Assembly (NCBI RefSeq): GCF_008807075.1
Contig: NZ_CP035632.1
Span: 1,612,001 to 1,676,000 of the forward strand
Source: Synechococcus sp. RSCCF101
GTDB taxonomy: Bacteria > Cyanobacteriota > Cyanobacteriia > PCC-6307 > Cyanobiaceae
Direction: 5' to 3'
Length of the DNA stretch: 64,000 bases
Part shown: in pieces, positions 1 to 64,000 of the stretch
Layout of the letters: every line of letters starts with the position of its first letter
Numbering within the stretch: the stretch's first letter is position 1
Position numbers and translations under genes: made by a program
Notes under the pieces: generated by a model
Told to the model about the DNA's origin: nothing
Databases searched by the model: none
The model's input: only the letters and a program-made list of their open reading frames with translations

Positions 1-1305
1 GATGGACGGCGCCGCCGCCTCACGGGCAATCCCTTCGATCTGCTGCGCGAGCTCCTGGGTGCCTACCGCACCGGACCGCAGCCCGACCTGCCGGCGCTGG
101 GCCAGCTGTTCGGCTTCTGGGGCTATGAGCTGATCCGCTGGATCGAACCGACGGTTCCGGTGCACGATCGCCCCGGGTCCGCCCCGCCCGACGGCTGCTG
201 GATGCTCGCCGACAGTCTGCTGATCTTCGATCAGGTGAAGCGGCAGATCACGGCGGTGGCCTACGCCGATGTCAGCGACGGGCAGGATCCCGACCGGGCC
301 TACAGCGGTGCACTGGAGCGCATCGCCACCCTGGAGCGGGCCATGCAGGCCCCCCTGCCGCCGGTGCGGCCACTGGCCTGGTCCCAGACGCCCCAGCGGC
401 AGCCGGCCATCAGCGTCAACCGCAGCCGCGAGGATTTCGAGGCGGCGGTGCAGCAGGCGCGTGCTCACATCGCAGCCGGCGATGTGTTCCAGCTGGTGCT
501 CAGCCAGAAGCTCAGCGCCAGCGTCAGCCACGAACCGCTGGACCTCTACCGCAGCCTGCGGATGGTGAATCCATCGCCCTACATGGCCTTCTTCGATTTC
601 GGCTCCTGGTGCCTGATCGGATCGAGCCCCGAGGTCATGGTCAAGGCCGCGCCGGGCCCGGCAGGCGTGAAGGCCAGCCTGCGCCCCATCGCCGGCACCC
701 GGCCGAGAGGCGCCTCCCCCGAGGAGGACGAGCGCCTGGAGGAGGATCTGCTCGCGGACCCGAAGGAACGCGCCGAGCACGTGATGCTGGTGGATCTGGG
801 GCGCAACGACCTGGGCCGGGTCTGCCGCCCCGGCAGCGTGCGGGTGCAGGACCTGATGGTGATCGAGCGCTACTCCCACGTGATGCACATCGTGAGCGAG
901 GTGGAGGGATGGCTCGCCGATGGCCTCGACATCTGGGACCTGCTCATGGCCTCCTTCCCCGCCGGCACCGTGAGCGGGGCACCCAAGATCCGGGCGATGC
1001 AGCTCATTCACGCCCTGGAGCCCGAGGCCCGTGGTCCCTATTCGGGGGTCTACGGCTCGGTGGATCTGGCCGGCGCCATCAACACCGCGATCACGATCCG
1101 CACGATGGTGGTTCAGCGTGACGCCCCCGGGACCTGGCGCGTGCAGGTTCAGGCGGGCGCCGGGCTGGTGGCGGATTCCAGGCCCGATGCAGAGTACGAG
1201 GAGACCCTCAACAAGGCGCGGGCCCTGCTCACATCGCTGGCCTGCCTGGCCTCCCCCGCCGGCGGCGAGCGCGCCGGCACCCCGGAGACCACCCCGACGC
1301 CATGA
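1..1305 (+). CDS. trpE: Anthranilate synthase component I, 5'-truncated by the window
   Basis: Makes anthranilate from chorismate, the first committed step of tryptophan synthesis, using ammonia from a glutaminase partner (TrpG). Frame 1 is open from the first base, so the N-terminus, including the usual tryptophan-feedback motif, lies outside the window. The remaining 434 residues carry the chorismate-binding hallmarks: GTRPRG, the HVMHIVSEVEG block, PAGTVSGAPKIRAMQLI and the AGAGLVADS...EYEETLNKA C-terminus. The PAGTVSGAPK form fits TrpE; PabB (aminodeoxychorismate synthase) is the closest alternative. The stop overlaps the next start as ATGA, so translation is probably coupled to gshA. Confidence 0.9.
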   Translation, partial: DGRRRRLTGNPFDLLRELLGAYRTGPQPDLPALGQLFGFWGYELIRWIEPTVPVHDRPGSAPPDGCWMLADSLLIFDQVKRQITAVAYADVSDGQDPDRAYSGALERIATLERAMQAPLPPVRPLAWSQTPQRQPAISVNRSREDFEAAVQQARAHIAAGDVFQLVLSQKLSASVSHEPLDLYRSLRMVNPSPYMAFFDFGSWCLIGSSPEVMVKAAPGPAGVKASLRPIAGTRPRGASPEEDERLEEDLLADPKERAEHVMLVDLGRNDLGRVCRPGSVRVQDLMVIERYSHVMHIVSEVEGWLADGLDIWDLLMASFPAGTVSGAPKIRAMQLIHALEPEARGPYSGVYGSVDLAGAINTAITIRTMVVQRDAPGTWRVQVQAGAGLVADSRPDAEYEETLNKARALLTSLACLASPAGGERAGTPETTPTP

Positions 1306-2459
1306 GCCCATCATTTCTGCTCAAGGGGTTCGAGGTCGAGCTCTTCACCGGGCGGGCGGATGGCACCGTCGTGGGCGTGTCCGCCGATGCGGCACGGGCT
1401 CTGAACGGGTTCGCCACCGAGCCGGATCAGCGCAATCTCGAGTACATCACCCCTCCGGACGCCGATTACCGGCGCCAGCTCCGCTGGCTGCTGGAACCGC
1501 GGCTGGCCCTCAGGCGCTGGCTGAGCGAGCGTGAGCTCACCGTTCTCCCGGGCAGCACCCTCAGCCTGGGCGACAGCAGCCGCTTCGTACGCTCCAACCC
1601 CGGCAACCCGTACCACGCCTTCATCGAGGCGACCTACGGCACGCGCGTTGTGACCGCCAGCGTCCACATCAACCTGGGCATCACGGCGATGGAGCCGCTG
1701 TTCGCCTGCTGCCGGCTGCTCCGCTGCGAGGCGGCCCTGTTTCTGGCGCTCAGCGCCAGCTCTCCCTTCCTCGACGGCCGCAGCACCGGCGCCCACTCCC
1801 AGCGCTGGCTCCAGTTCCCGCTCACCCCCGAACAGGTGCCCCTGTTCCTCGATCACGCCCACTACGTGCGCTGGCTCGAGTCGATGCTCGCCAGCGGGGC
1901 CATGCGCAACGAGCGCCATCTCTGGACCTCGGTCCGGCCGAACGGTGAGCGACGGCCCTACGACCTGAATCGGCTCGAGCTGCGCATCTGCGACCTGGTG
2001 GCCGAACCGGATCTGCTGCTGGCGATCACGGCCCTGCTGGAACTGCGCCTCCTGACCCTGCTCGAGCAGGGCGATGCGCACGACCCGCTGCGGGCCAGCC
2101 GGTTCACACCGGAGGAACTGGCCCAACTGGCCGACACAAACGACAGCCGGGCCGCCGCCGACAGCCTCGACGCCCAGCTGGTGCACTGGCAGGACGGCAG
2201 GAGCATCAGAGCCCGCGAGTGGATCGCTCAGCTCCTCGCTCAGCTGGCTCCGCTGGCCGCCGAGCTGGGACTGGAGGGGACCCTGGCCCCACTGGAGCCT
2301 CTGCTGCAGCGCGGGAACGCCGCCATGCGCTGGCTGCAGGCCGTGAACGGGGGTGAGAGCATCGCCTCTGTGCTGCAGCGCGAGATCCGCTGGCTGGACC
2401 AGCGCGACGCCACCCTGGCGATGGGCCTGCCCGGCACTCCTTCCGTGCCTTTGGGATGA
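1302..2459 (+). CDS. gshA: Glutamate-cysteine ligase, cyanobacterial type
   Basis: Joins glutamate and cysteine in the first step of glutathione synthesis. The 385-residue product starts [17 protein letters not shown] and contains the block around [14 protein letters not shown] and ASVHINLGI typical of the cyanobacterial branch of GshA, which is diverged from the proteobacterial enzyme. The start ATG overlaps the trpE stop and the stop overlaps the ppc ATG, both as ATGA, making a tightly packed trpE-gshA-ppc run. The assignment rests on remembered family sequences, not on a search. Confidence 0.85.
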
Positions 2460-5400
2460 TCATGGAGATCACGACGACGTCGGGCGCTTCCATGCCGCAG
2501 TCCGGGACCTTGACCACGGCAGCCGGCAACGGCCTCGGAGTGCAGCGCGCCGTGGAATCGGCCCCGATCCGCCTGCAGAAACGGCTCCAGCTCGTCGAGG
2601 AGCTGTGGAAGACGGTGCTGCTCAGCGAGTGCTCGCCAGGCCTGGCTGAACAGCTGCTCACCCTCAAGGACCTCAGCGGACCCGTCGCCGCCGGAGAGGA
2701 CGCGGCCGCGCACGATGCCAGCACGCGCATGGTGTCGGTGATCGGGGAGATGGATCTCTCCGAGGCCATCGCCGCGGCCCGCGCCTTCTCGCTCTACTTC
2801 CAGCTGATCAACATCATCGAGCAGCACATCGAGGAGGAGGGCTACCTGGCCAGCATGGGCGAGCCGGAGATGCCGGCACCGGTCGACCCGTTCGCGCCGC
2901 CGCTGGCCACCCAGACCGACCCCGCCACCTTCGGCCAGCTGTTCAGCCGGCTGAGGCGGCTCAACCTGCCGCCCGCGCGGCTGGAGCGCCTGCTGGAGGT
3001 GCTCGACATCCGGCTCGTGTTCACAGCCCACCCGACCGAGATCGTCCGCCACACGGTGCGCCACAAGCAGCGCCGCGTCGCCTCCCTGATCCAGCGCCTG
3101 CAGCATCCCCAGCCCATGGGTGACCCCCGCGCCCTGCAGCTGCAGCTGGAGGAGGAGATCCGCCTCTGGTGGCGCACCGACGAACTGCACCAGTTCAAGC
3201 CCTCCGTTCTCGATGAGGTCGATTACGCCCTGCACTACTTCCAGGACGTGCTCTTCGAGGCCATGCCGCAGCTGAGCCGCCGACTTCAGGCCGCCCTGGG
3301 CAGCAGCTATCCGGATGTGCGGCCACCCCGGGCGGCGTTCTGCACCTTCGGCTCCTGGGTCGGGGCCGACCGCGACGGGAATCCCTCGGTCACCCCGCCG
3401 ATCACCTGGCGCACCGCCTGCTTCCAGCGGCAGCTGATGCTGGACCGCTACATCCATTCGGTGCAGGAGCTGCGCGAACAGCTCAGCGTGTCGATGCAGT
3501 GGAGCCAGGTGAGCGCACCCCTGCTCGAGTCCCTGGAGATGGACCGGATCCGCTTCCCGGACGTGTACGAGGAGCGTGCCGCCCGCTACCGCCTGGAGCC
3601 CTACCGGCTGAAGCTCAGCTACACCCTGGAACGGCTGCGCCGCACCCGGGAACGCAACCAGCTCCTGGCCGATGCCGGCTGGGAATCCCCCTGCGAGCCG
3701 CCCGCGAACGATGGTCAGAGCCTCAGCGGCCCGCCGGCCGAATGGCACTACGCCTCGGTGGATGACTTCCGGGCCGATCTGGAGCTGATCCGCGAGAGCC
3801 TCAAGAGCACCGGCCTGGGTTGCGACGCCCTGGACACCCTGATATCCCAGGTCAGCATCTTCTCCTTCAGCCTGGCCAGCCTGGACATCCGCCAGGAGAG
3901 CACCCGCCACAGCAGCGCCCTCGATGAGCTGACCCGCTACCTGCGTCTGCCGGTCCCCTACGAGGAGATGGACGAGGACAGCCGCGTGAGCTGGCTGCTC
4001 AACGAGCTCTCCACCCTGCGCCCCCTGATCCCCCCGCCGTCACCTGGTCAGCGGCAACGCAGGAGACCGTGGCCGTGTTCCGGATGCTGCAGCGGCTGCA
4101 GCACGAGTTCGGCTCACGCATCTGCCGCACCTACGTGATCTCCATGAGTCACTCGGTCTCCGACCTGCTGGAGGTGCTGCTGCTGGCCAAGGAGGCGGGA
4201 CTGGTGGACCCCACCAACAGTCGGGCGGCGCTGCTGGTGGTGCCCCTGTTCGAGACGGTGGAGGACCTGCAGAAGGCGCCGGCGATCATGGGGCGGCTGT
4301 TCTCCGAGCCCACCTACCTGGAGCTGCTGCAGAGCGGCACGCCGGCCGGCCCGCCCCTGCAGGAGGTGATGCTCGGCTACTCCGACAGCAACAAGGATTC
4401 CGGCTTCCTCTCGAGCAACTGGGAGATCCACCAGGCCCAGATCGCACTCGAGCGGCTGGCGGAGGAGCACGGCATCGCCCTGCGCATCTTCCACGGCCGG
4501 GGGGGGTCGGTGGGTCGCGGCGGCGGGCCGGCCTACCAGGCGATCCTGGCCCAGCCCAGCGGCACGCTGGAGGGCCGCATCAAGATCACCGAGCAGGGGG
4601 AGGTGCTGGCCTCGAAGTATTCCCTCCCCGAGCTGGCCCTCTACAACCTGGAGACGGTCACCACCGCGGTGATCCAGAACAGCCTGGTCTCCACTCACCT
4701 GGACGACACACCGGCCTGGAACGAACTGATGCGGCGTCTGGCCGGACGCTCGCGCCACCACTACCGCCAGCTGGTGCACGAGAACCCCGATCTGGTCGAC
4801 TTCTTCCAGCAGGTCACGCCGATCGAGGAGATCAGCAAGCTGCAGATCTCCTCGCGGCCCGCCCGCCGCCGCACCGGCACCCGCGACCTGTCGGGCCTGC
4901 GGGCCATTCCCTGGGTGTTCGGCTGGACCCAGAGCCGCTTCCTCCTGCCCAGCTGGTATGGAGTGGGCTCGGCCCTGCAGGAGGAGCTGGAGAGCGATCC
5001 GGAGGCTCTCGCCCAGCTCCGGCGCCTGCATCAGCGCTGGCCCTTCTTCCGGATGCTGATCTCCAAGGTGGAGATGACGCTCTCCAAGGTGGATCTCGAC
5101 CTCTCCCGTCACTACGTGGAGAGCCTGGGGCGCCCCAGCCACCGGCAGGCCTTCCAGGCGATCTTCACCCGGATCGCGCACGAGTACGGCCTGACCCGCT
5201 CTCTTGTGCTCGACATCACCGGTCAGGAGAGACTTCTGGACGCCGACCCGGCGCTGCAGGCCTCGGTGGACGTGCGCAACCGCACCATCGTTCCCCTCGG
5301 TTTCCTGCAGGCCGCACTGCTGCGCAGGCTGCGGGAGCAGAACCGTCAGCCACCCATGAGCGAGACCGAACAGCCCGGCCGCGACAGCCGCACCTACAGC

Positions 5401-5472
5401 CGCAGCGAACTGCTGCGGGGCGCCCTGCTGACCATCAACGGCATCGCCGCCGGAATGCGCAACACGGGATGA
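2456..5472 (+). CDS. ppc: Phosphoenolpyruvate carboxylase, with an apparent -1 frameshift
   Basis: Carboxylates PEP to oxaloacetate, the anaplerotic entry to amino-acid synthesis. Two frames cover one protein: frame 2 from 2456 to about 4030 and frame 1 from there to 5472. Adding one base gives 1005 residues, a normal cyanobacterial length. Motifs are complete across the break: [41 protein letters not shown], then [57 protein letters not shown] and the terminal [11 protein letters not shown]. The break lies at a run of six C (4030-4035); seven C would restore [22 protein letters not shown] sequencing or assembly error is more likely than a real mutation in this gene. Confidence 0.93.
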
Positions 5473-5482
5473 GACACGCCGG

Positions 5483-5950
5483 ATGATCTTCCGCGTCCTC
5501 GCGCCGCCCCCCGCCCTGCCCGCACCCTTCCGGCTCGAGGGGGAGACGCCGCCGGAGCCGGCGGAGCTCAACGCGCTGCTGGTGGCCTGCGGCGACCCGG
5601 ACCGAGCCGGAGAGCGGCTGGCGAGGGCCATGGCGGCCAGCGACTGGTGGTTGTCGATCCGTGATGAGCAGGAGCACCTCGCGGGCTATGTGCGGGCCAC
5701 CAGCGACCGGGCCCTCAACGCCAATCTCTGGAATCTGGCCGTTGAGCCGAGCCTTTCCGGACGGCGGGACCTGATGGCAGTGCTGCTGCACCGGGCCCTG
5801 ACCCACATGCGCCGCGAGCGGGCCGGCTGCAGCATCTCGCTCTCGGCGCCACCCGAGGCACTGGAGACGCTGCGGTCCCTCGGCTTCGTGGTGGATCCCG
5901 GCGGGATCCGGGCCATGGGCCTTCAGCTCCGCGATCCCGCACGGAACTGA
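5483..5950 (+). CDS. GNAT-family N-acetyltransferase, substrate unknown
   Basis: A 155-residue protein with the layout of a minimal GNAT fold: an N-terminal strand and helix, a central strand (LWNLAVEPSLSG) leading to the acetyl-CoA loop region (RRDLMAVLLHRALTHMRRE), and a C-terminal ETLRSLGFVVDPGGIRAMGLQL resembling the usual GNAT closing motif. The canonical Q/RxxGxG/A loop is poorly kept, so the substrate cannot be read from sequence. It starts 10 bases after the ppc stop and probably shares its transcript. Confidence 0.65.
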   Translation: MIFRVLAPPPALPAPFRLEGETPPEPAELNALLVACGDPDRAGERLARAMAASDWWLSIRDEQEHLAGYVRATSDRALNANLWNLAVEPSLSGRRDLMAVLLHRALTHMRRERAGCSISLSAPPEALETLRSLGFVVDPGGIRAMGLQLRDPARN

Positions 5951-5964
5951 TCGGCGTCTGATGA

Positions 5965-6038
5965 CGAGCATGGAGGGACTCGAACCCCCGACCCTCAGAA
6001 CCGGAATCTGATGCTCTATCCAACTGAGCTACATGCCC
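5965..6038 (-). tRNA. tRNA-Arg (anticodon CCG)
   Basis: On the minus strand a 74-base cloverleaf folds: acceptor stem GGGCATG with CATGCTC (one G-U pair), D arm with AGCTCAGTTGGATAGAGC, anticodon stem TCAGA/TCTGA around loop TTCCGGT, and T arm GGGGGTTCGAGTCCCTC. The anticodon is CCG, reading the arginine codon CGG, which is common in this GC-rich genome. No CCA is encoded after the discriminator base. Confidence 0.93.
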
Positions 6039-6139
6039 TGGGGTCATCAGCGGACAACGCTCGCGTGGAACGCTGAAGCCGATGCATCCAGTGGCCCCAG
6101 TGGGCCAGCGTTACCTTACCCAAGCGCCGCCGGAAGCCC

Positions 6140-7300
6140 ATCCGCCTGCTCCGCCTGGACCTGCAGAGCTTCCGCAACTACGGGCACGTCTCCCTCACGA
6201 TTGACGAACCGCGGCTGCTCCTCCTGGGTCCCAACGGGGCCGGCAAGTCCAACCTGCTGGAAGCGGTGGAACTGATGGGCACGCTTCGCTCCCATCGCTG
6301 CAGCAGTGATGGCGAGCTCATCGGCCACGGTCAGCGCTGGGCGCGCCTGGTCGGCCTCACCGACGCCGACGAGCGCCTGGAGCTGGTGCTGCGGCGGCGG
6401 GGCGGACGCCAGGTCAGGCGCAACGACCGCGTTCTCAACCGGCAGAGCGATCTGCTCGGCCATCTGCGCTGCGTCAGCTTCAGCGCCATGGATCTCGACC
6501 TGATCCGCGGCGAACCGGGTCGGCGCCGGCACTGGGTCGATGGCGTGGTGCTCCAGCTCGAGCCCGCCTACGCCGATCTGCTGCAGCGCCAGCGGCGCCT
6601 GCTGCGCCAGCGCCGGCGGGTGTGGCAGCTGCCGATGCCGGCGGCGGACCGGGAGTCGCTGCTCGACGCTCTCGACCATCAGATGGCGATGGTGGGCGGG
6701 CGGATCCGACGGCGACGGGAGCGGGCGCTCAGCCGCCTGGATCCCTGCCTGAAGCGGTGGCACGCGCGCCTGAGCGGCGCACTCGGCAGCCTGGATCTGC
6801 ACTACCGGACCGGCGGGGACGCCGGCAGCGAGCGGGAGGAGGAGGGGCCCGGGCAGCCTTCGCCCCGAGAGGCTCCGGACTCCTGGGAGGAGCGGCTGCT
6901 GGAGCAGCTGAAACGGCAGCGCTCCCTGGAGTCGCGGCTCGGCAGCCCCCAGGCCGGTCCCCACCGCGACGAGATCAGCTTTCTGCTGGCCGGCCGCTCG
7001 GCCCGGCGGTATGGATCCGCCGGTCAGCAGCGCACACTGGTGCTGGCGCTCAAGCTGGCGGAGCTCGAACTGATCGAAGCGGTGTGCGGTGCACCGCCCG
7101 TTCTGGTGCTCGACGACGTGCTGGCGGAGCTGGATCTGCAACGCCAGAGCTGGCTGCTGGAAACGGCCGGGAACGGCCATCAGTGCCTGATCAGCGCCAC
7201 CCACCTGGCGGGGTTCGATCCGCAGTGGCGGCGGCAGTCCCAGCTGGTGCAGGTGGAGCAGGGCGGACTGAGGCCGATGGGCGTGGCCGATGTGGTGTGA
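6140..7300 (+). CDS. recF: DNA replication and repair protein RecF, with a non-canonical start
   Basis: SMC-like ATPase that helps load RecA at gaps with RecO and RecR. Walker A is LLGPNGAGKSNLLEA, the signature region GSAGQQRTLVLALKLAE and Walker B PPVLVLDDVLAELD. The first ATG in frame (6266) lies downstream of Walker A, so it cannot be the start. Upstream the frame is open to a TGA at 6074-6076 with no ATG, GTG or TTG. ATC at 6140 gives (M)RLLRLDLQSFRNYG, which matches where RecF proteins normally begin, so an AUC start is proposed. A missing or wrong base in the leader is the alternative. The product is about 386 residues. Confidence 0.85.
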   Translation: MRLLRLDLQSFRNYGHVSLTIDEPRLLLLGPNGAGKSNLLEAVELMGTLRSHRCSSDGELIGHGQRWARLVGLTDADERLELVLRRRGGRQVRRNDRVLNRQSDLLGHLRCVSFSAMDLDLIRGEPGRRRHWVDGVVLQLEPAYADLLQRQRRLLRQRRRVWQLPMPAADRESLLDALDHQMAMVGGRIRRRRERALSRLDPCLKRWHARLSGALGSLDLHYRTGGDAGSEREEEGPGQPSPREAPDSWEERLLEQLKRQRSLESRLGSPQAGPHRDEISFLLAGRSARRYGSAGQQRTLVLALKLAELELIEAVCGAPPVLVLDDVLAELDLQRQSWLLETAGNGHQCLISATHLAGFDPQWRRQSQLVQVEQGGLRPMGVADVV

Positions 7301-7336
7301 AGGGCGGTTTAAGATCGTGCGCCCTTATTGCAATCC

Positions 7337-7831
7337 ATGAAGCAGACACTCAGCTGCCTGCATCCCCACCCGGGATGGAGCGTGGATGATCCGAGCCCCG
7401 AGTCCGGGCCCCCTCTCTCCAGCCCCACCGGCGCGTTGGTGGGCAAACACTGCATCCTCGAGCTCTACGACTGTTCATCGGTCCGGCTCAACGACGAATC
7501 CTTCATCGCCGGCAGCCTGACCCGGGCGGCCAGCGAGGCCGGAGCCACCCTGCTCCGGCTCGTCACGCATCGGTTCGAACCCCAGGGGGTGACCGGCCTG
7601 GCGCTGCTGGCCGAATCCCACGTCTCGATTCACACCTGGCCCGAGTCGGGTTACGCCGCCGTGGACGTGTTCACCTGCGGTGACCACACCATGCCGGAGC
7701 TGGCCTGCGCCCACCTGCGCGAGGCGCTGCTGGCCGGCCGCTACTCCCTGCGCAGTTTCCTCAGGGAGGCACCCGCCGCGGTCGCCGGCAGCGAACGGGC
7801 TCCTCTGGCCCCGCAGCTGCAGGCCGCCTGA
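7337..7831 (+). CDS. speD: S-adenosylmethionine decarboxylase proenzyme
   Basis: Supplies decarboxylated SAM as the aminopropyl donor for spermidine. The 164-residue proenzyme has [37 protein letters not shown] and [11 protein letters not shown]. The serine of AESHVS is the expected self-cleavage site that becomes the pyruvoyl cofactor, and the Cys of TCG is the conserved active-site cysteine. ATG at 7337 is preferred over an in-frame TTG nine bases upstream. The N-terminal 34 residues before GKH are a Pro/Ser-rich extension. It converges with larE, with six bases between the stops. Confidence 0.92.
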
Positions 7832-7836
7832 GGACC

Positions 7837-8727
7837 TCAGGAGCCGCCGCTGCCCGGGGGCCCGGGCAGCGAGCGATTCAGCTTGCCGCTCACCAGCCCC
7901 TCGAGATCCAGGCTCACAGCCGTGAACCCGAGGCCGCGCAGAGCGGTCACCAGCTCCGCTCGCTCACGGCTGTCGGACCACAGCTCCAGGGCCCGGGCCA
8001 GTTCCCCGGGCGAGAGCTCGATCCGGGCGGTGTCCCCCTGAGAGCGCACGCGCAGCCGGCGGAAGCCACGCTCCTCCAGCAGCGCTTCCGCGCGCCCCAC
8101 CCGGTCCAGGCCATCCGGGCTGATCGGCTCGCCGTAGGGAAAACGGGACGCGAGACAGGGCTGGGCGGGCTTGTCCCACCAGGGGAAGCCCAGGGCGCGC
8201 GAGATGGCGCGCACCGAGGCCTTGCGGATCGTCAGTTCCGCCAGAGGCGATCTCACGCCATGCTCGCGCGCGGCGGCGATCCCTGGGCGATGCTCCCCGA
8301 GGTCGTCGGCATTGACGCCATCCACCACCTGCGCTCCGGGGCCGGCCTGCCCGGCGATGGCGGCGAGAACCCGGTGCAGCTCGCTCTTGCAGGCATAACA
8401 GCGGTGGGAGGGATTGCTGCTGTAGGCCGGATCACGCCACTCCTGGGTGCCCACCTCCCGGTGGCGGATGCCGAGCCAGCCCGCCTGCTGGCCCGCCTGC
8501 CGGCGGAGTCCCTCCGCGAGAGCCGGCGACACACCCGTAACAGCCAGGGCCCGCTCCCCCAGCTGCTCGGCGGCGATGGCGGCCACCAGGGTGCTGTCGA
8601 CCCCACCGGAGTAGGCGATGCAGAGACGGTCGTGGCTCAGCATCCAGTCGCGCAGGGCCCGCAGCGACTCCAGGTCCGCCGCCTCGAGGTGCTCCACCAG
8701 GGGATGCCCGCCGCTGCGTCCCGTCAT
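7837..8727 (-). CDS. larE: LarE-family ATP-dependent sulfur transferase
   Basis: LarE adenylates a substrate with its PP-loop and transfers sulfur from a protein thiol; in lactobacilli it builds the nickel-pincer cofactor of lactate racemase. Seen here: PP-loop YSGGVDSTL near residue 40, and PCLASRFPYGEPIS, where the Cys aligns with the sacrificial cysteine of Lactobacillus plantarum LarE. An additional HRCYACKSEL pair has no counterpart in that protein and resembles the three-cysteine branch that may use an iron-sulfur cluster. No larA, larB or larC is nearby, so a role other than lactate racemase maturation is possible. Its ATG overlaps the moeB stop by four bases. Confidence 0.85.
   Translation of the reverse strand: MTGRSGGHPLVEHLEAADLESLRALRDWMLSHDRLCIAYSGGVDSTLVAAIAAEQLGERALAVTGVSPALAEGLRRQAGQQAGWLGIRHREVGTQEWRDPAYSSNPSHRCYACKSELHRVLAAIAGQAGPGAQVVDGVNADDLGEHRPGIAAAREHGVRSPLAELTIRKASVRAISRALGFPWWDKPAQPCLASRFPYGEPISPDGLDRVGRAEALLEERGFRRLRVRSQGDTARIELSPGELARALELWSDSRERAELVTALRGLGFTAVSLDLEGLVSGKLNRSLPGPPGSGGS
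7849..7870. terminator. GC-rich palindrome at the speD/larE convergence
   Basis: GCTGCCCGGG and CCCGGGCAGC form a perfect 10-bp stem around GG inside the last codons of larE, 18 bases after the speD stop. There is no U-tract on either strand, so intrinsic termination is uncertain. The position between converging genes makes a stop or mRNA-end-protecting role plausible. Confidence 0.35.
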
Positions 8728-9911
8728 GACCGGGCCCCGGGTGCGGCGGACTCCACCGGCCAGCCCCGCTGCAGCCAGGCATCCATCCCCCCGAGCACGT
8801 TGATGCCCTCGATCCCATGGCGGCGCAGCAGCCCCAGGGCCCTGGTGCTGCGTCCGCCGGCCTTGCAGACCACGTGGATCGTGCCGGCAGCGCTCATCCG
8901 CTTCAGCTGCGAGAGGCTGGCCTCCCGCTCCAGCTCGGCCAGAGGGATGTTGAGCGCACCGGGCAGCGAGGCCGCCGCCACCTCCTCGGCGCTGCGCACA
9001 TCGAGCAGCAGCATGGGGGCGGCTGGCGTGGCGCTCTCCAGTCGGCGCCGCAGGGTCTCCACATCGATGCCGGGGTGGCCGTCACCACCCTCCGGTGACG
9101 ACGCAGGCGTCCCGGCGCAGGGGCGGGCGTGGTCGATCAGCTCACGGATGGGCTCCCGGCCGGGCGTGGGCTGCAGACGCAGCTCACGGAACCGCATCGA
9201 GAGGGCATCGAGCACCAGCAGGCGGCCGCTGAGGCTGGTGCCGATGCCGGCGATGAGCTTGATGGCCTCGGTGGCCTGGATGGTTCCGATCAGGCCGGGC
9301 AGCACCCCGACCACGCCCGCCTCGGCGCAGGAGGGAACCGCACCGGCGGGAGGCGGCTCGGGAAGCAGGTCGCGGAAGTCGGGCCCGCCCCGGTGGTTGA
9401 AGACACTGGCCTGGCCCTCGAAACGGAAGACCGCGCCATAGACCCAGGCGAGCCCCAGCAGAGCGCAGGCGTCGTTGACCAGGTAGCGGGTGGAGAAGTT
9501 GTCGCTGCCGTCACAGACCAGGTCGTAGGAGGCCAGACGCTCGAGGGCATTGGCGCTGGAGAGCGCCTCCCTGTGCACCTGCACGTCGCAGCGGGGGTTG
9601 AGCTCGAGCATGCGGGCGCGGGCCGAGTGAACCTTGGCCTCACCGATGCGTGCGGTGCTGTGGATGACCTGGCGCTGCAGGTTGCTGGCATCGACCACGT
9701 CGAAGTCGATCAGACCGATCCGACCGATTCCCGCCGCCGCCAGGTAGAGCAGCAGGGGTGAGCCCAGCCCGCCGGCCCCCACACAGAGCACGGAGGCGGC
9801 CTTCAGGCGCCGCTGCCCCACCACCCCCAGCTCGGGCAGGCTCAGGTGGCGGGCGTAGCGCCCGGTCTCCTCTGCATCCAGTGCCGTGCTGCCGATCTCG
9901 GGGGGGAGCAT
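8724..9911 (-). CDS. moeB: MoeB/ThiF-type E1-like adenylyltransferase fused to a rhodanese domain
   Basis: Activates the C-terminal glycine of a ubiquitin-like sulfur carrier (MoaD or ThiS type) by adenylation; the fused rhodanese domain can hand sulfur on to it. Residues about 20-270 are the E1 domain: GAGGLGSPLLLYLAAAGIG, LIDFDVVDASNLQRQV, CDGSDNFSTRYLVNDAC. Residues about 285-390 are rhodanese with LLDVRSAEE and active-site loop VVCKAGGRS. The first CxxC zinc pair of classic MoeB is missing at HRGGPDFRDLLPEPPP. Whether it serves molybdopterin, thiamine or another carrier cannot be told; no moaD or thiS lies beside it. It follows the JAMM gene by 21 bases and overlaps larE. Confidence 0.88.
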   Translation of the reverse strand: MLPPEIGSTALDAEETGRYARHLSLPELGVVGQRRLKAASVLCVGAGGLGSPLLLYLAAAGIGRIGLIDFDVVDASNLQRQVIHSTARIGEAKVHSARARMLELNPRCDVQVHREALSSANALERLASYDLVCDGSDNFSTRYLVNDACALLGLAWVYGAVFRFEGQASVFNHRGGPDFRDLLPEPPPAGAVPSCAEAGVVGVLPGLIGTIQATEAIKLIAGIGTSLSGRLLVLDALSMRFRELRLQPTPGREPIRELIDHARPCAGTPASSPEGGDGHPGIDVETLRRRLESATPAAPMLLLDVRSAEEVAAASLPGALNIPLAELEREASLSQLKRMSAAGTIHVVCKAGGRSTRALGLLRRHGIEGINVLGGMDAWLQRGWPVESAAPGARS

Positions 9912-9932
9912 GCCGGTGGGCGTCCTGCAGGA

Positions 9933-10463
9933 TCAGGGTTCAGGACCGCAGACCACCATCCTGCTCAGCGGGGATCGGTGCCACAAGTGGATCGGCACCG
10001 GCCGGGGGGAGGGCGATGGCCCTTCCCCCGCGGCAGGCTCGAGCCACCAGGCCCGCAGTCCGTCCCGTGCCGGCTGCCCTCCGGCCCAGATGAGCACCAG
10101 CGCCGGATGCAGGGCCATGGCCCGGTCCAGCGGGGAGGAAACGGCCGGGCCGGCGGGGTGGGAGTGGGCATGGCCGACGAGCCTCAGCCCGCGGCCGCGG
10201 GCCCAGCGCTGGGCGAGTAGCTGCTCACGCGGGTCGACCAGAAAGTGACGCTGCCGCGCGGAGGGGGGCTGCTGCACGTTGCGGCAGGGCCAGAGCGCCT
10301 CCAGCAGCACCGCGTCCCGACCGGACGGGTCGACGGGCGATAGCAGCAGGCAGCACCCCTCCTCCGGGGAGGCCGCGGCCAGAAGGCGTCTGAGAATCCG
10401 CAAACACTCGAGCGGGAGGAGCACCGCCGCTGGCCAGCTCGGGGCGTCGGCGGTATGTTCCAT
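9933..10463 (-). CDS. JAMM (MPN+) metallopeptidase, M67 family
   Basis: A 176-residue zinc isopeptidase-like protein. The complete JAMM signature is visible: a glutamate in PEEGCC near residue 36 and VGHAHSHPAGPAVSSPLD near residue 95, giving HxH, seven residues, S, two residues, D. Bacterial JAMM proteins next to E1-like enzymes process ubiquitin-like sulfur carriers, for example Mec, which releases cysteine from CysO in mycobacteria. First gene of the minus-strand run JAMM-moeB-larE. Its start is 30 bases from the divergent CURT1-like start, so promoter elements must overlap coding DNA. The C-terminal 40 residues are Pro/Arg-rich and unassigned. Confidence 0.85.
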   Translation of the reverse strand: MEHTADAPSWPAAVLLPLECLRILRRLLAAASPEEGCCLLLSPVDPSGRDAVLLEALWPCRNVQQPPSARQRHFLVDPREQLLAQRWARGRGLRLVGHAHSHPAGPAVSSPLDRAMALHPALVLIWAGGQPARDGLRAWWLEPAAGEGPSPSPRPVPIHLWHRSPLSRMVVCGPEP

Positions 10464-10493
10464 TTGATTTCAAGTTGAGTCTTTCCCAGCGCG

Positions 10494-10904
10494 ATGAGCG
10501 AAACAGTGACAACGACCAGTGAAGCGGTCGACGCGCCGGAAGCGACCTTCACCTCCTCAGCCCCCAACGACGCCGCCACTCCGGCCGCCGAGAGCAGCGC
10601 CGGCTTCAGCGAGCGCTACGAGCAGGTGCTCGGGGCCATCAACAGCACCCTCAACCAGGTCGACTGGAGCCAGGCGGGGCTGATCGTGAAGGTGGCCGGC
10701 ATCTTCACCGCCGTCATCGTGGCTCAGATCCTGATCAAGGGGCTGCTCGACACGGTCAATCTGATCCCCATCGTCCCCGGACTTCTCGAACTGCTCGGTC
10801 TGGTGGTGGCCGGTCGCTGGGCGCTGGCCAATCTCACCACCAGCCAGAAGCGCGAGGCCCTCACCAGCCGGCTGCGCAGCTGGCAGCAGGAATACCTGGG
10901 CTGA
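10494..10904 (+). CDS. CAAD/CURT1-like thylakoid membrane protein
   Basis: A 136-residue protein with an acidic Ala/Thr/Glu-rich N-terminus (about residues 1-40), an amphipathic segment (SERYEQVLGAINSTLNQVDW), and two hydrophobic helices (KVAGIFTAVIVAQILIKGLL and IVPGLLELLGLVVAGRWAL) followed by a charged amphipathic C-terminal helix. That layout is the CAAD domain found in cyanobacterial CURT1 and appended to some aminoacyl-tRNA synthetases. CURT1 proteins bend thylakoid membranes at their margins. The standalone form suggests the CURT1 role rather than a synthetase anchor. Confidence 0.78.
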   Translation: MSETVTTTSEAVDAPEATFTSSAPNDAATPAAESSAGFSERYEQVLGAINSTLNQVDWSQAGLIVKVAGIFTAVIVAQILIKGLLDTVNLIPIVPGLLELLGLVVAGRWALANLTTSQKREALTSRLRSWQQEYLG

Positions 10905-10908
10905 TCGC

Positions 10909-11823
10909 TCAGACCGGCGGCCGCTCCAGCAGCCGGAGCATCGTTCGGATGGAGGCCCTGGCCTGCCGTTGGTAGCCGCCTCCGAACAGATTGGCGTGGT
11001 TGAGCAGGTGGTACAGGTCGTAAACCTCTGAGCGCTCGCGGTGACCGGGCGGCAGGGGCCATTCCTCCTCGTAGGCCTCAAACAGGCTCTCCGGGAATCC
11101 TCCGAACAGCCTGGCCATCGCCAGATCCACCTCCCGATCGCCGAGGTACACGGCCGGGTCGTAGAGGCTGCCGCCACCGCCATCCAGCAGGGCAGCGTTG
11201 CCGCTCCAGAGATCGCCATGCACCAGGCAGGGGTCACAGGCGTGAGCATCCAGCCAGGCCGGCAGCCGCTCCAGCGCCCGGTCCAGTCCGGGGAGGTCCC
11301 GATCCTCGATCCCAGCCCATTGCAGCTGCGGCAGCAGCCGTTCCTGGCGGAAGAACATCCCCCACGATCCGTGCCAGCGATTGCTCTGGGGAGCTGAGCC
11401 GATGGCGTTGTTCCGGTGCCAGCCGAAGCGCTCCCCGTTCCCGGCTCCGGAGTGCACCGGCTCCGATGCCGAGCGCCGGTGCAGCCGGGCGAGGCCCGTA
11501 CCGAGGCGCGACCAGTCGCCGGAACGCAGCAGCGGCAGCCACTCGAGAACCAGATAGCTGCGTCCTCCCGAGACACCCCAGGCCTCGACGGCGGGGACAA
11601 CCAGCCCCGGAGGAGCCAGGCGCCTCAGGGCATCCAGCCCATCAACCTCGGAGGCGAACAGCTCAAGCTGTGCGGGACTGTTCGACTTGACGAACAGCTG
11701 GGAGCCGTCGGACATCAGGGCGCGGCAGGCGGCATGGATGCACCCACCGGCCACCGGCTCCAGCCGCAGCACATCCCGGCCCAGCGCCTCGCTCAGCCAG
11801 CCCGGTCCCTCGCCACCGATCAC
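10909..11823 (-). CDS. Fructosamine kinase family protein
   Basis: Aminoglycoside-phosphotransferase fold enzyme, thought to phosphorylate ketosamines on glycated proteins or amines so that they break down. Motifs: PVAGGCIHAACRA with SQLFVKSN (ATP-binding lysine), LVHGDLWSGN (catalytic loop) and YDPAVYLGDREVDLAM (metal-binding Asp). GTG at 11823 gives 304 residues and a normal N-terminus. A TTG at 11856 would add 11 residues and make the start overlap the divergent crtD ATG; neither has a Shine-Dalgarno match. Substrate in cyanobacteria is not established. Confidence 0.82.
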   Translation of the reverse strand: MIGGEGPGWLSEALGRDVLRLEPVAGGCIHAACRALMSDGSQLFVKSNSPAQLELFASEVDGLDALRRLAPPGLVVPAVEAWGVSGGRSYLVLEWLPLLRSGDWSRLGTGLARLHRRSASEPVHSGAGNGERFGWHRNNAIGSAPQSNRWHGSWGMFFRQERLLPQLQWAGIEDRDLPGLDRALERLPAWLDAHACDPCLVHGDLWSGNAALLDGGGGSLYDPAVYLGDREVDLAMARLFGGFPESLFEAYEEEWPLPPGHRERSEVYDLYHLLNHANLFGGGYQRQARASIRTMLRLLERPPV

Positions 11824-11855
11824 GCCAGGCCCGCTGAAGCTGCCAGCATCGCCCA

Positions 11856-13412
11856 ATGGCGGGACAGGAACACTGCGACGTGGTGGTGGTGGGTGCCGGG
11901 ATCGCCGGCCTCACGGCGGCCGCCCTGCTGGCGAAGCAGGGCCTGAGGGTGGTTCTGCTGGAATCCCATCATCAGAGCGGCGGTTGCGCCGGCACCTTCC
12001 GCCGCGGGCCCTACGTGTTCGACGTGGGCGCCACCCAGGTGGCCGGGCTCGAACCGGGCGGCATTCACGAGCAGATCTTCCGCCACCTGGAGGTGAGCGC
12101 ACCGCCGGCCCGGCCGTTGGACCCGGCCTGCGTTGTGGACCTGGCTGACGGGCGGCCACCGGTGCACATCTGGCGTGAGCACGAGCGCTGGTGCAGGGAA
12201 CGGCTGGAGCAGTTCCCCGGCAGCGAACGCTTCTGGAACCTCTGCGAGCGGCTGCACGCCAGCAACTGGGCCTTCGCCGGCCGCCATCCGGTGCTGCCGC
12301 CACGCTCCGGCTGGGATCTCGGCCAGCTGCTCGGGGCCCTGCGGCCGGGAACCCTCGGCAGCGCCTGGCTGGCCGCGGCCTCCATGGCCGATCTGCTGCG
12401 CCTCTGCGGCTGCGGAGAGGACCGGCGCCTGCGGCGCTTTCTCGATCTGCAGCTGAAGCTCTATTCCCAGCAGCCCGCCGCCGGCACCGCCGCGCTCTAC
12501 GGGGCCACCGTGCTGGCGATGGCCCAGGCGCCTCTCGGCCTCTGGCACCTGCACGGCTCAATGCAGGAACTGAGCCGCAGCCTCGAGGCGGGGCTCACAC
12601 GCCACGGGGGAGAGCTGCGGCTGAAGCAGCGGCTTGTGGGGCTGGAGCCCATCGGCCCTGGATCGGCGGATGCACCCCGCCCCGGAGCCAGCGGGGGCTG
12701 GCTCTGCCGGATCGCACGCGGGGGCCGACCATCGACGGACACCGATGCGATCCGCTGCCGCGATGTGATCGTGACCCTGCCGCCCCAGTGCCTCCCGGAC
12801 CTGCTCGGACCCGCGCTGCCCAGCGGGTACAACAGGCGCCTGAGCCGCCTGCCGGAGCCTTCCGGAGCCCTGGTGCACTACGGCGTCTGCGATCGCAGCG
12901 CTCTGCCCGAGCACTGTGCCGCCCACCTGCAGCTCGAGTGGCCCGATCCGGGCAGCCTCTTCGTCTCGGTGAGCCGCGAGGGGGATGGCCGGGCACCCCG
13001 CGGCCAGGCCACGGTGATCGCCAGCTGCTTCACAGCGGTGACGCGCTGGCAGGGCCTGGACCGGCAGGCCTACGACTGGGCCAAGCAGAAGGCCGGACTG
13101 GGGCTCCGCCGCGGGCTGGAGCACCTGCTCGGCATCGGGGCCGAGGCCTGGACCCACCAGGAGCTGGCCACGCCGCGGGGGTTCGCCCGCTGGACCGGGC
13201 GCCCCATGGGCATCGTGGGTGGACTGGGCCAGACCCCGGGGCAGTTCGGCCCCTTCGGCCTGGCGGGACGCACGCCGCTGACCGGCCTCTGGCTCTGCGG
13301 CGACTCCATTCATCCCGGTGAGGGAACCGCGGGCGTGAGCCTCTCCGCCCTCAGTTCGGTGCGGCAGCTGCTCCAGGCCCGGGGCATGGCGGACATCGTT
13401 CCGCTGGCCTGA
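11856..13412 (+). CDS. crtD: CrtD-like carotenoid desaturase (FAD-dependent)
   Basis: A 518-residue member of the phytoene desaturase / carotenoid isomerase superfamily. The N-terminal dinucleotide fold is VVVVGAGIAGLTAAALLAKQG, followed by GGCAGTFRRGPYVFDVGAT. The C-terminus has the FAD-closing WLCGDSIHPGEGTAGVSLS. The block LYGATVLAMAQAPLGLWHLHG and overall length fit the C-3',4' desaturase CrtD of myxoxanthophyll synthesis better than CrtH, but the two are paralogs and I cannot run a tree. Divergent from the fructosamine kinase gene and convergent with tyrA. Confidence 0.7.
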   Translation: MAGQEHCDVVVVGAGIAGLTAAALLAKQGLRVVLLESHHQSGGCAGTFRRGPYVFDVGATQVAGLEPGGIHEQIFRHLEVSAPPARPLDPACVVDLADGRPPVHIWREHERWCRERLEQFPGSERFWNLCERLHASNWAFAGRHPVLPPRSGWDLGQLLGALRPGTLGSAWLAAASMADLLRLCGCGEDRRLRRFLDLQLKLYSQQPAAGTAALYGATVLAMAQAPLGLWHLHGSMQELSRSLEAGLTRHGGELRLKQRLVGLEPIGPGSADAPRPGASGGWLCRIARGGRPSTDTDAIRCRDVIVTLPPQCLPDLLGPALPSGYNRRLSRLPEPSGALVHYGVCDRSALPEHCAAHLQLEWPDPGSLFVSVSREGDGRAPRGQATVIASCFTAVTRWQGLDRQAYDWAKQKAGLGLRRGLEHLLGIGAEAWTHQELATPRGFARWTGRPMGIVGGLGQTPGQFGPFGLAGRTPLTGLWLCGDSIHPGEGTAGVSLSALSSVRQLLQARGMADIVPLA

Positions 13413-13419
13413 GCCGGCC

Positions 13420-14313
13420 TCAGCCGCATCCCCGGAAGCTGGATCGCTCCTGGCCGGCCCGGCTCAGGGCGCTGTGGAGATCGGGCCAGCCGCCGTCCTG
13501 AACCAGTTGCTCGATCGCCTCGAGCTGATGCCGGCAGCGCCGGAGCGCGGCCAGCACCGCCGTGCCATTGGTCCGGGCCATCAACGTGCCCAGATCGGGA
13601 TTGCCGCCACCCACCCGGGTGGTGTCGGCGAAGCCGCTGGAGGCCAGTTGCCTGGCGAGGGCGGCCACACCGGCATCGCTCTCGTCCGCGGCGGCGAGCA
13701 GCAGCGAGGCACTGACCAGAACCGGAAGATGGGAGATCAGAGCCGCCGCCCGGTCATGGGTCGCCGCCTCAGCGGTGATCACCTCCGCGCCGACGGCCTC
13801 AGCCAGTCGCTCCAGCGCCTCGATCGCGCCGGGATCCGTGCGCGGGCCGGGCGTGATCACCCAGGGCCGGCTCCGGAACAGGCCGGGCAGCCCCGCCTCC
13901 ACCCCCGCGGCAGCCGTGCCCGCCATGGGGTGCCCCGCCACGAAGCGCGGGTGCAGGTCCTGCCACAGGGCGAGCACCGGTGCCTTGACCGAACCCACAT
14001 CCGTCACCACGGCCTCCCGCGGCAGCGCCGCCACCAGAGCCGCGGGTGGCGCCAGCAGGCGATCGAGGGGCAGAGCCAGAACCACCAGCCCGCAGCCTGT
14101 GAGAGCGGCCGGATCGGTGTCCACCCGCGTGGCCAGGCCGCGTTCCCGCGCACGGCGGGCCGTGGCTTCGCTGCGCACGATGCCCTGAACGGCCCAGCCG
14201 GCGGCCTGCAGATCCAGCCCCAGGGAGCCACCGATCAGACCCAGGCCCACGATTCCGACCCTGCCGGGGCACCTGTGCGAACCCGCTGCCGGCGCTGGAG
14301 CTGGCTCTGTCAT
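13420..14313 (-). CDS. tyrA: Prephenate/arogenate dehydrogenase
   Basis: Oxidative decarboxylation in the tyrosine branch of aromatic synthesis; cyanobacterial enzymes usually act on arogenate with NADP. The Rossmann motif is VGIVGLGLIGGSLGLDL near residue 20, then VVTDVGSVK, VAGHPMAGT and DRAAALISHLPVLVSASLL. ATG at 14313 is chosen over a TTG one codon upstream. The 297-residue length is typical of the monofunctional enzyme with no chorismate mutase or ACT domain. The stop lies seven bases from the crtD stop. Confidence 0.92.
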   Translation of the reverse strand: MTEPAPAPAAGSHRCPGRVGIVGLGLIGGSLGLDLQAAGWAVQGIVRSEATARRARERGLATRVDTDPAALTGCGLVVLALPLDRLLAPPAALVAALPREAVVTDVGSVKAPVLALWQDLHPRFVAGHPMAGTAAAGVEAGLPGLFRSRPWVITPGPRTDPGAIEALERLAEAVGAEVITAEAATHDRAAALISHLPVLVSASLLLAAADESDAGVAALARQLASSGFADTTRVGGGNPDLGTLMARTNGTAVLAALRRCRHQLEAIEQLVQDGGWPDLHSALSRAGQERSSFRGCG

Positions 14314-14355
14314 CAACGAACGGTGCAGCTGGCTTCAGCTTCGTACCATCCGCCG

Positions 14356-15816
14356 ATGCAGGAAGCCGCGGCCCACGCCCACCTGAAGCGACTGCTGCGG
14401 CAGCAGGGGGAACCGCGCTGGGCCCATCACCTCACCCTGAGCCGGCTGGCGGCGCGGAGCCTGCGTCGCGGCGACCACACGCTCGTGACGATCGCGCCGG
14501 GCAGCGACCCGAGCTGGATGCTCGGTCTCCTGGTGCCGATGGCCCTGAGCGGACGGGGCACCGCTCTGGTGCTCAGCGATCGCCTACGCCGCCGGCTGCT
14601 GCAGGTGGAGGCCGTCCAGATCGCCTCAGCCGGCCTGCCCATGGCCTGCTGGGAGGGGCGGACGCCCCCCGGAGATGAACAGTGCTGGCTCCTCAGTCAT
14701 CAGGAGTGCCTGGCCGCGGCCAGCGCTGGAGATCTCGCTGACCGGCCCCTGGTCATCCCCGAGGGCGAGGAGCTGGTGTCGTCGCTGCGCCAGGCCATGA
14801 CGCTGACGCTCGCGGCAGCCGACTGGGAGCGACTGCGGCGCGCCCATCCCGCCGCGGGCAGCGACCTGCTGGAGCTGCACGAACGGCTCACGCGTCGCGT
14901 TCTGCCGGCCGGCGGCGCACCCGGAGGGAGCGAGCGGGTGATGCTGCGGCCGGAGGAGAGCGAACCCCTGCGGCGCCGCCTCGCCGGCCTGGAGGATCTG
15001 CCGGAGCCGTGGCAGCGCTGGCTCAGCCTGCCCACCGGCAGCTGGACCAGCTGGGCCAGCGTCGATCGCCCCATGCTGCAGTGGCAGTGGCACCACCAGC
15101 CGCTGGAGCCCCTGCAGGCCTGCGCCCCGCTGTTCCACCGCCGCGGCGTGATCGTGGCCGACAGTTCCGGTCTCGGCGAGCCGGCCGGACTGAGCGACGG
15201 GCACCCGGCCGGCTTCGCAGCCACGGTGCGCGTCCAGCTGGGCACGCCGGCCCTGCACGATCCGCTGCCCCTCTACCTGCCGCGGCAGCAGCCGCTGCCC
15301 AACGGGCCGGCCTATCCCTCCCATCTGGCGGACGCCTGCCGGAAGCTGATCCTCGGCCGCGGCGGGCTGACGGTGGTGGTTCTCGACGATGCCGACCTGA
15401 GACGCCGGCTGCTGAGCGAGCTGGCCGCCGACTTCGGCCGGCGGGTCGTGCTGGAGGAGACCGCGCCCGACAGCAATGGCGTGCTCTGCTGCGGCTGGAG
15501 CTGGTGGATTGAGCACCAGAACCGCCTGCCCGTTCCGGACCAGCTGGTCGTGGCCCTGCTGCCGATCGCGAGCCTGGAAGACCCGTTGACGGCGGCTCGG
15601 GTCGAGGCCTGCAAGCGCAACGGCAACGACTGGTTCCGCAGCCTGCTCCTCCCCGAGGCCCTGGCAACACTGCAGCGGGGCACCCTCGCCCTGCGGGGCA
15701 GGGAGGACGCTCGCCTGGCGATCCTGGACGGACGGGTACGGGCCCGCAGCTGGGGCCGGGAGGTTCTGCGCGCTCTGGAGCCCTGGCAGCCTCTGCTGCG
15801 GCTGCGCCCCCGCTGA
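14356..15816 (+). CDS. DinG/Rad3-like helicase-domain protein, probably degenerate
   Basis: The frame is open far upstream but coding character and a sensible ATG begin at 14356, giving 486 residues. The C-terminal third resembles the DinG helicase C domain: LTVVVLDDADLRRRLLSELA, then LLPIASLEDPLTAARVEA, KRNGNDWFRSLLLPEAL and LAILDGRVRARSWGREVL. No Walker A GxGKT/S can be found at the N-terminus (TIAPGSDPSWMLG sits where it might be), and the arginine-rich motif VI is altered to LQRGTLALRG. It may therefore bind DNA or RNA without unwinding it. I recall similar proteins in other picocyanobacteria. Confidence 0.65.
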   Translation: MQEAAAHAHLKRLLRQQGEPRWAHHLTLSRLAARSLRRGDHTLVTIAPGSDPSWMLGLLVPMALSGRGTALVLSDRLRRRLLQVEAVQIASAGLPMACWEGRTPPGDEQCWLLSHQECLAAASAGDLADRPLVIPEGEELVSSLRQAMTLTLAAADWERLRRAHPAAGSDLLELHERLTRRVLPAGGAPGGSERVMLRPEESEPLRRRLAGLEDLPEPWQRWLSLPTGSWTSWASVDRPMLQWQWHHQPLEPLQACAPLFHRRGVIVADSSGLGEPAGLSDGHPAGFAATVRVQLGTPALHDPLPLYLPRQQPLPNGPAYPSHLADACRKLILGRGGLTVVVLDDADLRRRLLSELAADFGRRVVLEETAPDSNGVLCCGWSWWIEHQNRLPVPDQLVVALLPIASLEDPLTAARVEACKRNGNDWFRSLLLPEALATLQRGTLALRGREDARLAILDGRVRARSWGREVLRALEPWQPLLRLRPR

Positions 15817-15900
15817 AGCCAACGGGGAGCCGGCGGGCGGCGGGCCCGGGATGACGACGATGGCTAACCTCAGGCGAGAGTCACAGCTGTCGGTTCGGGC

Positions 15901-16140
15901 ATGGGGGAGGCACGACGGCGCGCGGTACAGGGGCTCCCTCCGCGCACGAGCAAGCGGAAGCCGGACACCTCACCGCGGATCGCCCCCTGGCTGCCCCTGA
16001 CCCAGGACCAGGCTCAGCGGTTCGTGCAGCTCACGACCCGTGGGGCCTGGATCGGCATCGCCGCGCTCGTGCTGGGCTGGATCACCGTGCGGTTCATCGG
16101 ACCGGCCGCCGGCTGGTGGACGCTGGCGGACATGCCGTAG
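15901..16140 (+). CDS. DUF2839 small membrane protein
   Basis: A 79-residue protein that begins MGEARRRAVQGLPPR, has a basic N-terminal half and one hydrophobic segment (WIGIAALVLGWITVRFIG) before a short PAAGWWTLADMP tail. This matches the cyanobacterial DUF2839 family as I remember it; no function is known. The charge distribution predicts the basic end in the cytoplasm. Confidence 0.8.
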   Translation: MGEARRRAVQGLPPRTSKRKPDTSPRIAPWLPLTQDQAQRFVQLTTRGAWIGIAALVLGWITVRFIGPAAGWWTLADMP

Positions 16141-16249
16141 TCAGAACGGGACTGTCAAGACTCGCTGACGGGAATAGCCCCTCTACCACCGCCACACGAC
16201 GGCAAATCGGAAGGAAACCTTATGTTGGGCGGACTCCCATGACGGGGTC

Positions 16250-16615
16250 ATGTTCACACGTCTCGCCGAAACCTATCGAGGGGTTGTCCAGGACCTTGTG
16301 CTCAGCCTGCAGGCCCTGGCCCTCAGCCTGAAGCAGCAGGGTCTGGCGGCCACCTGCTACGTCTGCGGAAACGGCATCGATGGCCGGGGCGCCTCCTTTG
16401 TCGCCGATCTCGGCGACGGCCACATGGTGCGCTTCCTGGTCTCCGACAGCGGCATCAGCTGGCTGGAATCGCGCAATGGTCGCGAACTGGTCCGGCTGGA
16501 CGGCGCCGAGGCGATCGGGGAACTTCAGCGCATCGCCGCCTTCCTGCAGACCGGTCCGACCCGACCGGTCAGGCCGGACCGGGCTCCCCACCCAGTGGTC
16601 GAGCGCCCGGCCTGA
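16250..16615 (+). CDS. DUF1815 protein
   Basis: A 121-residue soluble protein starting MFTRLAETYRGVVQDLVLSLQAL, with two cysteines in CYVCG and a conserved-looking GHMVRFLVSDSGISWLESR. This is the cyanobacteria-restricted DUF1815 family; function unknown. The last 20 residues (after IAAFLQTG) are Pro/Arg-rich and look unlike the family core. The stop is 14 bases from the convergent recA stop. Confidence 0.8.
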   Translation: MFTRLAETYRGVVQDLVLSLQALALSLKQQGLAATCYVCGNGIDGRGASFVADLGDGHMVRFLVSDSGISWLESRNGRELVRLDGAEAIGELQRIAAFLQTGPTRPVRPDRAPHPVVERPA

Positions 16616-16629
16616 ATCGATCAGACCGC

Positions 16630-17832
16630 TCAGCGGCCCCCGGTCACTGCGGCCGCCGGGCTGGCCGGAGCAGCAGCGCCCGGATCGGCTCCAGCAGTTC
16701 CCGGAGCGTCCGGCCGCTTCGTTGAGGCCGCGGCCTCCCGCGCCGCGGCCGCCAGCGGTTTCATCGAGTTGGATCGCACATCGGCGCCTTCGGTCAGACG
16801 GCGGCGTACTTCCGTCTCGATCGTCTGGGCCGGCTCGCTGTTCTGCTCCAGCCAGCCGATCGTGTTGTCGCGACCCTGGCCGATGTTGTCGCCGTTGTAG
16901 CTGTACCAGGCGCCCTTGCGGATCACCACCCCCGTCTCCTCGGCCAGATCGAGCAGGCATCCGAGCGTGCTGATGCCGCGTCCGAAGAGGATGTCGAACT
17001 CCGCGATTCGGAAGGGCGGCGCCACCTTGTTCTTGGCCACCTTCACCTTGGCGCGGATGCCGTATTCCTCGGTGGCCCGTTTCAGGGTCTGAATGCGACG
17101 GATGTCGAGCCGCACCGAGGCATAGAACTTGAGCGCGTTGCCTCCCGTCGTGGTTTCGGGGCTGCCGTAGGTGACGCCGATCTTGAGCCGCAGCTGGTTG
17201 AGGAAGATCACCGTGCAGCCGGACTTGCCGATGTTGCCGGTGATCTTGCGCATGGCCTGACTCATCAGGCGGGCCTGGCTGCCCACGGCGAGATCACCCA
17301 TCTCCCCCTCGATCTCCGCCCGGGGCGTGAGGGCGGCCACCGAATCCACCACCACGATGTCCACGGCACCGGAACGCACCAGCTGGTCCACGATCTCCAG
17401 CGCCATCTCGCCGGTGTCCGGCTGGGACACCAGCAGGTTCTCGATGTCGACCCCGAGGGCCGCGGCGTAGACCGGATCCAGGGCGTGTTCGGCATCGACG
17501 AAGGCCGCCACCCCCCCCCGGCGCTGCACCTCGGCGATCGCATGCAGGGTGAGGGTGGTCTTACCTGAACTCTCCGGCCCGTAGATCTCCACGACCCTGC
17601 CCTTGGGATAGCCGCCGCCCAGGGCGAGATCGAGAGTCAGGGCACCGGAGGAGATGGTCTCCACCCGCATGCGGGAGGCATCCCCGAGCCGCATGATCGA
17701 GCCCTTGCCGAAGTTGCGCTCGATCTGGCCGAGGACGGAGGAGAGGGCCCGGTCCCGCTCCGCCTGCTGAGCATCCTGCTGGCGGCCGTTGGCGGCGGCG
17801 CGGGCGGCACTGCCCTTGAGTTCGACTGGCAT
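16630..17832 (-). CDS. recA: Recombinase RecA
   Basis: ATP-dependent strand exchange and recombination repair. Walker [10 protein letters not shown], the block [13 protein letters not shown], Walker [14 protein letters not shown]2-region [16 protein letters not shown] and KNKVAPPFR are all present. ATG at 17832 ([12 protein letters not shown]) is used; a longer frame upstream has no family support. The final 45 residues are an Ala/Pro-rich tail replacing the acidic tail of E. coli RecA. The last 25 residues are likely disordered. Confidence 0.97.
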
Positions 17833-17957
17833 GGCGGAGAACAACGAGGAAACGACGGGACGGGGCCGGACCACGATCATCGCGGGACCGGACGGCCATC
17901 CCAGACACAGGTGCCACCAAATCGACGGCCCGCATCAGAGCAAGGCACTGATACAGA

Positions 17958-17974
17958 TGAACTGTAACGGTTCA
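17958..17974. promoter_or_regulatory. Dyad upstream of recA
   Basis: TGAAC and GTTCA flank seven bases (TGTAACG) about 125 bases before the recA start and touching the stop of the HAD gene. It could be an operator for recA, but it does not match the cyanobacterial LexA consensus well enough to name it. Confidence 0.25.
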
Positions 17975-18733
17975 GGGCCAGTCGGCCAGGCCAGCGCTGA
18001 AGGCAGCGGGGCTCAGGAGGCGAATCCCGGCCGGCAGCCCGGTGGCATCGCCCGGCCCCAGATAGCCCCAGGTCGCCAGGTAGCAGCGCACGGCCCCGGC
18101 CAGATCCGGCTCCGCCAGCACCTGCTCGAGGGTGGCGCGGCGATCCTCGACGAACCACAGCGCGCGCGGCCGCTCCAGCAGCAGGCTGCGCAGCACCTCC
18201 ACCTTGCTGCCCCGCTCGTGACCGATGACCCAGGCCGGCCTCAGCTGCTGCGCGTCGAGGATGCGGCGGGTGAACCGCTCCGCCTTGGTGGTGAGCACAC
18301 CCCACTCGAGGCCGGCATCCTCCAGGGCACGCAGGCGCGGAACCACGCCCTCGAAGGCGTGATGCCGGCCGAGCCAGGCGTCGAGATCGGTGGCGATGGC
18401 CTGCTCACGGGCGGATTCCAGGCTGCGCTGGAGCGGCTCCGGTGATCCGGCCCAGGCCGGCAAGAGCCGCAGGCTCCAGTCGTCTCCCGGAGCGAGCTCC
18501 GGCGCTTGTCCCTCGGAGTCCCCGGCCAGCAGGAGGGCCAGCAGCACCATCTCCCAGCCCTTGTGCACGCGGGGCCGCAGACGGCGGAAGGCCGCCGGCA
18601 CAGCCTCCGGCAGCGCCAGCGCCAGCGCGGGCCTCAGGGCGAGGGCCGCGGTCCGGGCCGACCACCAGTACTCCTCCATGCCGTCGATGAGCACGCCATC
18701 GAAGTCGAAGACGAGCGTGGGGCGGGACGCCAT
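17972..18733 (-). CDS. HAD-family hydrolase
   Basis: A 253-residue haloacid-dehalogenase-fold protein. Motif I is LVFDFDGVLIDG (nucleophile Asp and acid Asp), motif II GVLTTK with the Thr, motif III lysine in GSKVEVL and motif IV WFVEDRRATLE. A helical cap lies between motifs I and II (about residues 20-130). Similar proteins are usually annotated as phosphoglycolate phosphatase-like, but the substrate cannot be read. It ends 139 bases before recA. Confidence 0.8.
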   Translation of the reverse strand: MASRPTLVFDFDGVLIDGMEEYWWSARTAALALRPALALALPEAVPAAFRRLRPRVHKGWEMVLLALLLAGDSEGQAPELAPGDDWSLRLLPAWAGSPEPLQRSLESAREQAIATDLDAWLGRHHAFEGVVPRLRALEDAGLEWGVLTTKAERFTRRILDAQQLRPAWVIGHERGSKVEVLRSLLLERPRALWFVEDRRATLEQVLAEPDLAGAVRCYLATWGYLGPGDATGLPAGIRLLSPAAFSAGLADWP

Positions 18734-18767
18734 CGCGGGGAGAGGACCTCGGGGAGGAGATCAGAAA

Positions 18768-18839
18768 CTGGGCCGCTAGGATTCGAACCTAGGAATGGCG
18801 GGACCAAAACCCGCTGCCTTACCACTTGGCGACGGCCCA
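18768..18839 (-). tRNA. tRNA-Gln (anticodon TTG)
   Basis: A 72-base minus-strand cloverleaf: acceptor TGGGCCG with CGGCCCA, D arm GCCAAGTGGTAAGGC, anticodon stem CGGGT/ with loop TTTTGGT giving anticodon TTG, and T arm CCTAGGTTCGAATCCTAG. CCA is not encoded. It lies between the HAD gene and the R3H ATPase gene. Confidence 0.95.
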
Positions 18840-18932
18840 CTGAATGCAGGTTCGGGAGCAGGATTCCTGGCTCGCAGAACCGATGGTCAACTTACCTGCC
18901 GGGCCCCTCCCTCCGTCAATCCGGCTGGACGA

Positions 18933-20633
18933 TCAGGGCGGAAACAGCCTGAGGCGCTGAGGCTCGGCAGCACCGAACACCTGGGTGCGCAGGCGGTAGC
19001 GCTGGGCCAGGTCCTCCTGCATGTGGCGCACCCGTTCGCTGCGCGGCAGCAGATCCACGGGCTGGCCGCGTGGCAGAACCACCTGCTCCGCCGCCAGCCG
19101 GCACTCCTCGAGTGCCGCGAGGGCGTCGTCGGGTTCAGCGGTTGCCTCGGATGCCGCAGCAGGCGCCGCCGGGGCGGGGGCGTGGCCATGGCGCTGCAGC
19201 AACCGGCCGACGGCCCGCTCGACCTGATGCAGGGAGCCGGACTTGATCACCAGGATCGGAACCCGCCGCAGCCTGGCCTGACGGCGCAGGTCGGGGCAGC
19301 CGCCGAGCTGCTGACGCAGCGCCAGCACCGCGTCCGCCTCACCGATCTCGGCGACACAGCGCACCGGCCAGCGGCAGCTGGCGGCGAGCTGGGCGATGAG
19401 CCGCTCCTCCACCCCGCAGCAGAGCAGACGCAGGGCCGGACGAAGCGCTGCCTGGGCTCGAGCCGGCGCGGCCGTGTCGGTCGGACCGGACACGGCGGTG
19501 TGCGGAGCCGTGGCGCCCGGCGGGACCCGCGGTTCCGCAGCAGAGGCCGGCTCCCCCGCACGATGGCCGCGGCGCTTCGGCAGCAGCCGGGGTGCGGGAC
19601 GATCCTCCACGCTCACCGAGCCGTCGGCCGCGAGGGCGCGGATCTCCGGCCGTGGATCCTGCGAGCGGAGCAGCAGATCCACGGTGCGGGCCACATCCAC
19701 GTGCACCAGCCAGCGGTGGCGGCTGTGCATCTCGACCGCCAGCGGGAAGGTGGGCTCGGCGGCCCGCTCCAGCACCGTCTTCTGACTGCGCCGGCGACGG
19801 GCCTCGTCATCGCCGAGGGTGACCGACTGAATCCCGCCCACCAGATCGCTGAGGGTGGGGTTCTTGATCAGATTCGCCAGCTCATTGCCGTGGGCCGTGG
19901 CCACGAGCTGCACACCCCGTTCGGCGATCGTGCGGGCCGCCTGGGCCTCCAGCTCCGTGCCGATTTCATCGATCACGATGACCTCCGGCATGTGGTTCTC
20001 CACCGCCTCGATCATCACCTGGTGCTGCCATTCGGGGCGGGCCACCTGCATGCGACGCGCCCGGCCGATGGCGGGGTGGGGGATGTCGCCGTCGCCGGCG
20101 ATCTCATTGCTGGTGTCGATCACCACCACCCGGCGATCCAGATCATCGGCCAGGACCCGGGCGATCTCGCGCAGGGCAGTGGTCTTGCCCACCCCCGGGC
20201 GCCCCATCATCAGCAGCGACTGGCCCGTGCCCAGCAGATCGCGGACCATGGCCACGGTGCCGAACACGGCGCGTCCCACGCGGCAGGTGAGCCCGACGAC
20301 ATCGCCGGTACGGTTGCGGATGGCACTGATGCGATGAAGGGTGCGCTCGATCCCGGCCCGGTTGTCACCGCCGAAGCGGCCGAGCCGCTCCACCACGGAG
20401 CCGAGGTCGGATCGCTCGATCGGTCGGTCGCCCAGGGGCCGGGCCCGGCCGGGATAGCGCGCCTCGGGGATCCGGCCCAGATCAAGCACGACCTCCAGCA
20501 GGTCCTCCCGGTCCGCAGGCAGAGCCAGGGCCTGGCGGACGGGGGGCGGCAGAACGCCAAGAAGCTGATCGAGATCGTCGGTGATGCGCGTCTGTCCGGA
20601 TGGGGCGGCAGGGCTCTCGGTGGGGGGACGCAT
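18933..20633 (-). CDS. Ycf45/SpoIIIAA-like AAA ATPase with C-terminal R3H domain
   Basis: The N-terminal region (about 1-90) precedes a P-loop ATPase with Walker A GRPGVGKTT, Walker B VIVIDEIGTELEAQA and sensor-like VQLVATAHGN. Residues about 340-470 are low-complexity and poorly conserved. The C-terminus holds an R3H-like single-stranded nucleic-acid-binding motif (RSERVRHMQEDLAQRYRL). Plastid genomes of some algae encode the homolog ycf45. Function is unknown, probably nucleic-acid related. ATG at 20633 (MRPPTESPAAP) is preferred to an upstream GTG that overlaps ldpA. Confidence 0.85.
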   Translation of the reverse strand: MRPPTESPAAPSGQTRITDDLDQLLGVLPPPVRQALALPADREDLLEVVLDLGRIPEARYPGRARPLGDRPIERSDLGSVVERLGRFGGDNRAGIERTLHRISAIRNRTGDVVGLTCRVGRAVFGTVAMVRDLLGTGQSLLMMGRPGVGKTTALREIARVLADDLDRRVVVIDTSNEIAGDGDIPHPAIGRARRMQVARPEWQHQVMIEAVENHMPEVIVIDEIGTELEAQAARTIAERGVQLVATAHGNELANLIKNPTLSDLVGGIQSVTLGDDEARRRRSQKTVLERAAEPTFPLAVEMHSRHRWLVHVDVARTVDLLLRSQDPRPEIRALAADGSVSVEDRPAPRLLPKRRGHRAGEPASAAEPRVPPGATAPHTAVSGPTDTAAPARAQAALRPALRLLCCGVEERLIAQLAASCRWPVRCVAEIGEADAVLALRQQLGGCPDLRRQARLRRVPILVIKSGSLHQVERAVGRLLQRHGHAPAPAAPAAASEATAEPDDALAALEECRLAAEQVVLPRGQPVDLLPRSERVRHMQEDLAQRYRLRTQVFGAAEPQRLRLFPP

Positions 20634-20662
20634 GGCCGACCGGGCGAAGCGCTCGTTGGGTT

Positions 20663-21736
20663 CTAGCAATGGGCGGGCGCGGACCATGACCCGGCCGGGG
20701 CTCCCTCGAGCGCGGCGGCCGGCTTCCAGGGCCGCAGCAGGGAGCGGGCCCTGGCGAGGGCCTCCATCGACAGTCGGGGATGGTCCCGGAGCGGAACGCC
20801 GCTGCGGTGCGCCTCCAGCAGCAGGGGCTGCAGGAGGGATCGGGCCGAGCCACCGAAGGCCACGCCGGCGGGGCGGTGCCGGCGCGGCGCCGTTGCAGCG
20901 GCACCACCCAGCAGAGCGTGGCTATGGGGGCCGGTGCCGCCGGCGAGCTGCAGCGGTCCCGGAGGTGCGTGCCTACGCAGCGCCTGCCAGAGGGTCACGG
21001 CGGCCCGGGCCATGCCGTCCCCCACATCGCCGCTCATCGGCCGGCCATCCAGCTGCCAGATCACGGGCCAGGGATAGGGCCGCAACCGGCGGTGACGGTC
21101 CCAGAGCTCCCCGACGAACGCCTCGATTCCCTGCGGGCGGCCACTGCCCGGACCGCAGCTGACGGAGAGGCGCCGCAGCGGCAGGCCGGCTGCGGCGATG
21201 CCGACCAGCCGCTCGGAGAAGGCCTCACCACGGCCGGCAGCGGTGTGGATCTCCACCGCATCGGGGCGCAGCCCGCTCAGGAGCCCGGGCAGCGACGCGG
21301 CCGGGAGGCTGGTGGAGCGGGCCTCGATCAGGCCATGGGGGCAGGCGGGAAGGCAGCGGCCGCAGCCGTAGCAGCGGTTGGCATCCACACCGGCGGGAAA
21401 GGAGATCGCCAGCGCCGGGCAGACGCGCTCACACGGGCGCGGGCACCCTGCCGGGCAGCGGCTGGGCTCGAGGCCGGCCTTGCGGAAGTGAAGGTCCTCG
21501 CCGTCACTGAGGCTCACCATCAGCCAGGGGCGCACGCCGGATCGGACCCTGGCCCAGTCGAGGCCCCGGCGGGCCGCAGCGACCACGGCCGGATCGGCGG
21601 CCACATCCAGAGCGTCGGCACCGGCCACGGCGAAGAGGGCGCAGAGGTCGGCGATGGCTGGCAGATCCTCGTTGCTGGCCCCGGCGATGACCTTGACCCA
21701 GGTGCCGCGGCGCAGGGCCGTCTCCGGTTCAGACAA
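20663..21736 (-). CDS. ldpA: LdpA-like circadian light-input iron-sulfur protein
   Basis: In Synechococcus elongatus, LdpA senses cellular redox state and adjusts circadian period with light. This 357-residue protein has [18 protein letters not shown] near the N-terminus and two ferredoxin-like cysteine clusters, [14 protein letters not shown] and [14 protein letters not shown], expected to hold [4Fe-4S] centres. The start is a TTG at 21736 that overlaps the ndhN stop by eight bases. The C-terminal 100 residues are rich in Ala/Arg/His and less certain. Context with ndhN, an electron-transport subunit, fits a redox role. Confidence 0.82.
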
Positions 21737-22184
21737 GCGTGGAGAGCGGCTGCCAGCGCAGAGCCCGCGCCCCTCCCATCTCCACAACGATCTTCAGGCG
21801 GGGCTCTCTGGCCGGGAGAGCGGCGATGGCCGCCAGCTCGGAAGCCGCCAGGACCTGACCCTCCAGCAGCCAGAGAAGGATCGGAGAGTCGCCTTCCAGC
21901 AGGGCGCCGAGCTGGGGCATGACGTTGTGCACTTCGCCCACCGCGGCGCCGCGGCCGACGCTCTGGTGGCCCAGATGCGGCGGCCGCAGACCGTGGGAAC
22001 GCAGCAGGTACTGCTCCGGATCGCCGAGACCACGGGCGCTGGTGATCTGTGCCTGGTAACCCACTGCGCGCAGACGGCGCAGCAGACGGGTCTCGGCACC
22101 GCCTTCCAGGGGCGCGTAGAGAGCCAGGGCACCGGTCTCCTCGAGATCGCGGCGGAAGCCTCGACCGGTGAGCAGGAGCGGCAT
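21729..22184 (-). CDS. ndhN: NAD(P)H-quinone oxidoreductase subunit N
   Basis: Peripheral subunit of cyanobacterial NDH-1, which drives respiration and cyclic electron flow at the thylakoid. The 151-residue sequence starts [18 protein letters not shown] and holds [46 protein letters not shown] and [10 protein letters not shown], which identify the oxygenic-photosynthesis-specific NdhN family. It is upstream in an overlapping pair with ldpA. Confidence 0.95.
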
Positions 22185-22588
22185 GCGCCCTCAGCAAGTG
22201 GCGCCATTGTGGCAGCAGTGGATGGAGCCGCGCCCTCAGTGGTATGGTTGCTGGCTGCGCAAGCGCCGTGCCCGACCGCCAGCCGGGCCTCCGGTCGCTG
22301 CGCCCAGTCCGGCGATCGGCGCCGGGCTGCCGCGGTCGGTACCGGATCACCTGCATCCGGACACTGATACTGATCGATTCCCTGGACAGCACCCGAGTGC
22401 GTGGTGTTGGCCCGGAGCGATCAAGTCACGACACGCCCCTTCTGCCTGTCGGCAGTGCTGGCCAGCCTGCACCGGTCCTTCGCCGGGCGCTCCGCAGGTC
22501 ACACGCTCGACACGGCAGATCTGTGCCGGATGCCTGATCCCAGGACCAGCCATCCGTTCACGCCATCCCGCTGGCGTTCTTCCAAACC
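22185..22588. other. Divergent ndhN/rplC spacer
   Basis: 404 bases without a supported gene between two divergent operons. It must hold the ndhN-ldpA promoter and the promoter and leader of the large ribosomal operon. A TATGGT at 22243-22248 with an upstream TG could be an extended -10 for rplC, but no matching -35 is seen. I found no RNA gene here. Confidence 0.4.
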
Positions 22589-23245
22589 ATGTCAATCGGC
22601 ATCCTCGGGAAGAAGCTGGGCATGTCCCAGTTCTTCGACGATGAAGGCAGAGCCGTCCCGGTCACCCTGATCGAGGCGGGCCCCTGCCGCATCACCCAGA
22701 TCAAGACCAAAGCCAGCGACGGTTACACCGCCGTTCAGGTCGGTTTCGGGCACACACGGCCGAAGCTGATCAGCAAACCCGCAGCAGGCCATCTGGCCCG
22801 TTCCGGCGGCGATCCCCTGCGCCACCTGCGGGAGTACCGGGTCGACAGCGTCGAGGGCCTCGAGCTCGGCGGCAGCGTCACCGTGGATTCCTTCGAGGCG
22901 GGACAGAAGGTGGACGTGAGCGGCGACAGCATGGGGCGCGGCTTCGCCGGCTACCAGAAGCGGCACGGGTTCAGCCGAGGCCCCATGAGCCACGGCTCCA
23001 AGAACCACCGCCTTCCGGGTTCGACCGGAGCCGGCACGACGCCGGGCCGGATCTATCCCGGCAAGCGCATGGCCGGGCGCTACGGCGGCGGCAAGGTGAC
23101 CACCCGGGCCCTCACCGTGATGCTGGTGGATTCCGAGCGGAATCTCCTGGTCGTCAAGGGATCGGTGCCCGGCAAGCCCGGAGCACTGCTGAACATCCGT
23201 CCGGCTCGCACGGTGGGTGCCCAAACAGCTCAGGGAGCGAAGTGA
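22589..23245 (+). CDS. rplC: 50S ribosomal protein L3
   Basis: Early-assembly protein of the large subunit near the peptidyl-transferase centre. [20 protein letters not shown] at the start, then the [20 protein letters not shown] block and [18 protein letters not shown] give a clear match over 218 residues. It is the first gene of the ribosomal block; no rpsJ precedes it. No Shine-Dalgarno match is seen upstream. The stop overlaps the rplD ATG. Confidence 0.98.
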
Positions 23246-23880
23246 TGGCCAAATGCAACGTCCGCGACTGGCAGGGCCAGGGCAGCGGCACAACCGATCT
23301 CGACTGGCCGGTGGCCAGAGAGGAGAGCGCCGGAGACCTGCTGCAGCGTGCCGTGGTGCGTCAGCTCGCCAACCGTCGCCAGGGAACAGCTCACACGCTG
23401 ACCCGCTCCGAGGTCCGGGGCGGCGGCCGCAAGCCCTATCGCCAGAAGGGCACGGGACGGGCCCGTCAGGGGTCCATCCGCACGCCGCTGAGGCCCGGCG
23501 GCGGCATCGTCTTCGGCCCCAAGCCGCGCGATTACACGCTGGCGATGAACCGCAAGGAGCGGCGTCTCGCCCTGCGCACGGCTGTGAGCTCCCGCTGCGA
23601 CCAGACGACCGTGGTCACCGGTTTCGGCGAGGGCATGGACCAGCCCCGCACCCGCGACATCGTGGCCGCCCTCTCCCGCCTCGGCATCGAAGCGGGCAGC
23701 AAGGTGCTGATCATCCTGCGCCAGCCGAGTGACACGATCCGGCTCTCTATCCGCAATCTCGCAACGGTCACGCTGATGGAGGCGGACCAGCTCAACGTCT
23801 TCGATCTGCTGCACGCCGACCACATCGTGATCAGTCAGGACGCGTTCCAGACCATTCAGGAGGTTTACGGCGATGGCTAA
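23245..23880 (+). CDS. rplD: 50S ribosomal protein L4
   Basis: Large-subunit protein lining the exit tunnel. [20 protein letters not shown] and [17 protein letters not shown] are the expected loop and helix motifs; 211 residues. ATG at 23245 overlaps the rplC stop as TGATG; a GTG three bases earlier is possible. It overlaps rplW by eight bases. Confidence 0.97.
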
Positions 23881-24175
23881 GCGCTTCACCGACCGCCTTG
23901 CGGACGTGATCCGCAGGCCGCTGATCACCGAGAAGGCCACCCGCGCCCTCGAGGCCAATCAGTTCACCTTCGAGGTGGACCCCCGCGCCGCCAAGCCCGA
24001 GATCAAGGCAGCCATCGAGCAGCTCTTCGATGTCAGGGTCGTGGGCATCAGCACCATGAATCCGCCGCGCCGCACCCGTCGGATCGGCCGCTTCGCCGGA
24101 CGCCGGGCCCAGGTCAAGAAAGCTGTGGTGCGTCTGGCTGAGGGCCAGACCATTCAGCTGTTCCCCGAGTCCTGA
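23873..24175 (+). CDS. rplW: 50S ribosomal protein L23
   Basis: Sits at the tunnel exit and docks trigger factor and SRP. The 100-residue protein has [18 protein letters not shown]-like start ([18 protein letters not shown]) and the [20 protein letters not shown] basic stretch. The ATG lies inside the end of rplD, so translation is coupled. Confidence 0.97.
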
Positions 24176-24190
24176 GGAGCCTGAACAACC

Positions 24191-25054
24191 ATGGCCATTC
24201 GTAAGTACCGCCCCTACACCCCCGGAACACGCACCCTCGTGGTGAGTGATTTCGCCGAGGTCACCAGCCGGAAGCCCGAGCGCTCCCTGCTGGTCGCCAA
24301 GCACCGCAGCAAGGGTCGCAACAACCGCGGTGTCATCACCTGCCGCCACCGCGGCGGCGGGCACAAGCGCCGCTACCGGCTCGTCGACTTCCGTCGCGAC
24401 AAGCACGGCATTCCCGCCCTGGTCGCGGCCATCCACTACGACCCGCATCGCAACGCGCGGCTGGCGCTCCTGCACTACCGCGATGGGGAGAAGCGCTACA
24501 TCCTGGCGCCGGCCTCGATCGAGATCGGTCAGCAGGTGGTCTCCGGCCCGGAGGCACCGATCGAGGTGGGCAACGCCCTGCCCCTGTCGGCCATCCCGCT
24601 GGGCTCCAGCGTTCACAACGTCGAGCTCTACGCCGGGCGCGGCGGACAGATGGTGCGCACGGCCGGTGCCAGCGCCCAGGTGATGGCCAAGGAAGGCGAT
24701 TACGTCGCTCTCAAGCTGCCCTCCACCGAGGTGCGGCTGGTCCGGCGCGAGTGCTTCGCCACCATCGGCGAGGTGGGCAACAGCGAGGTGCGCAACACCA
24801 GCCTGGGCAAAGCGGGTCGCAGGCGCTGGCTGGGTCGTCGCCCCCAGGTTCGCGGCAGTGTCATGAACCCCTGCGACCACCCCCACGGTGGTGGTGAGGG
24901 CCGGGCGCCGATCGGCCGCTCCGGACCCGTCACGCCCTGGGGAAAGCCGGCGCTCGGATACAAGACCCGCAAGCGCAACAAGCCGAGTAACCGCTTCGTG
25001 CTGCGCAAGCGGCGGCGCACCTCCAAGCGCAGTCGCGGCGGACGCGATTCCTGA
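24191..25054 (+). CDS. rplB: 50S ribosomal protein L2
   Basis: Needed for subunit joining and peptidyl-transferase activity. The 287-residue sequence has [20 protein letters not shown] and the C-terminal [20 protein letters not shown] with the conserved functional histidine. An upstream GAGGAGCC lies about eight bases from the ATG, one of the few clear ribosome-binding sites in this operon. Confidence 0.98.
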
Positions 25055-25089
25055 TCATGCGCCCAGTTCTGTCCATTCTCTGAGTCACC

Positions 25090-25365
25090 ATGGGACGTTC
25101 CCTCAAGAAAGGGCCCTTTGTTGCCGACAGCCTGTTGCGCAAGATCGAGGCCCAGAACTCCGCCGGCGAGAAGTCCGTGATCAAGACCTGGTCACGCGCT
25201 TCCACCATCCTGCCGATGATGATCGGCCACACCATTGCCGTGCACAACGGCAAGGCCCATGTGCCGGTCTTCGTGACTGAGCAGATGGTGGGGCACAAGC
25301 TCGGCGAATTCGCCCCCACCCGCACCTTCCGGGGCCACATCAAGGACAAGAAGGGTTCCCGCTAA
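25090..25365 (+). CDS. rpsS: 30S ribosomal protein S19
   Basis: Head protein of the small subunit that pairs with S13. [20 protein letters not shown] and [20 protein letters not shown] are diagnostic; 91 residues with the basic tail [12 protein letters not shown]. Confidence 0.98.
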
Positions 25366-25379
25366 GGAGCGATCGAGTC

Positions 25380-25748
25380 ATGGCCACCACTTCCTCAACC
25401 AGCCAACAGGCACGCGCCCATGGGCGTTACATCCGCGGCTCGGCCTCCAAGGTTCGTCGCGTCCTTGATCAGATCCGCGGTCGCAGCTATCGCGATGCCC
25501 TGATCATGCTCGAGTTCATGCCGTACCGGTCCACCGGCCCGATCACCAAGGTGCTCCGGTCCGCCGTCGCCAACGCCGAGCACAACCAGGGCCTGGATCC
25601 CTCCACCCTGATCATCAGCGAGGCCAGCGCCGACATGGGGCCCTCCATGAAGCGGTACCGCCCCCGTGCCCAGGGCCGGGCCTACGCCATCAAGAAGCAG
25701 ACGTGCCACATCAGCATCGCTGTGGCTCCCGTCGACACCACCACCTAA
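25380..25748 (+). CDS. rplV: 50S ribosomal protein L22
   Basis: Its beta-hairpin reaches the exit tunnel and contributes to macrolide interaction. [36 protein letters not shown] and the hairpin [13 protein letters not shown] are present in 122 residues. An 11-residue Ser/Thr-rich N-terminus precedes the core. Confidence 0.97.
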
Positions 25749-25768
25749 TTCCCGAGGACACCGACCCG

Positions 25769-26497
25769 ATGGGACACAAAATCCATCCAACCGGCCTGCG
25801 CCTGGGGATCACCCAGGACCACCGCTCCCGCTGGTACGCCCCCAGCAAGACCTATCCCACCCTCCTCCAGGAGGATGATCGGATCCGTCGCTTCATCACC
25901 AAGAAGTACGCCTCCGCCGGCATCAGCGATGTGCTGATCGCCCGCAAGGCCGATCAGCTCGAGGTGGAGCTCAAGACCGCCCGCCCGGGGGTGCTCGTGG
26001 GGCGTCAGGGCAGCGGCATCGAGGACCTTCGCGCCGGCATCCAGAAGACCGTCGGTGATCGCAACCGCCAGGTGCGCATCAACGTGGTCGAGGTCGAGCG
26101 CGTCGATGCCGATGCCTTTCTGCTGGCCGAGTACATCGCCCAGCAGCTGGAGAAGCGTGTCGCCTTCCGACGCGTGATCCGGATGGCCGTCCAGCGGGCG
26201 CAGCGGGCCGGCGTTCTCGGTCTGAAGATCCAGGTGGGCGGCCGTCTGAACGGCGCCGAGATCGCCCGGACGGAATGGACCCGTGAAGGCCGTGTCCCAC
26301 TGCACACCCTGCGTGCCGACATCGACTACGCCACCAAGGTTGCCCGCACCACCTACGGGGTGCTCGGCATCAAGGTCTGGGTGTTCAAAGGTGAGGTGCT
26401 GAGCGATCAGGCATCACCCGTGCCGGTGGGCGCCACGCCACGCCGGCGCCCGAGCCGCCGCCTTCAACAGTTCGAAGACCGCTCCAACGAGGAGTGA
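25769..26497 (+). CDS. rpsC: 30S ribosomal protein S3
   Basis: Part of the mRNA entry-channel helicase. [20 protein letters not shown] at the start, a KH domain with [14 protein letters not shown] (the GXXG loop) and the C-terminal [20 protein letters not shown] domain; 242 residues. A further 22 upstream codons are open but lack homology, so ATG 25769 is used. Confidence 0.98.
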
Positions 26498-26512
26498 CCC
26501 GAGGCCTGAATC

Positions 26513-26986
26513 ATGCTGAGTCCAAAACGCGTCAAATTCCGTAAGCAGCAGCGTGGTCGCATGCGTGGCGTCGCCACCCGCGGCAACACCATCGCCTTCG
26601 GTCAGTTCGCCCTCCAGGCCCAGGAGTGCGGCTGGATCACATCCCGCCAGATCGAGGCCAGCCGTCGTGCCATGACCCGCTACGTCAAGCGTGGCGGCAA
26701 GATCTGGATCCGCATCTTTCCGGACAAGCCCGTCACCATGCGGGCGGCGGAAACCCGGATGGGCTCCGGTAAGGGCAACCCGGAGTTCTGGGTGGCGGTG
26801 ATCAAACCCGGTCGCATCCTGTTTGAGATGGGCGGCGACGAGATCACCGAAACCACGGCCCGAGAAGCCATGCGCCTGGCCCAGTACAAGCTGCCGGTGC
26901 GCACCAAGTTCCTCACCCTGAGCGATCAGGAGGGAGATCAGCACGACGGAAGCCCCGTTGTGACGGCCACCGCCACGGAGTCCTGA
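26513..26986 (+). CDS. rplP: 50S ribosomal protein L16
   Basis: Binds near the A site and 5S r[36 protein letters not shown] and [20 protein letters not shown] are typical. The 157 residues exceed the usual 137-145 because of a C-terminal extension ([18 protein letters not shown]). Confidence 0.97.
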
Positions 26987-26989
26987 CCC

Positions 26990-27196
26990 ATGCCCCGCCC
27001 TCTCATTGCCGATGTCCGGGAGCTCTCGGACAGCGATCTCGACAAGCGCATCGCCGAACTGCGGCGTGAACTGTTCGATCTCCGCTTCCAGCAGGCCACG
27101 CGGCAGCTGGAGAAGCCACATCGCTTCAAGGAGACGCGTCTTCGGCTGGCGCACCTGCTCACGGTGCGATCCCAACGCAACCGCACCTCCACCTGA
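26990..27196 (+). CDS. rpmC: 50S ribosomal protein L29
   Basis: A 68-residue two-helix protein at the tunnel exit: [20 protein letters not shown] and [19 protein letters not shown]-type helices. The start is three bases after the rplP stop. Confidence 0.95.
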
Positions 27197-27212
27197 CGTC
27201 CCCGACCGAACC

Positions 27213-27461
27213 ATGGCAATCAAGGAACGACTCGGCATCGTCGTGAGCGACAAGATGGACAAGACGGTGGTGGTGGCGGTGGAGAACCGTTTCCCCCATC
27301 CCATCTATCGCAAGATCGTCTGCCGCACCACGCGCTACAAGGCGCATGACGAAGACAACCGTTGCCGCATCGGCGACAGGGTCCGCATCACCGAAACCAG
27401 ACCGATCAGCCGTCACAAGCGCTGGGCCGTGGCTGAAGTGATCACCACAGAGCACAGCTGA
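27213..27461 (+). CDS. rpsQ: 30S ribosomal protein S17
   Basis: Primary 16S rRNA binder with an OB fold. [20 protein letters not shown] and [20 protein letters not shown] are diagnostic in 82 residues. ATG 27213 is used; longer in-frame codons upstream overlap rpmC and have no homology. Confidence 0.97.
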
Positions 27462-27473
27462 GGAGGCATCACA

Positions 27474-27839
27474 GTGATTCAGCAGGAAACATTTCTGAAC
27501 GTCGCTGACAACAGCGGCGCCAAGCGGATCCAGTGCATCCGAGTGCTTGGAACGAACCGGCGCTACGCCCACGTCGGTGACGTGATCGTCGCCGCCGTCA
27601 AGGATGCGATGCCCAACATGGGCGTCAAGAAGTCCGACGTGGTGAAGGCGGTGGTGGTGCGCACCCGCGCCACACTGCGCCGCAACACCGGCAACTCGAT
27701 CCGCTTCGATGACAACGCAGCGGTCATCATCAACGACGACAAGAACCCCAAGGGCACCCGGGTCTTCGGTCCTGTGGCGCGCGAACTGCGCGAACGCAGC
27801 TTCACCAAGATCGTGTCTCTCGCCCCGGAGGTGATCTGA
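27474..27839 (+). CDS. rplN: 50S ribosomal protein L14
   Basis: Large-subunit protein bridging to 16S r[23 protein letters not shown] through [13 protein letters not shown]-type ending ([13 protein letters not shown]); 121 residues. The start is GTG, preceded by a strong GAGGAGG eight bases upstream, which settles the start. Confidence 0.98.
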
Positions 27840-27843
27840 AGCC

Positions 27844-28194
27844 ATGGCCACGAGCAAAACCAAGACCCCGTCGCGCACCAAGATGCGCATCCGCAAGGGC
27901 GACACCGTTCAGGTGATCACCGGCAAGGACAAGGGCAAGACCGGAGAGGTGCTGCGCACACTCCCCGCCGAGAACCGCGTCGTGGTGCAGGGGGTCAACC
28001 TTCGCACCCGTCACGTCAAGCCCCAGCAGGAGGGCGAGAGCGGCCGCATCGTCACCGAGGAGGCCTCTCTGCACGCATCCAACGTGATGCTCTTCTCCAC
28101 CAGCAAGAACGTCGTCAGCCGCGTCGAGATCGTCGTCGCCGACGACGGCAGCAAGAAGCGCCGCCTCAAGAAGACCGGCGAACTGCTCGACTGA
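27844..28194 (+). CDS. rplX: 50S ribosomal protein L24
   Basis: Assembly initiator of the large subunit with a KOW motif: [20 protein letters not shown], then [20 protein letters not shown]. 116 residues with a Ser/Thr/Lys-rich N-terminus. Four bases separate it from rplN. A 107-base spacer follows before rplE. Confidence 0.97.
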
Positions 28195-28198
28195 GCCG

Positions 28199-28260
28199 TT
28201 CCGGGTCCGCCCCCTTCCCGCCGACCCGATTCCGGGCCAGCGCCCCTTCCCGACCGACAC
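28199..28260 (+). repeat. Imperfect 31-base tandem duplication in the rplX-rplE spacer
   Basis: Two adjacent copies start TTCCGGG at 28199 and 28230. Both continue into CCCCTTCCCG and CCGAC with a one-base offset and a few substitutions. It makes this spacer unusually long and cytosine-rich for the operon. Confidence 0.6.
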
Positions 28261-28301
28261 CCCAGGCCCCTGACACCGACCAGAGGCTTCCCTTTCCCGC
28301 C

Positions 28302-28841
28302 ATGACCCTCAAACAGCGCTACCGGGAGACGATCCAGCCCAAGTTGCTCAAGGATCTCAATCTCTCCAACATCCACCAGGTTCCCAAGGTTCTCAAGGTC
28401 AATGTGAACCGCGGCCTTGGTGAAGCCGCCCAGAACGCCAAGGCGCTCGAGGCGTCCATCGCTGAGATGGCCACCATCACCGGCCAGAAGGTTGTGGTGA
28501 CCCGGGCCAAGAAGGCCATCGCCGGATTCAAGATCCGTCAGGGCATGCCGATCGGCGTGGCGGTCACGCTCAGGGGTGACCGCATGTACGCGTTTCTCGA
28601 GCGGCTGATCCATCTGGCGCTCCCCCGCATCCGCGACTTCCGGGGGGTCAGCCCGCGCAGCTTCGACGGCCGCGGCAACTACACCCTCGGCGTGAAGGAG
28701 CAGATCATCTTCCCCGAAATCTCCTACGACAAGATCGATGCCATCCGGGGCATGGACATCACCATCGTGACCAGCGCCCGCAGCGACGAAGAGGGCAGGG
28801 CCCTCCTCCGTGAGATGGGAATGCCGTTCCGCAGCAACTGA
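28302..28841 (+). CDS. rplE: 50S ribosomal protein L5
   Basis: Binds 5S rRNA and contacts P-site t[43 protein letters not shown] and the [20 protein letters not shown] block are conserved; 179 residues. rpsN, which follows rplE in many bacteria, is absent here. Confidence 0.98.
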
Positions 28842-28860
28842 GCCCTCCTCGCCTACAGCC

Positions 28861-29262
28861 ATGGCCAACCACGACCCGATTTCCGACATGCTCACCCGCA
28901 TCCGCAATGCGAGTGAGAAACGCCACGCCACCACCAAGATTCCCGCTTCCCGCATGTCGCAGAGCATTGCTCGCGTGCTGCAGCAGGAAGGGTTCATCTC
29001 CTCCTTCACCGAGGAAGGCGAAGGGGTGAGCAGGCACCTGCTGCTGGAACTCCGCTACAGCGGCAAGCACAAGCAGCCCCTGATCCGTTCGGTGCAAAGG
29101 GTCAGCAAACCCGGCCTGCGCATCTACAAGAACACCCGCCAGCTCCCCCGGGTGCTCGGCGGCCTCGGTGTGGCCATCATCTCCACCTCCAAGGGGGTCA
29201 TGAGTGACCGTGACGCCCGCAAACAGGGCGTGGGCGGCGAAGTGCTCTGCTACGTCTACTGA
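28861..29262 (+). CDS. rpsH: 30S ribosomal protein S8
   Basis: Central-domain 16S rRNA binder. [20 protein letters not shown] opens it and [20 protein letters not shown] closes it; 133 residues. Upstream in-frame codons overlap rplE and are not family-like, so ATG 28861 is used. Confidence 0.98.
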
Positions 29263-29279
29263 TTCTGAAGGTCGTCAAC

Positions 29280-29819
29280 ATGTCTCGTATCGGCAAAACG
29301 CCCATCCCCATCCCCGACAAGGTCTCGGTCACCCTCCAGGGACTCTCCGTGAGCGTGAAGGGCCCGAAGGGCACGCTTGAGCGGGTGCTGCCCGACGGCG
29401 TCACCGTCTCCCAGAAGGAGAACACCATCGTGGTGGAACCCAGCAGTCAGAACCGGCGCTCGCGCGAACGCCACGGCCTCTGCCGCACACTTGTGGCGAA
29501 CATGATCGAGGGCGTGAGTCAGGGATACACCCGCAAGCTCGAGATCATCGGGGTGGGCTACCGGGCCCAGGTCAAGGGCAAGACGCTGGTCGTCAGCGCC
29601 GGCTACAGCCATCCCGTCGAGATGACGCCCCCCGACGGGGTCACATTCACGGTGGAGAACAACACCAACGTGACCGTCTCCGGCGCCGACAAGGAGCTGG
29701 TGGGCAACGAAGCCGCCAAGGTCCGCGCCATCCGTCCGCCCGAGCCCTACAAGGGCAAGGGCATCAAGTACGTGGGTGAGCGCATTCTTCGCAAGGCCGG
29801 CAAATCCGGCAAGAAATGA
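29280..29819 (+). CDS. rplF: 50S ribosomal protein L6
   Basis: Near the factor-binding site. [20 protein letters not shown], the [14 protein letters not shown] block and the closing [20 protein letters not shown] are diagnostic; 179 residues. Confidence 0.98.
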
Positions 29820-29854
29820 TCGCCCGATCCGCCACCTTCTGATCCTCCCCCGTC

Positions 29855-30220
29855 ATGTCCAGCCTGTCGCGCAAGCAGCAGACGCAGAAGCGGCACCGCC
29901 GTCTGCGCCGCCATCTCTCCGGCACTGCCAACCGTCCCCGTCTGGCGGTCTTCCGCTCCAACACCCACATCTACGCCCAGATCATCGACGACGAGTCGAG
30001 CAGCACCCTCTGCTCCGCCTCGACACTCGACAAGGATCTGCGCGCGAAGCTCGAGGGCTCCGCCACCTGTTCCGCCTCCCAAGCCGTGGGTTCCCTGGTG
30101 GCCGAGCGGGCGCTGGCCAAGGGCATCAAGTCGGTGGTCTTCGACCGCGGCGGCAACCTGTACCACGGCCGTGTGAAGGCCCTGGCCGAGGCCGCCAGAA
30201 ACGAAGGTCTTGAGTTCTGA
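29855..30220 (+). CDS. rplR: 50S ribosomal protein L18
   Basis: Carries 5S rRNA into the large subunit with L5. [38 protein letters not shown] and [20 protein letters not shown] identify it; 121 residues. Confidence 0.97.
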
Positions 30221-30236
30221 GCCATCCTTCACCCCC

Positions 30237-30869
30237 ATGACTGACTCCAACACCCAGCCCCAGACCAGCGACGTCCCCGCAGCGTCCGACGTTCCCGCAG
30301 CGGCCGAAGGCCAGCCCACGCAGGAGCAGCGACGCGGCGGACGCGGTGAACGCCGCGGGCGGCGTGACAACCGCCGCAATGACCGCGACTCCGAATGGCA
30401 GGAGCGGGTTGTGCAGATCCGGCGCGTCTCCAAGACCGTGAAAGGGGGCAAGAAGATGAGCTTCCGGGCCATCGTTGTCGTCGGCAACGAACGGGGCCAG
30501 GTCGGTGTCGGTGTGGGCAAGGCCGGTGACGTGATCGGTGCCGTGCGCAAGGGCGTGGCCGACGGCAAGAAGCACCTGGTGAAGGTGCCCCTCACCCGTC
30601 ACAGCTCCATCCCCACCCTCAGCAACGGCCGCGACGGCGCGGCGAGCGTGCTGATCCGTCCGGCGGCGCCCGGAACCGGGGTGATCGCCGGCGGCTCGAT
30701 CCGCACCGTGCTCGAACTCGCCGGGATCAAGAACGTGCTGGCCAAGCGTCTGGGCAGCAAGACTCCCCTGAACAACGCCAGGGCTGCCATGGTGGCCCTC
30801 TCCGAGCTGCGCACCCACAAGGACACCGCCAAGGAGCGCGACATTCCCCTTGAGCAGATCTATTCCTGA
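30237..30869 (+). CDS. rpsE: 30S ribosomal protein S5
   Basis: Decoding-fidelity and mRNA-entry protein. [39 protein letters not shown] and [20 protein letters not shown] are present. The 210 residues include a 55-residue N-terminal extension rich in Pro, Gln and Arg ahead of the conserved core, as in other cyanobacteria. ATG 30237 is used. Confidence 0.97.
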
Positions 30870-30876
30870 CCCCGCC

Positions 30877-31332
30877 ATGACCGTCCGACTCCACTCCCTC
30901 AGCCCCCAGGCCGGCTCCCGTCGCCGCAAACTGCGCAAGGGGCGCGGCATCGCCGCCGGCCAGGGCGCCAGCTGCGGCTTCGGCATGCGGGGCCAGAAGT
31001 CCCGCTCCGGCCGCCCGACCCGTCCCGGCTTCGAAGGCGGCCAGATGCCCCTCTACCGGCGCGTTCCCAAGCTCAAGCACTTCCCCCTGGTGAACCGCCG
31101 CCGCTTCACCGTGGTGAACGTCTCGGATCTCAACGATCTTCCGGCCGGCAGCACCGTGAATCTGGCAGCCCTGGAGAGCAGCGGCATCGTCAACCAGCCG
31201 AAGCTTCCCCTCAAGCTGCTCGGCGGCGGCGAGCTCAGCACCAAGCTCACGGTTCAGGCCGCGGCCTTCAGCGCCAGCGCCCGCACGAAGATCGAGGCCG
31301 CCGGAGGCAGCTGCGAGGTGGTCTCCGACTGA
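30877..31332 (+). CDS. rplO: 50S ribosomal protein L15
   Basis: Late-assembly large-subunit protein. [40 protein letters not shown] and the C-terminal [10 protein letters not shown]; 151 residues. rpmD (L30) is absent between rpsE and rplO, as in cyanobacteria generally. Confidence 0.97.
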
Positions 31333-31403
31333 CACCCTCCGGCCGCCACCGGTCACCGGTCCAGCCCTGACCCGATCCGCTCCTTCGCCGAATCCCTCCT
31401 CTC

Positions 31404-32723
31404 ATGCTCGTCAGCCGCGGTCGCAATCCCAGTGCCGGCGAGGTCATCCGCCAGATGGTGCAGGCGAAGGACCTGCGCAGTCGCATCCTCACCACGCTGG
31501 CCCTGCTGCTGCTGGTGCGGCTGGGGATCTACATCCCAGTCCCGGGAATCGATCGCGAGGCCTTCCGCAGCTTCATCGAGCAGGGAGGTCAGCTGATCGG
31601 CTTCCTCGACATCTTCACCGGGGGCGGACTCTCCACCCTGGGCGTTTTCGCCCTCGGCATCCTCCCGTTCATCAACGCCTCGATCATCATCCAGCTGCTC
31701 ACCGCGGCCCTGCCGCAGCTGGAGGACCTTCAGAAGAACGAAGGTGAGGCGGGACGCCGCAAGATCGCCCAGATCACCCGCTACCTGGCCCTGGGCTGGG
31801 GCTTCATCCAGAGCCTCGTCTTCGCCCTGATCCTGCGCCAGTACGCCCTGCCGGGCGTCGGTGAGGCGGTGTTCGTCTTCCAGACCGCCCTGGCCCTCGT
31901 CACAGGCTCGATGGTGGTGATGTGGATCAGCGAAGTGATCACCGAACGCGGCGTCGGACAGGGCGCTTCGCTGGTCATCTTCGTCAACATCGTCGCCACC
32001 CTGCCCCGGGCCCTCGGCTCCACCATCGAGCTGGCTCAGAGCGGCGACAGGAGCACCGTGGTCGGCATCGTGGTGCTGGTGCTGGTGTTTCTGGTCACCA
32101 TCGTCGGCATCGTCTTCGTTCAGGAGGGCAGCCGCCGGATTCCGATCGTGAGTGCCAAGCGCCAGGTGGGCGGCGGTGGACTGCTGCCCTCCCGCCAGAG
32201 CTATCTGCCTCTCAAGCTGAATGCCGGCGGGGTGATGCCGATCATCTTCGCCTCAGCCCTCGTCTTCCTGCCCCTCACGATCGCCAACATCACCCGGGCA
32301 CCCTGGCTGATCCGGGTGGCCGGCTACCTGAGCCCCGGCAGCAGCACGCCATGGCTGTATGCACTGGTGTTCTTCGGGCTGATCCTGGGCTTCTCGTTCT
32401 TCTACGCCTCCCTCACCATCAATCCCCAGGACGTCGCCACCAACCTCAAGCGCGGTGGTGTCGCGATCCCCGGAGTGCGGCCCGGTTCCGCCACGGCCAC
32501 CTATCTCAGCGGTGTCCAGAACCGTCTCACGCTCCTCGGCGGTCTCTTCCTCGGTGCGGTGGCCATCATTCCCTCGGCCGTTGAAGGTGCCACCCAGGTG
32601 CGCACCTTCCAGGGACTCGGCGCCACATCCCTGCTGATCCTCGTGGGTGTGGCCATCGACACGGCCAAGCAGGTGCAGACCTACGTGATCTCCCAGCGTT
32701 ACGAGGGCATGGTGCGCCAGTGA
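31404..32723 (+). CDS. secY: Protein translocase subunit SecY
   Basis: Ten-helix pore of the Sec translocon in the plasma and thylakoid membranes. QAKDLRSRILTTLALLLLVR leads to the first helix, the plug region follows with GGLSTLGVFALGILPFINAS, and the cytoplasmic loop has YASLTINPQDVATNLKRGG. 439 residues, intact. It is preceded by a 71-base pyrimidine-rich spacer and followed by adk after 49 bases. Confidence 0.97.
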   Translation: MLVSRGRNPSAGEVIRQMVQAKDLRSRILTTLALLLLVRLGIYIPVPGIDREAFRSFIEQGGQLIGFLDIFTGGGLSTLGVFALGILPFINASIIIQLLTAALPQLEDLQKNEGEAGRRKIAQITRYLALGWGFIQSLVFALILRQYALPGVGEAVFVFQTALALVTGSMVVMWISEVITERGVGQGASLVIFVNIVATLPRALGSTIELAQSGDRSTVVGIVVLVLVFLVTIVGIVFVQEGSRRIPIVSAKRQVGGGGLLPSRQSYLPLKLNAGGVMPIIFASALVFLPLTIANITRAPWLIRVAGYLSPGSSTPWLYALVFFGLILGFSFFYASLTINPQDVATNLKRGGVAIPGVRPGSATATYLSGVQNRLTLLGGLFLGAVAIIPSAVEGATQVRTFQGLGATSLLILVGVAIDTAKQVQTYVISQRYEGMVRQ

Positions 32724-32772
32724 ACGGTGCAGGGCCCGGATCAACCTCAACAGACCACCGCTTCAACCGACC

Positions 32773-33321
32773 ATGAACCAGCGCCTTCTCTTCCTCGGCC
32801 CTCCCGGAGCCGGCAAGGGAACCCAGGCCCAGCAACTGGCGGCCCGCCACGGCATGCTTCACCTCTCCACCGGCGACATGCTGCGGGCCGAGGTGGACGC
32901 CGGTACGCCGCTGGGGATCGAGGTGAACGCGGTGATGGAGCGCGGCGACCTGGTCAGCGATGAGCAGGTGCTCGCCATTGTGCGCGGGCGGCTGCTGAAC
33001 CCGAACCAGGGCTGGCTGCTCGACGGCTTCCCCAGAACCCTGGTGCAGGCCGAAGCGCTGGCGGACCTGCTGGAGGAGCTTCAGCAACCACTGCAACGGG
33101 CCGTGCTGATCGACCTGGCCGACGATCTCCTCGTCCAGCGGCTGCTCAACCGCGGCCGGGCGGACGACACGGCGGACACGATCCGCAACCGCTTGCGCGT
33201 CTATCAGGAGAAGACGGCCCCGCTGATCGCCTTCTACGAGGAGCGAGGCCTGCTGGCGCGTGTCGACGGCGAGGGCACGATCGACGAGATCGCCGCCCGG
33301 CTCGAGGACCTCCTCACCTGA
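32773..33321 (+). CDS. adk: Adenylate kinase
   Basis: Interconverts AMP, ADP and ATP. P-loop [29 protein letters not shown] for AMP binding, [15 protein letters not shown], and [20 protein letters not shown]. The 182-residue length with a short LID ([14 protein letters not shown]) is the cyanobacterial short form without a zinc site. No infA or map gene follows it. Confidence 0.97.
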
Positions 33322-33394
33322 GGGCGGCTCACTCCGGAAGCGACTTGACGCTCCATGCTACGTTAGCTGTTTGCAAAGTGGAGAGCCCACCACC

Positions 33395-33508
33395 ATGAAG
33401 GTGCGTGCCTCGGTCAAGAAAATGTGCGACAAGTGCCGGGTGATTCGCCGCCACGGCCGGGTGATGGTGATCTGCGCCAACCCCAAGCACAAGCAGCGGC
33501 AGGGCTGA
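33395..33508 (+). CDS. rpmJ: 50S ribosomal protein L36
   Basis: A 37-residue zinc-ribbon protein: [20 protein letters not shown] with CxxC, then [13 protein letters not shown] supplying the third Cys and His. A GTGGAGAGCCC sequence upstream may act as ribosome-binding site. Confidence 0.97.
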
Positions 33509-33639
33509 GCACTCCTGCCCACCGCCGGGAACGCTGCACCAGTCACCGACGCAGGCGTGTCGTCCACGCGCTGCGATCGCCCTGAAACCGCGTTCCCTTT
33601 CCTCTCTCATTCAGTCCTTCCTACCTTCCGCATCAGCAC

Positions 33640-34005
33640 GTGGCACGGATCGCCGGCGTTGACATTCCCCGCGACAAGCGGGTGGAGATCGCCCTCACCT
33701 ACATCTATGGAATCGGCCTCACGCGGGCCCGCCAGATCCTGGTCCGCACCGGCGTGAATCCCGATATCCGAGTGAAGGACCTCGAGGACGGCGACGTGCA
33801 GAAGCTGCGCAACGCCACGGAGGCCTACACGATCGAAGGCGATCTGCGTCGCCAGGAGGGCATGGCCCTCAAGCGCCTGCAGGACATCGGCTGTCTGAGG
33901 GGCCGCCGCCACCGGATGAGCCTGCCCGTGCGCGGCCAGCGCACACGGACCAATGCCCGCACCCGCCGCGGTGCACGCAAAACCGTGGCCGGCAAGAAGA
34001 AGTAA
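33640..34005 (+). CDS. rpsM: 30S ribosomal protein S13
   Basis: Head protein contacting P-site tRNA and L5. [32 protein letters not shown] and [20 protein letters not shown]; 121 residues. The start is GTG at 33640, fixed by homology, with no Shine-Dalgarno sequence upstream. Confidence 0.98.
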
Positions 34006-34124
34006 GCCACCGGTTGCCGCACACGGCGCCCCGCCCCCAGCCCTGACCCCGCTGCGACGGAGCTGGATGCCGTGCTCTCTCTCCGTTCACCCGACCCATC
34101 GCCCCGCCCTGCGGGAGATCGCCC

Positions 34125-34517
34125 ATGGCCAAACCCACCAAGAAATCCGGCCCCAAGAAGGTCAAGCGCAACGTCCCCAATGGTGTTGCCCACATCCAGT
34201 CCACCTTCAACAACACGATCGTTTCGATCACCGACACCGCCGGCCAGGTGATCTCCTGGTCCTCGGCCGGTGCCAGCGGGTTCAAGGGAGCCAGGAAGGG
34301 CACACCGTTCGCGGCCCAGACCGCTGCTGAAGCGGCGGCCCGCCGCGCCCTCGATCAGGGCATGCGTCAGATCGAGGTGCTGGTGCGTGGTCCCGGCTCC
34401 GGCCGTGAAACCGCCATCCGAGCGCTCCAGGTGGCCGGTCTCGAGATCACCCTGATCCGCGACGTGACCCCCCTGCCCCACAACGGCTGCCGGCGCTCGA
34501 AGCGCCGTCGGGTCTGA
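34125..34517 (+). CDS. rpsK: 30S ribosomal protein S11
   Basis: Platform protein near the E-site codon. [40 protein letters not shown] and [19 protein letters not shown]; 130 residues. GGGAGAT lies about nine bases before the ATG. Confidence 0.98.
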
Positions 34518-34588
34518 TCCGGCCATTTCCCCTCACGAGACGCCACCGGCCGCTCCGCTGACACCCACCATTTCCACTCCAGACGATC

Positions 34589-35527
34589 GTGCTGCCATAC
34601 CAGATCGAACGCATCGACCATCAGACCTCTGACGACCGCTCCCAGACGGATGTCTTCGAGATCGGTCCGCTGGAGCGGGGTCAGGCGACGACCCTCGGCA
34701 ATGCCCTGCGTCGTGTGCTGATGGGGTCGCTGGAGGGCAGCGCCGTCACCGCGATCCGGATCGCCGGTGTGAACCACGAGTACGCCACCGTGCCCGGTGT
34801 GCGGGAGGACGTGCTCGACATCCTGCTGAACTGCAAGCAGATCTCCGTGGCGAGCCGCAGCCCCGAACTCGAGATCGGACGACTGGTGGTGACCGGACCG
34901 GCCAACGTGACCGCCTCCGACCTGCAGTTCTCCTCCCAGGTGCAGGTGATCGATGGGAACAGCCCCATCGCCACCGTGGCCGACGGCCACTCCCTCGAAC
35001 TCGAGGTGCATGTCGAGCGGGGCGTGGGCTATCGCCCCGTCGATCGCCACAGCGAGGACACCAGCGCGATCGATCTGCTTCAGATCGATGCGGTGTTCAT
35101 GCCCGTGCGACGCGTGAACTACACGGTGGACGAGACCGCCGTGGGTGAAGGCGGTTCGGCCACCGAGCGCCTGCGCCTCTCCATCCAGACCAACGGTGCG
35201 CTCACGCCCGAGGAGGCGATGTCGCAGGCGGCCAACCAGCTGATCAGCCTGGTGGAGCCCCTGGCCAGCCGCTCGATGGAGGAGGATCCCGCCCTCGAAC
35301 CCGAGCCCTCCGCCGAGGCCCAGATCCCGCTGGAGGAGCTCAACCTCTCGGTACGGGCCTACAACTGCCTCAAGCGGGCCCAGGTCAATTCGGTCTCCGA
35401 TCTCATGGGCTTCAGCTACGAGGATCTGCTGGAGATCAAGAACTTCGGCTCCAAGTCGGCCGACGAAGTCATCGATGCGCTCGAGCGGATCGGCATCTCC
35501 CTGCCGCAGAGCCGCACCAGCGTCTGA
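34589..35527 (+). CDS. rpoA: RNA polymerase subunit alpha
   Basis: Assembles the polymerase and binds promoter UP elements. N-terminal domain: [21 protein letters not shown]-terminal DNA-binding domain: [20 protein letters not shown] with [17 protein letters not shown]. 312 residues. The start is GTG (34589), placed by homology, after a cytosine-rich spacer without a Shine-Dalgarno match. Confidence 0.98.
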
Positions 35528-35572
35528 GCCGCACCACGCCACCCCCCGCACCTTCTCGCCTCCCATCCGACC

Positions 35573-35923
35573 ATGCGCCATCAATGCCGCGTCCCCCAGC
35601 TGGGCCGCCCAGCCGATCAGCGCCGGGCCATGCTCCGGGGTCTCACCACCCAGCTGATCCGTGAAGGCCGTGTCACCACCACCCGGGCACGGGCACGGGC
35701 CCTGCGGGATGAAGCCGAGCGCATGATCACCCTCGCCAAGGACGGCAGCCTGGCGGCCCGTCGCCGCGCCATTGGCTACATCTACGACAAGCAGCTGGTG
35801 CACGCCCTGTTCGAGAAGGCGTCCAACCGCTACGGCGACCGCTCCGGCGGCTACACCCGCATCATCCGGACCGTACGCCGGCGGGGCGACAACGCCGAGA
35901 TGGCCATCATCGAGCTCGTCTGA
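35573..35923 (+). CDS. rplQ: 50S ribosomal protein L17
   Basis: [40 protein letters not shown] and [20 protein letters not shown]; 116 residues, the short bacterial form. Its stop codon TGA lies inside a CTGA that may form the truA start. Confidence 0.98.
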
Positions 35924-36822
35924 CCAGGGCCGCTCTGACCCCTTCCGGAGCCGATCGCTCGCCCCAGCGGATCGCCCTCTGCCTGCAGTACGACGGGGCC
36001 GCATTCCACGGCTGGCAGCGCCAGCCGAACGCCGACAGCGTCCAGGCCGAGCTTGAGCGGGCGATCCGGATTCTCGATGACTGCGAACCCTCGCCCACGG
36101 TGGCGGCCGGTCGCACCGATGCCGGCGTCCACGCGGCCGCACAGGTGGCTCACTTCGACACCCGCTCACCCATGGCGCCCGTCCGCTGGGCCCGGGCCCT
36201 CAACGGCGCCCTGGCTCCGACGGTGCGCGTACTGGAATCGCGGCCGGTGGCCGCCAGCTGGCATGCCTGCTTCTCGGCAAGCCACCGGCGCTACCGCTAC
36301 CTGATCTTCAACGGACGCCATCCCAACCTCTTCCTGGCCCGCCAGAGCTGGCACCGCTACCGGGCTCGGCTCGACGACGGCGCCATGAGCCGGGCCCTGC
36401 GGTCGCTGCTGGGGCACCATGATTTCAGCGCCTTCCAGCGGGCCGGCAGCCACCGCTCCCACGCCCGCACCACCGTCCAGGAGGTCGCGCTCGAACGCCA
36501 CGGTGACCTGATCGAACTGGAAGTGCAGGCCAGCGGATTTCTCTACGGGATGGTGCGCCTGCTGGTGGGACAACTGGTGGCCGTGGGCGAAGGGCGCATC
36601 AGCGAGGCGGTGTTCGACCGGCGCTGGCGGCAGCAACGGCGGGCGGAGGTGAAGGAGGCCGCCCCACCCCAGGGACTCTGCCTGCTGCGGGTGGGCTATC
36701 CGGAGCCCGTGTTCAGCCGATCCCTCTGCCACGACGCCCTGCCTCACATCCGACTGGCGACGTCGGACGCACCCGATCCACCCGGCCCGGGCAGCGACAT
36801 GGAGCTGATGGCCGCAGGATAA
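35920..36822 (+). CDS. truA: tRNA pseudouridine(38-40) synthase TruA, with a non-canonical start
   Basis: Makes pseudouridine at positions 38-40 of the tRNA anticodon stem-loop. [20 protein letters not shown] at the N-terminus, catalytic Asp in [18 protein letters not shown], and [15 protein letters not shown] are clear. The first canonical start in frame (GTG 36100) would delete the N-terminal strand; upstream the frame is open into rplQ with no ATG, GTG or TTG. A CTG at 35920 overlapping the rplQ stop as CTGA gives about 300 residues; CTG 35935 is the alternative. The C-terminal 25 residues are not conserved-looking. Confidence 0.88.
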
Positions 36823-36957
36823 GATGGAGGATTGCGACGCGCAGACGAGCCTGCGGCATCTCCGCCGGGGTCCGACCTGCAGAACCGCCTGCCGCCACGA
36901 TCTGCCCCCCTTCGCGGGTGCGGTGCGGCGTCCACACGAATCCGGCCAGCCGGTGCG

Positions 36958-37410
36958 ATGAACAAGACACCAACTCCCTCTCTCCACACCCTCGAGCGCC
37001 AGTGGTTCGTGGTCGATGCCGAGGATCAGACCCTCGGACGGCTCGCCAGTGAAGTGGCCCGGGTGCTGCGGGGCAAGAACAAGCCCACCTTCACCCCCCA
37101 TCTCGACACCGGGGACTGCGTGATCATCATCAACGCCGAGAAGGTGCGTGTGAGCGGGCGCAAGGCCACCCAGAAGGTCTACCGCCGCCACTCGGGTCGC
37201 CCCGGCGGCATGAAGCAGGAGACCTTCGCCGCCCTCCAGGACCGCCTGCCGGAGCGCATCGTGGAGAAAGCCATCAAGGGCATGCTTCCCCACAACGCCC
37301 TCGGGCGCCAGATGTTTCGCAAGCTGCACGTGTACCGCGGTGGTGAGCACCCCCACACCGCCCAGAAGCCCCAGCACCTCACCTTCGCCAACACCAGCAC
37401 CGCACAATGA
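36958..37410 (+). CDS. rplM: 50S ribosomal protein L13
   Basis: Early-assembly large-subunit protein. [40 protein letters not shown] and [20 protein letters not shown]; 150 residues. A 135-base spacer separates it from truA. The ATG at 36958 is chosen because the 42 upstream codons are Pro/Arg-rich with no homology. Confidence 0.98.
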
Positions 37411-37814
37411 GTTCCTCCTCCAACAGCGTCGTCTACTGGGGCACCGGCCGCCGCAAGACGGCCGTGGCTCGCGTCCGGCTGGTTCCGGGAACGGGAACGA
37501 TCACCATCAACGGTCGCCCGGGCGATTCCTATCTGAACTTCAACCCCGCCTATCTCTCCGCGGTGAAGGCTCCGCTCGACACGCTCGGCCTGATCGGCGA
37601 ATACGACATCCTGGTCAACGTGAAGGGCGGCGGATTGACCGGCCAGGCCGATGCGATCAAGCAGGGTGCCGCCCGCGCCCTGTGCGAGCTGTCGGCCGAC
37701 AACCGCAAGCCGCTGAAGGTGGAGGGTCATCTCAGCCGCGATCCCCGCGCCAAGGAGCGTCGCAAGTACGGCCTCAAGAAAGCGCGCAAGGCGCCTCAGT
37801 TCTCCAAGCGCTGA
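37407..37814 (+). CDS. rpsI: 30S ribosomal protein S9
   Basis: Its C-terminal lysine/arginine tail touches P-site t[43 protein letters not shown] and [12 protein letters not shown]; 135 residues. The ATG overlaps the rplM stop as ATGA. Confidence 0.98.
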
Positions 37815-37863
37815 TCACCACCGGTCCAGGACCGGCTTTTCCCGTCCCGTCTGCCCCATTCCG

Positions 37864-38097
37864 ATGCCCAAACCCGAGATCCACCCCACCTGGTATCCCG
37901 ATGCCAAGGTGATCTGCAACGGCGAGGTGGTGATGACCACCGGCTCCACCCAGCCGGAGATCCATGTGGATGTCTGGAGCGGCAACCACCCCTTCTACAC
38001 AGGCACCCAGAAGATCCTCGATACCGAGGGCCGGGTGGATCGCTTCATGCGCAAATACGGCATGCGCCCGCCGGGTGGTGACCAGGAGGCCTCCTGA
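37864..38097 (+). CDS. rpmE: 50S ribosomal protein L31
   Basis: A 77-residue subunit-bridge protein: MPKPEIHPTWYPDAKVICNG, then TTGSTQPEIHVDVWSGNHPF. Only one cysteine is present, so the zinc-binding cluster of the C+ form is missing and it belongs to the zinc-independent form. Confidence 0.96.
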   Translation: MPKPEIHPTWYPDAKVICNGEVVMTTGSTQPEIHVDVWSGNHPFYTGTQKILDTEGRVDRFMRKYGMRPPGGDQEAS

Positions 38098-38139
38098 GCC
38101 CCCGCTCGGCCCCGTTGCCCACCGGACTGAGCGCCGCTG

Positions 38140-39243
38140 ATGGACCGCGCCCTGCTTGAGGAGCGGCTTCAGACCGCCGAGGCCACCCTGATCCAGCTGG
38201 AACGTCAGCTGGCCGATCCATCCGTGGCCTCCGACCCGTCCCGGCTCCAGCCGATTGCCCGCGAACGGGCGCGGCTTGAACCGCTCGTGACCGACTACCA
38301 CGCCCTGCTCCGCTTCGAGCGCCAGCAGGACCAGGCCAGGCAGCTGCTGCGGGAGCATCGCGGCGAGGCCGACATGGAGGCCCTGGCCCAGGAGGAGCTG
38401 ACGGAGCTGGAATCCAGCATCCGGGCACTGATCGACGCCATCACCCTGGCTCTCCTGCCCAGCGATCCCCGCGATGAGCGCAGCGTGATGCTGGAGATCC
38501 GGGCCGGTGCCGGTGGCGATGAGGCCTGCCTCTGGGCCGGTGATCTGGCACGCATGTACGAGCGCCACGGCCAGGCCATGGGCTGGGCCGTGCAGCCGGT
38601 CAGCGCCTCCGCGGCCGACCTGGGCGGATTCCGGGAGCTGATCCTCTCGATCCGCGGCGAGGGCGTCTACAGCCAGCTGAAGTTCGAGGCGGGCGTTCAC
38701 CGCGTCCAGCGCGTGCCCGCCACGGAATCCCAGGGACGGGTGCACACCTCCACCGCCACGGTGGCCGTGATGCCCGAGGCCGATCCGGTGGAGGTGGTGC
38801 TCCAGCCGGGCGACCTGGAGATCAGCACCGCCCGTTCCGGCGGTGCGGGGGGGCAGAACGTGAACAAGGTGGAAACGGCCGTGGACGTGCTGCACCGGCC
38901 CAGCGGCATCCGGGTGTTCTGCACCCAGGAGCGATCGCAGCTGCAGAACAGGGAGCGGGCCCTGGAGATCCTGCGGGCCAAGCTGCTCGACCGGGAGCGG
39001 GCGGACGCCGCCGCCCGGGAGGGGGCCCAGCGCAGGGCCCAGGTGGGGAGCGGCGACCGCAGCGAGAAGATCCGCACCTACAACTACAAGGACAACCGGG
39101 CCACCGACCACCGCCTGGGACGTCACTTCAGCCTCGACCAGGTGTTGACGGGCAGCCAGCTGGCCGACATCGTGGCCGCGTGCCAGGCGGCCGATCAGCA
39201 GGCCCGCCTTGAGGAGCTGGCGGAGGCGGCGGCCAGGTCCTGA
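38140..39243 (+). CDS. prfA: Peptide chain release factor 1
   Basis: Terminates translation at UAG and UAA. The catalytic GGQ loop is in [16 protein letters not shown]; other conserved parts are [40 protein letters not shown] and the C-terminal [18 protein letters not shown]. 367 residues. Last gene of the ribosomal block; the convergent HNH gene ends 19 bases beyond. Confidence 0.97.
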
Positions 39244-39261
39244 TCGGAGGGAGGCCGGCCC

Positions 39262-39759
39262 TCAGGCGCCGATCACATACTTGGCCCACTCGCCGTAGCG
39301 GCCGGCGCGGATCTGGCGCGTGGCCTCGAACGTGAGGCTGGAATGGGGCCGCCGGGGAGCGCGATGCAGCGGCATGCCGGCCTCCTGAGGCGTGCGGTTG
39401 CCCTTGCGCACATTGCAGCGCAGGCAGGCCGTGACCACGTTCTCCCACACGTCCGCCCCGCCGCGGCTGCGGGGCAGCACATGATCGATCGACAGGGGCT
39501 CGCTGACGCCGCAGTACTGGCAGCGGTGACCATCCCGCTGGAAGACGTTGCGGCGGGTGAGCGGCAGCTCCCGGAAGGGCACCCTGACGTACTGGCGCAG
39601 ACGGATGACGGTCGGCAGGGTGATGTCCGGACGGATGAGGCGGCTGCTGTCGTGTTCGAGTCCGACGGCCTTGCCCTTGATCAGCATCACCATGGCGCGA
39701 CGCCAGGAGGTGATGTTCAGGGGCTCGTAGGAGGCGTTGAGAACCAGGACCTGACCCAT
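39262..39759 (-). CDS. HNH endonuclease family protein
   Basis: A 165-residue protein beginning MGQVLVLNASYEPLNITSWR. The HNH zinc-finger core is RDGHRCQYCG, LSIDHVLPRSRGGADVWENV and CLRCNVRKGNRTP, with two CxxC pairs and the DH catalytic motif. Single-copy HNH proteins of this type are widespread in bacteria with no known target; nothing here suggests restriction or mobility. The frame stays open for 420 more codons upstream on the alr antisense strand, which is a GC-bias effect. Confidence 0.88.
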   Translation of the reverse strand: MGQVLVLNASYEPLNITSWRRAMVMLIKGKAVGLEHDSSRLIRPDITLPTVIRLRQYVRVPFRELPLTRRNVFQRDGHRCQYCGVSEPLSIDHVLPRSRGGADVWENVVTACLRCNVRKGNRTPQEAGMPLHRAPRRPHSSLTFEATRQIRAGRYGEWAKYVIGA

Positions 39760-39831
39760 CGGTGCCCCCACGTGGAGGAAGGCTAGGGCTGATCTCCAGT
39801 CGGGTCGGTGACGGGGCTTACCGTCGCTGCC

Positions 39832-41028
39832 ATGCGACACCCGGACGACGGCGCTGAGCTCGACCCCCGCCAGCGCGCCTGGGTCGACGTGGAGGCCGAC
39901 GCGATCCGCTCCAATGTCCGCCTGATCCGCTCGGAGCAACTGGGCCACGCCACCCGGCTGATGGCGGTGGTGAAGGCCGATGGCTACGGCCATGGCGCCC
40001 TGGCGGTGGCCCGAGCGGCAGCGGAGGGCGGGGCCTGCCAGTTCGGCGTCGCCACCCTCGCCGAGGGGATCGAGCTGAGGCGGGGCGGCATCGAAGCGCC
40101 CGTGCTGGTGCTGGGTAACCTCATCGACGCCGCCTCGCTGGCCCAGTGCGTGCGCTGGAACCTGATGCCGACCCTCAGCGATCCGGACCAGGCCCGCCAC
40201 TGCCACGACCTGGCCCGGGCCGGGGGACGACGGCTCGCCGTTCATCTCAAGGTCGACACCGGCATGAGCCGCCTGGGCGTGCCCCTGGGGGACGCCCTGC
40301 CCCTGGCCGAAGCGATCCAGGAGCTGGAGGGGCTGGAGCTGGCCGGCGTGTACAGCCACCTGGCCATGGCCGATGGCCCCCCGGACGGGCGGGCCGACGC
40401 GGTGACGCGCCGCCAGCAGGAGGCGTTCCGGGGTCTGCTGGCCTCCCTGCAGGACCGGGAGATCCGCTGCGGTCTCCGCCATCTGGCCAATTCCGCCGGC
40501 ACGCTGCGGGATCGGGCCCTCCATCACGACCTGGTGCGCGTCGGCCTGGCCCTCTACGGCCATTCCCCCTCCGGGCATCTGGCGACACCGGGCGGGCTGC
40601 GGCCGGCGCTGCACCTGAGGGCGAGGGTCACCCTGGTGCGCTCGATCGGCGCGGGGGTGGGTGTGAGCTACGGACACCACTTCATCAGCAGCCGCCCCAT
40701 GCGCCTGGCCGTTGTGGCGATCGGCTACGCCGACGGGGTGCCGCGACTGCTGTCCGGGCGGATGGAGGTGCTGCACCGGGGCCGGAGCCTGCCCCAGGTG
40801 GGAGCGATCACGATGGATCAGCTGATGATCGATGCCAGTGGCTGCCCGGATCTGCAGGCCGGGGACACGGTGACCCTGCTCGGGAGCAGTGGAGCGGCGG
40901 TGCTCTCTCCAGCCGAGTGGAGCGACCAATGCGGCACCATCCCCTGGGAGATCCTGTGCGGGTTCAAGCACCGGCTGCCACGACTGCCCGCGGCCGCGCC
41001 GGAGGCGGTGGAATGCGGGCAGCACTGA
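39832..41028 (+). CDS. alr: Alanine racemase
   Basis: Makes D-alanine for peptidoglycan with PLP. The PLP lysine is in AVVKADGYGHGALAVARAA near residue 45, and the second-base tyrosine in GVGVSYGHHFISSRPMRLA. Further motifs are VHLKVDTGMSRLGV and GAITMDQLMID. 398 residues from ATG 39832. It is followed 18 bases later by tRNA-Ser and then by two cell-wall-like genes. Confidence 0.96.
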   Translation: MRHPDDGAELDPRQRAWVDVEADAIRSNVRLIRSEQLGHATRLMAVVKADGYGHGALAVARAAAEGGACQFGVATLAEGIELRRGGIEAPVLVLGNLIDAASLAQCVRWNLMPTLSDPDQARHCHDLARAGGRRLAVHLKVDTGMSRLGVPLGDALPLAEAIQELEGLELAGVYSHLAMADGPPDGRADAVTRRQQEAFRGLLASLQDREIRCGLRHLANSAGTLRDRALHHDLVRVGLALYGHSPSGHLATPGGLRPALHLRARVTLVRSIGAGVGVSYGHHFISSRPMRLAVVAIGYADGVPRLLSGRMEVLHRGRSLPQVGAITMDQLMIDASGCPDLQAGDTVTLLGSSGAAVLSPAEWSDQCGTIPWEILCGFKHRLPRLPAAAPEAVECGQH

Positions 41029-41046
41029 TAAGGTGGCAGCGCCGCT

Positions 41047-41135
41047 GGAGAGGTGGCTGAGTGGTTGAAAGCGGCTCCCTGCTAAGGAGTTACAGGAGGC
41101 AACTTCTGTCGAGGGTTCGAATCCCTCCCTCTCCG
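41047..41135 (+). tRNA. tRNA-Ser (anticodon GCT)
   Basis: An 89-base class II tRNA with acceptor GGAGAGG and CCTCTCC, D arm TGGCTGAGTGGTTGAAAGCG, anticodon loop centred on GCT in CTCCCTGCTAAGGAG, a long variable arm (ACAGGAGGCAACTTCTGTC), and T arm GAGGGTTCGAATCCCTC. It reads AGC/AGU codons. No encoded CCA. Confidence 0.95.
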
Positions 41136-41196
41136 TTTCCGGTCAAGCGCTGAGCCGATGCTTCACGGCCTGAGGCAGCACTGACCGCTGAACCGC

Positions 41197-42120
41197 TCAC
41201 TCCGCCTCGGATTCTGGCTCCTCATCCAGCCGGCGGGCGGCTGCCGCAAGCCCGGCTGCCAGATCAGGAAGCAGGGTTTCATCGGCGGCCCGCTCCGCGC
41301 CCTCGCTGAAGGCGACGATCAGCATGGGCGGGAGATCCTCGATCTCGATCCAGGCCGCATCGTGCCGCGCCTGACTCATCCAGCCGGCCTTGCTCCAGAG
41401 TCCGGCTGTGACAGGGATCCCTCCCCCGAGAAAACCGTCCACCTGATTCTCGGGATCCGCCACCCGCTCGCGGGGATCCAGCGAGCGGCTGAGCAGATCG
41501 CGCAGGCGCCGGCAGGCCGGCGGGGAGACCACGGCGTCTGTCATCACCGCGTGCAGCAGACGAGCGGTGCCGAGGGTGCCCATGCGGTTGCGGTTGCTGA
41601 GGTCGGCGCCGTAGTGACGCCACTCGCGGCCGTAGGGACCGTCGCCCCAGGTCTTCTGGCAGGCATTGAAGCCCCGCAGTTCCTCCCAGCCCAGCTCCTC
41701 CAGCCAGCGGTTGACCAGCTGGCGCTGATCGCACCAGAGCGACCAGTCCGGTTCCGGCAGATCGGGGCCGCCCGTGGTGCCCGTCAGCAGATCCACCAGC
41801 AGGGCCGTGGCGTCGTTGCTGGAGTCGCGGATCATGTCGGCCATCGCGCGCCTCAGCTCGTCGTGCTCCAGCAGGAGATCGGCCTGCAACCAGGCCTCCA
41901 CCGCCACGGCGTAGACCAGCTTCACCACGCTGGCGGGATAGCGCATGCGCTCCCCGCCGAGGCTGGCTCCCACGGCCTCCCCCTGCGGGCCCTCCGGGTG
42001 GAGCAGCCAGGTCACGCTCAGCTCCTCTGCCAGATCCGGTCGCCCCGGAGCGGCCAGCTCACCGGCCACCAGCTCCGAGAGCAGCTGGTGCATGCGTGGC
42101 TCAAAGCGGTAGAACGCCAT
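41197..42120 (-). CDS. Class A beta-lactamase-like serine hydrolase
   Basis: A 307-residue member of the serine beta-lactamase / penicillin-binding fold. SxxK is RYPASVVKLVYAVAVEAW near residue 85, the second motif is IRDSSNDATALLVDLL (SxN), and the KTG-like triad reads WSKAGW. The KTG change to SKAG and the lack of a clear signal peptide argue against a normal periplasmic beta-lactamase; a cell-wall or unrelated hydrolase role is possible. ATG 42120 lies 17 bases from the divergent NlpC/P60 start. Confidence 0.78.
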   Translation of the reverse strand: MAFYRFEPRMHQLLSELVAGELAAPGRPDLAEELSVTWLLHPEGPQGEAVGASLGGERMRYPASVVKLVYAVAVEAWLQADLLLEHDELRRAMADMIRDSSNDATALLVDLLTGTTGGPDLPEPDWSLWCDQRQLVNRWLEELGWEELRGFNACQKTWGDGPYGREWRHYGADLSNRNRMGTLGTARLLHAVMTDAVVSPPACRRLRDLLSRSLDPRERVADPENQVDGFLGGGIPVTAGLWSKAGWMSQARHDAAWIEIEDLPPMLIVAFSEGAERAADETLLPDLAAGLAAAARRLDEEPESEAE

Positions 42121-42137
42121 CAGGGCCGGCGGTGAGG

Positions 42138-42905
42138 ATGGTGAGCGTAGGAACGCCCGTGGCGGCGGAACTGCTGAGCCCGGGCAGCTGCTGGCGCCTC
42201 GATCGACATGCGCCCGGCTACGCGCGCCCGGAGGGCAGCGCACTGGCGACCGAAGTGTCGGCCGGCCGGCGCTTTCAGGTGGGCCTCCACCCGGGCCACC
42301 GCTGCGGAGCCGGCCGGTCGGGAACGGGGGCGGCTGATCGCATCCCGGTGCGGCTGCTCGAGGACGGCTACCCCTGCTGGCTCAGCCTGCAGGACTGCCT
42401 CGGCCATGCTCGGGCCTCGCTGGCGGTCCGGCCGCCGCGACCGGGACTGCCGCGGATCCGCCAGCGCATGGAGGCGGTGCTGGCCCAGGCCCTCTCGGCC
42501 ATGGAGCGGCCGAACCGGTACCTGTGGGGAGGCACCGTCGGGCCGGATTTCGACTGCTCCGGGCTCGTGCAGAACGCCTTCGCCTCCCAGGGCATCTGGC
42601 TGCCGCGCGACGCCTATCAGCAGGAGCGGTTCTGCCGGCCCATCGCCGTGCGGCCCGGCGTGCTCAACCTTCTGCGCCCGGGGGACCTGATCTTCTTCGG
42701 GACGGCGGCCCGCTGCACCCATGTGGGGCTGCATCTCGGCGGTGGCCGCTACCTGCACAGCTCCGGGCGCGAACACGGCCGGGACGGACTCGGCATCGAC
42801 GGCCTGGCGCCGCGGGATCACCATCCGGTGGCCTGCCACTACCGCCGTGAACTGCGGGGAGCCGGACGGGTGGAGCGCTCCCACGACGGCACCACCCTGC
42901 CCTGA
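42138..42905 (+). CDS. NlpC/P60-family peptidase with N-terminal SH3-like domain
   Basis: Cysteine endopeptidase expected to cut peptidoglycan stem peptides. The C-terminal domain (about residues 115-240) has YLWGGTVGPDFDCSGLVQNA with the catalytic Cys and RCTHVGLHLGGGRYLHSSG with the His. Residues 1-100 resemble the bacterial SH3 domain found in cyanobacterial NlpC/P60 proteins (EDGYPCWLSLQD). No signal peptide is evident. ATG 42138 is used; GTG 42141 is next to it. Confidence 0.85.
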   Translation: MVSVGTPVAAELLSPGSCWRLDRHAPGYARPEGSALATEVSAGRRFQVGLHPGHRCGAGRSGTGAADRIPVRLLEDGYPCWLSLQDCLGHARASLAVRPPRPGLPRIRQRMEAVLAQALSAMERPNRYLWGGTVGPDFDCSGLVQNAFASQGIWLPRDAYQQERFCRPIAVRPGVLNLLRPGDLIFFGTAARCTHVGLHLGGGRYLHSSGREHGRDGLGIDGLAPRDHHPVACHYRRELRGAGRVERSHDGTTLP

Positions 42906-42951
42906 CCCCCGATCGGGTCGCGCCCTAGGTTGCCGCCGACCGGTCCATGCC

Positions 42952-43944
42952 ATGACGTCCTCCGCCCCCCAGACTCCTGCCGCCGCAGCGGCCGCGCCGG
43001 ATCTGTCGGTGGTGATCCCGATCTACAACGAGGAGGACAGCCTCGCTGATCTGCTGAAGCAGCTGCTCACGGCCCTGCGGCCCCTCACACTCAGCTTCGA
43101 GCTGGTGCTGGTGAACGACGGCTCGACGGACGGATCGGCCCGGGTGCTGGAGGAGCAGGTGCGGCAGGTGCCGGAATTGGTGGCCGTGCTGCTGCGCAAG
43201 AACTACGGCCAGACCGCCGCGATGGCGGCGGGATTCGATGCGGCGCGCGGAGCGATCATCGTCAGCCTCGACGGCGATCTGCAGAACGACCCGGCCGACA
43301 TCCCCCTGCTGGTGGAGAGGCTGCAGCAGGGCTACGACCTCGTCAGCGGCTGGCGCCACGACCGGCAGGATGCGGCCCTGATGCGGAAGCTGCCCTCACG
43401 GCTGGCCAACCGCCTGATCGGTCGCGTGACCGGCGTGCGCCTGCACGATTACGGCTGTTCCCTGAAGGCGTACCGGCGCGAGGTGCTGGAGGACATGAAC
43501 CTCTACGGGGAGCTGCATCGCTTCCTGCCGGCGCTGGCCTTCATCGAAGGGGCACGCATCACGGAGGTGAAAGTGAATCACCGGGCCCGTCAGTACGGGG
43601 TGAGCAAGTATGGAATCGATCGCACCTTTCGCGTGCTGATGGACCTGCTCACGGTGTGGTTCATGAAGCGCTTCCTCACCCGCCCGATGTATGTGTTCGG
43701 CTTCGGCGGCATGGTGGCGATGGTCGCCGCCCTCGTGGCCGCCTCCGTGCTGCTGGTCGACAAGCTGATGGGGGCGGACATCGCCAATCGCCCCCTGCTC
43801 AGCCTGGCGGTGGTGCTGGGTGTGTGCGGTGTGCAGCTCTTCTGCTTCGGCCTGCTGGCGGAGCTGCAGATGCGCACCTACCACGAGAGCCAGGGTCGCC
43901 CCATCTACCGGGTGCGGGCCACGTTGCGCGGCAGCGGCGACTGA
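42952..43944 (+). CDS. GtrB-like family 2 glycosyltransferase, membrane-anchored
   Basis: Probably transfers a sugar from a nucleotide donor to polyprenyl phosphate. GT-A motifs: LSVVIPIYNEEDSLADLL near residue 20, VNDGSTDGS, and the metal site SLDGDLQNDPADIP. Two transmembrane helices follow (about residues 240-265 and 280-305). This is the layout of Synechocystis GtrB and of DPM1-like synthases. The last 40 bases overlap the convergent HEAT-repeat gene. Confidence 0.88.
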   Translation: MTSSAPQTPAAAAAAPDLSVVIPIYNEEDSLADLLKQLLTALRPLTLSFELVLVNDGSTDGSARVLEEQVRQVPELVAVLLRKNYGQTAAMAAGFDAARGAIIVSLDGDLQNDPADIPLLVERLQQGYDLVSGWRHDRQDAALMRKLPSRLANRLIGRVTGVRLHDYGCSLKAYRREVLEDMNLYGELHRFLPALAFIEGARITEVKVNHRARQYGVSKYGIDRTFRVLMDLLTVWFMKRFLTRPMYVFGFGGMVAMVAALVAASVLLVDKLMGADIANRPLLSLAVVLGVCGVQLFCFGLLAELQMRTYHESQGRPIYRVRATLRGSGD

Positions 43945-44399
43945 TCTCGGGCGGCAGAAGGGCGCACCGGTCCGCGGTAGCGAGCCATCTGGCGTGCCGC
44001 CTCCGCCACCACGGCGGCATCCGCGTCGCGCAGGCCGCGGCGGATCAGAGGGAGGGCACCGGGATCGCGGAAGCGGGAGCAGAGTCGCATGGCCTGCAGG
44101 CGTTCAGCGGAGGACCCGGAGCTCAGCTCACGCAGGACCTGCAGCCACGCCAGGCGATCGCGGCCCACCAGTCCCCGCAGCGGAGGAGGGCCGTCCATCG
44201 CATCGACCCCGGGGCCGCCGGCGCCGGCCGCATCGTCCGACTCCGCGGGCCCGTCCAGGGCGCGGCTGATCTGGGCCCGGTTGAGCGACGCCACGGCGGA
44301 CGCATCGGTGGAGGCGAGCAGCCGGGGCCGCCGCCCCCGGCTGAGCCAGACCACGGCAGCCACTCCCATCAGCAGGGCCACGGACAGGACTCGGGTCAT
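43905..44399 (-). CDS. HEAT-repeat protein with N-terminal membrane anchor
   Basis: A 164-residue protein with one N-terminal hydrophobic segment (VLSVALLMGVAAVVWLSRG) and a C-terminal region where AERLQAMRLCSRFRDPGALP and LRDADAAVVAEAARQMARY look like one or two HEAT helical hairpins of the PBS-lyase type. Function unknown. It overlaps the glycosyltransferase end tail-to-tail, and psaI lies divergently upstream. Confidence 0.65.
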   Translation of the reverse strand: MTRVLSVALLMGVAAVVWLSRGRRPRLLASTDASAVASLNRAQISRALDGPAESDDAAGAGGPGVDAMDGPPPLRGLVGRDRLAWLQVLRELSSGSSAERLQAMRLCSRFRDPGALPLIRRGLRDADAAVVAEAARQMARYRGPVRPSAARDQSPLPRNVARTR

Positions 44400-44511
44400 G
44401 GAGCGAAGGAATGATGCGACGACGGTTGAACTTTTATGTCACCGGGAACGGCAGCAAAAGAGCCCAGCACCACTCTGCCTATTGTTCGGCAGACCCATGC
44501 TGATCCGTGAC

Positions 44512-44628
44512 ATGACAGGAGAGTTTGCAGCGGCCTGGATGCCCTCGGTGTTTGTTCCTCTCGTCGGCATTCTTGGAGCAGCTGTCGCCATGGCTCTGCT
44601 GTTCAACGTGATTGAAGCCACCGAGTGA
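44512..44628 (+). CDS. psaI: Photosystem I subunit VIII
   Basis: A 38-residue single-helix subunit that helps hold PsaL and the trimer interface. [20 protein letters not shown] leads into [16 protein letters not shown], a strong match to cyanobacterial PsaI. ATG 44512 is used although the frame is open upstream; an ATG five codons earlier (MLIRDM) is less family-like. psaL follows after 34 bases. Confidence 0.93.
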
Positions 44629-44662
44629 GGTCTTCGTCCTGTCCGCTTCGTCGTCCCCGTCC

Positions 44663-45145
44663 ATGACCGTCACCCCCGTTGCTGATCCCACCGTCGGCAA
44701 TCTGGCCACACCGATCAACAGCAGCTACTTCACCAAGGCCTTCCTCAACGCCCTTCCGGCCTACCGCCCATCCCTCTCGCCCAACCGGCGCGGGCTTGAG
44801 GTCGGCATGGCGCACGGCTACCTCCTCTACGGGCCCTTCGCCTACACCGGCCCCCTCCGCTCGACCGATTACGCCTCCACCGCGGGCCTGCTGGCCGCTG
44901 TGGGCCTGGTGTCGATCCTGACGGTCTGCCTCTCCATCTACGGCACCGCCGGCGATGGTCCCAACGTGCAGCCCGCCGACGCGACCATCGACAACCCTCC
45001 CGCCGATCTGTTCACCAAGGCCGGCTGGGCCGAGTTCGCCAGTGGTTTCTGGCTCGGCGGCTGCGGGGGTGCGGCCTTCGCCTGGTTCCTGGCCGGAACC
45101 GACCTGGTGAAGAACGTCGCCGGCAGCGTGCTCAGCCTGAGCTGA
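44663..45145 (+). CDS. psaL: Photosystem I subunit XI
   Basis: Central to PSI trimer formation. The 160-residue sequence has [40 protein letters not shown], a helix [19 protein letters not shown] and the C-terminal helix [18 protein letters not shown]. Co-transcribed with psaI and followed by a strong terminator. Confidence 0.97.
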
Positions 45146-45170
45146 GTCTCAACTGCCACTCCACACACCT

Positions 45171-45213
45171 GAATGAAGCGGCCGGTTGCGCGCACCGGCC
45201 GCTTCATTCTTTT
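45171..45213 (+). terminator. Intrinsic terminator after psaL
   Basis: GAATGAAGCGGCCGGT (45171-45186) pairs perfectly with ACCGGCCGCTTCATTC (45194-45209) around a seven-base loop TGCGCGC, followed by TTTT. A 16-bp stem makes it one of the strongest terminators in the window and isolates psaIL from the RND gene. Confidence 0.9.
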
Positions 45214-45252
45214 GAGCTGCCAGGATTGCCGCCCTGATACGAGGGAGCGGCG

Positions 45253-48200
45253 GTGGCCTCGATCTCCGATCCGTTCCTGAGACGACCGGTCCTGACGGTC
45301 GTCTGCAGCCTGTTCATTCTTCTGGCCGGCCTGCTGAGCCTGGTGGGTCTGGGTCTGGAGGATCTGCCGCAGATCGCCCCCACCCGCGTGAGTGTGCGCG
45401 CCACCTTTCCGGCTGCCTCGCCGGAGGTGGTGGAGCAGGGGGTGACGGCCGTGCTGGAACAGCAGCTCAACGGCCTCGAGGGTCTCGAGAGCATCAGCTC
45501 CAGCAGTTCTCTGGGCAGCAGCAGCATCGCCCTGCGCTTCGAGGCGGGCGATCCGGAACTGAATGCCATCAAGGTGCAGAACGAGGTGAGCCTCGCCACC
45601 CGCCGGCTGCCTCAGGCCGTGAGCCGTCAGGGCATCCGGGTGCGCCGCTCCTCGAGCGACCTGCTGATGATCCTGGGCTTCAGCGCCGACCCGGGCCTCT
45701 ATGGCCGGGAGTTCATCTCCGGCTGGCTCGATCAGCAGCTGAGGGACGGGCTGCAGCGCCTCGAGGGCGTCGGTGAGGTGGTGGTGTTCGGCAGCAGCGA
45801 ACTGGCCTACCACCTCTGGCTGGATCCCATCGCCCTGCAGACCCACGACCTCACGGTGGGTCGGGTGTCCCAGGCCCTGCTGGAGCAGAACGTGCTGCCG
45901 GCCCTCGGGCAGGTGGGCGACGCACCGGCCCCGGAGGGCCAGGCCCTCACCCTGCCCCTGCGCGCGGATGGTCGGCTGCGCACGGTGCAGGAGCTGGAGC
46001 AGCTGGTGGTGCTGCGGCTGCCCAACGGCGGACTGCTGCGCCTGCGCGACGTGGGCCGCGTGAGCCTCGGCCCCGAGGACTTCGGCAGCAGCGCCATCAA
46101 CATCCGTGGTGATCCCACCGTGGCAGTGGGCATCTTCCAGCGGGACGGCAGCAACGCCATCGCCGTGAGCGATCAGGTGCGGGACGGACTGGAGCGCCTC
46201 CGGCCCGGCTTCCCGCCCGGCCTGCGCATGGATGTGATCGTGGATGTGGCCACCACGGTGCGGGCCAACCTCGACCGCACACTGGCCACGCTGCGGGATG
46301 CGGTGCTGCTGGTGCTGCTGGTGCTGCTGCTGTTCCTGGGGCGCTGGCGCCTGGCCCTGATCCCGGCGATCGCAGTGCCGATCGCCCTGGTGGGAAGCCT
46401 GGCCCTGGTACGGCTGAGCGGCGAGAACCTCAACAGCCTGACCCTGTTCGGTCTCGTCCTGGCCACGGGCATCGTGGTGGACGACGCGATCGTGGTGAGC
46501 GAGGACATCGCCGGGCGGATCGAGCGCGGCAGCCCGCCGCTCGGGGCCGCGTTCGAGGCGATGCAGGAACTGGCCGGGGCGGTGATCGCCACCTCGCTCG
46601 TGCTGGCCGCGGTGTTTCTGCCGGTGCTGCTGATCCCGGGCTCGATCGGACGCCTGTACCAGCCGATCGCACTGGCCATCAGCGGAGCGATCCTGTTCTC
46701 GACGCTCAATGCCCTGAGCTTCACGCCGATGGCCTGCGCCCGGGTGCTCTCCGGAGCGGGCCGGGGCCTGCCGCCGCCGCTGCGGCAGCTGAGCCGCCAC
46801 CTGCGCCGCTGGCTCGACCGGAGCCAGCAGGCCTACGGCCGCCTGCTGCATCGGCTGCTGCGCTGGCGCCGCAGGGTCGCCGTCCTTCTGGTGCTGGGCC
46901 TGCTGCTGACCATCGCCGGGCTCCAGGCCACGCCCACCTCCTTCATCCCCGACGAGGACCAGGGCCAGCTGCGGGGGTACTTCACCCTCGCCGACGGCGC
47001 CAGCCTGCAGCGCACGGAAGCCGTGATGGAACGCATCCGGGCCGTGGTGGCCGAGGAGCCCCTGATCGTCACCGGCAACTTCTACGCGGGCCGCAGCTTC
47101 GGGCAGAGCGAGCCGAACAGCGGCTCGTTCTACCTGCGCCTGCCGCCGCTGGAGGAGCGGGGCGGCGGCGACACCAGCAGCACCGCCGTGCGCCGGCGGC
47201 TGCAGCGGGCCCTGGCGGAGCAGCTGCCCGACGTGCGGGTGGTCGTGACCACTCCCCCCACGGTGCGCGGCTTCAACAGCGAAGCGGGACTGACCATGGA
47301 ACTGCTGGATCGCAGCGGCGGACTCCTCGATCTGGAGCGGTTCGAAGCGGCCGCACGGGAGTTCATCGACCAGGCCCAGGCCACCGGCCGGTTCGAGCGG
47401 GTGAGCACCCGCTTCGATGCCAGCTCGCCCCAGGTGGAACTGATTCCGGACCGCGATCTGATGGCGGCCGCCGATCTGCCCTTCGTAGCGACTCTGCAGG
47501 AGATCGGCGCGGCCATCGGCGGCCGCTACCTCGATGACACCTACCAGGAGGGCCGGATCCGCAGGATCTACGTGCGGCTGGAGGGGGCCGATCGGGCGGT
47601 GCCGGAGGACCTGCTGCGGTTGCGGGTCGCCAACCGGGAGGGTGAGCTGGTTCCCGCCGCCGGGGTGGTGGGCCTCGAAGCCCGGCAGGGCACCAACCGG
47701 ATCGAGCGCTACGACCAGACCCGATCGATCACCGTCACCGCCCTTCCCGCGACCGGAGTCAGCAGCGGCCAGGCGATCAGCACATTGCAGGAGCTGAGCG
47801 ACCGACTGGGGGGCGACGGCCGCCTCGATCTGGTCTTCACCGGCCTGGCCCGGGAGGAGCAACGGGCCGGCAACAGCAGCTGGATCCTCTTCAGCCTCGG
47901 CCTGGCCGTGGTGTATCTGCTGCTGGCCGCCCTCTACGACAGCTTCCTCGCCCCATTGATCATCCTGCTCACCGTTCCACTGGCCCTGATGGGAGCCCTG
48001 GCCGGACTGTGGCTGCGCGGCCTGCCCCTCGATGTCTACGCCCAGATGGGTCTTCTGGTGCTGGTGAGCCTGGCGGCGAAGAACGGCATCCTGATCGTGG
48101 AGTTCGCCAACCAGCGGCTCAGGGCCGGGCTCTCGCTGACAGAGGCGATCCATGGCGCGGCCGTGCAACGGATGCGGCCGATCGTGCTGACGGCGGTGAC

Positions 48201-48399
48201 GTCCCTGGCCGGATTCCTACCCCTGGTGATGGCCAGCGGAGCCGGTTCCGCCAGTCGCATCAGCATCGGAACGGTGGTGTTCAGCGGTCTGCTGGTGTCG
48301 ACGCTGCTCAGCCTGTTCATCGTCCCCTCGGTGTACCTGCTGCTGCGAGGACCTCGGCGGGCGGAGAGCGAGCGGTCCGGCGGATCCGCCGGGTCATGA
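45253..48399 (+). CDS. RND efflux transporter, AcrB/HAE1-like
   Basis: Proton-driven inner-membrane pump of 1048 residues with a GTG start. It has the duplicated RND plan: TM1 SLFILLAGLLSLVGLG, a porter domain, and TM4 with GIVVDDAIVVSEDIAGR carrying the paired Asp of the proton relay. The second half begins after RRRVAVLLVLGLLLTIAG and ends with TM10-12 (LLVLVSLAAKNGILIVEFAN). No membrane-fusion or TolC gene is adjacent, so its partners lie elsewhere. The stop codon lies in the A-run of the psaB terminator. Confidence 0.92.
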   Translation: MASISDPFLRRPVLTVVCSLFILLAGLLSLVGLGLEDLPQIAPTRVSVRATFPAASPEVVEQGVTAVLEQQLNGLEGLESISSSSSLGSSSIALRFEAGDPELNAIKVQNEVSLATRRLPQAVSRQGIRVRRSSSDLLMILGFSADPGLYGREFISGWLDQQLRDGLQRLEGVGEVVVFGSSELAYHLWLDPIALQTHDLTVGRVSQALLEQNVLPALGQVGDAPAPEGQALTLPLRADGRLRTVQELEQLVVLRLPNGGLLRLRDVGRVSLGPEDFGSSAINIRGDPTVAVGIFQRDGSNAIAVSDQVRDGLERLRPGFPPGLRMDVIVDVATTVRANLDRTLATLRDAVLLVLLVLLLFLGRWRLALIPAIAVPIALVGSLALVRLSGENLNSLTLFGLVLATGIVVDDAIVVSEDIAGRIERGSPPLGAAFEAMQELAGAVIATSLVLAAVFLPVLLIPGSIGRLYQPIALAISGAILFSTLNALSFTPMACARVLSGAGRGLPPPLRQLSRHLRRWLDRSQQAYGRLLHRLLRWRRRVAVLLVLGLLLTIAGLQATPTSFIPDEDQGQLRGYFTLADGASLQRTEAVMERIRAVVAEEPLIVTGNFYAGRSFGQSEPNSGSFYLRLPPLEERGGGDTSSTAVRRRLQRALAEQLPDVRVVVTTPPTVRGFNSEAGLTMELLDRSGGLLDLERFEAAAREFIDQAQATGRFERVSTRFDASSPQVELIPDRDLMAAADLPFVATLQEIGAAIGGRYLDDTYQEGRIRRIYVRLEGADRAVPEDLLRLRVANREGELVPAAGVVGLEARQGTNRIERYDQTRSITVTALPATGVSSGQAISTLQELSDRLGGDGRLDLVFTGLAREEQRAGNSSWILFSLGLAVVYLLLAALYDSFLAPLIILLTVPLALMGALAGLWLRGLPLDVYAQMGLLVLVSLAAKNGILIVEFANQRLRAGLSLTEAIHGAAVQRMRPIVLTAVTSLAGFLPLVMASGAGSASRISIGTVVFSGLLVSTLLSLFIVPSVYLLLRGPRRAESERSGGSAGS

Positions 48400-48423
48400 A
48401 AAAGCCCCGGCTTGCGCCGGGGC
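48399..48423 (-). terminator. Intrinsic terminator of psaA-psaB
   Basis: On the minus strand GCCCCGGC (48423-48416) pairs with GCCGGGGC (48411-48404) around GCAA and is followed by TTTTT. The 5-base U-tract overlaps the stop codon of the RND gene. On the plus strand the A-run precedes the hairpin, so it may terminate the RND transcript weakly too. Confidence 0.88.
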
Positions 48424-48495
48424 GTGATCCCATCCCTCTGTGTCATCACGTCGCGCTGCCGCTGTTGAGGCAGCGCGGGTGTGGCATTCAGAGGC

Positions 48496-50708
48496 CTAGC
48501 CGTACCGTCCCGCCGTGGAGGCGATCAGGAAGGCGGCGTAGGTCAGGAAGTAGCCGATGGTGAAGTGGGCCAGACCCACCACACGGGCCTGAACGATCGA
48601 GAGCGCCACGGGCTTGTCGCGCCAGCCGACCAGGTTGGCCAGAGGCGTGCGCTGGTGAGCCCAGACGATGGTCTCGATCAGCTCCTGCCAGTAGCCCCTC
48701 CAGGAGATGAGGAACATGAAGCCGGTCGCCCAGATCAGGTGTCCGAAGAGGAACATCCAGGCCCAGACGGCCAGGTTGTTGGTGCCGAAGGGGTTGTAGC
48801 CGTTGATCAGCTGGGAGCTGTTGAGCCACAGGTAATCGCGGAACCAACCCATCAGGTAGGTGCTGGACTCATTGAACTGAGCCACGTTGCCCTGCCAGAT
48901 GGCCAGGTGCTTCCAGTGCCAGTAGAAGGTCACCCAACCCACGGTGTTCAGAGCCCAGAAGACAGCCAGGTAGAAGGCGTCCCAGGCAGAGATGTCGCAG
49001 GTGCCGCCACGGCCGGGGCCGTCGCAGGGGAAGGAGTAGCCGAAGTCCTTCTTGTCGGGCATCAGCTTGGAGCCACGGGCATCCAGGGCACCCTTGACCA
49101 GGATCAGGGTGGTGGTGTGCAGCCCGAGAGCGATGGCATGGTGCACCAGGAAGTCTCCGGGGCCGATCGGCAGGAAGACGTCGGTGTTGCCGTTGATGGC
49201 ATCGAGCCAGAAGTGATCGCCGGGGATGTTGGCCGAGGCCAGGCTGGCGGCACTCTGGGGATTGGACAGGAGAACGTCCATTCCATACATCGCCTTACCG
49301 GAAGCCGCCTGCACGAACTGGGCGAAGACGGGCTCGACAAGGATTTGCTTCTCGGGGGTACCGAAGGCCACAACCACGTCGTTGTGGACATACAGACCAA
49401 GGGTGTGGAAGCCGAGGAAGAGAGAGACCCAGCTCAGGTGGCTGATGATCGCTTCCTTGTGCTCCAGCATGCGGGCCAGAACGTTGTTGGCGTTGGCCTG
49501 CGGGTCGTAGTCACGGATGAAGAAGATGGCTCCGTGAGCGAAGGCACCGCACATCAGGAAGATGGCGATGTACTGGTGGTGGGTGTACAGCGCTGCCTGG
49601 GTCGTGTAGTCCTTCGCGATGAAGGCGTACGAGGGCATCGAGTACATGTGCTGCGCCACCAGGCTGGTGATCACACCCAGGGATGCCAGGGCAAGACCGA
49701 GCTGGAAGTGCAGGGAGTTGTTGATCGTGTCGTAGAGACCCTTGTGGCCGGCACCCAGGTCACCAGGGGTTCCCGGGGGGGGTTGTGGGCTTCGAGGATC
49801 TCGCGGATCGAGTGGCCGATACCGAAGTTGGTCCGGTACATGTGGCCGGCGATCACGAAGATCACACCGATCGCCAGATGGTGGTGGGCGATGTCCGTCA
49901 GCCAGAGCGCTTCACTCTGCGGATGGAAGCCGCCGAGGAAGGTGAGGATGGCGGTGCCGGCACCTTCGGAGGATCCGAAGACCTGACCGAGGGTATCGGG
50001 ATTCTCGGCATAGACGCCCCAGTTGCCGGTGAAGAAGGGACCCAGGCCTGCCGGGTGCGGCATGACGTTGAGGAAGTTGTCCCAACCGACGTGCTGACCA
50101 CGGGCCTCGGGAATGGCCACGTGCACCAGGTGTCCGGTCCAGGCGATCGAGCTGAAGCCGAAGAGGACAGCCAGGTGGTGGTTGAGGCGTGATTCAGCGT
50201 TCTTGAACCAGGCCAGGGAGGGGCGGTACTTGGGCTGCAGGTGCAGCCAGCCGGCGAAGAGGAACCAGGCGGACAGGATCAGAAGGAAGATCGAGCCGGC
50301 ATAGAGCTCAGCATTGGACCGCATGCCGATGGTGTACCACCAGTGGTACACACCGGAATAGGCCACGTTCACCGGTGAGGAGGCTCCGGCCTGGGAGAAG
50401 GCGTCAATGGCGCCCTGGCCGAAGTGGGGGTCCCAGATCGCATGGGCGATGGGACGGACATGCAGGGGGTCAGCGACCCACTGTTCGAAGTTGCCCTGCC
50501 AGGCGACGTGGAACAGGTTGCCCGAAACCCAGAGGAAGATCACCGCCAGGTGACCGAAATGAGTGGAGAAGAGCTTCTGGTAAAGCTTCTCCTCGGTCAT
50601 CCCGTCATGGCTCTCGAAATCGTGAGCCGTGGCGATGCCGTACCAGATACGGCGGGTTGTCGGGTCCTGTGCCAGACCCTGGCTGAACGAAGGAAATTTC
50701 GTTGCCAT
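48496..50708 (-). CDS. psaB: Photosystem I P700 apoprotein A2, with an apparent frameshift
   Basis: Core reaction-centre subunit with PsaA. Two frames cover one protein: [20 protein letters not shown] onwards to EAHNPP, then [20 protein letters not shown] to the end. One extra base in the C/G run at 49772-49782 would restore [20 protein letters not shown] and give 737 residues, the normal length. The FX iron-sulfur loop [20 protein letters not shown] is intact. All other parts look functional and codon use matches psaA, so a sequencing or assembly error is the likeliest cause. Confidence 0.95.
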
Positions 50709-50727
50709 TGGGAAGGTCAGGATGAGG

Positions 50728-53031
50728 TCAACCGACCACAAGAATGTGGGCGTGGAAGAAGGCCCATGTCGTCGCGATGCCGCCCACTAGATAGTGAGCC
50801 ACACCCACAGCACGACCCTGGGTGATGGAGAGAGCGCGAGGCTGGATGGCCGGAGCCACCTTCAGCTTGTTGTGAGCCCAGACAATGGACTCGATCAGCT
50901 CCTGCCAGTAGCCGCGGCCACTGAAGAGGAACATCAGGCTGAAGGCCCAGATGAAGTGCGCGCCGAGGAACATCAGCCCATAGGCACTGTTGGATGAGCC
51001 GTAGCTGTTGATCACCTGAACGGCCTGAGCCCAGAGGAAATCACGCAGCCAACCATTGATGGTGATGGCACTGTTGGCGAAGTTGCCGTTGGTGATGTGC
51101 GACACCGTGCCATCGGGACTCACGGTTCCCCACACGTCGCTCTGCATCTTCCAGCTGAAGTGGAAGATCACGATCGAGAGGGAGTTGTACATCCAGAACA
51201 GGCCGAGGAACACGTGGTCCCAGGCAGACACCTGGCAGGTGCCACCACGACCCGGTCCGTCACAGGGGAAGCGGAAGCCGAGGTTGGCCTTGTCGGGAAT
51301 CAGGCGCGAGTTCCGGGCGTAGAGCACACCCTTCAGCAGGATCAGCACCGTCACGTGAATGGTGAAGGCGTGAATGTGGTGCACCATGAAGTCGGCCGTT
51401 CCCAGAGGGATCGGCGCAGCGGCGACCTTGCCCGCCACGGCGACGACGGAGCCGTCGAACACTTCACTCACACCGGCCAGGGCGTTGGGAGCGGTGCTGC
51501 CGGCAGCGGCGGCATGCAGACCCTGAACCCACTGGGCGAAGATCGGCTTGAGGGAGATGGCGGAATCGCTGAACATGTCCTGGGGACGACCCAGGGCACG
51601 CATGGTGTCGTTGTGGATATACAGCCCGAAGCTGTGGAATCCGAGCCAGATGCAGACCCAGTTCAGGTGGCTGATCAGGGCGTCACGCGCCTTGAGCACA
51701 CGGTCGAGAACGTTGTCCACATGCTTGGCGGGGTCGTAGTCCCGGACCATGGCGATGGCGGCGTGGGCCGCGCCACCGACGATCAGGAAGCCCCCGATCC
51801 ACATGTGGTGGGTGAAGATGCAGAGCTGGGTGGGGTAGTCGATGCCGATGTAGGGATACGGAGGCATCGCATACATGTGGTGCGCAACGATGATCGTCAG
51901 CGAACCGAACAGCGCCAGGTTGAGGCCCAGCTGGGCATGCCAGGAGGTGGTGAGGAACTCGAAGAGTCCGTCGTGTCCCTTGCTGGCGGGGAACAGAAGC
52001 GGATCACCCTTCTGGCCCTCGAGGATCTCCTTGATGCTGTGACCAATGCCCCAGTTGGTCCGGTACATATGACCGGCCACGATGAAGAGCACCGCGATCG
52101 CCAGGTGGTGATGGGCGATGTCCGTCATCCACAGACTTCCCGTCACGGGGTTCAGACCGCCGTTGAAGGTAAGGAAGTCGCCGTAGGCGGCCCAGTTGCC
52201 GGTGAAGAAGGCACCGATGCCCGCACCGAAGCCGGGGAACAGCTGGGAGATGAGGTCCTGGCTGAGGAACTCATGCGGCAGCGGGATGTCAGCCACTGAA
52301 CCGATCGTCTGCCCATCGAGGGTGAGCGGCTGACCGGCGTCGATGGCATCCATCAACTGGGTGGTCGGCAGGGACACATGCAGCAGGTGCCCTGTCCAGG
52401 ACAGGGAACCCAGTCCGAGCAGACCGGCCAGGTGGTGGTTGAGCATGGACTCAACGTTCTGGAACCACTCGAGCTTCGGAGCGGCCTTGTGGTAGTGGAA
52501 GACCCCTGCGTTGAGCATGAGGCCGGCCATCACCAGGGCGCCGATGGCGGTGGCGAGAAGCTGGGTCTCACTGGTGAAGCCCCAGGCCCTCCAGACGTGG
52601 AAGAGGCCGGAGGTGATCTGAATGCCTTGGAATCCGGCACCCACATCACCGTTGAGAATTTCCTGACCGAAGACGGGCCAGACAACCTGCGCACTGGGCT
52701 TGACGTGCGTTGGGTCGGCCAGCCAGCCGGTGTAGTTGGAGAAGCGGGCTCCGTGGAAGAAGGCGCCGCTCAGCCAGATGAAGATGACGGCCAGATGGCC
52801 GAAGTGAGCGCTGAAGATCTTGCGTGAGACCTCTTCGAGATCGCTCGTGTGGCTGTCGAAGTCGTGAGCGTCAGCGTGGAGGTTCCAAATCCATGTGGTG
52901 GTTTTGGGACCTTTGGCGAGGGAGCGATCGAAATGCCCGGGCTTGCCGAGCACGTCGACGTCGACGGGAACAGGGTTCCTGTCAACCATGGCTTTCGCCG
53001 TTTTCCCACGCTCTGGTGGGCTGATGGTCAT
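50728..53031 (-). CDS. psaA: Photosystem I P700 apoprotein A1
   Basis: Forms the reaction-centre heterodimer with PsaB, binding P700, most antenna chlorophyll and half of FX. ATG 53031 gives [20 protein letters not shown] and 767 residues. FX loop [20 protein letters not shown]; many histidine ligands along the 11 predicted helices, e.g. [20 protein letters not shown]. The frame extends 60 codons upstream into the leader without homology. psaB starts 19 bases after its stop. Confidence 0.98.
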
Positions 53032-53060
53032 CGAGTCGTTCCTCGAGGGACGGGATCGAG

Positions 53061-53100
53061 GTGGAGGGCCACCCCTCAAGCGAGGGGCTCTCACCTCCAC
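53061..53100 (-). promoter_or_regulatory. Two-part hairpin in the psaA leader
   Basis: GTGGAGG (53061-53067) pairs with CCTCCAC (53094-53100), enclosing CCCCTC (53072-53077) paired with GAGGGG (53082-53087) around AAGC. It lies 30-70 bases before the psaA ATG. It would fold in the mRNA and could affect translation or stability; its role is inferred from position only. Confidence 0.45.
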
Positions 53101-53265
53101 GGGGCCCCGCTGACCCTTGGTGGCGGCTCGGATCGCCGGGAGGGCGATCGCGCCGCTGGGACAGCGGAGAGGCACCAGCTCCGGGGAACTGGTGTTGAGA
53201 CCCCCTTGCAAGAGGGAGTCGCTCGCGGAAGCATAAGAGCGTTGATCTGCAGCTCCGCCCGGCTA

Positions 53266-53280
53266 GTTACAAAGGTTCAA
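53266..53280. promoter_or_regulatory. HLR1-like direct repeat (possible RpaB site) upstream of psaA
   Basis: GTTACAAAGGTTCAA resembles the HLR1 direct repeat (two GTTACA-type heptamers) bound by the response regulator RpaB at PSI promoters. The first half matches; the second has two changes. It lies about 235 bases from the psaA ATG. Confidence 0.4.
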
Positions 53281-53355
53281 TCCGGGCGAACCGCCCTGTC
53301 GGACTGGGCTTTGCGCAGAGTGCGTACACACGCAGGCGTTGCAACTTTGCGCGAT

Positions 53356-53373
53356 TTGTTATCAACTTAACAA
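53356..53373. promoter_or_regulatory. TTGTTA-N6-TAACAA dyad
   Basis: A perfect six-base inverted repeat spaced by TCAACT in AT-rich DNA that stands out from its GC-rich surroundings. It lies 105 bases before the lipoprotein ATG and 325 bases from psaA. It looks like a dimer-binding operator; the regulator is unknown. Confidence 0.4.
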
Positions 53374-53478
53374 TGAAGTTTTCCGGTGGCCGTGCTGGGT
53401 CGCCCTGCCCTGCCGGCGCGCTGGAGGCCGGCCGCAGCCCGTTGCGCAGAATGGCTGCGGCTTCTCCCGTGGGCTCCC

Positions 53479-54807
53479 ATGACTCGCCGGGCCGTTCAAC
53501 CGCTGCCTCCTCTGCATCGGCTCCTGGGGGTCGTCACCGCCCTTGTGATCGGCTGCACCGGCTGCGCCGGCACGCCCGGGGGCACGCCCCTCGGCGGCCG
53601 CGGGGCCACGCTTCAGGAAACCGCACCCCCGCTCGCCGTCCAGCAGGTGCGGGAACGGCTCGCGGTTCACGATCCGGTGGTGCGCATCACCGCCCCCGCG
53701 CCCGACGCCGTGCTGGCTGAGGGGCCCTGGACCCTGGACCTGCAGGTCCAGGACTGGCCGATCGGCGATGCCGGCCCCCTCGGACCCGGTCCCCATGTGG
53801 TGGTGCAGATCGACGACGAGGCCCCCCGGCGGATCACCGCTGTTGAGGAGGGACAGGCCAGCCTGACGCTGGACCCCCTGTCTCCCGGCAGCCATCGCAT
53901 CACGGCCTATGCCGCCCGTCCCTGGGGGGAAGCGGTCAAGAGCCCCCAGGCCAGCAGTCGCCTGATCGTGCATCGGCTGGCTCCCCTCCCCGGCAGTCAG
54001 CCGGCCCCGGGCAGTGCCTGGATGGTGCCGGTGAGTCCGGACCAGCGCGAGGCCACCGGCCCGATCGGAACCAGGGAGCCCGTGCTGGTGGACTGGCTGC
54101 TGTGGGACGCCCCGCTGCAGCACCTGAGCCCGGGAGATGACCAGTGGCGGCTGCGGATCACCCTCAATGGAGACAGCGTTCTGGTGGACCGCCAGACGCC
54201 GCTGTGGTTGGAGGGCTTCCGACCGGGCGACAACGTTCTGATGCTGGAACTGCTCGCCGCCACCGGCGAGCCGCTCAATCCCCCCTTCAACGCCGTGGTG
54301 CGTGGAGTGCGGGTCGACCCACGGGCGTCCGGCGGCCCCTGGCTCAACGGTCCTCTGAGTGAGCGCGACCTGGCCCTGGTGCTCGGGCTCCCGACCGATG
54401 CCGGCCTCGAATCGGCAGATCCGGAGGCCTCCGAAGAAGCGGTCGCGCCGGTCGGACGCGAAACCAAACCCGAGCCCGAGCCCGAGCCAAGCGTGACCGA
54501 CGACGACGCGGCCCCGGCGGAGCCCGCTCTCAGCAAGGCCGGCGACGAAGTGGCCGATCCCGGAATCGAGGCCGATCCCGGGGTCGAGACCAAGCCCGCA
54601 ACCGAGCCCGCCGCACCCGAAGCGATGGTCCCTGAGGCCGACCCTGCAGAAGCCGGGGACTCCGGGACCGAGGCCGAGACCGACCGGCAAGAGCCCTCCG
54701 CCGGCACCTCCCCCACCGAACTCAGCCCCTCCAACGCCGAGGAGGAGGAGCCGGGCGAGGCCCCATCGCCCCCGCTCACCGCGGCAGATCAGGCTGATGC
54801 CGCCTGA
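53479..54807 (+). CDS. Predicted lipoprotein with acidic low-complexity C-terminus
   Basis: A 442-residue protein I do not recognise. The N-terminus has a hydrophobic segment and lipobox-like end (LLGVVTALVIGCTGCAG), so lipidation at one of the cysteines is likely. Residues about 50-310 look like two beta-rich domains, the first starting VVRITAPAPDAVLAEGPWTL, resembling Ig-like or wedge domains. From about 325 on the sequence is Pro/Glu/Ala-rich (KPEPEPEPSV), probably disordered. It overlaps the cbiG-cobJ start by 11 bases, so the two may be co-translated, though a shared function is not evident. Confidence 0.65.
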   Translation: MTRRAVQPLPPLHRLLGVVTALVIGCTGCAGTPGGTPLGGRGATLQETAPPLAVQQVRERLAVHDPVVRITAPAPDAVLAEGPWTLDLQVQDWPIGDAGPLGPGPHVVVQIDDEAPRRITAVEEGQASLTLDPLSPGSHRITAYAARPWGEAVKSPQASSRLIVHRLAPLPGSQPAPGSAWMVPVSPDQREATGPIGTREPVLVDWLLWDAPLQHLSPGDDQWRLRITLNGDSVLVDRQTPLWLEGFRPGDNVLMLELLAATGEPLNPPFNAVVRGVRVDPRASGGPWLNGPLSERDLALVLGLPTDAGLESADPEASEEAVAPVGRETKPEPEPEPSVTDDDAAPAEPALSKAGDEVADPGIEADPGVETKPATEPAAPEAMVPEADPAEAGDSGTEAETDRQEPSAGTSPTELSPSNAEEEEPGEAPSPPLTAADQADAA

Positions 54808-56602
54808 GCCCTCCCGATCCGGGGGCCTCGTGCTGGGGCTGGCCCTCAGCGCCCGCTCGCGCTCCGCTCTCAGCCAGCTGCAGGCCGGCGGCGTGATCAG
54901 CGCCATCACGCCGCCGGAAGCCCGGGCCGCGGCAGAGCTGGCGCAGCACTGGCAGCAGGCCTCCGCCTTCGTGATCGCCGGTGCGGTGGGGGCGGTGACC
55001 CGCCTGATCGCCCCCCATCTGAGCGACAAGCACAACGACCCCGCCGTAGTGGTGATCGACCCGGCGGGTCGGTTCGCCATCCCGGTGCTGGGGGGCCATC
55101 GGGCCGGTGGTGAATCGCTGTGCCGGGCCGTGGCCGCCTGCCTCGGTGGAACAGCGGTGAGCACCGGCAGCAGCGGGGGCGAGGGCAATGGACTCCCGCT
55201 CGACTGCTTCGGACGGGACTGGGGCTGGCGGCGGGGCAGCGGGCCGTGGGACCAGCTGATGAAGCGCGCGGCAGCGGGCCAGGACCTGACCGTCCGCCAG
55301 GAGGGAGGCCTCGACCTCTGGCGCCGTCTGCCCAGCGCCGTGGGGGAGAGCGCGGGCTCAGACGCGGATGGAGAGACCGGCCCGGCCGCCGATCTGGTGA
55401 TCGGTGCCGAGCTCAACGAGGGATGCCGCTGGCATCCGCCCCTGCTCTGGATCGGTGTGGGCTGTGAGCGGGACAGCTCGGCCGGGCTGATCGAGCGCGC
55501 CATTGACGAGGCTCTGGCCAGCGCCAACCTGGCAGCCGCAGCGGTGGCCGGTGCCGCCAGCCTGGACCTCAAGGGGGATGAGGCGGGATTGCTGCACGTT
55601 CTCGAGCGCCGGGGCTGGCCCCTGAAGCTGTTCCCATCCAGCGATCTGGCCGCCGTGGCAGTGCCCACTCCCTCGGCGGAGGTGGCCCGGGCCGTGGGAA
55701 CCGCCAGTGTGGCCGAGGCTTCAGCCCTGCTGGCCGCAGGGGAGAACGCCCGGCTGCCGGTGAGCAAGCGCATCAGCCGAGCCGCGGCCCCGGAACGGGG
55801 CGCCGTGACTGTCGCCATCGCCCTGGCCAGCCGCCAGTGGGCCCCGCAGCGGGGCCGGCTGGACTGCATCGGCACCGGTCCGGGCGGGTTGGATCAGCTC
55901 ACCGCCGCGGCACGGACCAGCCTGGCCGAGGCCACCGCCTGGGTCGGGTACAGCCTCTACCTCGATCTGCTCGAACCCCTGCGGCGCCCGGACCAGCTGC
56001 GGGTCGACGGCAGGCTCACCGAAGAACAGCAGCGCTGTGATCAGGCGCTGGATCTGGCCGGCTCCGGCCTGCGGGTGGCCCTGATCTCCTCGGGTGACAG
56101 CGGCATCTACGGCATGGCGGGGCTGGCTCTGAGCCGCTGGTTGCAACGGCCCGAGCAGGACCGGCCGAGCTTCCGGGTGCAGCCCGGCATCTCAGCCTTT
56201 CAGCAGGCGGCGGCCAGGGTGGGGGCACCCCTGATGCACGACCTCTGCACCATCAGCCTCAGCGACCGGCTCACCCCCTGGCCCCGGATCCGGGAGCGAC
56301 TGGAGGCTGCCGCCATGGGGGACTTCGTGGTGGCGCTCTACAACCCCCGCTCCCGCGATCGCGACTGGCAGCTGCAGGAGGCCCTCACCATCCTCAGCCG
56401 GCACCGTCCCGCCACCACACCGGTTCTGCTGGCCCGTCAGCTGGATCGGGAGGGGGAATCGCTGGCGATCCACCCGCTGGACAGCGTTCCGGTGGAGCAG
56501 GTGGACATGCTCACCCTGGTGCTGGTGGGCAACAGCAGCACCTCCGTTCGTGAGGGCGTGATGCTGACGCCGCGGGGCTATCCGGGCGCCGAGATCCAGT
56601 GA
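54797..56602 (+). CDS. cobJ: CbiG-CobJ fusion: cobalt-precorrin-5A hydrolase and precorrin-3B C17-methyltransferase
   Basis: Two corrin-ring enzymes in 601 residues. The first part (about 1-350) is CbiG-like: FVIAGAVGAVTRLIAPHLSD and VVVIDPAGRFAIPVLGGHRA, with the C-terminal domain IGVGCERDSSAGLIERAIDE. The second part (about 355-600) is a SAM-dependent tetrapyrrole methylase: LDCIGTGPGGLDQLTAAART, GYSLYLDLL, ISSGDSGIYGMAGLAL and ALYNPRSRDRDWQL. CbiG opens the C20-C21 lactone and CobJ performs ring contraction, consecutive steps, so the fusion makes sense. It belongs with the riboswitch-controlled cbiMNQ genes 5 kb away. Confidence 0.9.
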   Translation: MPPEPSRSGGLVLGLALSARSRSALSQLQAGGVISAITPPEARAAAELAQHWQQASAFVIAGAVGAVTRLIAPHLSDKHNDPAVVVIDPAGRFAIPVLGGHRAGGESLCRAVAACLGGTAVSTGSSGGEGNGLPLDCFGRDWGWRRGSGPWDQLMKRAAAGQDLTVRQEGGLDLWRRLPSAVGESAGSDADGETGPAADLVIGAELNEGCRWHPPLLWIGVGCERDSSAGLIERAIDEALASANLAAAAVAGAASLDLKGDEAGLLHVLERRGWPLKLFPSSDLAAVAVPTPSAEVARAVGTASVAEASALLAAGENARLPVSKRISRAAAPERGAVTVAIALASRQWAPQRGRLDCIGTGPGGLDQLTAAARTSLAEATAWVGYSLYLDLLEPLRRPDQLRVDGRLTEEQQRCDQALDLAGSGLRVALISSGDSGIYGMAGLALSRWLQRPEQDRPSFRVQPGISAFQQAAARVGAPLMHDLCTISLSDRLTPWPRIRERLEAAAMGDFVVALYNPRSRDRDWQLQEALTILSRHRPATTPVLLARQLDREGESLAIHPLDSVPVEQVDMLTLVLVGNSSTSVREGVMLTPRGYPGAEIQ

Positions 56603-56628
56603 ACGGCGCGGCGAGGCCCGGCCGAGAC

Positions 56629-57732
56629 CTACTTCCAGCCGGCTTCGGCCATCATTTTCAGGGCCGTCGGCTGGGTCCGGGCCAGCTTGGCGATGGGAAC
56701 GTTGTCGGGCGTGAAGGAGCCGAGACGACGCAGCTCGGCCGAGGAACCACTGCCACGCAGGGGATATTCATAGGTCGGACCGGCCAGCCCCTTGTTGCCG
56801 TCGGGAGAGGCCAGAAATTCGATCAGGCGAATCGCTTCGGTCTTGTTCCTGGCGGTCTTGGCCACACCGGCAGCGCTGATGTTCACGTGAGCCGGTTTTG
56901 GCATGATCACCTCAACCTTGCGGGCCACGGTCTGATCCCGCTTGCCCTGCACCCCACCCCGCATCCGGGCCACGTAGTAGTGGTTCACCACACCCACACC
57001 GCAGCGGCCGCTGGCCACGGCGCGGACCAGGGCCACATCATTGCCGTAGTAGGGCTGGGTCACATTACGGGTGATTCCATTCAGCCAGGACCGCGTTGCC
57101 CCCTGACCGCGCAGCAGGATCTGATCGGCCACCAGTGACTGGTTGTAGACGCTGCTTCGCTTGCGCAGGCACAACTGGCCCTTGAGTTTCGGGCTGGCCA
57201 GATCCTGATAGGTGCGGATCGTGCCGGGCGAGACCTTGTCCGGATTCACGATGATCGATCGCACGCGTCGCGTGAGCCCATACCAGCGACCGCTCGGGTC
57301 ACGATAGGTGGCAGGAACAGCGCGGTCGAGCGTCGCGGAGCGGACCGGTTGCAGAAGGCCGGCATCCGCCGCCTGATTGATGCGGGCCGCATCCACCAGG
57401 ATGATCACGTCGGCCTTCGATCGGGCCCCTTCCCGTTTGAGGCGTTCCACCAGAGAGAGGCCGGTGGACTCGAGCAGGCGCACGCGGATGCCCGTCTGAT
57501 CCGAGAACCGCTTGAACACATCCCGATCGGTGTTGTAGTGACGACCGGAATACACACGCACTTCAGCGGCCTCGGCTGCAGCCATCAGACTCACGCCGCC
57601 CGACAGAAGCATCGCCCCGGTGATCCCCCAGGCAAGCCGGGGGATTCCCCCGAGGGCAGACCCAACCCGCCGCGTCGTGGTCAGAGGAACCATCGTCTGG
57701 TTCCGGGATTCGGCGCGGCGGAAGGAACGCAT
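56629..57732 (-). CDS. Iron(III) ABC transporter substrate-binding protein, FutA/IdiA-like
   Basis: Periplasmic ferric-iron receptor, 367 residues. After a signal region (WGITGAMLLSGGVSLMAAAEA) comes EVRVYSGRHYNTDRDVFKRF, with tyrosine ligands also expected in SSVYNQSLVADQ and VVNHYYVARMRGG. IRVRLLESTGLSLVERLKRE and SPDGNKGLAG are family motifs. Two Arg pairs occur in the first 25 residues, so Tat export as in Synechocystis FutA is possible but the motif is not canonical. ATG 57732 is used; ATG 57693 is an alternative. No permease or ATPase gene is adjacent. Confidence 0.9.
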   Translation of the reverse strand: MRSFRRAESRNQTMVPLTTTRRVGSALGGIPRLAWGITGAMLLSGGVSLMAAAEAAEVRVYSGRHYNTDRDVFKRFSDQTGIRVRLLESTGLSLVERLKREGARSKADVIILVDAARINQAADAGLLQPVRSATLDRAVPATYRDPSGRWYGLTRRVRSIIVNPDKVSPGTIRTYQDLASPKLKGQLCLRKRSSVYNQSLVADQILLRGQGATRSWLNGITRNVTQPYYGNDVALVRAVASGRCGVGVVNHYYVARMRGGVQGKRDQTVARKVEVIMPKPAHVNISAAGVAKTARNKTEAIRLIEFLASPDGNKGLAGPTYEYPLRGSGSSAELRRLGSFTPDNVPIAKLARTQPTALKMMAEAGWK

Positions 57733-57744
57733 CGCTGGAGTGAA

Positions 57745-57771
57745 GGGCCTGAGGCCATGCTATTCAGGCCC
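57745..57771 (-). promoter_or_regulatory. Hairpin just upstream of the FutA-like gene
   Basis: GGGCCTGA and TCAGGCCC form a perfect 8-bp inverted repeat around 11 bases, ending 12 bases before the ATG. On the mRNA it would sequester the ribosome-binding region. It does not look like a Fur box. Confidence 0.4.
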
Positions 57772-57885
57772 CCAGAGCCCTTTGCCCGACTCCCGCCGCC
57801 GCCGTGTCATGCATCACACGCCGGCGTAACCAATGAGACAGGCAGGGCCGGATCCCTGAGGGCGGCTGCCGCCAGATTCGATTGC

Positions 57886-58551
57886 ATGGATCTTCTGATT
57901 CACCGCCTTCTCCCGGCAGAGGCTGTCAGCCTGCTGATCACGATGGTGAACGCCGAAGGCGCCGCCTGGGCCGATGGCCGCGCCACAGCCGGGCGTCAAT
58001 CAGCCAGAGTCAAGAACAACCAGCAGCTGACCCGCAGCTGCCCGGTGGGCAGGGACGCCACGGATCGGGTGATGCAGCACCTGAGACGCGATCCCCTGAT
58101 CAAAAGCTTTGCTCTGCCCTGCCGGATCCACGGCACCATGTTCAGCCGAAGCGGTGTGGGCCAGGGGTACGGCATGCATGTGGACAACGCCTACATGCGG
58201 GGCGGTCGCAGCGATCTGTCCTTCACCCTGTTTCTCAGCGATCCCTTCGACTACGAGGGCGGCGTTCTGCGCATCCAGACCCTGCAGGACAGCCGGGAGG
58301 TGAAACTGGAGCCCGGCGAGGTGGTGCTCTACCCCAGCACCAGCCTGCATGAAGTCACCACCGTCAGCCGCGGGGAACGCCTGGTCTGCGTGGGCTGGAT
58401 CCAGAGCCATGTTCAGAGTCACGACGACCGCATGCTCCTCTTCGGACTGGATGCCGGGGCCCGGGCGCTGCTGGCCGAGCACGGGACCTCGCCATCCCTC
58501 GATCTGATCTTTCAGGCGTACGGCAATCTGCTGCGACGCTTCGGCGACTGA
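57886..58551 (+). CDS. PKHD-type Fe(II)/2-oxoglutarate dioxygenase, PiuC-like
   Basis: A 221-residue oxygenase of the PiuC/YbiX family. The iron ligands are in GYGMHVDNAYM (HxD) and STSLHEVTTVSRGERL (distal His, with the Arg for 2-oxoglutarate). PiuC genes are often iron-regulated and adjacent to iron uptake genes, as here with the divergent FutA-like gene 153 bases away. The substrate is unknown. Confidence 0.9.
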   Translation: MDLLIHRLLPAEAVSLLITMVNAEGAAWADGRATAGRQSARVKNNQQLTRSCPVGRDATDRVMQHLRRDPLIKSFALPCRIHGTMFSRSGVGQGYGMHVDNAYMRGGRSDLSFTLFLSDPFDYEGGVLRIQTLQDSREVKLEPGEVVLYPSTSLHEVTTVSRGERLVCVGWIQSHVQSHDDRMLLFGLDAGARALLAEHGTSPSLDLIFQAYGNLLRRFGD

Positions 58552-58583
58552 GCCGCGAGAGCCAGCCCGTGCACGCATCATTC

Positions 58584-58601
58584 GCTACGCCGTGGCGTAG
58601 C
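58584..58601. terminator. Short hairpin after the PiuC-like gene
   Basis: GCTACGCC and GGCGTAGC form an 8-bp stem around GT, 32 bases after the stop and 58 bases before the Gly-Glu protein. No U-tract follows; it may be a weak terminator or a processing site. Confidence 0.35.
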
Positions 58602-58659
58602 ACCTGTGCCTCCCCTGAGGCCGGCGGCCGCAAGAATCAGCGTGCATCGTTCACTCGCC

Positions 58660-58986
58660 ATGGGCAACCGTTCCCCAGTCGCCATTTTCCTGGCCGCATC
58701 CACGCTGATCGCCACTCAGGCCCTGCAGCCCTCCGTGGCCGTGGCGGGTGAAGGCGAAGGGGAAGGAGAAGGCAGTGGCCTGAAGGAATGGACCACCGAT
58801 GAGCCTGTCAACGAGATGGGCGAAGGCGGAGAGGGCGTTGGCGGTGAAGGTGAGGGAGAAGGCGGTGAAGGTGAGGGAGAAGGGGAAGGGGAAGGGGAAG
58901 TCGGTGGCGGTGAAGGAGAAGGCGAAGGAGAAGGCAGTGAGCCGGAAATCTGCATTCCCATCGGCGAAGGTGAGAACTGCTGGTGA
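58660..58986 (+). CDS. Secreted Gly-Glu-repeat protein, unknown function
   Basis: A 108-residue protein starting MGNRSPVAIFLAASTLIATQ with a clear signal peptide ending near SVAVAG. The mature part alternates Gly and Glu in runs such as GEGEGEGEG, interrupted once by KEWTTDEPVNEM, and ends in EICIPIGEGENCW with two cysteines that could pair. It would be extremely acidic and likely disordered, suited to binding metal ions or surfaces. The DNA is a degenerate GGNGAA hexamer repeat, prone to length change. No family is recognised. The opposite strand has a long Pro-Ser frame that is only its shadow. Confidence 0.65.
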   Translation: MGNRSPVAIFLAASTLIATQALQPSVAVAGEGEGEGEGSGLKEWTTDEPVNEMGEGGEGVGGEGEGEGGEGEGEGEGEGEVGGGEGEGEGEGSEPEICIPIGEGENCW

Positions 58987-59020
58987 GGCCTGGCACGCGC
59001 CAGCCACACCGCAATCACCA

Positions 59021-59054
59021 ACACCACAGCCTCCCCGAGGGGAGGCTGTGGTGT
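59021..59054. terminator. Long perfect hairpin between the Gly-Glu gene and the porin gene
   Basis: ACACCACAGCCTCCC (59021-59035) and its exact complement at 59040-59054 form a 15-bp stem with loop CGAG. It sits between convergent genes, so it probably ends both transcripts, although neither side has a good U-tract. Confidence 0.65.
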
Positions 59055-59099
59055 GTGAGGGAGTGAGGGAGCCGTGCCGGCAGGCTCAGGCTGTCGGGA

Positions 59100-60719
59100 T
59101 CAGAAGCGGAAGGTGGTCCGCACCAGGTAGCCGAGGGTTCCGAAGCTGTCGGTTCCCACGCCACCGGTTTCGGCGCTGGAGCCGGTTTCCTGGCCGAAGG
59201 GACGGCTGAGATAGAACAGCGCCGGGGTCACGGCGATGTTGTCGGTGACACGGAACTCATACCAGAGTTCAAACGCCATGTTGCCGTCGTCGGGGGTGTC
59301 GCCACCCTTCTGCTCGGTGACCCACTGAGGGCCGGCGATGCCGAAGCCGAGACGGTTGCGCTCGGCGAAGGCATCCTTCCACTCCAGGCCTGCCATCCAG
59401 CTCATGCTCTGACTGCGGGTGCCGTCGGGAGCGTCACCGTCGAGATTGAGCCAGGTGACGCCATAGCCGACGCTGACCGCCGGAATCCAGCTGGAACGCA
59501 GTGGTTGCCAGTAGCCGTTCACCGCCAGCGAGTTGGCGTCGGCACCGGCCGGAACCCCGGCGCCACCGTCGGTGGTGCCCAGACCCAGGGTCATGGCCTG
59601 CTGGGTGTAGGCGTAACCGGCAGAGATCTGCCACTGGGGATTGCCGTAGGCCACCTGGGCCACGAACTTGCCTTCGGCGTTATCGGTGCCGATGCCACCG
59701 GTGTTCGGGTTGCCGTCCTCAGCTTCGCGGGCGATATAGCTGGCACTGATGCCGAGCCTGGGCTGCATCGGATCGCCGCCGCGTTTCTTCCAGTTGAAGC
59801 CACCACCAGCACCACTGGAATGGCCATAGACACCATCAGCGCCGCGCCACTTGAACAGCTTCAGGATGAAGCGGCCCTGATTGTAGATCGTGGGCTGGCT
59901 GGAGAGGAAGTAGTAGTTCTCCGCGCGCGGGGCCACATAGAAGGTGAAGTCACCGGCCGGGAACTGGTACCAGAGCTTGTCGAGCTTGACGGTGTTGTCG
60001 TTGTTGTTGGCTGAATCCAGCAGAGCCAGGGGCACATAGCCCTTGCCCGAAAAGGCACTGTCCTGCGCGTTACCGCTGCGCAGGCGGGTGTAGAGCAGGT
60101 CCTTGCTCGTGAAGCTCGTGTTGAGGTTGAGCGTGGTCCGATAGATGAAGCTGGTGGCTTCCTGAGGATCGTCGAGATCGTTGTAGTCATAATCACCGGT
60201 GTAGCTGGTGCCGCCGAGCACCATCTCCGCCTTACCGGAGAGCTTGGTCGTGGTGGAGAACTGAGTGGCCTCCAGCTCACCCACGCGGGCCTCAAGGCCA
60301 TCGACGCGGCCCCTGAGGATGGCGAGTTCCTTCTCGAACTCCTTCATCAGGCGCTTGAGTTCGTCGGTCACCTCGGTGATCCGATCCAGGCAGGCGTTCA
60401 GCAGTGCCGCCGCCTCGAAGCGGGTCATGGCACGGCCGCCGCGGTAGGTGCCGTCCGGATAGCCGGCCACACAGCCGTAGCGCTCGATCAGGTTGGAGAG
60501 CGCCTGGTAGGCCCAGTCGGTCGGGTAGACGTCGGAGAACTGGGAGATGCTGGTGACCTGATCGAACGGATCGACGGATTCAGCCTCCTCGTCAACGGCG
60601 TAAGCGCTGACATCGTCAAGGTTCAGCTCCGTGGCCTGGGCTCCGGCCGGAGGCAGCACAGCCGGGGCCGCAAGACCGAGCAGAACTGGAGCGACCAGCA
60701 GTCGCGGAAAACATTTCAT
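59100..60719 (-). CDS. SLH-domain outer-membrane porin (SomA/OprB type)
   Basis: A 539-residue cyanobacterial porin. Signal peptide LLVAPVLLGLAAPAVLPPAG; an SLH domain binding the cell wall (FSDVYPTDWAYQALSNLIER, YGCVAGYPDGTYRGGRAMTR); a coiled coil (ITEVTDELKRLMKEFEKELA); then a beta-barrel of aromatic-girdled strands ending in a terminal Phe (GYLVRTTFRF). These are often named iron-uptake porins, and the neighbours fit that. The start is ATG 60719 because GAGGA lies six bases upstream; a GTG at 60731 is in frame but lies within that ribosome-binding region. Confidence 0.92.
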   Translation of the reverse strand: MKCFPRLLVAPVLLGLAAPAVLPPAGAQATELNLDDVSAYAVDEEAESVDPFDQVTSISQFSDVYPTDWAYQALSNLIERYGCVAGYPDGTYRGGRAMTRFEAAALLNACLDRITEVTDELKRLMKEFEKELAILRGRVDGLEARVGELEATQFSTTTKLSGKAEMVLGGTSYTGDYDYNDLDDPQEATSFIYRTTLNLNTSFTSKDLLYTRLRSGNAQDSAFSGKGYVPLALLDSANNNDNTVKLDKLWYQFPAGDFTFYVAPRAENYYFLSSQPTIYNQGRFILKLFKWRGADGVYGHSSGAGGGFNWKKRGGDPMQPRLGISASYIAREAEDGNPNTGGIGTDNAEGKFVAQVAYGNPQWQISAGYAYTQQAMTLGLGTTDGGAGVPAGADANSLAVNGYWQPLRSSWIPAVSVGYGVTWLNLDGDAPDGTRSQSMSWMAGLEWKDAFAERNRLGFGIAGPQWVTEQKGGDTPDDGNMAFELWYEFRVTDNIAVTPALFYLSRPFGQETGSSAETGGVGTDSFGTLGYLVRTTFRF

Positions 60720-60722
60720 GAG

Positions 60723-60733
60723 AGTCCTCACAC
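60723..60733 (-). promoter_or_regulatory. Putative Yfr1 small-RNA target over the porin ribosome-binding site
   Basis: The porin mRNA reads GTGTGAGGACT just before the ATG. The complement of the conserved unpaired Yfr1 core (ACUCCUCACAC) is GUGUGAGGAGU, so 10 of 11 positions match. In Prochlorococcus, Yfr1 represses outer-membrane porin mRNAs by pairing near the start. Pairing here would cover the Shine-Dalgarno sequence. Confidence 0.55.
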
Positions 60734-60943
60734 ACGGGCTCCGAAGAGCGGGCGAAGGCTAAGGAGCAAGACCTGAACGCCAACGCAGACATGTGACCGT
60801 CGGTTCGCCCAATTGATACACAGACGCGGTATCCGCCTCGATTCGGCTATGCCGATGCAATCCTTTCTGGCCACGTTGAGCAAACGCGATCGAGACGATG
60901 GCAGGAGGCTCCACCGGCGTGATGCGTCACATCTGACGAAGGG

Positions 60944-61363
60944 TCAATCCAGGCCCACTTGTTCGCAGTAAGCCTCCATGGAGGCGCGATTCGCCTCCAG
61001 TGGGTAATCCGCCAGGGTCAGCAGCTCCTCGTGAACCCGGCGGGCCTCCTCGCGATCCAGTTGGTCCCTGAGGATGGCCAGGCGCTCCTGAATCTCGCTC
61101 AGCTCCGCCGCCTTGAGCGCCAGCCCCTCCTGCCACAGTTGGCAGGCGCGCCAGTACTCCCCCTCCTCGTCGGCCCGTTCCCACTCCTCGGCGTAGGAGC
61201 TCCGGTTCAGCCCCTGCTCCTGCATCCGCATCACGAAATCGTCATGACCACGGATCACCCGATCCGCCGGCGATGTGCAGGCACCGAGCAGAAAGCCGAG
61301 CACAGCCACCACGACCCACGGCTGCCGGATGCCACATCTCAAGCCAGACGGATCTGCGTTCAT
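60944..61363 (-). CDS. Small predicted lipoprotein
   Basis: A 139-residue protein. N-terminal hydrophobic segment with lipobox (WVVVAVLGFLLGACTSP), then a predicted all-helical, strongly charged domain with EEWERADEEGEYWRACQLWQ and heptad-like LSEIQERLAILRDQLDREEA. I recognise no family. ATG 61363 is used; twelve additional upstream codons are possible. Confidence 0.6.
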   Translation of the reverse strand: MNADPSGLRCGIRQPWVVVAVLGFLLGACTSPADRVIRGHDDFVMRMQEQGLNRSSYAEEWERADEEGEYWRACQLWQEGLALKAAELSEIQERLAILRDQLDREEARRVHEELLTLADYPLEANRASMEAYCEQVGLD

Positions 61364-61920
61364 CGACACCACAGGCCGTGCTCTCGTCACCGACAACAAT
61401 CATGACACAGAAGTCACAGCGAAGTTGGCCTCATTGCGTGCCAAGGCTCAGCCGGAGAAGCGAGGTCTCGCTGTCATCACCTCCAGGGGCCGACAGTCAG
61501 AAACAGCATGCCAGTTCTGATGGTTCGTTGATGTCCGAGGCACTCTGCGGTCAGGGCACTGCGGCAACCGATCGCATCGATCAAGGTTGCCAGACTGATC
61601 GCGATCGTCGGCATGATCATCAGCTGATCCGGTCGATCACACCACACAAGACACGCCATACCTCCGCGTCCTGAGCACGCACTGCGCGCCTGCGCGAGCG
61701 AGAGAGCCCGATGAATCAGGAGCGTGAGCCTCAGGACCAAGGGAACGCGTGTCACTGGCGTGCCCCTCGCCAGCCATCAGCCCCCAGATAAAGCGCAACG
61801 CTTTATGAAGCCAGCTCAGCGGTGTGCCTAAGGTTGAGCTGACGCACTTTCGCGCGCCAGCATCACAACCACCGGCACAGACCTGCTGGCGACAGCCACG
61901 CAGCCACTGTGCCGATCCGC
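61364..61920. other. Gene-poor spacer before the cobalamin riboswitch
   Basis: 557 bases with no coding region I can support; the open frames on both strands have poor residue composition and no family signal. It contains a perfect dyad ATAAAGCG-CAA-CGCTTTAT at 61788-61806. The promoter for the riboswitch transcript probably lies near the right end. It is the longest such stretch in the window. Confidence 0.5.
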
Positions 61921-62032
61921 ATCGGTTCCAGCGGGGATCAGCCGCTGGAGGTAACGGGGAAAGACCGGTGTGAGTCCGGCACTGTCCCGCAGCTGTGACG
62001 GAGGCAACCCCCTCCCAGTCAGAACGCCCGCC
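61921..62032 (+). promoter_or_regulatory. Adenosylcobalamin riboswitch
   Basis: The core GGTTCCAGCGG, AACGGGGAAAGACCGGTG, TGAGTCCGGCACTGTCCCGC and AGCTGT is the classic cobalamin aptamer, followed by GGAGGCAACCCCCTCC and the B12 box AGTCAGAACGCCCGCC (62017-62032). It should turn down cbiMNQ when coenzyme B12 is plentiful. About 208 bases lie between it and the cbiM ATG; I cannot assign the expression platform. Confidence 0.9.
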
Positions 62033-62240
62033 GCTGCACAACCCACAGCACCTGCATCTGCGAGGCACAGATGACGCCCCACCGTCTTTTGCATGGTGGC
62101 GTGCATGGAGCGCTGCTCCCGCCGCCACTTCATTTCTCCGCTCCCGGGACGCGATCAGCGCGTGACGTCAGCGCTGCCCGAGACCGGCAGCCGCCGATGG
62201 GGCTGCGCCAGGCCCCGTCCCATCTCCCCACCATCCAGCC

Positions 62241-62999
62241 ATGAGACGGCACCGACGACTCACCGCACTGGGCGGCATGCTCGGCCTCGGCGCCGTGCTG
62301 CTGCTGGGTGCCGCCCAGCCCGCCCGGGCGATGCACATCATGGAGGGCTTCCTGCCGGCGCCCTGGGCTGCCTTCTGGTGGCTGGTCTCCCTGCCCTTCT
62401 TCGTCTGGGGGCTGCGCTCACTCAGCCGGATCACCCGGGAGCAGCCCGAACTGAAGCTGCTGCTGGCCCTGGCCGGGGCCTTCGCCTTCGTGCTCTCGGC
62501 TCTGAAGCTTCCATCGCTGACGGGCAGCTGCTCCCATCCCACGGGTGCCGGCCTGGGCGCCGTGCTGTTCGGTCCGTCGGTGATGACCGTGCTCGGCAGC
62601 CTGGTGCTGATCTTCCAGGCCCTGCTCCTGGCCCATGGCGGCCTGGTCACTCTGGGGGCCAACGTGTTCGCGATGGCGATCGTGGGCCCGTGGGTGGCCT
62701 ACGGCGTCTACCGGCTGGTGGCCGCCGCGGGCCGGCAGAAACTGGCGGTGTTTCTGGCGGCCGCCGTCGGCGGCCTGGCCACCTACCTGGTCACGGCGGT
62801 TCAGCTGGCCGTGGCCTTCCCTGCCGCCAGCGGCGGTGTGATGGTCTCCTTCGGCAAGTTCGCCGGCATCTTCTTCCTCACCCAGCTCCCCCTCTCGCTC
62901 ACCGAGGGACTGCTCACGCTTCTGGTCTGGAACTGGCTCCAGGCCTACGCCACCGAGGAGCTGCAGACCCTGAAGCTGCTGCGCCCCGATCCGGCCTGA
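62241..62999 (+). CDS. cbiM: Cobalt ECF transporter S component CbiM
   Basis: Substrate-specific membrane component of the cobalt ECF transporter, 252 residues. An N-terminal signal-like segment ending RARA is followed by [20 protein letters not shown], whose processed N-terminal Met-His can bind the metal. Further motifs: [20 protein letters not shown] and [17 protein letters not shown]. The riboswitch upstream supports cobalt rather than nickel. Confidence 0.96.
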
Positions 63000-63071
63000 T
63001 CCAGCCCGTCCACCCATCCCCACGGCGGATGGCATCACCCGTCTCCGCATCGCCCTCCCCTTCCTCAGGCC

Positions 63072-63398
63072 ATGACTCACTCCCTTGATCCCGCCCCGGC
63101 CCGGCACACCACCCCAAGACGGGATGGCAACTGGCTGATCCTGCTGGCCGTGGTCGCCCTGACGCTGCTGCCGCTGTTCATCGTCCACGGCGACTTCGAA
63201 GGCGCAGACGGAAAGGGTTCCGATGCGGTCACCGAGGTCCAGCCGGCCTACGAACCCTGGTTCAGCAGCCTGATGGAGCCCCCGAGCGGCGAGATCGAGA
63301 GCCTGCTGTTCGTGTCGCAGGCCGCCATCGGCGCCGGCGTGATCGGCTACTTGATCGGCCTCTACAAGGGACGGAGCAGCAGCGGGACGCCATCCTGA
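63072..63398 (+). CDS. cbiN: Cobalt ECF transporter small component CbiN
   Basis: A 108-residue protein with two hydrophobic helices (NWLILLAVVALTLLPLFIV and VSQAAIGAGVIGYLIGLYKG) around a periplasmic loop with DFEGADGKGSDAVTEVQPAY and EPWFSSLMEPPSGEIESLLF. Works with CbiM in metal insertion. It starts 72 bases after cbiM. Confidence 0.95.
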   Translation: MTHSLDPAPARHTTPRRDGNWLILLAVVALTLLPLFIVHGDFEGADGKGSDAVTEVQPAYEPWFSSLMEPPSGEIESLLFVSQAAIGAGVIGYLIGLYKGRSSSGTPS

Positions 63399-63439
63399 CC
63401 GCCCATTGCTGAGCGGCCGGGCCCCAGGGCGACGGATTG

Positions 63440-64000
63440 ATGCTCCGCCGGATCGACATGCTGGCCAGCGGCAACGGGCTGCGGACCCTGCCGCCGGAGC
63501 ACAGGCTCGCCTTCGCCGCGGCCCTGTTCCTGCTGGGCTACGTGGCGCCGGTGGGCGTGCAGCTGCTGATGGTGGCCTGGATCCTGCGCTGGCTCACGGT
63601 GCACGCCCGCATCCAGCTGGACGTGTGCCTGCGTCTGCTGCTGCTGCCGCTGGGGTTCATCCTGCTCAGCCTGGTGGCGCTGATCGTGGGCATCAGCGGG
63701 GCGGCACCGGCGGGAGGGCTACCGGCGGATGCGCTGCAGCCGCTGGCGATCGGCCCGCTGCTGCTGTTCATCAGCCGGCAGGGTCTGGATCAGGCCGCTC
63801 TGGTGCTGCCCCGCGCCATGGCCCTCAGTTCCGCTCTGCTGCTGGTGCTGCTCACCGTGCCGATGGTGGAGATCACCCGTGTGCTGGGGCGCTGCGGCTG
63901 CCCGGAGCTGCTCACGGAGCTGATGGGGCTGATGCACCGCTTCGTCTTCGTGCTCGCGGACACCGCCGCCGTGATGATCACCGCCCAGCAGTCCCGCCTC
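63440..64000 (+). CDS. cbiQ: Cobalt ECF transporter T component CbiQ, 3'-truncated by the window
   Basis: Transmembrane scaffold that couples CbiM to the CbiO ATPase. From ATG 63440 (a TTG precedes it by one codon) 187 codons run to the window end without a stop: MLRRIDMLASGNGLRTLPPE, several hydrophobic helices, and CGCPELLTELMGLMHRFVFV, matching the region before the coupling helices. cbiO should follow outside the window. Confidence 0.88.
   Translation, partial: MLRRIDMLASGNGLRTLPPEHRLAFAAALFLLGYVAPVGVQLLMVAWILRWLTVHARIQLDVCLRLLLLPLGFILLSLVALIVGISGAAPAGGLPADALQPLAIGPLLLFISRQGLDQAALVLPRAMALSSALLLVLLTVPMVEITRVLGRCGCPELLTELMGLMHRFVFVLADTAAVMITAQQSRL

Follow-up and report, generated by a model that had tools for sequence, protein, structure and literature searches.

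The terminal glycine of a sulfur carrier protein must be free for adenylation. To our knowledge, capped carriers served by a JAMM peptidase, of which HcyS with HcyD is one example, have been described in natural-product and methionine pathways but not in thiamine synthesis. Other capped carriers that require a protease are QbsE, with QbsD, and PtmS2 (cap MV), with PtmS1 (PMC6006322). These systems have in common a JAMM protein, an activator of the E1/MoeZ type and a ThiS/MoaD-fold carrier that extends past Gly-Gly by at least one residue. A JAMM protein and an E1-rhodanese also occur together in the CysO-Mec-CysM/MoeZ system of Mycobacterium, and orthologues of CysO are found in many cyanobacteria. 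Operons of a JAB gene and an E1-rhodanese gene were listed as uncharacterised by Iyer et al. in 2006 (row 4b of their Table 1; PMC1779556), with Anabaena, Nostoc, Gloeobacter, Prochlorococcus and Synechococcus among the hosts; the same paper states that no JAB gene occurs in the thiamine and Moco operons. Here we describe a locus with this gene pair from Synechococcus sp. RSCCF101 and propose a substrate and a job for a pair that has stood as uncharacterised in cyanobacteria since that survey.

Organization of the locus

The window (the whole stretch of 64,000 nucleotides that was analysed) belongs to a genome assembled as a single contig of 2.98 Mb, which its gene content and its relatives place as a Cyanobium/Synechococcus-like member of Cyanobiaceae. 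Its relevant features are listed in Table 1; the neighbours of the locus are CAAD, fructosamine kinase and speD genes. The arrangement given in the preliminary description, i.e. three minus-strand genes with a 21-base spacing (9912-9932, between JAMM and E1) and a four-base overlap, agrees with the coordinates obtained here, and its assignments of an intact JAMM peptidase, an E1 protein with a rhodanese and a LarE were all borne out.

Table 1. Features of the JAMM-E1-larE region (positions are those of the window)
Feature	Positions	Strand	Evidence and context
JAMM/Prok-JAB metallopeptidase, 176 aa	9933..10463	-	PF14464 59 bits, cut-off 25
E1-like adenylyltransferase with C-terminal rhodanese (MoeB-R/MoeZ-like), 395 aa	8724..9911	-	PF00899 246 bits, PF00581 42 bits
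LarE, ATP-dependent sulfur insertase, three-cysteine type, 296 aa	7837..8727	-	TIGR00268 269 bits, cut-off 150
E1 stop/LarE start overlap, 4 bases	8724..8727	-	lineage-specific; site of cobO (opposite strand) in relatives
CAAD-domain gene	10494..10904	+	PF14159; divergent from JAMM, 30 bases away; in conserved syntenic block
speD (S-adenosylmethionine decarboxylase)	7328..7831	+	TIGR03330; transcribed towards larE, delimiting the transcription unit

The catalytic motif of JAMM is complete (E35...H100-S-H102-x7-S110-x2-D113), and E35, H100, H102, S110 and D113 are invariant in an alignment of 43 relatives. An AlphaFold2 model computed from this alignment has a confident JAMM fold (pLDDT 87), and its top neighbours in the PDB are JAMM proteins, including 2kks and the PfJAMM1-SAMP2 complex 5lda (Pyrococcus JAMM1 with the ubiquitin-like SAMP2). 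The E1-rhodanese consists of a ThiF domain followed by a rhodanese domain with an active cysteine; both active-site motifs are present (PSC, in PSCAEAG, for the E1 domain and CKAGGRS for the rhodanese). This protein passes the shorter MoeB subfamily model NF004281 (285 bits versus 266) and stays below the cut-off of the equivalog model NF005646 (484 bits versus 633). CxxC zinc pairs are found neither in it nor, as a motif pair, in the cyanobacterial orthologues listed.

The JAMM and E1 genes are adjacent in 29 of 30 Cyanobiaceae JAMM loci, the remaining locus stopping at a contig end, and in 23 of 30 loci from other cyanobacterial families. Such pairing is far above chance. The gene pair is the one found in the operons of Iyer et al. 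(PMC1779556), whose description of them, in the relevant passages, is without a ThiS cap. The pair is already known, without an assigned role, and the leading candidate for its substrate is now a capped ThiS.

ThiS carries a C-terminal cap

That no carrier protein and no larABC are present, as had been noted at first, holds for the window only, since the genome encodes ThiS, MoaD and LarC. Its two carriers of the PF02597 family are MoaD, which ends in Gly-Gly and whose gene lies in a Moco cluster, and ThiS. The ThiS gene (G000:C1:1345912-1346103, minus strand; TIGR01683 72 bits) lies outside the window, behind a gene for a ThiD2-ThiE fusion and ∼276 kb from JAMM-E1; the two are not neighbours. 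Its product ends ...EVVTIVGGGS, i.e. one residue past the glycines, the TIGR01683 model ending one residue earlier. The preliminary description had suggested a search for MoaD/ThiS-like proteins that extend beyond Gly-Gly, and this ThiS is one. CysO was also considered as a carrier and was rejected, there being no match to it in this genome at E 0.001; the same is true of many relatives.

The ends of ThiS were read in >100 cyanobacterial genomes. In Cyanobiaceae a cap is the rule: it is mostly Ser, and also Ala, Thr, Cys, Asn, Phe, SYS or DSP, with longer tails in genus g98. Outside this family nearly all ThiS sequences end GGG. The situation differs from that of QbsE/QbsD, PtmS2/PtmS1 and HcyS/HcyD in that (i) the carrier is the ThiS of thiamine synthesis, (ii) the capped carrier is encoded apart from JAMM and (iii) the cap and a conserved DNA element overlap (see below).

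Distribution of the cap and of JAMM

The survey covered 171 Cyanobiaceae genomes with a completeness of at least 90%. JAMM is absent from 21 of them (one, G362, was identified by elimination), and in 17 of these 21 ThiS is uncapped, with an exact GGG end. These 17 comprise all 16 genomes of genus g2 and the draft G246; 16 of the calls were made by DNA pattern and one (G278) by reading. The g2 genomes, mostly finished assemblies of 1.6-1.7 Mb, presumably represent high-light Prochlorococcus. A capped ThiS without a JAMM match was found in four fragmented drafts (G193, G329, G351 and G359), where the absence of JAMM is likely due to draft incompleteness. Six genomes (G196, G203, G213, G218, G236 and G258) have a GGG ThiS together with JAMM, and CysO is present in all six.

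Inspection of the syntenic site between the CAAD and E1 genes indicated that JAMM is gone from G107 and from G189, both of which have a ThiS ending GGG; G233, from the same genus as G189, retains JAMM, and the loss in G189 is apparently separate from that in G107. A LarE tree covering 61 genomes gives two independent contrasts among those without CysO, both in the expected direction and none against it, a number too small for significance in a sign test. Outside Cyanobiaceae, the genomes with a capped ThiS (G027, G054, G121, G143, G147 and G157) have JAMM in 6 cases out of 6, and in 14 out of 14 genomes without an intact JAMM match ThiS ends GGG, although this contrast alone would not be significant. 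The joint loss of cap and JAMM is a correlation with two clear independent co-losses, consistent with, albeit not proof of, an action of JAMM on the cap.

In finished small genomes (G114, G165, G177, G202, G221, G225 and G232) ThiS is the sole PF02597 protein and there is a single JAMM, so that ThiS is, by elimination, the one recognisable partner of JAMM there. JAMM contains DPREQ in every genome checked that has a one-residue cap, whereas in the uncapped genomes that bear CysO it contains DPAEL or APAEL; this correlation tracks phylogeny.

A DNA element at the end of thiS

The bases at the end of thiS, GGT-TCC-TANAKT, which stand ahead of a DUF1517 gene, are conserved beyond coding needs. 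Of 77 capped genomes, 69 have TANANT, and 60 share a conserved A seven bases beyond it. A serine cap is mostly encoded by TCC, AT-rich genomes included. Selection on the amino acid itself was considered as the reason for the cap serine and appears doubtful, given the almost invariable TCC codon and the extension of conservation past the stop. Since the cap bases look constrained as DNA, conservation of the cap alone is no evidence of a protease site.

Judging from conservation and spacing, we read TANAKT as a likely -10 box, with its start point, for the DUF1517 gene that follows, overlapping the thiS stop codon. Searches at the thiS end gave no Rfam match, no tRNA and, by the E. coli rule (E. 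coli consensus), no sigma-70 promoter. In uncapped genomes of g112 and g119 similar elements stand farther downstream, by some tens of bases, and G246 has apparently lost the Ser codon before TAGATT by deletion. An overlap with a promoter would account for the origin and the lengthening of the cap, and for its being tolerated only in the presence of a JAMM able to remove it.

Alternatively, the cap might be a harmless by-product of this DNA element, or be trimmed by some other peptidase, the role of JAMM being unrelated in either case. The continuation of the cap bases into non-coding sequence past the stop, the small number of independent co-losses (only two) and the four capped drafts without a JAMM match all speak for this. 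It is nevertheless improbable in view of the co-loss seen in both informative cases, of the presence of JAMM in all capped genomes outside the family and of the small genomes in which a single JAMM faces ThiS as the only PF02597 carrier.

Proposed role of the JAMM-E1 pair

The reading that we prefer, and hold to be probable, is that JAMM and E1-rhodanese act in series on ThiS, the former uncapping it and the latter forming its thiocarboxylate, with LarE separate from both. ThiS is encoded with one serine beyond its Gly-Gly-Gly, and JAMM would hydrolyse the bond after the last glycine, which would free its carboxylate. The freed glycine would then be adenylated with ATP by the E1 domain and converted to a thiocarboxylate by the persulfide on the rhodanese cysteine, and thiazole synthase would use this thiocarboxylate to make thiamine. 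MoaD, already ending in Gly-Gly, is probably a further substrate of this E1. Among CysO-bearing relatives, JAMM may have a second function, that of Mec, in which it releases cysteine from CysO-cysteine. From the genomic evidence we infer that JAMM cleaves capped ThiS and that E1-rhodanese serves both ThiS and MoaD; in place of the 'unknown target' of the preliminary description, the simplest candidate is the thiazole of thiamine, via ThiS (together with Moco, via MoaD).

A broader proposal, on which we find the considerations evenly poised, extends uncapping to the family as a whole: the ThiS of Cyanobiaceae would be a capped precursor owing to the overlap of its stop codon with TANAKT, JAMM would uncap it, and lineages that lost the cap as well as CysO would have lost JAMM too. 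If uncapping by JAMM is correct, a trimming step like that of ubiquitin precursors would be obligatory for vitamin B1 in many of the main ocean phototrophs, and one genus with small genomes would have solved the problem of the cap by shifting the stop codon. JAMM mutants of a capped Synechococcus are predicted to need thiamine and to accumulate ThiS-Ser. Neither the uncapping of ThiS by a JAMM protein for thiamine nor ThiS caps in cyanobacteria were found in a literature search in which 'ThiS' is confounded with 'this' and whose scope excludes most subscription literature.

Alternatively, JAMM might release ThiS (or MoaD) that has been conjugated to proteins, in the manner of archaeal desampylases acting on SAMPs. 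Besides the fold match to PfJAMM1-SAMP2, there is a weak similarity to the desampylase model NF041370 (32 bits); however, its cut-off of 130 bits is not reached, no E2-like partner is seen at the locus, and the loss of JAMM accompanies loss of the cap, a link that deconjugation does not predict. We thus regard deconjugation as unlikely.

Release of cysteine from a CysO-like carrier, as in the CysO-Mec system, is very unlikely to be what JAMM does in this genome, which differs from Mycobacterium in its lack of CysO; JAMM is kept here and in many relatives that likewise lack CysO at the threshold given above, and a cysteine synthase is not at the locus. Cyanobacterial CysO is clearly related to that of M. 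tuberculosis (PDB 3dwg_C, E 7e-21), and genus g98 has a JAMM-E1-ThrC-CysO cluster, in which the PLP enzyme beside CysO is a threonine synthase homologue, unlike CysM; cysteine release may be the older role of JAMM. CysO alone does not demand JAMM: the draft G246 possesses CysO but gives no JAMM match, and the same holds for several genomes of other families.

LarE is not part of the unit

Only JAMM and E1-rhodanese form a unit. The sulfur-relay module of the preliminary description stands as far as these two are concerned, being a conserved pair of the thiocarboxylate-carrier type, whereas LarE is outside the unit and its adjacency is accidental. A cobO gene (PF02572) on the opposite strand lies between E1 and larE in all 16 inspected relatives that hold both genes (loci L218-L221, L224, L226, L284, L297, L303, L305-L308, L310, L326 and L396), so that a shared E1-larE transcript is hardly possible in them. 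The window has no cobO between the two genes, and it is because cobO is missing at this place that E1 and larE overlap. The proposed survey of the gene neighbourhood confirmed the JAMM-E1 part only: among the JAMM-E1 loci surveyed in other cyanobacterial families, none has larE within 1.5 kb. In addition, larE and E1 are retained in genomes that lost JAMM.

The LarE protein has the motifs SGGVDS, CYAC and PCLASR, and its CXXC-C cysteines are as in the type that binds [4Fe-4S] in T. maritima (PMC9283937). LarC is encoded ∼130 kb from the locus (G000:C1:1489591-1490736; PF01969 400 bits, with TIGR00299 and NF052512 above cut-off) and was found in every Cyanobiaceae member of the phylum sample. 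LarB, LarE and LarC of Synechocystis produce the nickel-pincer nucleotide (Nevarez et al.; PMC11796402), and lar genes are common across cyanobacteria, with LarA missing from most (PMC11796402). With LarC elsewhere in the genome and cyanobacterial LarB/C/E able to make this nucleotide, the lack of larABC in the window is no anomaly. The CXXC-C LarE and the presence of LarC are features shared with the known nickel-pincer synthesis; the position of larE beside JAMM-E1 sets this locus apart from it. LarE would thus act only in the classical Lar pathway, with LarC, for the nickel-pincer cofactor; its participation in the sulfur relay was rejected because relatives have cobO between E1 and larE and because this genome encodes LarC.

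That all three proteins form one sulfur-relay module thiolating an unknown target is extremely unlikely on this evidence, even though the spacing in the window is operon-like, the three families all deal with sulfur or carriers, and LarE lies at most a few kilobases from JAMM-E1 in most Cyanobiaceae. The link to LarE proposed at first is corrected accordingly. As a further detail of this side of the locus, speD is close to larE in most relatives.

CysO-like carriers and their gene neighbourhoods

The cluster of genus g98 is CysO/Mec-like, with a threonine synthase homologue (ThrC) in the position that CysM holds in the CysO-Mec-CysM system. At ten loci, mostly from Acidobacteria (L312, L315, L317, L318, L320-L323, L325 and L347), a single open frame has matches to both CysO and E1-rhodanese, which suggests a carrier-E1 fusion; JAMM often adjoins this frame. 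Other CysO-like carriers of Acidobacteria and Chloroflexi (L319, L328, L332, L339, L341 and L349) adjoin JAMM and/or E1 and appear to be capped (for example, IAGGCQPR, IAGGC and IAGGMR). In G193, E1-rhodanese has a second kind of neighbourhood: it is convergent with a diverged CysO-like carrier that ends in ITAVAGG, and a radical-SAM-like protein lies near the pair; no JAMM was seen in this draft genome.

Coordinates of the features discussed
Feature	Locus	Position	Orientation	Source
JAMM, E1-rhodanese, threonine synthase homologue, CysO	L223	4838-8371	all one direction	genus g98
E1-rhodanese and diverged CysO-like carrier	L225	3441-4869	convergent	G193
Element GGTTCCTANAKT over thiS stop codon (conserved bases)	L001	about 1480-1500	minus strand	

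The thiS end and the window locus

The conserved DNA element overlaps the thiS stop codon in L001 and its 76 equivalents, and a conserved A lies 7 bases beyond it; the two are likely the -10 box and start point for the DUF1517 gene. In the window, the cobO that relatives carry between E1 and larE is absent (8724-8727). The JAMM and CAAD genes start divergently only 30 bases apart (10464-10493) and their promoters must therefore overlap coding sequence.

Follow-up and report, generated by a model that had tools for sequence, protein, structure and literature searches.

The closest described systems are the XPD-family SF2 helicases DinG and YoaA, the CasDinG protein of type IV CRISPR systems, and a cyanobacterial short form of DinG. 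The last was named sDinG (short-type DinG) in section 3.9 of a 2025 review by Cheng: a protein with two motor domains plus an arch, present in Nostocales, Chroococcidiopsidales, and Pleurocapsales (PMC11981726). That section doubts the ATPase function of sDinG, and states that no functional study of it exists. ATP could not be placed in the review's model of Nostoc sDinG, and ssDNA was modelled on the second motor domain only. In the same single Nostoc model an additional helix lies at the ATP site, following strand 1 and preceding the next helix; the section does not call it defining. The underlying search used E. coli DinG as query (E 1e-5) against a single strain of each order (PMC11981726), a design that may explain missed divergent members.

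Here we describe a gene in a window (the whole 64-kb stretch of DNA analysed) from Synechococcus sp. RSCCF101. Its product shares with the sDinG of the review section the two motor domains, a compact arch, the lack of an FeS or pseudo-FeS domain, the missing ATP-binding residues, and a cyanobacterial source (PMC11981726). The two accounts differ in range: three orders there; here the Synechococcus/Prochlorococcus-type family, with a reach to Gloeobacter-like genomes. They differ also in the ATP-site helix, which is absent from AlphaFold2 models of the window protein and of a second homolog (L038), built with another program from other sequences. CasDinG likewise has the DinG fold without an FeS cluster, but is an ATP-dependent translocase and helicase according to the sources (PMC10450177, PMC11981726).

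The window protein agrees with the description of sDinG, and its membership in a class-wide family and in a single clade of 21 rows suggests orthology to the Nostoc PCC 7120 protein of the review; we use that name. The family appears to be wider than the review section states (PMC11981726). Among the matches listed in the literature search, only this review was recognised as describing sDinG, and an earlier description is possible. Five points seem new here: near-universality in the class, members of the Synechococcus/Prochlorococcus type, rare coexistence with canonical DinG, frequent linkage to DUF2839, and the fixation of new residues described below.

Reading frame and fold

The gene is an intact open reading frame on the plus strand, with ATG at 14356 and a stop that ends at 15816. 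Most homologs match from residue 1-4 on, backing this start. The parts referred to below are as follows.

14356 to 15816, plus strand: sDinG gene, 486 aa plus stop (open reading frame, homolog matches, profile-profile alignment)
14356 to 14808, plus strand: RecA1-like domain, residues 1-151, ATP-site residues lost (limits read from the AlphaFold2 model, motifs from the joint alignment)
14419 to 14466, plus strand: place of the Q motif, residues 22-37; W22 in 59/59 homologs vs Arg in 18/18 canonical DinG
14488 to 14523, plus strand: place of the Walker A loop, residues 45-56; Lys absent in 59/59 (gap-rich stretch, register uncertain)
14749 to 14778, plus strand: place of DExH, residues 132-141; PEGE in the window protein
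14809 to 15042, plus strand: arch remnant, residues 152-229 (about 78 residues), the least conserved block (AlphaFold2 model, approximate limits)
15043 to 15813, plus strand: RecA2-like domain with the strands leading into it, residues 230-486 (approximate limits, AlphaFold2 model and joint alignment)
15421 to 15447, plus strand: family-specific block, residues 356-364, LAADFGRRV in the window protein; G361 and R363 fixed in 59/59
15493 to 15537, plus strand: place of motif V, residues 380-394; Glu-Gly lost (joint alignment)
15664 to 15696, plus strand: place of motif VI, residues 437-447; finger Arg lost, R447 fixed in 59/59

Family models recognise the protein faintly. Pfam Helicase_C_2 matches its C-terminal part at E 0.019 (15.5 bits, cut-off 25.3); the best NCBIfam match, YoaA, covers residues 306-477 at E 1.6e-13, with 50.2 bits far under the cut-off of 680. 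Helicase_C_2 reaches E 0.01 or better in 36 of 53 aligned homologs. Annotation would thus tend to label sDinG an ATP-dependent helicase, YoaA and DinG being its best family matches.

Profiles extend the homology. When a profile of the 53 homologs was compared with one built from 18 canonical DinG/YoaA proteins, the alignment ran from residue 21 to residue 485 of the window protein (probability 100, E 1.2e-41); a second match to canonical DinG was whole-length (E 3.5e-47). Because the profile-profile alignment spans residues 21-485, the window protein is DinG-derived throughout, N-terminal half included. Searched against PDB sequences, the profile matched only E. coli DinG within E 1 (6fwr, E 2.5e-8).

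Two RecA-like domains with DinG topology are present, according to AlphaFold2, Foldseek, VIA-align, and the profile alignment. The AlphaFold2 model, made from the 53-row alignment, has a mean pLDDT of 93.3 and a pTM of 0.91; L038 belongs to a different family of the class, and its model (pLDDT 92.5) shows the elements in a similar order. DinG structures rank first in Foldseek (6fws_B, E 1.1e-18; 6fwr_A, E 2.8e-18). The top VIA-align match is 8zef_A (Z 23.8, rmsd 4.0 over 470 residues), and other SF2 helicases follow further down, at Z of about 15.

The preliminary description of this locus, made from the sequence alone, had noted a long intact reading frame, and all 486 codons are indeed uninterrupted. 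It had also likened the C-terminal half to DinG helicase C. That likeness stands, and has to be extended to the N-terminal half. Structure prediction and fold comparison, which it proposed as a check, returned a complete two-RecA fold with DinG as the best PDB matches.

The ATP site and its replacements

DinG and YoaA are thus homologous to the window protein along its whole length and in fold, but it lacks their Walker A, DExH, motif III, motif V Glu-Gly, motif VI, and FeS domain, and has a shorter arch. To count the losses, 59 homologs were aligned jointly with 18 canonical proteins in MAFFT, and residues present in 18/18 canonical rows were scored. The Walker lysine (Lys60) is retained in none of the 59 homologs; its place holds W (29), Y (20), H (7), F (2), or C (1). 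An aromatic residue or His is therefore found there in 58/59, a count that depends on the alignment of a gap-rich P-loop stretch. Other sites are kept in a minority of rows: Asp248 (23/59), Glu249 (28/59), and His251 (6/59) of DExH; Thr461 of motif III (3/59); and Glu596 of motif V (6/59), where Gly597 is kept in 0/59 vs 18/18. In motif VI, Gln652 and Gly655 are each kept in 3/59, Arg656 in 1/59, and Arg659 in 0/59, each being present in 18/18 canonical rows. Motif VI can be shifted by one position in the alignment: R447 falls opposite Ile658 in hhalign and MAFFT, and by eye Arg659 is possible. The FeS domain cysteines of E. coli DinG, C194 and C199, lie opposite gaps in 59/59.

String searches agree. 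In the window protein and the 59 aligned homologs there was no P-loop in place, no DExH or DExD, and no QxxGRxxR (0/59 vs 18/18 canonical). One of the two Walker patterns used missed E. coli DinG, whose loop starts with Ala; the other allows Ala. Candidate loops elsewhere were rejected: GK[ST] occurs in 3/59 (L026 at residue 269, L099 at residue 185, L105 at residue 21) and GxxxxGK in one homolog (L016, residue 266), all away from the P-loop place. The single row that keeps Arg656, and with it the motif VI finger Arg, is L099 (349-1773, genome G444). The same genome also has a canonical DinG, and L099 is possibly an intermediate.

Loss is accompanied by fixation. W22, W157, G361, R363, and R447 are invariant in 59/59; among the 18 canonical rows, W22, G361, and R447 occur in none, W157 in one, and R363 in six. 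Fixation of these new residues (W22, R447, G361, R363) went together with the loss of the ATP site, and adds to the published description of sDinG. Among equal-length windows along the alignment, conservation is high at residues 22-37 (percentile 1.0), 425-436 (0.99), and 355-364 (0.98), with the motif VI and DExH places at 0.69 and 0.63.

Could the remodelled cleft still bind a nucleotide or another small ligand through unusual residues, making the protein a sensor or a slow enzyme? The fixed W22 and R447, and the aromatic or His at the Walker lysine place, suggest a cleft that was not simply eroded. However, conservation at the P-loop and motif III places falls below that of most equal-length windows (percentiles 0.25 and 0.28), the P-loop place varies in length among homologs, and the Nostoc model of the review did not accommodate ATP (PMC11981726). 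We consider such a ligand improbable.

The window protein is instead predicted to have no ATPase activity. The preliminary description was right that Walker A is missing and motif VI altered, and both changes extend across the family. Its further suggestion, that the protein is kept as a non-helicase, is consistent with the complete fold, the family-wide loss of ATP-site residues, and the selection values given below, as far as loss of ATPase activity can be read from sequence.

Some DinG residues are retained in 59/59: W384, F427, P433, D458, and R460. The E. coli counterpart of F427 in the alignment is F638, and this residue stacks on a deoxyribose of bound ssDNA (PMC6300356, section 6). Other E. 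coli DNA contacts fare differently. F615 is F in 14/59, R211 lies opposite a gap in 58/59, and the R117 stretch is missing, which suggests that binding to DNA may also have been lost. The retained RecA2 residues may be purely structural.

Distribution, descent, and selection

With the window protein as query, homologs were found in 54 of 60 relatives. The other six (G007, G019, G021, G025, G033, G058) gave no match, in a profile search likewise; four of these are 53-90% complete, and G025 (95%) and G058 (99%) look like true absences. Across 386 genomes of the phylum the profile matched in 195: 183 within the class of the window's genome, and 12 in other classes. Matches within the class have E 3.7e-111 or better, and the 12 outside it E 2e-43 or worse; ten of these 12, when searched again, proved to be longer frames (639-1021 aa). 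Homologs are thus present in 183/186 sampled class genomes, a figure that rests on 171 unlisted genomes belonging to other classes, as the order of the list suggests. A scan of genome contigs gave only 3 loci. A tblastn search for phage carriers yielded hits in 7 records of Listeria and Bacillus phages, all partial and none covering more than 24% of the query.

The class genomes listed as having no match (G058, G324, G386) all belong to family f23. A profile search found five further f23 genomes without sDinG (G456, G465, G473, G522, G541). All eight, from 5 genera, keep DUF2839, and so represent a natural deletion. Because the f23 genomes lack the gene, sDinG is dispensable in that family.

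Canonical DinG is itself scarce in the class. Helicase_C_2 at E 1e-10 or better was found in 10/194 class genomes, of which families f13, f57, and f58 account for eight; in the window's own genome a search at E 0.001 found no Helicase_C_2. sDinG and canonical DinG occur together in few genomes, mostly basal ones. The label Gloeobacter-like used here comes from family f13 (genome G048), which we take to resemble Gloeobacter violaceus. Genome G510 has a Helicase_C_2 match of 44.9 bits in an 883-aa frame (L097, C12:106829-107251), and an ordinary sDinG (L102) elsewhere.

In a 39-row tree (quick search, SH-aLRT support only, midpoint root, long stem), 21 sDinG rows lie on one side of a branch of length 2.17 with SH-aLRT 100. 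The f13, f57, and f58 rows fall outside the group of the other 15 sDinG rows (support 97), within which the f4 row branches first; with the midpoint root, the Gloeobacter-like lineages are basal in the sDinG clade. Because the 21 rows form one clade with f13, f57, and f58 outermost, the data would fit one origin before the class radiated, then vertical descent.

Purifying selection, a second check proposed in the preliminary description, is evident across close pairs. Nei-Gojobori dN/dS of sDinG is 0.053-0.175 in 42 non-identical rows of 49 pairs (7 were dropped: one genome twice, identical), rows that are not independent, some genomes being repeated under two locus ids. The neighbouring tyrA gives 0.048-0.331 in the same rows. 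With 10 chosen pairs pooled, residues 1-151 have a pN/pS of 0.098, residues 152-229 of 0.132, and residues 230-486 of 0.110. The RecA1 domain is thus under the same constraint as the rest of the protein, despite its missing ATP site.

These values bear on whether sDinG is a decaying pseudogene in the course of being lost. All catalytic motifs are gone, divergent copies exist (L050, 24% identity), and f23 lacks the gene; but the matches listed contain no internal stops, and the low dN/dS, the per-domain pN/pS, and the presence in 183/186 class genomes rule out decay for the class. We give this explanation almost no credence.

Neighbourhood and proposed role

The genes around sDinG are as follows.

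13420 to 14316, minus strand: tyrA (prephenate dehydrogenase domains), divergent neighbour
15901 to 16140, plus strand: DUF2839 gene, frequent sDinG neighbour, downstream
16250 to 16615, plus strand: DUF1815 gene, neighbour
16630 to 17880, minus strand: recA, neighbour in most same-family loci (named from translation)

In most loci of the window's family the order is crtH, tyrA, sDinG, DUF2839, (DUF1815), recA. The DUF2839 product is small, with one hydrophobic stretch read from the translation.

How might a helicase without a motor be used? sDinG is a shortened DinG/XPD-type protein that retains two RecA-like domains and a small arch, but neither the FeS domain nor the residues for ATP binding and hydrolysis. 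In the mechanism we propose, this protein, inherited vertically in the class, would act without ATP, its two RecA-like domains forming a fixed, non-cycling body that holds a partner. sDinG is probably a retained, ATP-independent binding or scaffold protein of this kind. The partner may be a nucleic acid, a proposal to which we give a little under even weight. Because the RecA2 face is conserved, and part of it touches ssDNA in E. coli DinG, a nucleic-acid clamp or adaptor is suggested.

The main rival to a nucleic-acid partner is a protein partner, with no nucleic-acid role at all: the dead helicase body would be a structural subunit, perhaps with the DUF2839 product. DUF2839 is found in 191/194 class genomes, and lies within 600 bp downstream of sDinG on the same strand in 13/13 same-family and 29/44 other genomes, counting genomes with both positions listed (29/45 if G441, left out and not adjacent, is added). 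A correlation study of marine metagenomes reports DUF2839 in one cluster with PsaL, a domain of photosystem I (PMC3597751). The loss of the F615 contact in most rows also agrees with a protein partner. Yet adjacency is missing in 15 of the 44 other genomes and in G441, some of these pairs sitting on separate contigs of draft genomes; and because f23 keeps DUF2839 without sDinG, the linkage is suggestive only. A purely protein partner is possible, but we find it rather unlikely.

Returning to the clamp or adaptor, the full history can be put forward only tentatively, and as a whole with considerable doubt. sDinG would be a cyanobacterial core protein with a single pre-radiation origin from a DinG-like helicase that lost its motor. 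W22, R447, and the aromatic or His at the Walker lysine place would have remade its ATP cleft, either as a joint that locks the domains or as a site for a ligand other than ATP. The resulting clamp or adaptor would need no ATP, and its gene often lies next to that of DUF2839. If sDinG does work without ATP, most genomes of the class do without a helicase of the DinG kind, and keep a motorless relative instead under strong selection. sDinG would then be a clean case of an ancient pseudoenzyme.

Some details of the locus may be added. DUF1815 lies between DUF2839 and recA in the window, and was not detected there in five same-family loci (L006, L009, L010, L012, L014). A strict sigma-70 consensus search of the 64-kb window gave 0 matches. 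tyrA (minus strand, start 14316) and sDinG (plus strand, ATG 14356) point away from each other, their listed starts separated by 39 bp, and may share a promoter region.
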